Part shown: one piece after another, positions 1 through 20,957 of the stretch
Layout of the letters: each line of letters opens with the position of its first letter
Position numbering within the stretch: position 1 is the stretch's first letter
Program-made: the position numbers and the translations under genes
DNA from: a virus
Length of the DNA: 20,957 nt
Direction: 5' to 3' (one strand)
IMG/VR virus record: IMGVR_UViG_3300022752_005969
Location: 1-20,957 of that record
Notes under the pieces: generated by a model
Database searches by the model: none
What the model saw: the letters and a program-made list of their open reading frames with translations, nothing else
Told to the model about the DNA's origin: nothing

Positions 1-1
1 A

Positions 2-142
2 GAAATGAATCGCATGGCAGCAGAAAACAGCAAAGCTATAGCTTCAAACAACAAAGATATAGATGCTAAAATGAAACGCCTTGAGAAAGACATGGATGAA
101 AAATTGAAGAAGGCACTAGATAATCCACTTGCAAATAAATAG
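2..142 (+). CDS. 3' end of an unrecognised gene (46 residues visible)
   Basis: An open frame enters from the left edge and ends at TAG 140-142. The visible part is strongly charged, rich in Lys, Asp and Glu, and reads like a helical or coiled-coil tail that finishes in NPLANK. Internal ATG codons exist at codons 2 and 5, but neither has a convincing ribosome binding site, so the true start is probably outside the window. The stop lies inside the AGGAG ribosome binding site of the next gene, which suggests one transcript with the membrane-protein genes that follow. Function unknown. Confidence 0.6.
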   Translation, partial: EMNRMAAENSKAIASNNKDIDAKMKRLEKDMDEKLKKALDNPLANK

Positions 143-151
143 GAGAACCTT

Positions 152-667
152 ATGACTGAAGAGAAAAAAGCACCAACCAGAAGTGAACGTGAAGCCAAAA
201 TCAAAGACAAGGCTGGTTTCGTTATAGTCTTTTTGGCTGCTGTACTGGCTATTAATACCATGTTGGGTGGCAATAATTCTAGCAAGATACAGAACAATAC
301 CATACAGGCCAACAACATGTGGGCCTGGTATCAGGCCAAAAATGTTCGAGGCGTTTTATATGAAATCAATGCAGCGGAAACAACTAATCCTGCTAATAAA
401 GAAAAATTCTTGTCAGAAGCTAAACGCATGAGCGAGGACAAGAAAGAAATCATGGAAAAGGCCAAGATACTAGAAGCTGAACGCGATGCTGCTAAGTTAA
501 AAAGTCCTTGGTTTACCTGGGGCGGTAGTATACTACAGATTGCCATTGTGCTGCTAACGGCCAGCATCTTGGCAGTAAGCATGCCCATGTTTTATATAAG
601 TGCTCTGGTAGGTACTTTTGGTTCGCTTCTGGTTAGCCAGGCGATCTGGATGTGGCTTCCATGGTGA
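152..667 (+). CDS. DUF4337-family membrane protein
   Basis: The 171-residue protein has a charged N-terminus, one membrane segment at about residues 22-40, a soluble helical middle, and two hydrophobic segments near the C-terminus (about 124-146 and 150-170). The stretch after the first helix contains NNMWAWYQAKNVRGVLYE, which resembles the conserved (S/N)xWAxYQAKsikxxLYE signature of DUF4337 proteins; this assignment is from memory of the family. An AGGAG at 141-145, six bases before the ATG, fixes the start. DUF4337 proteins occur in proteobacteria and in large phages, and their role is not known. It overlaps the following lipoprotein gene by seven bases (ATGGTGA), so the two are probably translationally coupled. 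Confidence 0.75.
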   Translation: MTEEKKAPTRSEREAKIKDKAGFVIVFLAAVLAINTMLGGNNSSKIQNNTIQANNMWAWYQAKNVRGVLYEINAAETTNPANKEKFLSEAKRMSEDKKEIMEKAKILEAERDAAKLKSPWFTWGGSILQIAIVLLTASILAVSMPMFYISALVGTFGSLLVSQAIWMWLPW

Positions 668-846
668 GGTTTTTTATTTTTCTAAGCCTGCTACTGGCCG
701 GTTGTTCAGACTTTTATAGATACCCCTGTCAGAATCCTGACAACTGGGACAAGGATATTTGTAAGAAACCCTATTGTGAAATCAATAAAACTTGCCCAGA
801 ATATATCTTCAAAGAAGACATAAAAGACAAGGAATGCAAAAAATGA
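661..846 (+). CDS. Small phage lipoprotein
   Basis: The 61-residue product starts MVRFFIFLSLLLAGCSDF: a short hydrophobic signal sequence ending in the lipobox LAGC, so Cys16 should be lipidated and the protein anchored in the cell envelope. The mature part holds YRYPCQNP and five more Cys residues, typical of small Cys-rich lipoproteins I recall from uncultured aquatic phages. ATG 661 is preferred over the in-frame GTG at 652, because it puts the positive residue and hydrophobic core directly at the N-terminus. It overlaps the preceding stop by seven bases and the next gene by ATGA. An outer-membrane spanin is possible, but no inner-membrane partner is evident. The lipobox favours a Gram-negative host. 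Confidence 0.7.
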   Translation: MVRFFIFLSLLLAGCSDFYRYPCQNPDNWDKDICKKPYCEINKTCPEYIFKEDIKDKECKK

Positions 847-1211
847 ATGAGATTTTCGATAAACTAATATCCAAAGAAGAAAAGTCCAAAGATTCACGCA
901 GCAAGCCCGGTGAGCGATATACTGAAAATGAGATTATGGTTAGACTAAAATTTATTATTGGTTGTTGTTTGGCTTTTACACTTATAGGTATAGTTTTTAC
1001 AGTACTTTATAGCATAATGTTTGTTACACAACCATTAAATGCGATTAGCCCAATAGATCAGAAATTCTTTGAACTTATTATTCCTGTAGCCACTTTTTTA
1101 TGCGGTACTCTATCGGGTATTATGTTAGCAGGCACAGGTAAAGAGGCTGCCATGGCAGGTGCTGCTGCACAAAGAGCAGCAGACAAAGAAAAGAAAGATG
1201 AATCTAAATAG
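843..1211 (+). CDS. Two-helix membrane protein, holin-like in size
   Basis: The 122-residue protein has a charged N-terminal tail of about 32 residues, two hydrophobic segments (about 33-57 and 73-96) and a charged C-terminal tail rich in Ala and Lys. ATG 843 overlaps the lipoprotein stop as ATGA and has AAGGA at 829-833; an upstream in-frame start at 792 would run through the lipoprotein gene and has no such signal. Two helices with both tails charged and on the same side fit class II holins, but the family is not recognised and many small phage membrane proteins look alike. Position next to a lipoprotein and a DUF4337 protein suggests a membrane-targeted cassette. Confidence 0.65.
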   Translation: MNEIFDKLISKEEKSKDSRSKPGERYTENEIMVRLKFIIGCCLAFTLIGIVFTVLYSIMFVTQPLNAISPIDQKFFELIIPVATFLCGTLSGIMLAGTGKEAAMAGAAAQRAADKEKKDESK

Positions 1212-1311
1212 TTTACTAGATGTATGGGCGGCGTACTGGATAATGTCCTGGTATGCCCCCTATTTTTATTTGGGAAATAAAGATATCGCAGAATCAATCT
1301 GCAAAAAATGA
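1198..1311 (+). CDS. Possible 37-residue hydrophobic protein
   Basis: ATG 1198 overlaps the end of the preceding gene by 14 bases and opens a frame that ends at TGA 1309-1311, one base before the tRNA gene on the other strand. The product contains an aromatic hydrophobic stretch, LLDVWAAYWIMSWYAPYFYL, that could cross a membrane. Only a purine-rich stretch, not a clear Shine-Dalgarno sequence, precedes the ATG, and a strong terminator-like hairpin lies inside the frame. It could be coding, or it could be chance. Confidence 0.3.
   Translation: MNLNSLLDVWAAYWIMSWYAPYFYLGNKDIAESICKK
1226..1271 (+). terminator. Rho-independent terminator ending the plus-strand operon
   Basis: GGCGTAC (1230-1236) pairs with GTATGCC (1251-1257), with one G-T pair. 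GGG 1226-1228 extends the stem against CCC 1258-1260 across a bulged C, and GGA 1238-1240 can pair with TCC 1246-1248. The tail TATTTTTATTT follows at 1261-1271. It lies between converging gene sets. Read in the other direction it lacks a T run. Confidence 0.65.
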
Positions 1312-1386
1312 TGGTTGCGAGGGAAGGATTCGCACCTTCGACCCCCGGATTATGAGCCCGGTGCTCTGCTACTGAGCTACCCCGCG
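1312..1386 (-). tRNA. tRNA-Met (CAT), initiator-like
   Basis: A full 75-base cloverleaf including an encoded CCA. The acceptor arm CGCGGGG/CCTCGCA leaves C1 and A72 unpaired, which is the hallmark of bacterial initiator tRNA. The anticodon loop is CTCATAA with GGG/TCC at the base of its stem, close to the GGG/CCC of initiators. Departures: the D stem is C11-G24 and not the usual A11-T24 of initiators; the seven-base D loop AGTAGCA lacks the GG pair; the T loop reads TGCGAAT with G at position 55 where T is near universal. It starts four bases after the stop of the glycosyltransferase gene, so it is probably the last part of that transcript. Elongator Met or a lysidine-modified Ile tRNA is less likely. 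Confidence 0.88.
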
Positions 1387-1390
1387 ATTG

Positions 1391-2128
1391 TTATTTAATT
1401 ACTGTGGACCAAGGATATTTCTCACCATATTTTTCTTTGGATTTAGCATTGCCCTGAGTAAAAAATTCAGGTTTAACTGAACCCTCATTGCCATCTAATC
1501 TATAATTTAAAGTATACTTACCAGAACAACCATAATTCTTATGATTCATTTGATTTTTAAGAATCATATAAAATCTTCTATCTGCACCCCAACCAAAATC
1601 CCAAATATGCCCCACCATTCGAAGGAAGCTGTTAGTAAAACAATAAGAGCTTGAATCCACAAGATGTTCTGTACTTTTTACCCACACCGGCCATCTTCCC
1701 AAAGATTCACAGTTATCATTACATATAAATTCTTTATTTTTATCGTAAATTTTTCTTAAACTATGCACCCAATCATAATTGTATTGCTCAATTTCTTTTA
1801 CTAAACTTGTCACATGATTCGGTTCATACCAATTATCTTGATCTAAAAACATAATATAATCATGAGGACAAAGATGACTAAATGCTGCCATAACTCTGTG
1901 TCCATAATATCCACCGCCCCCAGTATTAAAAGGAATAGTTGATACTATTACATTTTTTTCTTGTATAGATGAAATGGAAATAGTTTTCTTTGCATCGTTT
2001 TCAAATTTTGTCCCATCAATAACTATAAGATGTTCGAGTTCAGAATAGTCTTGTTTTTGTACTGATTCAATTGCATCCTTCAATACGTCTGAACCAGTTG
2101 TCGGGGTAATAACTAATACTTTCTTCAT
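1391..2128 (-). CDS. GT2-type glycosyltransferase
   Basis: The 245-residue protein begins MKKVLVITPTTG and continues with an alternating beta-alpha pattern (LEHLIVIDGT at about 32-40) and FLDQDNW at 94-100. This is the nucleotide-sugar binding layout of GT-A family 2 enzymes, with D96-x-D98 as the metal-binding DxD. The C-terminal part has WDFGWGADRRFY. It should transfer a sugar from an NDP-sugar in the cytoplasm; acceptor and sugar cannot be read. The length is short but normal for a single GT-A domain. The start overlaps the upstream methyltransferase stop as ATGA, so it is the last protein gene of the left sugar operon. Confidence 0.8.
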   Translation of the reverse strand: MKKVLVITPTTGSDVLKDAIESVQKQDYSELEHLIVIDGTKFENDAKKTISISSIQEKNVIVSTIPFNTGGGGYYGHRVMAAFSHLCPHDYIMFLDQDNWYEPNHVTSLVKEIEQYNYDWVHSLRKIYDKNKEFICNDNCESLGRWPVWVKSTEHLVDSSSYCFTNSFLRMVGHIWDFGWGADRRFYMILKNQMNHKNYGCSGKYTLNYRLDGNEGSVKPEFFTQGNAKSKEKYGEKYPWSTVIK

Positions 2129-2772
2129 GAACTACTCACTGCTTCTTTCCATCTATTTTTTCCTTTACCAAAAACTATCATACTGTCATAAAAAGAAATA
2201 CTATCAGTACTATTTGTAAAATCAGTATTAGGTAATAATTTAGTATACGGTGCATTTAATTCATCAATTAAATCCTTGGCAAATTCAATTGTGCTATTTG
2301 GCAACTTGTAACCTCCGCCATGAGATCCCCAATAGGACGTGTGTATATCTTCAATTATATATAATCCATTTTTTGAGACATGCGGATATATTTCTTTAAA
2401 AGATTTAATAACGTGCGCTGATATATGTGACCCATCATCTATAACGATATCAAATTCGCCGAACTCTTTAATTAAGCTGGATAAAAATTCTTTATCAGAT
2501 TGATCACCTTTTCTAAATTGTATCATGGGAGTATTAAATGTTAATCCAATACTATTGGGTTGAGCATGATTATCTATACCAATAATTAATGCTTGGGGAC
2601 CGAAATAACGATGCCAAAGTTCCAACGACCCCCCATCCAGTACACCAATCTCCAATACGTTTATGGATTTGTTTCTATAGTCTTTAAATATTTTTTCATA
2701 TACGTTGAAGTACTGTGTCCATTTATAAATGGCTTTATGTTTATTAGTTAAAAATTCGTTCCAGAGATTCAT
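2125..2772 (-). CDS. Class I SAM-dependent methyltransferase
   Basis: The 215-residue protein has VLEIGVLDGGSLELW at about residues 39-53 (glycine-rich SAM-binding loop), IIGIDNH at about 63-69 (acidic end of strand 2) and FDIVIDDGSHISAH at about 107-120. The last resembles the metal-dependent methyltransferases related to macrocin O-methyltransferase, where an IDD-H region contributes ligands. ATG 2772 is chosen, because AGGGG lies seven bases before it; a TTG five codons earlier would overlap the upstream gene. It lies between an oxygenase and a glycosyltransferase, so O-methylation of a sugar is the natural guess. Substrate unknown. Confidence 0.75.
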   Translation of the reverse strand: MNLWNEFLTNKHKAIYKWTQYFNVYEKIFKDYRNKSINVLEIGVLDGGSLELWHRYFGPQALIIGIDNHAQPNSIGLTFNTPMIQFRKGDQSDKEFLSSLIKEFGEFDIVIDDGSHISAHVIKSFKEIYPHVSKNGLYIIEDIHTSYWGSHGGGYKLPNSTIEFAKDLIDELNAPYTKLLPNTDFTNSTDSISFYDSMIVFGKGKNRWKEAVSSS

Positions 2773-2776
2773 ACTG

Positions 2777-3556
2777 TTACCCCTCAAAGTATTTGGATAC
2801 AGATCTACTTTTGATTAATTCTAAAATTTCTTGATCATTTTGTTGATTTAAATAAGGTGCAAATAGTGCTCGGTCTCTATTCGAAATATCTTTTCTTGGT
2901 TCAGTTAAATAATAAATGTTTAAACTTTTTCTATAGACATTTTTCGGGGATTTAAGTTTTTCGGGTACACCATGCCATGAATTTTGTGTGGTGTCAAAAA
3001 GAACAGCTCGATTGAAAGTACAATCTATAGTTGCTTTGCATTCTTTAGGTAAATTTTTTTCATTGTCATGTGACCACAATTCTAGTTTGCCGCCATAATC
3101 AGATTTCCAATCTTTAGTCAAGTAAATTATTAAGTTAGCTCTACGTTCTAATTTAAGTTTTGGATGTATTGAATAATCCAAATGAATGTTTAATTTTCCT
3201 CCGCTGGGAGTAACATGCCAGCCACCACCATGCAGTCCGAAATCTGGAATTATATTGGGAACATCTATAATTTCTTCAATTATATTAATAAATTCCGTAC
3301 TATATAAAAAAGTAAAAACTTGATAAGTTTCTGGGGGAAATAAATTCCAATTAGTAGTTAACTTTTTATTTTCTAATGGATTGTTATAGATATTCCAAAT
3401 CTCATCTTTATTGAAATCTGGGAATTGCTCTGATAAAATATTCGCTAAATCCAAATTAAAAAAATTATCTACTATAACATGTTTAAATGGCTCGGCAGTG
3501 TTATACTTTAATTTCAAATTTGATATATCTAAATCATTTAATATTTTTTCTTTCAT
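2777..3556 (-). CDS. 2OG-Fe(II) oxygenase
   Basis: The 259-residue protein carries the facial triad of the 2-oxoglutarate dioxygenases: H125-L-D127 in NIHLDYS, the distal His195 in NSWHGVPEK, and Arg209 in YRKSLNIYYL to bind 2-oxoglutarate. The jelly-roll core runs from about 100 to 220. It would hydroxylate a substrate using O2, Fe(II) and 2-oxoglutarate. Such enzymes are common in aquatic T4-like phages; here the place within a sugar operon suggests a glycan or nucleotide-sugar substrate, though a protein or nucleic-acid target is possible. The start overlaps the end of the upstream gene by 23 bases, and four bases separate its stop from the ATG of the methyltransferase. Confidence 0.82.
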   Translation of the reverse strand: MKEKILNDLDISNLKLKYNTAEPFKHVIVDNFFNLDLANILSEQFPDFNKDEIWNIYNNPLENKKLTTNWNLFPPETYQVFTFLYSTEFINIIEEIIDVPNIIPDFGLHGGGWHVTPSGGKLNIHLDYSIHPKLKLERRANLIIYLTKDWKSDYGGKLELWSHDNEKNLPKECKATIDCTFNRAVLFDTTQNSWHGVPEKLKSPKNVYRKSLNIYYLTEPRKDISNRDRALFAPYLNQQNDQEILELIKSRSVSKYFEG

Positions 3557-4262
3557 ATTCTTTGACCAAAGTTACATGATGTTCACCATACATGGATTTA
3601 TAATTGGAATAACTTGCTGGAAATTTTTTAACTTTTAATGATTTATCTATGTAACAATACAATGAAAATAATCTTTCCACAATAAAACAAAAATTAGGAA
3701 TTGCAATTCCATTGTAGGGTTGTTTATCCTCAAACATACATTTCTTAATTTCCAAATCCTCTTTAGAAATTTCTATAACCTTATCTAAAAATAATATGTA
3801 GTTTTCCCAGAAAATAGAGTTGCCAATAAAATAATTACAAGTAGCGAAATCATCTGGTTTATATTCTATATCTTCTGCTTTCATATTTATACCCAACTTA
3901 GGAAAAAGCAAATTACAACAACTCAATATACCCGGACGCCAACGTTCACCCTGGATAAAAATATTTTTATAATTTAAGGCAATATCTAAAAAAGGATCAA
4001 TATGATAAACGTCATACCCGGGATTATTTAGTATCCAAGACTTAAATTCTTTAGAATCTAAATGAGTCTTTTCAAACCATCTCCAAGATAATAATCCCCA
4101 ATAAGCATCAGTATTTCTATGTTTCAAATACAATGATTTCCACAAAGGATATTCTCGCAATTCAGGATTCTTATTCTTTATATTATTAAAGGGTATAAAA
4201 TTTACATCTAATTTTTCTTTTTGAGATTCTTCATAGTAGGTTTGATATATGAATAAATTCAC
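3534..4262 (-). CDS. Unrecognised protein of sugar operon (glycosyltransferase-like?)
   Basis: The 242-residue protein starts at GTG 4262, overlapping the SDR stop as GTGA, with AAGGA nine bases upstream; no ATG is nearby. It begins with a short strand, MNLFIYQTYY, and contains YWGLLSWRWFEKT (54-66) and NPGYDVYHIDPF (80-91), patterns I associate with hypothetical proteins in bacterial and viral polysaccharide clusters. C115 and C116 are adjacent. No DxD, Rossmann or HExxH motif is clear. The GT-like start and the neighbours make a glycosyltransferase-related role possible, but I do not assign one. Confidence 0.6.
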   Translation of the reverse strand: MNLFIYQTYYEESQKEKLDVNFIPFNNIKNKNPELREYPLWKSLYLKHRNTDAYWGLLSWRWFEKTHLDSKEFKSWILNNPGYDVYHIDPFLDIALNYKNIFIQGERWRPGILSCCNLLFPKLGINMKAEDIEYKPDDFATCNYFIGNSIFWENYILFLDKVIEISKEDLEIKKCMFEDKQPYNGIAIPNFCFIVERLFSLYCYIDKSLKVKKFPASYSNYKSMYGEHHVTLVKEYERKNIK

Positions 4263-5086
4263 CTAAGAATATCCTTTATCATGTTTATATTGTCATACTG
4301 TGGAGTATATCCCAAACTTTTTAATTTATTAGTTTTCATCCACATGGATAATACTTGAACTTTTTTATGAAAATCTGGTTGTTCGATATAATTAAAGTTT
4401 GATTCACTTTTAAAAATATCTTTTGCAATATCTAGATAATCTTTGAAAAAATAGGGAACACCGTTCCCTATATTGTATATCGTATTTACGTCACCTTTTT
4501 CTATAATTAATTTAATGGCTTTAGCTACATCTGAAACATGTATAAAATCTCTATAAAACTTGCCACCCTCATATAAATTGATATCTTTATTTTGTTTTAT
4601 TTCGTTTACAAGATATTGCAAAGCATTCTTTTTAGACGAAGCTTTCATATCACCATAACCTGTTACATTTGCTAATCGTAATATTCTATATTTAAGATTA
4701 AAAGTTTCACAAAAACTTACTAATAAGTCTTCTGCTGCTTTTTTAGTAATAGAATAAAATCCTTTGGGATTACAAACACTTTCTTCAGTTGCAGGCATTT
4801 CGGTAAATCCATAGACAAACCAAGAACTAATAAAGTTGAAAACAATATCTTTATCCTTACACTGATCTAAAACTTTCATCATGGTAATAAGATTTGTTTC
4901 AATATCTATAAATGAATTAACTTTTATATTATAGTTAGTAACTGTAGAAATAAGATATACTATTTCCTTACAAGATTCATCTACTCTATAATCTATTTTT
5001 TCGTTTACAACACAAAATTCTTTATTTTGTTTCACAAATTCTGAACCAATAAATCCTGAACCACCGAACACCTGCAATTTCACCAT
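4259..5086 (-). CDS. Extended SDR: NAD-dependent sugar epimerase/dehydratase
   Basis: The 275-residue protein has the NAD-binding GGSGFIG at 8-14, Ser87/Ser88 in ISSWFVYG, and Y111-x3-K115 in YSITKK: the catalytic Ser, Tyr and Lys of extended short-chain dehydrogenases that act on NDP-sugars. The later RDFIHVSDVAKAI and YNIGNG motifs are also typical. It follows the E1-like dehydratase with a seven-base overlap. In the known 3,6-dideoxyhexose pathways the E1 product is reduced by an SDR (for example CDP-abequose or CDP-paratose synthase), so that role is a reasonable inference; a 4-epimerase is the alternative. Confidence 0.85.
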   Translation of the reverse strand: MVKLQVFGGSGFIGSEFVKQNKEFCVVNEKIDYRVDESCKEIVYLISTVTNYNIKVNSFIDIETNLITMMKVLDQCKDKDIVFNFISSWFVYGFTEMPATEESVCNPKGFYSITKKAAEDLLVSFCETFNLKYRILRLANVTGYGDMKASSKKNALQYLVNEIKQNKDINLYEGGKFYRDFIHVSDVAKAIKLIIEKGDVNTIYNIGNGVPYFFKDYLDIAKDIFKSESNFNYIEQPDFHKKVQVLSMWMKTNKLKSLGYTPQYDNINMIKDILR

Positions 5087-6357
5087 AATTTCAAAACCTT
5101 TTCTATATAATTAAATATTTTATCGTTATAAAAAGGAGGGCAACCAAGGAAAAATATATGGGATAATGCTTTATTTGATAAAGGATATTTAGTATAATCT
5201 CCTAGATGTTTAAATCCTGGATGAAGTAAAATATTTCCAGCAAAATATGGTCTAGTTTGAATTCTGTTGGTTTCTAAAAATTGTACTATAAATTCTTTTT
5301 GTTCTTGGGATTCACAGATAATGGGTACTCCAAACCAAGATGGATCTGCTTTATCTAACACTTTAGCAGTGGACACACCTAGATATTTAATCATAAGATT
5401 TTCTATAATTTTTTTATGTAATCTTCTTTTAGTTTCGATCTCATCAATTTTTTCCATCTGTGCTATACCTATAGCACCTTGTAAATCTAGGGGTTTTAGA
5501 TTGTATCCAGCATATCGAAAAATATACTTATGATCAATTATACCATCATAGTTTTCTAACCAATTACTGAATCTTTTACCGCAAGTTCCACATGGTAACA
5601 AATTATTAGCACCCACACAATAACAATCTCTGCCCCACCAGGACATTGCCCTTGCAGTTTTGATAAATTCTTCATCATTGGAGGAAATCATTCCTCCTTC
5701 GCCGGTGGATATATGATGAGCAGGATAAAATGAGCAACTCCAAGCATAATATAATTCATTTAAGTACTTATCCCCCCATTTGGTTCCTAAAGAATCGCAA
5801 TTGTCTCCTATAAGTAAGATATTATGCTTATTACATAAATCTATCAAAACGTCCATATCAGGTGGATTCGATAATACGGGCGAGACAAATATCGCTTTAG
5901 TTTTATCTGTTATAACATTTTCTATTAATCGTACGTCAAAATTAAGTGTCTCAAATTCAATATCTACAAAAATAGGTTTTAAGTTTGTTTGAACAATGGG
6001 TGCAATAGTAGTAGCAAATCCTACCGGAGAAACTATAATCTCATCGCCGTCCTTCCACTTAAAATATTCTTTTAAACTAGCCAACATTATTAGGTTAGCT
6101 GAGCTACCTGAATTGACCATATGGGAATAGCCTGCATTAAATTTTTTAGCAAACTGATTTTGAAATTCTAATACCTTTTCGCCAGATGCAATCCAACTTC
6201 CCGTCAAAAAAGCATCTAATGCTAATTCTATTTCTCGATTATCCCAGTATTGCCCTGAGTACAAAACATAGGTTTTTTCAGGATCAAAATTATCATAATT
6301 TTGAATATATTTTGGATTAGCTATTGCGCTAATATTTTTAATTAAATCATTTATCAT
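5080..6357 (-). CDS. rfbH: E1/RfbH-type NDP-4-keto-6-deoxyhexose 3-dehydratase
   Basis: The 425-residue protein has the DegT/DnrJ/EryC1 aminotransferase fold, but the PLP lysine is replaced: FYPAHHISTGEGG at 210-222 has His214 where aminotransferases have Lys. This exchange marks the PMP-dependent dehydratase E1 (AscC, RfbH) and ColD. Four cysteines match the E1 [2Fe-2S] pattern that I recall as C-X57-C-X1-C-X7-C: here C187, C245, C247 and C256 (X8 at the last step), with C259 also near. These point to C3 deoxygenation of an NDP-4-keto-6-deoxyhexose. E1 needs an electron donor (E3); none is visible here. A 40-codon gene overlaps its start as ATGA, and AAGG lies ahead of the ATG. Confidence 0.9.
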   Translation of the reverse strand: MINDLIKNISAIANPKYIQNYDNFDPEKTYVLYSGQYWDNREIELALDAFLTGSWIASGEKVLEFQNQFAKKFNAGYSHMVNSGSSANLIMLASLKEYFKWKDGDEIIVSPVGFATTIAPIVQTNLKPIFVDIEFETLNFDVRLIENVITDKTKAIFVSPVLSNPPDMDVLIDLCNKHNILLIGDNCDSLGTKWGDKYLNELYYAWSCSFYPAHHISTGEGGMISSNDEEFIKTARAMSWWGRDCYCVGANNLLPCGTCGKRFSNWLENYDGIIDHKYIFRYAGYNLKPLDLQGAIGIAQMEKIDEIETKRRLHKKIIENLMIKYLGVSTAKVLDKADPSWFGVPIICESQEQKEFIVQFLETNRIQTRPYFAGNILLHPGFKHLGDYTKYPLSNKALSHIFFLGCPPFYNDKIFNYIEKVLKLW

Positions 6358-6476
6358 TTCCCGCCTTGTCCCCTATATTTTTTGTGAGAACGTTTACGCT
6401 GTTTATTCATTGTAGAAGTTTTACTACCATTTTGCCTTGTTCTTTTTACTACTTTTTCATGTTTTTTATCGGCCAT
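6354..6476 (-). CDS. Small basic protein, 40 residues
   Basis: ATG 6476 is preceded by AAAGGAG seven bases upstream, one of the best ribosome binding sites in the window. The product is very rich in Lys and Arg, starts MADKKHEKVVKRTRQNG and ends KYRGQGGK. Its stop overlaps the dehydratase start as ATGA, and its start overlaps the end of the upstream gene by 11 bases, so it sits tightly in the operon. A nucleic-acid-binding role is possible from the charge. No family is recognised. Confidence 0.7.
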   Translation of the reverse strand: MADKKHEKVVKRTRQNGSKTSTMNKQRKRSHKKYRGQGGK

Positions 6477-6762
6477 CTAAAATCTCCTTTACGTCGGGAT
6501 CAAGTCCATTATGCTCAGTGCCTCGTTTAAATGACTCATCTGTTCTTTTTTTATCATGGCCAGTTAAATATATAGTATTACATTCTTTACAAATTGAATA
6601 ATGAAATTTGTGCGTAACAGGACCACCCACCCATTTATAATTTGTTTCCTTTATTTCATACTTTCCAATAAACTTTTCTTTACAAATCTCAGGGGTACAT
6701 TTAGGTAGATTTGTTTTTGGATCAATGTAAATAACTGGACTAGGTTTTTTATAATCCCTCAT
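6466..6762 (-). CDS. Unrecognised small protein with Cys pairs
   Basis: The 98-residue protein has C22, C27, C58 and C61 in KCTPEIC and SICKECN, a spacing (CX4C...CX2C) that could bind one zinc ion as a ribbon. HKFHYSICKEC resembles zinc-ribbon knuckles, with GHDKKR following. No catalytic motif is seen. The start overlaps the upstream stop as ATGA and the end overlaps the small basic protein gene. It probably belongs to the group of small accessory genes from 7342 leftward. Confidence 0.6.
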   Translation of the reverse strand: MRDYKKPSPVIYIDPKTNLPKCTPEICKEKFIGKYEIKETNYKWVGGPVTHKFHYSICKECNTIYLTGHDKKRTDESFKRGTEHNGLDPDVKEILDGR

Positions 6763-7040
6763 CTTGCAATTTGAATTCCAGTACCAAACATGGAATTATA
6801 TTGGTTGTATAATTCTTCAATAGGTTTCGTTTCCCAAACTACATGATCAGGATTAATTTCTAAAGTTGAATTATCCGAATATGGTGCATATGGAATTAAG
6901 GCAATGGATGCTTTTGTTGGATCAGATCTGGAAGGAACCAATTGTAATACAGCAGGTTTCTTCAATATTAAAGATGAATCTACGCTTGATGTATCGCCTA
7001 TCACCTCTTCACCTGTTACTAATTTAATAATTTTCAACAT
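6759..7040 (-). CDS. Sm-like (LSm fold) small protein, tentative
   Basis: The 93-residue protein begins LKIIKLVTGEEVIGD, followed by a strand-rich middle (SSLILKKPAVLQLVPS, ASIALIPYAPYS) and EINPDHVVWE. The pattern of a first strand, the G-E-x-(V/I)-x-G turn and further beta strands resembles Sm-like proteins of T4-like marine phages. This is resemblance, not proof. AGGA lies six bases before the ATG. It is the first gene after the hairpin at 7059-7076 and is coupled to the next by ATGA. If the fold is right, an RNA-binding ring is one possibility. Confidence 0.6.
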   Translation of the reverse strand: MLKIIKLVTGEEVIGDTSSVDSSLILKKPAVLQLVPSRSDPTKASIALIPYAPYSDNSTLEINPDHVVWETKPIEELYNQYNSMFGTGIQIAR

Positions 7041-7058
7041 AACAATCCTATATTAAAG

Positions 7059-7076
7059 GAGGCCCTGGCGGGCCTC
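7059..7076 (-). terminator. Perfect GC-rich hairpin between small genes
   Basis: GAGGCCC (7059-7065) and GGGCCTC (7070-7076) form a perfect 7-bp stem with a four-base loop. On the minus strand it follows the stop of the 37-residue gene by six bases and precedes a weak T run (CTTTAAT). On the plus strand the tail is GGTTTATT. It may be a partial terminator or a processing and stability hairpin between transcripts. Confidence 0.5.
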
Positions 7077-7082
7077 GGTTTA

Positions 7083-7196
7083 TTATCTATTCATTATAAT
7101 TTTACTAACTTGTTTAGTTATGCGCATTTTTCTACCCTCAATCATAGCATCAACAGTTTTATGAATACCTTTTATAAAACAATTTACATATTTCAT
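7083..7196 (-). CDS. Small basic protein, 37 residues
   Basis: ATG 7196 overlaps the stop of the preceding small gene as ATGA and has AAAAGG about seven bases upstream. The frame runs 37 codons to TAA 7083-7085, just before the hairpin at 7059-7076. The product is basic and helical, with AMIEGRKMRITKQVSKII in its second half. No family is recognised. The coupling, the ribosome binding site and the fit between a gene and a terminator make it likely to be real. Confidence 0.6.
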   Translation of the reverse strand: MKYVNCFIKGIHKTVDAMIEGRKMRITKQVSKIIMNR

Positions 7197-7342
7197 AGTA
7201 AACCTTTTTGTTGAAGTCTTTTTTCTCTATAACTAAAATCTGCTCTATCTATACTTTTCGATAGATAAATTTCAGCTGTATTTGAAAAATGCGACTTTTG
7301 TTTTATCCATTTTTTAATATTTTTAAAAAAAGATAAAAACAT
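7193..7342 (-). CDS. DUF3563-like small protein, 49 residues
   Basis: ATG 7342 shares one base with the stop of hsp20 (TGATG) and has GAGGA seven bases upstream. The product begins MFLSFFKNIKKWIKQ and continues with AEIYLSKSIDRADFSYREKR, which fits the DUF3563 pattern of an aromatic helical N-terminus followed by (A)xxYL(A/S)xSxDxxxxExRxR. The match is from memory. DUF3563 proteins are short proteobacterial proteins of unknown function. The gene is followed, with ATGA overlap, by another small gene. Confidence 0.6.
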   Translation of the reverse strand: MFLSFFKNIKKWIKQKSHFSNTAEIYLSKSIDRADFSYREKRLQQKGLL

Positions 7343-7815
7343 CAATTTTCCTCGGTTAAAAATGTACTTTTGCTAGTTTTAGCAACACTATCTTTAACTT
7401 CAATTTTCTTTGGTTTCTTATGCTCAGGAATAATTTTTTCCAAAGCAATTTTAAGCATACCGTTCATCATTGCAGCATCATTAATTTCTATATGATCATC
7501 TAGCAAAAATGTACGGGTAAATGCTCGGTTAGCTATTCCTTTAAAAAGAAAGTTATTATTATCTTCCTGTGCTTTACCGGAAATAATTAACTTATTATCT
7601 TCAAAGGTAATTTCAATATCTGACTTAGCAAAACCTGCAACTGCTAATTCAATAATATACTTGTTTTCTTCTACTTTTTTAATATTGTATGGGGGATAAT
7701 TTGGAATATTTTTGGTCAAATCATCATGGAATTTAGACATGCGATTATACGTGTCATCAAAACCGACAAGAAACTTGTCCATATCTTTAAATACTGAAGG
7801 TAACATTAGTGTCAT
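7342..7815 (-). CDS. hsp20: Small heat-shock protein (Hsp20/alpha-crystallin)
   Basis: The 157-residue protein has the Hsp20 layout: an N-terminal arm, an alpha-crystallin domain from about 40 to 135, with YNIKKVEENKYIIELAVAGF and then LIISGKAQ, FLFKGIANRAFTRTFLL and NGMLKIALEKIIPE, followed by a tail. IANRAFTRTFLL and the NGML turn are typical of the IbpA-like class. Hsp20 proteins are ATP-independent holdases that keep unfolding proteins soluble; T4-like cyanophages carry similar genes. The start ATG 7815 has AGGAG nearby. Upstream lies a hairpin-rich leader with a late promoter motif, and a DUF3563-like gene follows. The short tail lacks a clear IxI motif. Confidence 0.9.
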   Translation of the reverse strand: MTLMLPSVFKDMDKFLVGFDDTYNRMSKFHDDLTKNIPNYPPYNIKKVEENKYIIELAVAGFAKSDIEITFEDNKLIISGKAQEDNNNFLFKGIANRAFTRTFLLDDHIEINDAAMMNGMLKIALEKIIPEHKKPKKIEVKDSVAKTSKSTFLTEEN

Positions 7816-7847
7816 TTTAATCTCCTATTAAGCGAGTAAATAAATAA

Positions 7848-7911
7848 ACCAACCCGTATGGCGTTGGTGGGCAGTTTTATAAGATGCCCAGCTAAATCCC
7901 ATTATAGGGAT
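7848..7911 (-). promoter_or_regulatory. Hairpin-rich leader of hsp20
   Basis: Three stems lie one after another in the 5' region of hsp20 on the minus strand: ATCCC/GGGAT (7896-7911), GGGCA/TGCCC (7869-7889) and ACCAAC/GTTGGT (7848-7868). The last abuts the second and is followed by a T-rich run, TTTATTTATTTACT (7847-7834), so it can act as an attenuator or as the terminator of the regA transcript. A CCTAT in the first stem can pair with ATAGG at the ribosome binding site. Sequence only, no folding computed. Confidence 0.5.
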
Positions 7912-7916
7912 ATTAT

Positions 7917-7924
7917 TATTTATA
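7917..7924 (-). promoter_or_regulatory. T4-type late promoter motif
   Basis: On the minus strand this reads TATAAATA, the exact consensus of T4 late promoters recognised by the phage sigma factor gp55. It lies at the last codons of regA and about 100 bases ahead of hsp20. In A/T-rich DNA the eight-base word can occur by chance; the place ahead of a separate gene supports it. Confidence 0.5.
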
Positions 7925-8345
7925 TAGTTTGTTTCTTCTTTCCTATATTATATTTAGTCTGCAAATCCCAGTCATCCTTTTCTTTAAAAGCAATAACTTT
8001 AATTTGAGATAATGGTGCCATATCCATAAATTTATTGGCATCTATAATTTTTACTAATCCCCAATCCACTAATAATTTTGCTATAGTATTTCTTCGTTGT
8101 AAATCATTATCAGTAAGGTCTGCTTGTTTTCCATCTAAAGCAAATAATTCTTTAAAATGAACAATAAAATAGCGACCTTGCTTGTGTAAAATATGGCATG
8201 ATTGGTATAGAACTTTATCTTTTCTAGATGCTACACCTATTCTAGTTAATGTTTCTCTGACCTTTAAAAAGTCGTCAGGTTGTAATAGATTAATTTCTAA
8301 AGGATCATAGCCTGGAAAATCTATTTTAAAAAAATCATCCGACAT
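7920..8345 (-). CDS. regA: RegA translational repressor
   Basis: From about residue 15 the 141-residue protein matches T4 RegA closely, with DDFLKVRETLTRIGVASRKD, KVLYQSCHILHKQGRYFIVHFKE, and then NTIAKLLVDWGLVKI. RegA binds early mRNAs at their start regions and blocks translation of gene 44, gene 45, its own gene and others. ATG 8345 with AAAGGTGG ahead is chosen over a GTG three codons earlier. The protein starts about 14 residues before the T4 start, so it has an N-terminal extension. It overlaps gene 62 by 11 bases, in the T4 order. Confidence 0.95.
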   Translation of the reverse strand: MSDDFFKIDFPGYDPLEINLLQPDDFLKVRETLTRIGVASRKDKVLYQSCHILHKQGRYFIVHFKELFALDGKQADLTDNDLQRRNTIAKLLVDWGLVKIIDANKFMDMAPLSQIKVIAFKEKDDWDLQTKYNIGKKKQTI

Positions 8346-8817
8346 CTCTTCCACCTTTATTTAGTTTTGTTCTTAAATAATTTATTTTAGATTCGTCTAG
8401 AAGGGGAAGCACTTGTCTTGCTTTTTCTATGCTATATCCATAGTATTCCTTAATTACTTCTAGCGCATCAATTTTTTCAGCCTTTAACCATTTATTAAAT
8501 CTTTTTTTAGGCCTAATGGTATTTATTAAGAACGAAAACTGAAGAGCTTTTGGTAGATGATGTCGAGAATTCATCTCATTTGCATAAATTACGGTGTCTG
8601 CACCATAAGACAATCCTTTATTTACAATATAGGGGGCATAATGTTTTTCCGACCAATCATCTACTATTAAATTTTCTTTAGTGTGATGAATAGCATTGAT
8701 AAAGTCAAATGGGGAAATTTTAGAAACAGTATATGATTCTTCTATATACTTTTTTACTGGTTCATCAAATAAATAATTTTTTGTTATAGTAAGTACTTTT
8801 TGTCTAGTAGATTTCAT
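8335..8817 (-). CDS. 62: Clamp-loader small subunit gp62
   Basis: The 160-residue protein carries SPFDFINAIHHTKENLI, YIVNKGLSYGADTVIYANEMN and FSFLINTIRPKKRFNKWLKA, which are the conserved blocks of gp62 in T4-like phages. It is a little shorter than T4 gp62 (187). The subunit binds four copies of gp44 to form the clamp loader that opens the gp45 ring at primer ends. It lies between gene 44 and regA, with a short gap before it and an 11-base overlap after it, as expected for the conserved 45-44-62-regA operon. Confidence 0.93.
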   Translation of the reverse strand: MKSTRQKVLTITKNYLFDEPVKKYIEESYTVSKISPFDFINAIHHTKENLIVDDWSEKHYAPYIVNKGLSYGADTVIYANEMNSRHHLPKALQFSFLINTIRPKKRFNKWLKAEKIDALEVIKEYYGYSIEKARQVLPLLDESKINYLRTKLNKGGRDVG

Positions 8818-8835
8818 AATAATGTAATCTTTTTG

Positions 8836-9780
8836 CTAGCATTTAAACTCAACCGATGCCATTATTTCTGTTAGACAAGCAACTAGATTCAATTCTTGAT
8901 CGGCACAAAATGCAGCTTTATATTGATAATCTGCCAAAATTATTACAAGTTGAGGAACATTTATGACTTGTTCTGTTAAATTATCATAGATTTTTCTTAG
9001 AATAGTTGCGGGATCATTATCAATATTATTTACTACCCAGCTTCTCATACGTTTCCAGTCTTTATCTTTTAAACAGGAAACTAATTCTTGTATATTGACT
9101 TCTCCAACATTAACTAGAATACCTTCATCTATTTTACCCGATAAAGAATATCTTTGTAATTCATTTAAAATTCTTCTGTAATCGGGAAAGTATTTTTCAA
9201 GTACCTTCGCCGCAACTTTTGGATCATATTCAATATTTTCTAGGGTTAAGATTTCTGAAATACGTTTAAAAAACTTAGCTGCTATTTTAGGTTTTTCTTC
9301 CTTGGGTAATTTAAATTCAATAACAGTGCATCTGGAATGCAAGGGAGAAATAATTCTATTTTTAAAATTACAAGTAAAAATAAATCTACAATTACTTGAA
9401 AATTCTTCAATAAATGCTCTAAGAGCTGGTTGAGTGGAATTGGGATTCAAGTAATCTGCTTCATCAAGAATAACTACTTTAGTTTTTCCACTAAAGGAAA
9501 CCGTCGAGGCAAATTGTTTAATCTTTGTTCTAAGAACATCAATACCAGATTCTTCTGAACCATTTATAATAATATAATCTGTTTCAAGTTGTTCACATAA
9601 TGCTCGTGCAACAGTTGTCTTTCCTACACCCGCTGAACCGCAAAGAAGCATATTTTGCAATTCATTTTTACTTATCATCTCCTCGAAGATCTTTTTTTGA
9701 TCTATAGGGAGGATACAATCACTTAATTTACGAGGGCGATACTTTTCTACCCACAAAAATTCTGCATCACGTACTTCCAT
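8836..9780 (-). CDS. 44: Clamp-loader ATPase gp44
   Basis: The 314-residue AAA+ protein has LWVEKYRPRKLSDC near its start, Walker A GSAGVGKT (48-55), Walker B VVILDEAD (102-109), the sensor-1 stretch FIFTCN and the SRC motif (149-151) with its arginine finger. These are hallmarks of RFC-type clamp loaders; T4 gp44 has 319 residues. Four copies join gp62 to load the gp45 clamp using ATP. GGAG lies five bases ahead of ATG 9780. The C-terminal helical collar domain follows from about 235. In T4 its mRNA start region is a RegA target. Confidence 0.95.
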   Translation of the reverse strand: MEVRDAEFLWVEKYRPRKLSDCILPIDQKKIFEEMISKNELQNMLLCGSAGVGKTTVARALCEQLETDYIIINGSEESGIDVLRTKIKQFASTVSFSGKTKVVILDEADYLNPNSTQPALRAFIEEFSSNCRFIFTCNFKNRIISPLHSRCTVIEFKLPKEEKPKIAAKFFKRISEILTLENIEYDPKVAAKVLEKYFPDYRRILNELQRYSLSGKIDEGILVNVGEVNIQELVSCLKDKDWKRMRSWVVNNIDNDPATILRKIYDNLTEQVINVPQLVIILADYQYKAAFCADQELNLVACLTEIMASVEFKC

Positions 9781-9797
9781 AATAACTCCGTATTTTA

Positions 9798-10454
9798 CTA
9801 TACTACAGAATCGGGTTCCATCGCAATATAATACTCAATTGCTTTTGTTTCATGTTTAAAGTGGAAGAACTTCTTTTTAGATACTGTGATACTATATGCG
9901 TCTGGAATAAGTTTAAAGTTCTCGACGGCAATATGACATTCAAAATCTTCAATTCCTGGACCAATAGTTTTCTTGTAAGTATTTGCAGTATCGTTTTTCT
10001 TATCACCAATAGTTAAAACAACCTGCTGGTGCATACAAGTAACTGAGATAGTGGGAGCAGATGTAATTGCAGCCGCTTTCATAATCATTTGTACATCCTC
10101 TGCTGTAAGCTTAAACTGAAAATGATTATCCAATTCAATACTTTTATCCGGGGCTGCTACAATTACTGATGGATTGGAATAAAAATATTCAAACTTACCA
10201 CCATCTTTTGAGATAGTTAAAGATTTATCACCAAATTCTACATTTTGATTTTCCATCAAAGTTAACAAAGCCAATAATGAATTCAAATCATAGATAGGTA
10301 CTTCCATCGGAAAGTCTTCAGCTACTGATGCCTTGGCAAAAATATTTTTTGCTGTACTAATAGTAGATAGAGTTTTTCCTTTTCGAATAAGAATATTACT
10401 ATTGATACTGGCAAAATTCTTTAAAATCTCAATTGTTTCTTTACTGATCTGCAT
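9798..10454 (-). CDS. 45: DNA polymerase sliding clamp gp45
   Basis: From ATG 10454 the protein has 218 residues, near the 228 of T4 gp45. It starts MQISKETIEILKNFASINSN and has two clamp domains with FPMEVPIYDLNSLLALL in the first and HFQFKLTAEDVQMIMKAA and FECHIAVENFKLIPDAYSI in the second, all gp45-like. Three copies form the ring that holds the polymerase on DNA and, in T4, activates late transcription with gp33 and gp55. An in-frame GTG four codons earlier is less likely, since GAGGA falls six bases before this ATG. It follows the GT-A gene by eight bases. Confidence 0.93.
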   Translation of the reverse strand: MQISKETIEILKNFASINSNILIRKGKTLSTISTAKNIFAKASVAEDFPMEVPIYDLNSLLALLTLMENQNVEFGDKSLTISKDGGKFEYFYSNPSVIVAAPDKSIELDNHFQFKLTAEDVQMIMKAAAITSAPTISVTCMHQQVVLTIGDKKNDTANTYKKTIGPGIEDFECHIAVENFKLIPDAYSITVSKKKFFHFKHETKAIEYYIAMEPDSVV

Positions 10455-10462
10455 ATTGTTCC

Positions 10463-11215
10463 TCACGATATGTTAGCGCCATATTTAATTAAATCACCCT
10501 TGAATACATGTAACCCAATATGATTAAGATTAATTGCGGGATGTATAAAAATCTTTCCATTCTTCTTTCTCCATAGATTACAAAAATACCAATCCTCTGT
10601 TTGTAGTACTCCCTCCTCATCTATTTCAGTTTTAAAGTATTCAGTATACCAAGTATTATATTTACCGAAATTAGATGCTCTTGCTTTAGGCAAGTCTGGT
10701 TCAAGTTTTTCGAACACTTCTCTTTTTATTAGCATAAAACCTGTTCCAGCATGTTTAACCTGAAGCAAACCCTTTGCATTCGTTTTTTGTTCTGCTCCAT
10801 CATCAATAAAATTAAATACAAAAGACGAACCATAATTTTCTAATTCTGAATGATCAGATGCAGTGAAAGCATTTTGTCTGATTCTTTTCCAATCTATAAT
10901 CTTTTTAGGATAAACCCCACAAACAATATCCTCATTTGCCTTGAATAGTTTGAGAATAGCATCGCTGGGAAAGTGAATATCTGCATCTATAAACATTAGG
11001 TGGGTACAATCAGTTTTTAGAAAACTATCTGCAATATAATTTCTACCTCTGGTAATTAAACTTTCGTTCGCAACAAAGTTCCATTCCAATTGCACCCCTG
11101 CATTTTTTAATGGAAGAATACTACTCAAAAGACCACTGGTGTATCCATGATAACATAGTCCACCATACATGGGTGTGCCAATCTGTATCTTGGCTTTATT
11201 ATTTAAATTCTTCAT
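10463..11215 (-). CDS. GT-A glycosyltransferase, phage type
   Basis: The 250-residue protein opens with IQIGTPMYGGLC and continues ESLITRGRNYIADSFL and MFIDADIHFP (74-83), in which D77-x-D79 is a DxD motif. The GT-A fold and the late HAGTGFMLIKREVFEKL and TEDWYFCNLWRKKNGKIFIHP blocks are familiar from glycosyltransferases of large phages, where such genes are thought to act on DNA bases, virion proteins or surface glycans. It is the gene next to the sliding clamp, and its stop is eight bases before the clamp start, so the sugar operon may read directly into the replication operon. It overlaps the DUF3310-like gene by 17 bases. Confidence 0.85.
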   Translation of the reverse strand: MKNLNNKAKIQIGTPMYGGLCYHGYTSGLLSSILPLKNAGVQLEWNFVANESLITRGRNYIADSFLKTDCTHLMFIDADIHFPSDAILKLFKANEDIVCGVYPKKIIDWKRIRQNAFTASDHSELENYGSSFVFNFIDDGAEQKTNAKGLLQVKHAGTGFMLIKREVFEKLEPDLPKARASNFGKYNTWYTEYFKTEIDEEGVLQTEDWYFCNLWRKKNGKIFIHPAINLNHIGLHVFKGDLIKYGANIS

Positions 11216-11495
11216 TTTCTAAGTCATGTACATAAAGCATTATTAAAGCATAGTGTAACACCTTTAGTATGTCCTTCCTATTTCTTCCTTCTTTCTTTCC
11301 GTATCTTTGGGCATACTTAATTATATTACCTACCGTATGTCCAATACCATGTCCATTTGCAATAATAAACTCAGTAGTTTGTATTTTTCCTTGGGCATAG
11401 TGTTGTGTGTATGTTGTGTCAATATAATTCTTTAACTGAATTAATAAATTTTCCTCATCATACTTGTATATGGGTTTACTTGGTATACAATTCAT
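11199..11495 (-). CDS. DUF3310-like protein
   Basis: The 98-residue protein contains HGIGHTVGNIIKYAQRYGKK (49-68), followed by RKDILKVLHYALIMLYVH. This is the pattern of DUF3310 proteins of phages: a helix with GNxIKYxxRxGKKxG and a second helix of a Leu/Tyr-rich type. Their function is unknown, although they often occur near nucleotide-metabolism genes; the assignment rests on recall of the motif. It overlaps both neighbours (20 bases with the upstream fusion gene, 17 with the downstream glycosyltransferase), so it is translated with them. Its presence in a sugar operon is unexpected. Confidence 0.72.
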   Translation of the reverse strand: MNCIPSKPIYKYDEENLLIQLKNYIDTTYTQHYAQGKIQTTEFIIANGHGIGHTVGNIIKYAQRYGKKEGRNRKDILKVLHYALIMLYVHDLENEEFK

Positions 11496-12501
11496 TCAAA
11501 TTATCTCCATCACGTTTTACATTATAACTTAGTGCACTAGGATATCTATTGGTGGGGTGGTAATCATTTATTAATATTCTCCTGGCATTATGCAAATCCA
11601 TAATCAATTTACAATTCTTACTAAAACCAAGTTGTTGTAGCATCATCGTAGTTACTTCCTGCGCAGATTGTGGTCTTGCTGTAGTGAAAATTACTTGGCA
11701 TCCCCTATCATATTCTGCTTTAATAATTTTGTAATTATTTTCCAATACCTCATACTCACCATCGTATGGTCTATGCATAGATTTAACTAATGTGCCATCT
11801 ATATCGCAAAAAATTGTAGGTTTATTATTATAAAAATTCCAATCTTCAAGTGTCCCCACATCCACAAAATCTCGAATATCAATATTTCTAAATACTTTAT
11901 TATGTTTTTGTATCATAATACTAATAATATGAGACACAAATAATTCTTTATTAGAAGAATCTTTTAACTCATTGAATGCGGTAATATATTCTATGGATGA
12001 ACTAAACTTATAAGCACCTATACAAAAATGATTACTAACTATTTCTTTTTCAACTATGTCGTAAATTATGTCCTGCGAATTTACAGTAACAAAAGACTTA
12101 GATGACAATTTTCTTAAATTATCATGATATTTTATATTAGTAGTATATACTACATTACCTGGTTCATAAACAACATTAAAAAAATTATCACAATCTTTTA
12201 CAAGAAATTCAATATCATTATCTTTCTCAGACAAAATGTTATAAACTGTTTCTGCCGGACCACTAGTTGGTTTATCCAAAACTACAATATCTACATCACC
12301 AAGTTCTCTATTCAATACTTTTATGGCATCATATTGTACAGCATGCTGCTGTAAAATACCTATTGATATTTTATACTTTCCAAAAAAAGGTTCCAGTGCC
12401 TTTTTAATCATCAATTCGCCTGCATAGTTATATAGTAAATACTTGGGTCTTGTGCCCGGAAAGCGTGTTGATAGACCAGCAGCAGGTACTATAATTTCCA
12501 T
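11476..12501 (-). CDS. Nucleotidyltransferase-HAD phosphatase fusion
   Basis: Residues 1 to about 220 form a sugar-nucleotidyltransferase domain: AAGLSTRFPGTRPK (7-20) is the nucleotide-binding signature, D103-x-D105 lies in VKDCDNFF, and DVGTLEDW (214-221) closes the domain. From about 228 a HAD phosphatase domain follows: FCDIDGTLV (D233, D235), then TTARPQ (273-278), and INDY near 313. The protein should activate a phosphorylated precursor with an NTP and dephosphorylate a related one. It follows the kinase-like gene with a 13-base overlap. The sugar or alcohol is unknown. Confidence 0.87.
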   Translation of the reverse strand: MEIIVPAAGLSTRFPGTRPKYLLYNYAGELMIKKALEPFFGKYKISIGILQQHAVQYDAIKVLNRELGDVDIVVLDKPTSGPAETVYNILSEKDNDIEFLVKDCDNFFNVVYEPGNVVYTTNIKYHDNLRKLSSKSFVTVNSQDIIYDIVEKEIVSNHFCIGAYKFSSSIEYITAFNELKDSSNKELFVSHIISIMIQKHNKVFRNIDIRDFVDVGTLEDWNFYNNKPTIFCDIDGTLVKSMHRPYDGEYEVLENNYKIIKAEYDRGCQVIFTTARPQSAQEVTTMMLQQLGFSKNCKLIMDLHNARRILINDYHPTNRYPSALSYNVKRDGDNLNELYTK

Positions 12502-13232
12502 AATTTTTCTATTTGATTAAGTAAAAATTGTTTTGTTTTTTGATCTTTTTGTGCATGTTTTAAAATTCTAATAAGCATAATAATAGTCAAAGTATTATTA
12601 ATTTCGCCACAGTCTTTTTCTATAAAATTTTTTAAAATACTTAATTTTGCATCAAGATTAATATTACAGTTTCGTATAAACCATTTACAGGTTAAATCTT
12701 GATTTAATTTTGCTAGATCAAAGTGCCAAGAATCATATTCTATAGTTGCAGGATCTATTATTATAAATCCTTTTTCCTTATTGAACAATATATTTTCTAA
12801 AGTAAAATCACCAATATACTCAGATTGGTTAAATAATTTGGGAAGGCGATTTATCAATTCATCATTTGTAAAACTAAAAATAGAATCAACCCAACCTAAT
12901 TTATTAAAGTAAATATTAGTATAATCTTTAACAACTTCTTCTGTTTGCTTTAGCTTTTTTATATTTTCTACTATAAATTTTGCCAAAAATTTGGGATTAT
13001 TTTTTAATAGATAGTTTTTAATATCTAAACCTGGTATATATTCAATATCAAGTATATCATTATCATAATTTAGTATCTTTACCACTGAGAAATCAAGATG
13101 ATGTAATCTACATAATCTTTCATAATTTCGTACTACATTTCCTTGTTTACGAACAAAATACTCATTGTTTATTTGCATTAAGTAAATTTTACTACCGGAA
13201 TATCCTTTAAATTCCTTTACAATTTTTTCCAT
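12489..13232 (-). CDS. Aminoglycoside/choline-kinase-fold phosphotransferase
   Basis: The 247-residue protein has an N-lobe (FVRKQ, where Lys29 could be the ATP-binding lysine), a hinge around IEYIPG, and the catalytic region IGDFTLENILF (140-150) with D142 and N147, followed by IIIDPA (D160). This is the layout of the APH/ChoK kinase family. The usual His of HGD is replaced by Ile140, which occurs in some family members. The gene lies directly ahead of a nucleotidyltransferase-phosphatase gene and shares the TAATG overlap with the gene before it, so it may phosphorylate the precursor that the fusion enzyme activates. The substrate is unknown. Confidence 0.78.
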   Translation of the reverse strand: MEKIVKEFKGYSGSKIYLMQINNEYFVRKQGNVVRNYERLCRLHHLDFSVVKILNYDNDILDIEYIPGLDIKNYLLKNNPKFLAKFIVENIKKLKQTEEVVKDYTNIYFNKLGWVDSIFSFTNDELINRLPKLFNQSEYIGDFTLENILFNKEKGFIIIDPATIEYDSWHFDLAKLNQDLTCKWFIRNCNINLDAKLSILKNFIEKDCGEINNTLTIIMLIRILKHAQKDQKTKQFLLNQIEKLWKL

Positions 13233-13936
13233 TAATCTACATGTAATTGTCCATTGGGTGCAACGTTGCCTTCCAGTCCCAACGTATCAATTTCTTGAAC
13301 ATATTTTTTATCTACAAATTTATACAATGCGTGCTCAAAATCTATAGATGGATTAATAACTGTTCTTATCACACTATCCAAAATAGAATGAGTATACTTT
13401 AATAAAGAGGGACATAGTGAAAATAATCTGGTAATGTATAGTGCTGGTATTTCTTTATTATCTTTCCAAGTATCATGCCGCTTAAATACATATTTTCCAA
13501 AATAATTAAACTTAGATATATCAAAATTATCGTTAAGTTTATATCTTCCAGATATTTTAAATATTCTATTTGAAGATGATACTAGTTTCATGGCATTTGG
13601 ATATGATAACATCAATTCTATCATTTTCATAAGTAAATAGGCATCACCTGCAGATTTCAATCCTGCATCATTAAATTGCCTGGCATTTTGATCACTGCTA
13701 ATATTTGCCACGAAATCACATTTTTCAGATAACAGTGCATAAATTTTATCATCAAGAGGCCTTGAAGAATTATCAGCAATTAAAATTAAACTATTGGAGC
13801 ATCTATCTCTAATAGAATCAATTGTTTCATAGGTTTGATTTAATCTTTCCTGGGGATTATATATTCCATGGTTGGTATTAATACAACTAGTTATAAGAAA
13901 TAAATTATTTTTGGGGGGACCAATTAGCATAATCAT
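13232..13936 (-). CDS. Glycosyltransferase-like protein, tentative
   Basis: The 234-residue protein begins with a short strand and FLITSCIN, then YNPQERLNQTYETIDSIRDRC, and has LILIADNSS at 50-58, which looks like the second strand of a GT-A fold. IFKISGRYKLND at 125-136 is a motif I have seen in hypothetical proteins of polysaccharide clusters. A DxD is not clear. Two in-frame ATGs are possible (13936 and 13930); GAG before the second may favour it. It overlaps the upstream gene by up to 32 bases and the kinase gene by one (TAATG). Confidence 0.62.
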   Translation of the reverse strand: MIMLIGPPKNNLFLITSCINTNHGIYNPQERLNQTYETIDSIRDRCSNSLILIADNSSRPLDDKIYALLSEKCDFVANISSDQNARQFNDAGLKSAGDAYLLMKMIELMLSYPNAMKLVSSSNRIFKISGRYKLNDNFDISKFNYFGKYVFKRHDTWKDNKEIPALYITRLFSLCPSLLKYTHSILDSVIRTVINPSIDFEHALYKFVDKKYVQEIDTLGLEGNVAPNGQLHVD

Positions 13937-14618
13937 CTCGTATCAAAGAATGCCAGGTTCCATTGTGTTCACCTGGCGGAAACGGATTACATACATCAAC
14001 ATACACAAGATTTTCACCTACTAAATTATAATGTTTTAGATTGGCTTGCAACATATCCTCTCCAATCATTATAACACCTTCATCATAATATTTTTGTATG
14101 TTTAAAAACGTCCTACAGTACTTAGTTATGATATCAGATGAACTGAAAGCAAATTGATCGTTACAAAAATCTCTCTCAATAACCATTCTACAGTTAGGAA
14201 CATAGAGTTTACTGTTATCTAAACTAAAATCAGGTGTTGCATTCAACGCATAATCGAATCTCAATCGCACTACCCAATCATATTTAAAATTATTAGCTGA
14301 TTCATACTTTTCTCTTATCTTTGATGCCTTGTAGATAGAATTGAATGCAGACATAGTAAAATATGCTGGAAATTTAGAATTGGGTATTCTGGGATATTTG
14401 GTTTCAAAACTAAGATCAGGCAAAGGATCATCTACTATACTATTCTTTGGTTTATATAAACTTTCTAATTTAGCATAATCTGTTTTGTCTTTTTTCCAAG
14501 TATGATAAAATACATCTACATCATATTTACTTAGTAAATTTTTATTGATGTATTCGAAGCCTTTTTCAAAAGATCTGGGTTGCCCAGATATACATGCTGC
14601 AATTCTAATATTTGGCAT
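13905..14618 (-). CDS. Glycosyltransferase-like protein with GQPR motif
   Basis: From ATG 14618 the product has 237 residues. It opens with IRIAACISGQPRSFEKGFEY, then DVFYHTW, and later YDWVVRLRFDYAL. The ISGQPR...HTW...RxRxD set occurs in putative GT-A enzymes of bacterial and viral surface-glycan clusters, where the RxRxD block takes the position of the metal-binding acidic motif. Function is inferred from this pattern and from neighbours. The TTG directly before would extend it by one residue; AAAGG about eight bases before the ATG supports the choice made. It overlaps the upstream gene by 14 bases. Confidence 0.68.
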   Translation of the reverse strand: MPNIRIAACISGQPRSFEKGFEYINKNLLSKYDVDVFYHTWKKDKTDYAKLESLYKPKNSIVDDPLPDLSFETKYPRIPNSKFPAYFTMSAFNSIYKASKIREKYESANNFKYDWVVRLRFDYALNATPDFSLDNSKLYVPNCRMVIERDFCNDQFAFSSSDIITKYCRTFLNIQKYYDEGVIMIGEDMLQANLKHYNLVGENLVYVDVCNPFPPGEHNGTWHSLIRDDYANWSPQK

Positions 14619-15423
14619 CAATTTTTACCTTTAAATCTGGTACTCTATCATACTGATGGACAATATAAAAAAGATCACCGGTTGAAGTATATACCTCGCC
14701 TTCTTTATAAACAGGAATATTTTCTAATAGATGCGGTTTAAAGATTTCTAACTTGGTTGGATCGCCGGTTGTCCCCAATTGACACGCCCAACCATCTTCT
14801 GATTTGGCTTGCTTAGTAATCGTTGACCAAGGTTCAGTATGCATCATAATATTATAGGTTGCTTGATCTACAATAGGAATTGGTCTATTAATAGATGCCA
14901 AAAATAGATGAAGCATTAAATCTTTTATATATTTATGTTCACCTGCCAATGTTCCTACATTGAAAATTTCCTTTTCGTAAAATTCGTTGTGAATATATTT
15001 ACCAAAAGCACTCATTAGATTATTATTGCCCCAAGATTCGTGTAAGTATTGTATACTTTCTGATGCACATACAATTTTTTTATTATCTAAATTTTCTTCT
15101 AACCAATCAATAGGATTCTGTTGAAATATAACATCTTTAACATCTGTAGATATCACATAACGATATTCATTATTTTTGAGATAATGATACATATGAATGA
15201 ATCTTTCTACGTGAACAGGGGTATTACTTTTATAATCTAATGTCTTGTTAACAGGCACAACAGTAATGCCATGTTCTTCCAGAGTTTTCACTGTTTCCAC
15301 AGAACATTCCATTACAACCAAAACAACATCACCAGAAAATGATGTGTTCTTTATAGATTTTGCCCAATTTTTTAGTTGATTCCATTCATATCTGGTTGAA
15401 GTTCCAATCAACAAATCTTTCAT
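14605..15423 (-). CDS. GT-A-type glycosyltransferase with DxxD motif
   Basis: The 272-residue protein starts LLIGTSTRYEWNQLKNWAKS, with FSGDVVLVVMECS at about 29-41, and contains YVISTDVKDVIFQQNP at 89-104. A strand ending in TDVKDV(I/V)FQxxP is known from family members with a nucleotide-diphospho-sugar transferase fold, and D94 and D97 would take the role of the DxD. FNVGTLAGEHKYI and VDQATYN further on also fit, since many GT-A enzymes have an N-x-G and a DQ pair in the acceptor half. Starts and stops overlap the neighbours (ATGA with the GT10 gene). Sugar and acceptor unknown. Confidence 0.75.
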   Translation of the reverse strand: MKDLLIGTSTRYEWNQLKNWAKSIKNTSFSGDVVLVVMECSVETVKTLEEHGITVVPVNKTLDYKSNTPVHVERFIHMYHYLKNNEYRYVISTDVKDVIFQQNPIDWLEENLDNKKIVCASESIQYLHESWGNNNLMSAFGKYIHNEFYEKEIFNVGTLAGEHKYIKDLMLHLFLASINRPIPIVDQATYNIMMHTEPWSTITKQAKSEDGWACQLGTTGDPTKLEIFKPHLLENIPVYKEGEVYTSTGDLFYIVHQYDRVPDLKVKIDAKY

Positions 15424-16301
15424 CTAGCATCCCTTTTTGCAACTACTATGGCATCAAACCAATTTAAAAAATTATTAATGATAATGCAATCGTTAGGTAA
15501 ATTGTACATAAATTTTGGAGAATTTACTATATTCGTATATAGTGTATCATTATTATCTATTTCTATAATTTTCTCTATTAGAGCTTCTTCAGATGGGAAA
15601 TCAAAGTAATTAATATAGGATAGAGGATTAAAATCTTTAACGATTGTCGGTGATCCCCAGTAAATAGGAATAGTATTTCCATAAAAACCATGTAGAATTT
15701 TTTCTGTTACATACCCCGGATACGAAGAGTTTTCAAAACATAAACTAAACTTATGTTTAGAAAAGTAATCTATTTTAGAAGAAACATCTGGTAAATTAAT
15801 ATTAGTATTATTTAAAAGTAATCCTGCGCTATTTACCTTTTTGTATTCGGTGTTTAATTTTCTAAAAAAATTGTTTCTTATTGGGTTTCCACCATTACGA
15901 TGAACAAAGGCACAAAAGTCTGTTTTACTCCGTACATCTGTTTTGTGAAGATGGCACAAATAATCAAATGGTCGATTGGTTACCTTGTGTACAGTTTCAA
16001 TCGCCCACATATCCAGCACATAAAGAGGTAATCTATAATGCCATGGATTAAAATTATGATCAAAACTTATAGCATAATGGCAATCGTAGTTTTCAGGTCT
16101 TCTATTTTCCCCTGTATAGAAAATTTTGGTAATATCATTTTTAGATATTAAATTATTTTGTGTACCAAAATTTTCATCACAAAAGATTAAAAACTCAGCA
16201 TCATTACTTATTTCAATATCATAACGTAATTCTAGAGCATCTACAAAAAATTGTATACAAGAATCCCAAGTATCAGTAAACTGCAACTTAAGTTTTCTCA
16301 T
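15420..16301 (-). CDS. GT10 fucosyltransferase-like protein
   Basis: The 293-residue protein has the C-terminal GT10 donor-binding block FSLCFENSSYPGYVTEKI at 185-202, continuing HGFYGNTIPIYWGSP, which is the best conserved part of alpha-1,3/1,4-fucosyltransferases. FYTGENRRPENY (61-72) and CAFVHRN (130-136) match other GT10 patterns. Such enzymes transfer fucose from GDP-fucose; a different deoxy sugar would be possible here, as the genome encodes a deoxy-sugar enzyme. No GDP-fucose synthesis gene is in the window. Both ends overlap neighbours as ATGA. No membrane tail is evident. Confidence 0.87.
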   Translation of the reverse strand: MRKLKLQFTDTWDSCIQFFVDALELRYDIEISNDAEFLIFCDENFGTQNNLISKNDITKIFYTGENRRPENYDCHYAISFDHNFNPWHYRLPLYVLDMWAIETVHKVTNRPFDYLCHLHKTDVRSKTDFCAFVHRNGGNPIRNNFFRKLNTEYKKVNSAGLLLNNTNINLPDVSSKIDYFSKHKFSLCFENSSYPGYVTEKILHGFYGNTIPIYWGSPTIVKDFNPLSYINYFDFPSEEALIEKIIEIDNNDTLYTNIVNSPKFMYNLPNDCIIINNFLNWFDAIVVAKRDAR

Positions 16302-16828
16302 TCCACTACTCTAGCTACCATAATATCTCCGGGTATTTCACCATCGATATAAGTCACTCTATACTTATAATTAATCTCTATTAGAGCATCCACTACATCA
16401 TCTTTACTAAGAAAATCCCATTCGCCCGTACCGAATAATCGCATATCATCTATAATTATGACATGATTTTTTACTGAATGTTTTCCTATTTCTTTAAGTT
16501 CGTGGACCAAAGGAGAACCCCCATATTTACCTCCAGGCAAAGGTCCACTAGCATGGGCATCTAACCAAAAAGTTGCTTGTCCTTGTACACTCTTTAGTAT
16601 AAGTTGCAGGCAATCTACAGAATCACCTTCCCAGATTTTTATTTCTTCTTGCCCCGAAAATCTTTTTTTACAGTTTTCAAATAAATCCTTATGTAATTCT
16701 ACACTATGAATTTTTTTGAATCCGAAATCTTTTGCTACTTGAACAGTATCACCATGATACGTTCCCGTTTCAATAAAGGTATCGCCCGCGGCGTATTCCT
16801 GTAGATAAGCAGTTGTTAACTTTCCCAT
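16298..16828 (-). CDS. Methyltransferase-like Rossmann protein
   Basis: The 176-residue protein has TFIETGTYHGDTV at about 17-29 in place of the glycine-rich SAM loop, then IHSVELHKDLFENCKKRF (strand 2, acidic end), KIWEGDS, ATFWLDAHASG and VIIIDDMRLFG. The order and spacing fit a class I SAM-fold protein. The first loop is a less common variant (ETGTYxG) but is known in phage and polysaccharide clusters. The first gene of the right sugar operon in transcription order, it starts after a hairpin at 16847-16867; GAGG lies four bases ahead of its ATG. Confidence 0.7.
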   Translation of the reverse strand: MGKLTTAYLQEYAAGDTFIETGTYHGDTVQVAKDFGFKKIHSVELHKDLFENCKKRFSGQEEIKIWEGDSVDCLQLILKSVQGQATFWLDAHASGPLPGGKYGGSPLVHELKEIGKHSVKNHVIIIDDMRLFGTGEWDFLSKDDVVDALIEINYKYRVTYIDGEIPGDIMVARVVE

Positions 16829-16846
16829 AAAGCCTCATAGTAAGAT

Positions 16847-16877
16847 ACCCCGGAGTCTAACCGGGGTTTTTATTTTT
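16847..16877 (+). terminator. Terminator hairpin facing plus strand
   Basis: ACCCCGG (16847-16853) and CCGGGGT (16861-16867) form a perfect 7-bp stem with a seven-base loop, followed on the plus strand by TTTTTATTTTT. The genes on both sides are on the minus strand, where the hairpin is followed by TATCTTAC, a poor tail. As read it would stop plus-strand (antisense) transcripts; it may also end or stabilise the cobS transcript. Confidence 0.6.
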
Positions 16878-16885
16878 AAAAAAAA

Positions 16886-18064
16886 TTAGAACGGAAGTTC
16901 CTCATCCCCGGATGTAGTTTCTCTTTCTAAAGACGCCCCCTCTTTATCCTCTTTGGGCAAATCAATTTTATTGTAAAGATCCATAAATGCTGCTTTGGTA
17001 TCCGAATCAAAACGATTGATACATAAGTTGATTGCCTTTGTTCTATCATCGAAAACAGAATAAGCTTTTACAATATGAACTAGACGTCTTGTGGAAATTA
17101 ATTCGTCAATGGCACCTTCTGTATAAGTTTTGCGAATAATTTCCGCCCATCCCACCAATTTATCTGCAAAATCCTCATCCAATTTATTAAGCATAGTCAT
17201 ATTATTGGTAATAATTTTGCGTTCAATGGCAACGCTGGGATAATCCTGTTCCACGGTAATGGGAAAACGCTCAAGAAATGCTTCATCCAAAATTTGTGCT
17301 GCAATAAATTTGCCATCTTCCGTGCCTCTACCTTTAGTATTGGCAGTTGCAATAATATTAAAACCATTAGCAGGATAAACTACTTCTCCTGTTTTCTTAA
17401 TAAAGAAAGGTTTCCCTTCTAGAATACCTTGAATACACATTAGTTTGTTACTACCGCGGTCAATTTCATCAATTAAAAGAATTGCACCTCGTCGCATGGC
17501 AGTAATCACCGGACCTTCTCTAAAAGATACATTTCCATCAATCAGAGTATTGCCGCCCACAAGGTCATCCTCATCTGTTTCAATACTAACATTGACTCTA
17601 ATACATTCGCGATTCAACTTAGCACAAACTTGTTCAACCATAGTAGTTTTACCATTACCACTTAGACCAGTAATAAACAAAGGATAGAATGCTTTGGATT
17701 TAATAATAGATTCCAAATCTTTAAAAAAGCCAAATGGAACATACGTTTCATCTTTAGATGGTACCAGATTATCAATATCTTGAATTAATTTTTTCTGACG
17801 AATTGATACAACTTGTGCTTGCATAGCAGTTAGATGCTCAGGCTCAGTTTCTAATGATTTTTGCATACAAATACTATCTGCCGGTGTGGTAAGATTAATA
17901 AGGCCTCTATTAATACGATATTGTTCACCATTTATTAACCAATTGGGCACTGGTTCATTCTTGGATTTATAATGATCAATAATAGTTTTACGAGATGTCT
18001 GTTTACCAAAAATATTAAACAGATCATTAATAATATCGCGCTTTTGAATTTCTGAAAGTTTCAT
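16886..18064 (-). CDS. cobS: CobS-like MoxR-type AAA+ ATPase
   Basis: From ATG 18064 the protein has 392 residues. It has Walker A GLSGNGKT (133-140), DEDDLVGG (164-171), Walker B ILLIDEID (195-202), sensor-1 IIATANT (237-243) and ERFPI (265-269) with an arginine. This is the CobS/MoxR AAA+ type; T4-like cyanophages carry relatives called cobS. The cobaltochelatase role is doubtful without other cobalamin genes. The next gene upstream encodes a VWA protein, the usual partner of MoxR and CobS ATPases. GAGGAG ahead of the ATG beats an in-frame TTG six codons earlier. A perfect sigma-70 promoter sits just upstream. Confidence 0.87.
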   Translation of the reverse strand: MKLSEIQKRDIINDLFNIFGKQTSRKTIIDHYKSKNEPVPNWLINGEQYRINRGLINLTTPADSICMQKSLETEPEHLTAMQAQVVSIRQKKLIQDIDNLVPSKDETYVPFGFFKDLESIIKSKAFYPLFITGLSGNGKTTMVEQVCAKLNRECIRVNVSIETDEDDLVGGNTLIDGNVSFREGPVITAMRRGAILLIDEIDRGSNKLMCIQGILEGKPFFIKKTGEVVYPANGFNIIATANTKGRGTEDGKFIAAQILDEAFLERFPITVEQDYPSVAIERKIITNNMTMLNKLDEDFADKLVGWAEIIRKTYTEGAIDELISTRRLVHIVKAYSVFDDRTKAINLCINRFDSDTKAAFMDLYNKIDLPKEDKEGASLERETTSGDEELPF

Positions 18065-18092
18065 TTTAAAGTAGCTCCTCAATTATTTCATA

Positions 18093-18121
18093 ATTATATA
18101 TTACATTGAACACGATGTCAA
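18093..18121 (-). promoter_or_regulatory. Perfect sigma-70 promoter for the CobS-like gene
   Basis: On the minus strand TTGACA (18121-18116) and TATAAT (18098-18093) are both exact consensus and are 17 bases apart. The -35 overlaps the stop codon of the VWA gene. Transcription should begin about seven bases further on and leave a leader of roughly 20 bases before the ribosome binding site. Such a site implies host RNA polymerase and early expression. Confidence 0.88.
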
Positions 18122-20238
18122 GCAATTAATTGAATAAATTTATTTAGAAAAACTCTATTCAAAATCTTATTTTTTTGATTTTTAATAAATGCTTTCATAA
18201 CTTCCTTCTTTTGATTGGACCCAACAACTAAAGTCTCATCTCCTATTTCTAAATCTTTTTCCTGTACGACAAAGTATTCATCAAACCCTGTATTTTTAAC
18301 ACTGTAAAATTTATTCTTTTTAAGATATTCTGATACTTGCTCTGCAGTGACAGGATTGCCATATTGGTTTGCTACATTTATTGCAGTATTTTTAGGACTT
18401 CTGGAACAAATAAAATAACCAATAAGATTACCATTACTGTTTACTTTAAGTAATCTAAGTAATGCATTAGTTACCATTTCAGTAGGTTTAGCTACTACGG
18501 AAACAGTACTTCTTTTATCTTTAAGAATAAGATTAAAATAATTGGAGGCACAATAACTTTTAAAACTTTGTGCCTTGCCTTCACTATTTAAGAATTCGGG
18601 GCAATCATTACCATCACCGTCGGTAAGAAAGATTGTACTAATAACGTCAATTTTACGTTCTTTCTTATAATCTGAAACTAAATAATTTGCCAAAACAATT
18701 GCTTCATTCAAAGGAGTGCCACCTAGTGATAGGTTTCTGGGTAAACATTGGTGTCGCAAAGACCACCAACTTCTTTTTTCCAAATCCCGTTCAAATGATT
18801 TACCTATTTGTAACAATCTAATTTGCGCATTTCGATATTGTGCGTTACTCATGGTAGATGATAATAAATTCATTAAATTTATATTAGTTCTAAGAACAAG
18901 ATCACCTACATTGATTGGTCGAATAAAACTAGATTTTATTCTTTGCTCGTTATCCCCAGAGGCACATACATCTGAAAATGCATATACTTCAAAGGGTATA
19001 TTTACTTTTCTACAAAAATCCGCCAATATGATAATTTGCTCAATAGTATTGGTAATATTTTCCGACATAGAACCAGACCAATCTAAGAACATAATCATGG
19101 CATGATTCTTACCATTGGGAATTTTAGTAACTCGTTTAAAGAGGTCATCTTTAAGTTTATATGCCCAAATCTTTTCTAAGTTTATTTCGCCGGTTTTAGA
19201 AATGCTAGCTCTGGCATATTGTGAAGCATTACGTCGTAATTCAAATTCTTTTACCAAATAACCAATAAATTTTAAATTTTTATTTCTATAATCTGATAAT
19301 AGTTTACCTGCAAGAAATATAGAGGCTTCCTCATCATCTTCTATGCCATATTCTTTTAATGTTGAAGAATAGTTGTCATACTTGGAGAAATCTAAGTTAT
19401 ATATTTTGGAATAATGAATAATATGATTTTTATAGTTTGCCTCGGGTAAATTGACATAAACATACGGATGAAAAGAATTATCCAGAAGTGTTTTTTCTTT
19501 TTCTCTAAATGAGACATCTGTATCCGATTGAGGCTCCTTTACGAAACTACCCCCTCGAATTTCTTTAGAATTAGTAGATTCTTCATTTTCTTCTAAAGTT
19601 TCATAATCATCATCGCCAGCATCCTGCCAACCCTCTTCTTCACCATACTCTAACTCATCCAATGAAGTAGTTGGATTATCTTTTTGATATTGGTATAATT
19701 CTGATGCCAGAGTATATACATCTTCCCAAGATTTCAAATTATTCATTCTTTCTACAAAATCTTCTTCCTCATTCTTAAAAGGCACATTCGTGAAAGATCC
19801 CAATTTAAAGTGCAAATTCAAACGATCAATTAAAGATAAACTGCTAAGATTTTTATTCTTGACACCAAAGAAATCTTGATCAAATAATTCTTGATACCCC
19901 CTATACATAGGAGATCGCAATCCCGGATATCTGGACTTAATTAATTTTTCAATGCGAGCATCTTCTACTACATTAAGAAAAGATTTAAATCCCTTTCCCT
20001 TTTCCTCAATAGCATCATGCCAACCATCGGGCGGTGTTTCCCATGCATGCCCCACTTCATGCCCCACCAAAAGATCGTATAGATCAGAGCTCATGTTTTT
20101 CCAGACAGGAAGTCCGAGTACTCGATTCTTCGGATCAAAATAAGCAGTGGGGATTTTTCGATGTTCTACAGTGATATTTTCCTGCGCTAATAGTTTAGCT
20201 AGGACTGATTTTTGATTGGAAATATTTTGAATAGACAT
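18118..20238 (-). CDS. Large VWA protein with N-terminal HExxH metallopeptidase-like domain
   Basis: The 706-residue protein begins with a region containing GHEVGHAWE (HEVGH at 60-64) and NVVEDARIE (about 89-97), a zinc-peptidase-like arrangement in which the later acidic pair could supply the third ligand. A long acidic linker (about 195-230) follows. From about 380 a VWA domain appears: MIMFLDWSGSMSEN with D386-x-S388-x-S390, GGTPL (T508) and FLTDGDGND (D540), the MIDAS metal site. CobT-like proteins combine acidic linkers and VWA domains. With the CobS-like neighbour it forms a probable ATPase-VWA pair, possibly acting on phage or host proteins. Ribosome binding site AAGGAG and a perfect promoter precede it. 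Confidence 0.85.
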   Translation of the reverse strand: MSIQNISNQKSVLAKLLAQENITVEHRKIPTAYFDPKNRVLGLPVWKNMSSDLYDLLVGHEVGHAWETPPDGWHDAIEEKGKGFKSFLNVVEDARIEKLIKSRYPGLRSPMYRGYQELFDQDFFGVKNKNLSSLSLIDRLNLHFKLGSFTNVPFKNEEEDFVERMNNLKSWEDVYTLASELYQYQKDNPTTSLDELEYGEEEGWQDAGDDDYETLEENEESTNSKEIRGGSFVKEPQSDTDVSFREKEKTLLDNSFHPYVYVNLPEANYKNHIIHYSKIYNLDFSKYDNYSSTLKEYGIEDDEEASIFLAGKLLSDYRNKNLKFIGYLVKEFELRRNASQYARASISKTGEINLEKIWAYKLKDDLFKRVTKIPNGKNHAMIMFLDWSGSMSENITNTIEQIIILADFCRKVNIPFEVYAFSDVCASGDNEQRIKSSFIRPINVGDLVLRTNINLMNLLSSTMSNAQYRNAQIRLLQIGKSFERDLEKRSWWSLRHQCLPRNLSLGGTPLNEAIVLANYLVSDYKKERKIDVISTIFLTDGDGNDCPEFLNSEGKAQSFKSYCASNYFNLILKDKRSTVSVVAKPTEMVTNALLRLLKVNSNGNLIGYFICSRSPKNTAINVANQYGNPVTAEQVSEYLKKNKFYSVKNTGFDEYFVVQEKDLEIGDETLVVGSNQKKEVMKAFIKNQKNKILNRVFLNKFIQLIA

Positions 20239-20260
20239 ACCTGCTCCTTAACTATACCTT

Positions 20261-20289
20261 ATTATATAGCAGATAGTAATCGGTGTCAA
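20261..20289 (-). promoter_or_regulatory. Perfect sigma-70 promoter for the VWA gene
   Basis: On the minus strand TTGACA (20289-20284) and TATAAT (20266-20261) are exact and 17 bases apart, with AAGGAG and the ATG about 25 bases further on. It matches the promoter at 18093-18121 in both boxes and spacing, so the two genes should respond together to host RNA polymerase early in infection. Confidence 0.88.
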
Positions 20290-20312
20290 TACTTTTTTTA
20301 AATTTATCTTAA

Positions 20313-20340
20313 TAAAAAAGTAATTGAATTTCAATGACTT
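20313..20340 (-). terminator. Likely terminator after peptide deformylase
   Basis: On the minus strand AAGT-c-ATTGA pairs with TCAAT-t-ACTT across a three-base loop, and a run of six T follows (20318-20313 region). The C/T mismatch and the A/T-rich stem make it weak, but it sits just after the deformylase stop and before the next promoter. Confidence 0.5.
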
Positions 20341-20344
20341 AAAA

Positions 20345-20920
20345 TTAGCTTAAACCTATATTTGCCATTTCTTTGTATGTGTCTACAATATAGCGTTGTC
20401 TAATTTCTTTTTTTAATTTTTCTCGCACATTATTTAATCTTTTATTTGCCAGTGACCATTTTAAAGGTGATACTTTACTCTTAAATGTTTTGCCTAACAT
20501 ATGATCATATTCATGTAAAAATATTCTAGCAGTTAAACCTGTCAAATTTGTTCTTATGTATTCACCAAGTACATTTTGATATTCAACTTCAATACTTAAA
20601 GGTCTTTCAATTTTCAAAAAAATACCAGGAAAAGATAAACATCCTTCTTCCAATGTAGTCTTTCCTGATGATGAAATTATTTTTGGATTAAAAATATCTA
20701 TTCTAAGAAGATCTAGTCCCATCGTAAAGAATTGAGTATTAATGCCTACTTGATTTGCTGAAAGACCAATTCCACCCAATTCTTTCATTCTTTCAAACAT
20801 TAAATTTGCAAACATCTCAGTAGTATCTTTGTTTTCCTCAAAATTATACAATTCCGGTTCACAATTCAAAATAGATGAATCGGGTGGAACTAGTTTTAAT
20901 TGACTTTTTCTAATTAACAT
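20345..20920 (-). CDS. def: Peptide deformylase
   Basis: The 191-residue protein has the three deformylase motifs: GIGLSANQVG (50-59), EGCLS (92-96) with the metal ligand Cys94, and HEYDH (136-140) with His136, His140 and catalytic Glu137. The enzyme removes formyl from the N-terminal fMet of new proteins, using Fe(II) or another metal. Deformylases occur in many T4-like aquatic phages and are usually trimmed; this one has a normal length plus a basic C-terminal helix. No Shine-Dalgarno sequence precedes ATG 20920. The stop of the gene before it lies four bases ahead, so translation may be coupled. Confidence 0.95.
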   Translation of the reverse strand: MLIRKSQLKLVPPDSSILNCEPELYNFEENKDTTEMFANLMFERMKELGGIGLSANQVGINTQFFTMGLDLLRIDIFNPKIISSSGKTTLEEGCLSFPGIFLKIERPLSIEVEYQNVLGEYIRTNLTGLTARIFLHEYDHMLGKTFKSKVSPLKWSLANKRLNNVREKLKKEIRQRYIVDTYKEMANIGLS

Positions 20921-20924
20921 TATG

Positions 20925-20957
20925 CTATTCTACTAAAATTTTGATATTTTTCAAATT
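20925..20957 (-). CDS. Last ten codons of an upstream gene
   Basis: The minus-strand frame from the right edge reads NLKNIKILVE and ends at TAG, four bases before the deformylase start. With no ribosome binding site of its own for def, a coupled gene upstream is expected. The stretch is too short for identification, and the frame could be chance. Confidence 0.4.
   Translation of the reverse strand, partial: NLKNIKILVE

Follow-up and report, generated by a model that had tools for sequence, protein, structure and literature searches.

3,6-Dideoxyhexoses are O-antigen sugars in several Gram-negative bacteria (PMC8987622), and the enzyme type considered here is known from bacterial surface sugars. 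Its closest described members, E1 (AscC) of Yersinia pseudotuberculosis and RfbH, are CDP-4-keto-6-deoxyglucose 3-dehydrases whose cysteines are spaced C-X57-C-X1-C-X7-C. Another iron-sulfur enzyme, SpnQ of the spinosyn pathway, draws on ferredoxin or flavodoxin reductase pairs and transaminates when a reductase is missing (PMC8987622). We analysed a gene of this type in a 20,957-base fragment of viral DNA, the whole of which we call the window. The contig is T4-like, as first annotated, with a clamp, both clamp loader subunits and a translation repressor matching PHROGs 223, 168, 225 and 242. The initial annotation had also regarded phage carriage of such a gene as unusual, a view that did not hold: of 526 IMG/VR stretches picked out by pattern match, 519 code for a relative (E <= 1e-3), five Synechococcus phage records carry one with 52% identity to the window protein, annotated copies are present in cyanophages, and published lists of viral genes (PMC10653327, PMC11295528) already include rfbH. 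Against this known background the phage-spread branch is a new variant, and so is the sugar that it probably makes.

Enzyme class and active site

The E1-type reading frame is open on the minus strand (Table 1). Its product matched PF01041 (DegT/DnrJ/EryC1/StrS) at 231.6 bits against a gathering cut-off of 19.8, the RfbH profile at E 2.3e-100 and, by phmmer, the PDB structure of E1 (3bcx) at E 5.1e-68. It fell below the RfbH equivalog cut-off (NF011936; 336.4 of 423 bits), as did four cellular genomes of its branch, the best at 374.6 bits. E1 was the top match by sequence, by Foldseek (predicted fold against 3bcx: E 2.2e-35, TM 0.83) and by VIA-align, where 3bb8 aligned over 397 residues (Z 49.2, rmsd 3.4) and 3bcx over 400 (Z 49.0, rmsd 3.6), followed by a perosamine synthase (Z 46.3) and ColD (Z 44.6). 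Among the best 50 VIA-align matches, only the two E1 rows aligned from residue 1. A Foldseek search of viral models returned distant PLP enzymes first, the best at E 3.1e-22 and 21% identity. Between two close relatives, L002 and L005, dN was 0.039 and dS 1.31, giving a dN/dS of about 0.03; the E1-type gene is under strong purifying selection.

Table 1. Positions in the window of the E1-type gene, its active-site codons and neighbouring genes
Feature	Position	Strand	Basis or remark
2OG-Fe(II) oxygenase-like protein	2777..3556	(-)	homologues in 24/84 phage loci; two clusters at +3 from the E1-type gene
Protein without Pfam match, next downstream	3534..4262	(-)	homologues in 29/84 phage loci; members of four clusters at +2 from the E1-type gene
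Short extended SDR, 275 aa, overlapping the E1-type gene end by 7 bases	4259..5086	(-)	conserved partner, proposed C4-keto reductase
E1-type (lysine-free, four-cysteine) NDP-4-keto-6-deoxyhexose 3-dehydratase-like protein, 425 aa	5080..6357	(-)	sequence, tree, predicted fold
Cys259 codon, invariant (E1 C261); most likely the fourth ligand of the cluster	5581..5583	(-)	alignment
Cys256 codon, fourth ligand of the initial annotation	5590..5592	(-)	Cys in 4/19 branch cellular relatives
Cys247 codon, invariant (E1 C253)	5617..5619	(-)	alignment
Cys245 codon, invariant (E1 C251)	5623..5625	(-)	alignment
His214 codon, replacing the PLP lysine (E1 H220)	5716..5718	(-)	alignment
Cys187 codon, invariant (E1 C193)	5797..5799	(-)	alignment
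40-codon basic ORF	6354..6476	(-)	its stop overlaps the E1-type start (ATGA)
Cluster c11 relative	13232..13936	(-)	in 13 other loci a c11 gene immediately precedes the E1-type gene

In the phylogeny, the window protein lay in a phage clade of 26 rows (support 100/99), itself within a branch of 45 rows (97/94; 42 of those rows 100/100) that we name X11 after its cysteine spacing. This branch joins E1 3bcx and its actinobacterial relatives in a group of 52 rows (97/92). Long branches come together at these outer joins, and the two PDB rows are incomplete; the branch of the window itself has good support. The phylogeny, which the initial annotation had named as a test, thus set the protein beside E1 as a sister branch and not with the lysine aminotransferases. 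Placement with the latter (WecE type) was rejected, the protein having no Schiff-base lysine and standing separate in the tree, as was placement with ColD, which lies elsewhere in the tree; the window protein has cluster cysteines. Sequence, tree and predicted fold together make a strong case that the window enzyme is lysine-free, four-cysteine and E1-like, bearing out the class first assigned to it.

His214, first annotated as replacing the PLP lysine, does align with E1 H220 by phmmer, where the solved H220K mutant 3bb8 has a lysine, and is invariant in all 43 alignment rows. The same is true of four of the protein's nine cysteines: C187, C245, C247 and C259. Three of these had been picked out as cluster ligands from the start, together with the spacings X57 and X1; the fourth had been given as C256, preceded by X8. 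We rejected C256 in favour of C259 (GTCGKRF), which is the residue paired with E1 C261 (NTCKKRF) and is the better conserved, being cysteine in 81/81 phage sequences and 19/19 cellular relatives of the branch against 79/81 and 4/19 for C256. With C259 as the last cysteine, the motif becomes C-X57-C-X1-C-X11-C, a mark of the E1 sister branch; the final gap thus departs from the E1/RfbH spacing. The cysteine-cluster loop is modelled with low confidence, at pLDDT 59-67.

The SDR partner, sugar supply and electron supply

An SDR gene lies directly downstream of the E1-type gene in 79 of 80 IMG/VR loci, and the remaining locus ends 181 bases past the gene. In L084 and in 12 of 19 X11 cellular loci the order is reversed, with the SDR immediately before the E1-type gene; the pairing thus holds whichever gene comes first. 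An orthologue sits 3.7 kb from the E1-type gene in phages RN05-S and S-H68, and none adjoins it in phage L085. The partner has the signs of an extended SDR, namely a glycine-rich NAD motif, a serine and Tyr-x-x-x-Lys, and its fold agrees; G11, S87, Y111 and K115 were invariant over 32 rows, and G9 and G14 were present in at least 90%. Its dN/dS between L002 and L005 was about 0.05. In its predicted fold, 4-epimerases (Z 29.8) tie with the 4-keto reductase RMD (Z 29.4), so the reductase role is a guess from pathway logic. 4,6-Dehydratases carry an Asp-Glu pair after the catalytic Ser/Thr. The SDR has SSWFVYG at that place and scored 92.9 of 365.1 bits against TIGR01181.

RmlB (dTDP-glucose 4,6-dehydratase) overlaps the E1-type start in nine of the 80 IMG/VR loci and exceeds the TIGR01181 cut-off in L043, L056, L067 and L080. 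The nine loci form one lineage with at most five distinct members, their E1-type proteins being 74-91% identical. Other arrangements include RmlB-SDR-E1 in L084 (RmlB at 362.0 bits, cut-off 365.1), RmlB-RmlC-SDR in phage RN05-S, RmlA and RmlB beside SDR-E1 in the bacterial locus L090, and, in the cyanobacterium of L088, which has a second X11 copy, RmlB (380.0 bits) at 363 bases upstream of that copy. Over the 31 phage records searched, RmlB passed its cut-off in seven and RmlA in none (L052 reached 347.5 of 360.65 bits); RmlB was not found in the window's nearest relatives, L002-L007, all of them fragments.

No E3-like gene was seen within the window, in agreement with the initial annotation, which had remarked on the missing reductase; the window being a fragment, this alone says little. 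The E3-like reductase domain (PF00175) was, however, absent from all 19 phage records searched, most of them fragments, which points to electron carriers of the host and not to a reductase encoded a short way beyond the window.

The window's own c11 relative stands apart from the E1-type gene, beyond the replication genes. In L086 the E1-type gene is followed by an acetolactate-synthase-like gene, for which acetolactate synthases rank first in a search of solved structures; a branched-sugar reading may apply to that locus.

A candidate pathway and its alternatives

We propose that the window enzyme, from a sister branch of E1, is an NDP-4-keto-6-deoxyhexose 3-dehydratase that depends on PMP and a [2Fe-2S] cluster. 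By analogy with the mechanism of E1 and SpnQ, from which these steps are borrowed, the 4-keto sugar would form a Schiff base with PMP, His214 would take a proton and the C3 hydroxyl would leave, and a cluster on C187, C245, C247 and C259 would pass electrons in to complete C3 deoxygenation. Because the phages examined are without E3, the enzyme would, like SpnQ, obtain its electrons through ferredoxin or flavodoxin reductases, here those of the host. The overlapping SDR would reduce the C4 keto group. We infer the nucleotide, product and purpose of the pathway: the substrate would likely be dTDP-4-keto-6-deoxy-D-glucose, from host or phage RmlB, and the resulting dTDP-3,6-dideoxyhexose would be used by phage glycosyltransferases to alter a glycan, most likely on the host surface. 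To this reading, that the E1-type enzyme and SDR make a dTDP-3,6-dideoxyhexose with host ferredoxin or flavodoxin electrons for a glycan altered in infection, we assign a probability of about one half. We know of no activity for any member of the X11 branch.

Judging by gene content, the CDP sugar used by E1 and RfbH is probably not the substrate, because RfbG and RfbF (TIGR02622 and TIGR02623) exceeded their cut-offs in none of the 19 phage records, most of them fragments, and RmlB adjoins in several lineages. An enzyme of the same class could nevertheless take host-supplied CDP-4-keto-6-deoxyglucose to a CDP-3,6-dideoxyhexose of the abequose, paratose or ascarylose type, as the nearest named family (RfbH) and the nearest solved enzyme (E1), both CDP enzymes, would suggest. 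The L090 contig has both RfbF (355.3 bits) and RfbG (448 bits), some 17 kb downstream of the E1-type gene, so that a CDP substrate stays in contention; the X11 gene was the sole E1-type candidate found in that genome, the next RfbH score being 136.9 bits. L091 has RfbF (395.9 bits) 9 kb from its one E1-type gene, again on the same contig, and both loci speak for the CDP route. RfbF passed its cut-off in 4 of 14 cellular genomes and RfbG in 1 of 14. Against this route, the recurrent close neighbour is RmlB, L090 included. The lack of RfbG over cut-off in 12 of the 13 branch-carrying cellular genomes searched is weak evidence, as many are incomplete and the one X7 genome searched, L104, is also without it. 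On balance we regard a CDP substrate as unlikely, though a serious contender.

It is improbable that the cysteines are structural and the reaction proceeds with no net reduction through the cluster, whether by dehydration and hydrolysis as in ColD or by transamination to a 4-amino sugar as in SpnQ. Such a course would suit the lack of a dedicated reductase domain in the 19 phage records and the behaviour of SpnQ when deprived of its reductase, but ColD has no cluster (PMC8987622), the ColD-like proteins of cyanophages, which lack the cysteine motif, sit outside the X11 branch, and the four cysteines do not vary in the alignment. The pair might conceivably act on another activated ring, such as a nucleotide-linked C7 cyclitol from a phage cyclase cassette: a valiolone-synthase-like cyclase occurs in 18 of 80 IMG/VR loci, and in L013 and L018 the E1-type gene is also preceded by a classical SDR, a kinase-like gene and a nucleotidyltransferase. 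BLAST found no such cyclase in the other 62 loci, in the window or in the cellular loci, many of these stretches being short, and we hold this reading to be very doubtful. That the gene is a relic or decoy without activity is hardly credible, given the low dN/dS of both genes and the invariant catalytic residues.

Extending the dTDP reading beyond the window, we tentatively propose, at a little short of even odds, that a two-gene module (three with RmlB) for dTDP-linked 3,6-dideoxyhexoses is common to aquatic phages and several bacteria, that its iron-sulfur 3-dehydratase takes dTDP-4-keto-6-deoxyglucose and host electrons, and that phages use it to rewrite a surface glycan during infection. 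We found no literature description of a route from dTDP-4-keto-6-deoxyglucose to 3,6-dideoxyhexoses via an iron-sulfur 3-dehydratase, and among the papers listed none is described as dealing with an E1-SDR or RmlB-E1-SDR module. If a phage supplies a 3,6-dideoxyhexose to the cell that it infects, serotype or phage receptors could be altered. The module also brings together many candidate iron-sulfur 3-dehydratases whose cluster loop is distinctive and which have no dedicated reductase beside them, so nucleotide choice and electron supply are directly testable.

Comparison with known systems

Other lysine-free 3-dehydratases of the DegT fold are ColD (GDP-4-keto-6-deoxymannose 3-dehydratase) and the ColD-like proteins of cyanophages ACG-2014f and S-CAM7, whose genes come after a GDP-mannose 4,6-dehydratase and an SDR. 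Unlike the window enzyme, this group has no cluster motif, occupies another branch of the tree and belongs to the GDP-mannose route. A protein of Synechococcus phage S-H68 annotated as CDP-4-dehydro-6-deoxy-D-glucose 3-dehydratase is 52% identical to the window protein, falls in the X11 branch via its twin RN05-S and shares a glycan cluster with RmlB- and RmlC-like genes; it differs in its distant SDR orthologue and its motif, RGCYC. SpnQ resembles our proposal in its iron-sulfur chemistry, dTDP sugar and general ferredoxin/flavodoxin reductases (PMC8987622); it differs in acting on a 2,6-dideoxy sugar. The closest parallel is E1/RfbH, with which the window protein shares the histidine for lysine, four aligned cysteines, the N-terminal extension and the fold. 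Yet it is only 31% identical to E1, has X11 in place of X7 before the last cysteine and scores below the RfbH cut-off; the 19 phage records searched showed no E3 domain and neither RfbF nor RfbG over cut-off, and it is paired with an SDR and probably acts on a dTDP sugar.

A probable lysine-free dehydratase of the E1 type

The closest solved relatives of the E1-type protein, a member of the Pfam family DegT/DnrJ/EryC1/StrS (231.6 bits), are E1, AscC of Yersinia pseudotuberculosis (3bcx, E 5.1e-68), and its H220K mutant (3bb8), followed by ColD (2gms, E 3e-49). The initial annotation had read His214 in place of the PLP lysine; this residue indeed occupies the E1 H220 column, where the mutant has K, and is identical in 81/81 sequences (the window and the 80 IMG/VR sequences kept, identity 61–80%), as are H215, C187, C245, C247 and C259. 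An AlphaFold model (pLDDT 90, pTM 0.90; cluster loop, blocks 241–280, only 59–67) has E1 as its top Foldseek match (E 2.2e-35, TM 0.83). By VIA-align, the two E1 structures score Z 49.2 (397 residues, rmsd 3.4) and 49.0 (400 residues, rmsd 3.6), against 46.3 for GDP-perosamine synthase and 44.6 for ColD; among the 50 matches listed, an alignment that starts at residue 1 is seen only for these two.

Our IQ-TREE phylogeny of 57 rows sampled, besides the window, 25 of the 80 IMG/VR loci, 22 of 28 cellular loci and 3 named phage loci; its other rows are two lysine aminotransferases, two ColD-like proteins from cyanophages, and E1 and ColD as partial PDB chains. The window falls in a 26-row phage clade (100/99) inside a 45-row branch (97/94; 42 of them 100/100) that we call X11 and that also includes cyanobacteria, Bdellovibrionota, Nitrospirota, Bacteroidota and others. 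Its sister is E1 3bcx with actinobacteria (joint clade 52 rows, 97/92); ColD and the ColD-like proteins lie outside, and the lysine aminotransferases further out. The phylogeny by which the initial annotation was to be judged groups the window with E1, apart from lysine aminotransferases.

The motif first proposed, C187, C245, C247 and C256, holds for its first three members but not for C256 and its X8 spacing. C256 is present in 79/81 sequences, and in 4/19 cellular relatives of the X11 branch, against 19/19 for C259. Across 43 aligned rows (the window plus 24 of 80 IMG/VR loci and 18 of 28 cellular loci), C187, C245, C247 and C259 are the invariant ones of the window's nine cysteines, the remaining five being found in 26 to 37 of 43 rows. 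As C259 is invariant and pairs with E1 C261, we take it as the fourth ligand, with spacing X57, X1, X11, and reject C256. The X7 form (D-N-T-C) was seen in E1 and seven actinobacterial relatives. By analogy with E1 and SpnQ, for which a passage of a review (PMC8987622) describes a cluster, these four would bind one. We consider the gene very likely (about 0.85) to encode a lysine-free E1-type 3-dehydratase with a cluster, which would work like E1 or SpnQ.

A Woesearchaeota E1-type ORF (BPGB01000006.1; L111:9911-12664) carries an intein-like insert of several hundred residues right behind the active-site PAHHMS, beside the catalytic His; it begins with Cys and ends with HN, and Ser follows.

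The SDR partner and the sugar nucleotide

Loci were picked by the E1-type gene alone, so their neighbours count as independent evidence. An SDR orthologue lies directly downstream in 79/80 IMG/VR loci (the DNA of the 80th stops 181 bases on) and immediately upstream in 12 of 26 cellular loci with an E1-type ORF called (12/19 X11, 0/7 X7; 28 were fetched, and L108 and L110 gave none). In a marine virus (L084) the order is as in cells. In two Synechococcus phage loci (L082, L083) 3.7 kb separate the orthologue from the E1-type gene, and a 642-kb phage (L085) has none beside that gene. In the window the SDR start overlaps the end of the E1-type gene by 7 bases. Between one phage pair (L002 and L005), the E1-type gene has dN 0.039 and dS 1.31, and the SDR has dN 0.075 and dS 1.58; in comparisons with the window, synonymous sites are at or close to saturation.

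The SDR retains the glycine motif, Ser and Tyr-x-x-x-Lys. Asp-Glu is the rule for 4,6-dehydratases; because SSWFVYG stands in its place, we set that function aside as improbable. By fold, 4-epimerases (Z 29.8) tie with the 4-keto reductase RMD (29.4). We assign the SDR as a putative C4-keto reductase from pathway logic only, and it probably catalyses the step after the E1-type enzyme.

The chance that the substrate is a dTDP sugar is roughly even. On balance we favour dTDP-4-keto-6-deoxyglucose, a common host metabolite, because RmlB is the closest and most repeated neighbour. An RmlB-like gene (>200 bits to that of L056) overlaps the E1-type start in 9/80 IMG/VR loci, 75 of which have at least 700 bases upstream. 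The nine are L043 and L045 (identical), L056, L058 and L059 (identical), L065, L067 and L081 (96%), and L080, which makes some five distinct members of a single lineage. Four of them, L043, L056, L067 and L080, exceed the RmlB cut-off. RmlB also lies 2.3 kb downstream of the E1-type gene in L014 (387.4 bits), heads the order RmlB-SDR-E1 in L084 (362.0 of 365.1 bits), precedes the SDR with RmlC in phage RN05-S (382.5 and 221.6), is divergent from SDR-E1 with RmlA in L090 (441.2 and 388.1), and, on the same strand, precedes a second X11 copy by 363 bases in a complete cyanobacterial chromosome (L088; 380.0 bits). RmlB exceeds its cut-off in 7/31 phage records and RmlA in 0/31.

The enzyme might instead use a CDP sugar made by RfbF and RfbG. 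Of the 14 cellular genomes searched, 13 hold the X11 branch and one is X7; a score over cut-off is reached by RfbG in one genome and by RfbF in four. L090 has RfbG (174047-175087) and RfbF (175123-175884) on the contig of its E1-type gene (155470-156696), about 17 kb on; as the next RfbH-like score there reaches 136.9 bits, its CDP route may be served by that single E1-type enzyme. L091 has RfbF 9 kb from its sole E1-type gene. Both genomes speak for the CDP alternative. Neither RfbG nor RfbF is over cut-off in any of 19 phage records, most of them fragments; the X7 genome L104 likewise gives no RfbG match over cut-off, so absence of RfbG elsewhere is weak evidence. RmlB is, however, the nearer and more recurrent neighbour, and the dTDP sugar stays our preference.

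Of the two X11 copies in the cyanobacterium HT-58-2, the genome of L088 (L133:1402-2730 and L136:1402-2805), one is preceded by RmlB and the other by an SDR-orthologue ORF.

Genomic setting

The window, a virus record of 20,957 bases, carries T4-type replication genes (clamp, both clamp loader subunits, translation repressor; PHROG matches). Among phage records its clamp loader is closest to Methylophilales phages Melnitz (62.5%), which leaves its host unsure. Besides two glycosyltransferase-like genes, the surroundings of the E1-type gene include a 2OG oxygenase-like gene and several genes that match no Pfam family.

Features of the window around the E1-type gene
Feature	Position	Strand	Remark
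GT2-like glycosyltransferase	1391-2128		near E1-type gene
Recurring gene	2777-3556		homologues in 24/84 phage loci
Recurring gene	3534-4262		homologues in 29/84 phage loci
SDR	4259-5086	minus	275 aa
E1-type gene	6357 to 5080	minus	425 aa
Very basic 40-codon ORF	6354-6476	minus	stop overlaps E1-type start; below the ORF list's 60-aa limit
Sugar nucleotidyltransferase-like + HAD protein (weak matches), then protein without Pfam match, kinase-like by eye	11476-13232	minus	related pair in L035
Recurring gene	13232-13936		homologues in 31/84 phage loci
GT10 fucosyltransferase-like gene	15420-16301

Such genes are interpreted as changing the host surface in a passage on pelagimyophages (PMC7029224), and by analogy the E1-type gene and its glycan neighbours may do the same; glycosylation of the virion or of DNA is another possible use of the pathway.

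Other cassettes were seen beside E1-type genes or their relatives. A sugar-phosphate cyclase (L018:7449-8612; homologues in 18/80 IMG/VR loci, itself counted) is closest in the PDB to 4p53 'Cyclase' (282.8 bits), which we take to be ValA, 2-epi-5-epi-valiolone synthase, then 5tpr (210.7) and 3-dehydroquinate synthase 5hvn (129.3); adjoined by a nucleotidyltransferase, a kinase-like gene and an SDR, it possibly marks a phage C7-cyclitol cassette. Cyanophages ACG-2014f and S-CAM7 (L126:990-4107, L127:1025-4083) carry three consecutive genes, for GDP-mannose 4,6-dehydratase, an SDR and a ColD-like protein; the last has FGHHMTT, with His for Lys, and lacks the cluster motif. This is likely a colitose-type cassette, annotated piecemeal. 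In a Bacteroidia MAG (L086:3982-8971), an acetolactate-synthase-like ThDP enzyme comes after the E1-type gene, as does a long protein resembling an SDR fused to a glycosyltransferase; together they may belong to a branched-sugar pathway.

Phage carriage and known systems

A relative (E <= 1e-3) is encoded in 519/526 pattern-matched IMG/VR stretches. Matches in 82 named phage records are all below 60% identity, other branches included; five Synechococcus phages (RN05-S, S-H68, S-B05, RB11-B, S-B43) reach 52%, and the S-H68 copy is annotated as CDP-4-dehydro-6-deoxy-D-glucose 3-dehydratase. Gene lists in two surveys (PMC10653327, PMC11295528) include rfbH as viral. Carriage by phages is therefore known and common, and not unusual as first thought. 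A short 'Salmonella phage' record (OR851175.1, 2,570 bases) matches at 35% identity and may be host DNA.

What is not new, then, is phage carriage; the E1-type branch differs from RfbH in cut-off and motif spacing. RfbH is the best NCBIfam model (E 2.3e-100), at 336.4 bits against a cut-off of 423, and the last cysteine gap is X11, whereas that of E1 is X7; on these two counts we keep the gene apart from RfbH. The reductase missing from the window was also sought more widely: the ferredoxin-reductase NAD domain PF00175 occurs in 0/19 phage records (17 IMG/VR contigs, five of them 121–163 kb, and two named phage records; most are fragments, and RN05-S is a complete 207-kb genome), and plant-type ferredoxin in one, RN05-S. 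SpnQ, by comparison, is described in PMC8987622 as an enzyme of such type for which general ferredoxin or flavodoxin reductases suffice.

Follow-up and report, generated by a model that had tools for sequence, protein, structure and literature searches.

Several described systems combine an AAA+ ATPase with a VWA-domain protein. One example is CobS-CobT of the aerobic cobaltochelatase (structures 9uka-9ukh). Another is NorQ-NorD, a MoxR-type ring and its VWA partner, which inserts iron into nitric oxide reductase by twisting (PMC13036017). A third is midasin (MDN1/Rea1), with its AAA modules and its MIDAS domain. In phages, pairs of this type have been read in more than one way. The cobS gene is listed in the cyanophage core (Sullivan et al., 2010; PMC3037559), and the pair, which belongs to the core of hundreds of T4-like cyanophages and also occurs in SAR11 phages, has been interpreted as vitamin B12 auxiliary metabolic genes from a distant resemblance, either with viral CobS and CobT joining the host CobN and so raising the cobalamin supply for nucleotide synthesis (PMC8651126) or with cobS/cobT simply treated as auxiliary metabolic genes (PMC7029224). 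For the group 2.2 jumbo phages, a MoxR ATPase has been described together with a vWA protein carrying an N-terminal metallopeptidase, and a role in virion assembly has been proposed (Iyer et al., 2021; PMC7824862). In the literature, we came across no experiment that tests what the pair does during infection, and the text searched in two studies of expression timing (PMC5082946; PMC12753301) and in one of the S-CREM1 virion proteome (PMC9964418) does not state the class of the two genes.

The pair considered here is encoded in the IMG/VR virus record IMGVR_UViG_3300022752_005969, whose 20,957 bases (the whole stretch analyzed, hereafter the window) represent a T4-like phage fragment, probably incomplete, with PHROG profile matches to gp45, gp44, gp62, regA, and hsp20. 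The fragment originates from a marine phage. The nearest relative of its gp44 is that of the Methylophilales phage Melnitz (62.5%), followed by Stenotrophomonas phage DLP6, cyanophages, and Pelagibacter phages. The two open reading frames are adjacent, both on the minus strand, where the earlier note had placed them. That note had also pointed to an undescribed phage system, a claim that does not survive comparison with the catalogs: the ATPase and the VWA protein correspond to phrog_249 and phrog_459, and to T4-GC150 ("cobS") and T4-GC146 ("peptidase") as named in the cyanophage records, where gp46/gp47 and gp45/gp44 are their neighbors, and a similar pair was published in 2021 (PMC7824862), whose definition of a phage MoxR AAA+/vWA-metallopeptidase pair also describes the pair in the window. 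The same genes, in the same order, on the same strand, and with the same neighbors (DUF3310, gp45, and gp44), are present in the T4-like cyanophages and in the Pelagibacter (SAR11) phage HTVC008M, and the VWA proteins of these phages share 27-64% identity with that of the window, every motif being common. The only difference found is a glycosyltransferase cassette, positioned in the window lineage between cobS and gp45. The window pair is thus a further example of a common, cataloged T4-like gene pair.

The first member of the pair, a CobS/MoxR-type AAA+ ATPase of 392 amino acids (16886..18064, minus strand), matches phrog_249 (E 4.9e-115; annotated "porphyrin biosynthesis", i.e., phage CobS), the Pfam models AAA_5 (E 1.8e-19) and CbbQ_C, and, in the PDB sequence search, midasin (AAA modules), CobS, and CbbQ/NorQ as its best matches, the solved CobS at E 5e-23. 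Its Walker A motif (GLSGNGKT, residues 133-140, 17645..17668, minus strand), its Walker B motif (ILLIDE, residues 195-200, 17465..17482, minus strand, with D199 and E200), the arginine finger R266 in the sequence LERF, and R326/R327 are all kept across 101 aligned homologs, and both family match and motifs place the protein in the phage cobS family. The start at ATG 18064 is preferred over TTG 18082, from which the open reading frame had been listed, since the Shine-Dalgarno sequence GAGGAG precedes this ATG and is overlapped by the TTG.

The second member, a protein of 706 amino acids (18118..20238, minus strand, as are all of its features given below), matches phrog_459 ("peptidase") at E 2.1e-190, and both this match and the position beside cobS, in the window as in the cyanophages, assign it to the phage "peptidase" family. 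No family was assigned to it by searches of Pfam and NCBIfam, no true homolog was found by sequence search of the PDB with the protein or its profile, and 69 N-terminal domains scanned for sequence families received no assignment, hints of zincins being weak and scattered; PADLOC returned no convincing defense-system match for either protein. The N-terminal zincin-like domain (residues 1-190, 19669..20238) contains HEVGH (residues 60-64, 20047..20061) on a helix spanning residues 51-67 and NVVEDARIE (residues 89-97, 19948..19974) on a predicted helix spanning residues 82-103. It is followed by an acidic linker (residues 195-238, 19525..19656) modeled at low confidence (pLDDT <50 over residues 195-231), and the C-terminal VWA domain (residues 376-706, 18121..19113) carries a complete MIDAS, formed by DxSxS (DWSGSM, residues 386-391, 19066..19083), the threonine motif GGTP (T508, 18712..18723), and the aspartate motif LTDG (D540, 18616..18627).

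Across 78 aligned proteins, H60, E61, H64, T68, N89, E92, D93, and R95 are invariant in the N-terminal domain, and D386, S388, S390, M391, T508, P509, D540, and G541 in the VWA domain, so that the HEVGH and VEDARIE segments to which the earlier note had drawn attention are both real and conserved. An HExxH string alone could have arisen by chance, as shuffling the full protein sequence produces one in 1.1% of cases (0.26% within the first 200 residues), and most of the 78 homologs had been gathered by a scan with HEVGHA among its seeds. The scan was repeated with seeds from the C-terminal half only, the HExxH region being left unused, and the motif was present in all 64 complete homologs of this set; the one sequence without it comes from a contig whose start is cut off. 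Chance origin is therefore excluded, both by the invariance in the 78 diverse homologs and by the 64 of 64 in the C-terminally seeded set.

The earlier note had proposed inspecting the predicted structure of the 706-residue protein. In the AlphaFold model of residues 1-194 alone (pLDDT 90.4, pTM 0.86; the full-length model has pLDDT 80.5), the helix that bears HEVGH belongs to a zincin-like fold, and the domain resembles HExxH metallopeptidases, which make up almost all of the fold matches, though at modest scores of Z 6-8: BepA (Z 8.1), a putative Zn peptidase (7.0), jannalysin (6.9), BlaR1 (6.8), abylysin (6.7), and ArdC (6.4). Foldseek returned jannalysin with probability 1.00 but E 0.17, and all E-values were above 0.1. 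The argument for a zincin holds despite the modest Z scores because the list of matches is consistent and the residues are invariant. Residues 1-148 share with the gluzincins (BepA/M48, minigluzincins, ArdC, and BlaR1) both the fold and the succession of an HExxH helix and a glutamate-bearing helix, and E92 is predicted as the likeliest third metal ligand; unlike the gluzincins, the domain is fused to a VWA domain, is paired with an AAA+ motor, and belongs to no assigned sequence family. The solved CobT (9uka) is absent from the N-terminal fold lists, which is not evidence for a different fold. The VWA domain, its MIDAS motifs positioned on a VWA fold, is most similar (VIA-align) to the MDN1 MIDAS domain (Z 15.2) and to NorD in the NorQD complex (Z 14.8), with integrin and VWF domains scoring lower (Z about 10.5-11). 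Both the midasin MIDAS domain and the NorD VWA domain are partners of AAA+ rings. Midasin is, to our knowledge, one large fused protein in which no protease domain has been described. The proposal of a MoxR/CobS-type ATPase with a VWA-MIDAS partner is borne out by the Pfam, PHROG, and PDB sequence matches of the one and the VWA fold matches of the other, and the motif and fold anatomy of the pair is well supported. Metal binding and proteolysis by the N-terminal domain are putative.

As to the distribution of the pair, a tblastn search with the VWA protein matched 463 phage records, nearly all from T4-like cyanophages; in 448 records the match covers 80% or more of the protein. The ATPase gene is located within 3 kb of the VWA gene in 83 of the 102 non-redundant loci whose downstream sequence extends for 3 kb, while the other 19 include a freshwater clade in which the VWA gene is near apparent ribonucleotide reductase genes; among 11 records searched, the ATPase was present in all 6 of at least 87 kb, one of these from the freshwater clade, the two genes not always being adjacent. 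The pair is thus kept together. The gene order PDF-VWA-CobS-DUF3310-gp45-gp44-gp62-regA could be followed across relatives, and genes for replication, recombination, or nucleotide metabolism are nearby in 54 of the 62 loci that span 11 kb or more, the T4-like replication context representing a single inherited synteny and not many independent cases. Relatives outside the T4-like phages adjoin dnaE, ligase, or primase genes, several of these replicons being interrelated and so not all independent.

This context bears on the proposal of Iyer et al. (2021) for the group 2.2 jumbo phages, in which such a pair would act as a chaperone-protease of virion assembly, folding and clipping structural proteins. 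The proposal takes as its model Acidianus two-tailed virus, in which a MoxR-vWA pair acts in tail assembly (PMC7824862); a protease-like domain would fit processing, and the jumbo phage pair can be likened, by description, to that of the window as a MoxR ATPase with a vWA-metallopeptidase. The window-type context points instead to DNA metabolism: the genes lie within a DNA-metabolism module, the major capsid gene gp23 is near the VWA gene in none of those same 62 loci, and HTVC008M and the cyanophages retain the pair beside gp45/gp44. Melnitz, also T4-like, shares this synteny but lacks both genes. Some relatives are carried by plasmid records, and in the part of one such record that was read there is no phage structural gene. 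We thus consider a virion-assembly role unlikely for the window pair.

The relation to CobS-CobT is closer than a shared AAA+/VWA architecture, yet it is indirect. Direct profile comparison of the window-type N-terminal domain with cellular CobT gave E 0.11 with a narrow CobT set and a weak E 0.002 with a wider one, and since the latter remains weak, homology must be traced through mobile intermediates, the CobT-like proteins of phages and plasmids: these match the window-type domain with a probability of 98.9 (E 1e-17, hhalign), and cellular CobT with a probability of 95 (E 2e-8). HExxH is found at a similar N-terminal place in mobile CobT-like proteins of Rhizobium phages, SSU5, Roseobacter phage CRP-810, and Vibrio phage ICP2, and of Aeromonas, Geobacillus, and Sinorhizobium plasmids; it is missing in relatives from Pseudomonas phage nickie, an Acinetobacter plasmid, and a Caballeronia plasmid. 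None of the alphaproteobacterial CobT proteins fetched contains it. A lone HExxH string in a 951-aa open frame was taken as lying in a wrong frame, with no CobT-like sequence around it. The idea that the VWA protein "adds" HEVGH is accordingly unsupported at best and may have the direction reversed, as the motif is widespread in phage and plasmid CobT-like proteins and missing from the sampled cellular CobT. One scenario, which we put forward tentatively and regard as more probably wrong than right, is that the HExxH form is ancestral, CobT being the dead descendant of an AAA+-driven metalloprotease still used by phages and plasmids in DNA replication, and phage "cobS/cobT" a misreading of a protein-remodeling protease tied to replication.

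The published view of viral cobaltochelatase subunits gains from this homology, as it does from the match of the ATPase to the solved CobS. At the same time, the ATPase reaches 81 bits with the CobS equivalog model TIGR01650, below its cut-off of 558.55, the VWA protein matches neither of the Pfam CobT models, PF06213 and PF11775, and its zincin site is one that the sampled cellular CobT proteins lack. CobN is not encoded in the window. The absence of other cobalamin genes, noted earlier, holds for the families scanned within these 21 kb, and the window, probably a fragment, does not speak for the whole phage. The presence of the pair in HTVC008M also counts against a chelatase. SAR11, the host of this phage, is not known to us to make cobalamin. 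It also lacks MetH (PMC12478193). Of 58 alphaproteobacterial genomes, some of them incomplete assemblies, 41 possess CobT and 22 CobN, and 20 of the 41 with CobT have no CobN match; Caulobacter vibrioides, a control, likewise has CobT without CobN. The pattern suggests that a genome can retain a CobST-type pair in the absence of CobN, which would then not be a required partner. We conclude that the window pair is of the same stock as CobST and is probably not a cobalt chelatase, a role we consider improbable, even more so than one in virion assembly. The published readings conflict, and the invariance of the zincin site speaks against dismissing "peptidase" as a plain error. With the protease-like site, the presence of the pair in a phage of SAR11, and CobT occurring without CobN, the long-standing B12 annotation becomes testable, and if it is wrong, counts of viral contributions to cobalamin metabolism would change.

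Given the DNA-metabolism context and the persistence of such pairs without CobN, we favor, with about even confidence, a motor-coupled metalloprotease or remodeler serving the phage DNA-metabolism program, its proteolysis and its client being conjectural, over a cobalt chelatase. The pair would be a two-part, ATP-driven protein-remodeling machine. The CobS-like protein would form a ring, as NorQ and CobS do, and the VWA domain of the partner, judging by its fold and MIDAS, would dock on this ring as in NorD (NorQD; PMC13036017) and CobT. The N-terminal domain, on its floppy acidic linker, would be a gluzincin-type metallopeptidase with zinc held by H60, H64, and most likely E92, a step for which fold and invariance are observed and from which we infer metal and catalysis. 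Driven by ATP, the VWA domain would move and thereby draw a client toward the N-terminal domain, which would clip it, and the clamp, clamp-loader, gp46/gp47, and nucleotide gene neighbors point to DNA replication as the probable phase of action. Against this reading, catalysis cannot be essential to every such pair, as the mobile relatives without HExxH demonstrate.

A metal-insertion chaperone would employ the same anatomy differently, opening a metalloenzyme in the manner of NorQD, for example the beta subunit of a phage ribonucleotide reductase, with the N-terminal domain holding or delivering the metal. The VWA domain is NorD-like, the VWA gene of the freshwater clade is near apparent nrdA/nrdB, and the glutaredoxin gene nrdC is directly upstream in two cyanophages. 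Many T4-like phages that lack the pair also encode a ribonucleotide reductase, which counts against such a function, and the catalytic glutamate of HExxH would be superfluous for mere holding of a metal, yet E61 is invariant. We regard this explanation as having little probability, similar to that of the chelatase. Iron insertion by NorD is unlike the role favored here for the VWA protein, and the predicted N-terminal fold favors cutting over metal insertion.

Among 58 alphaproteobacterial genomes (L129, L133-L140, L214-L249), some of which are incomplete assemblies, CobT (PF06213) is encoded in 41, while CobN (PF02514), the subunit needed for CobS/CobT cobalt insertion, is encoded in only 22. 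No CobN match was found in 20 of the CobT-bearing genomes surveyed or in the control, Caulobacter vibrioides, which possesses CobT, suggesting that CobT has clients besides CobN.

On an Aeromonas media plasmid (L013, 2080-6414), the AAA+ ATPase and HExxH-VWA protein genes form a trio with a gene for a DUF3150 protein, a candidate third partner of the pair. A toprim-domain gene adjoins the trio.

In the freshwater clade (L035, L045, L055, L060, L063, L064), the VWA gene lies 3' of what appear to be nrdA and nrdB, with no ATPase gene found in its vicinity. In the window, a peptide deformylase gene (20345-20920, minus strand; phrog_2890) is positioned immediately 5' of the VWA gene, and one is likewise found upstream in the related loci L002, L003, and L016.

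Glycan-type genes form two blocks in the window, at 10463-16828 and at 1391-6357 (minus strand), including a family-10 fucosyltransferase (15420-16301) along with DegT-like, epimerase-like, methyltransferase-like, HAD, and glycosyltransferase-like genes. Inserted in the interval between cobS and DUF3310-gp45, the block at 10463-16828 shares its gene order with L002 and L003, and is missing from the cyanophages examined and from the SAR11 phage HTVC008M. A small membrane protein (DUF4337; 152-667, E 3e-30) is encoded on the plus strand, opposite to the pair, with a tRNA-Met (1312-1386) nearby.
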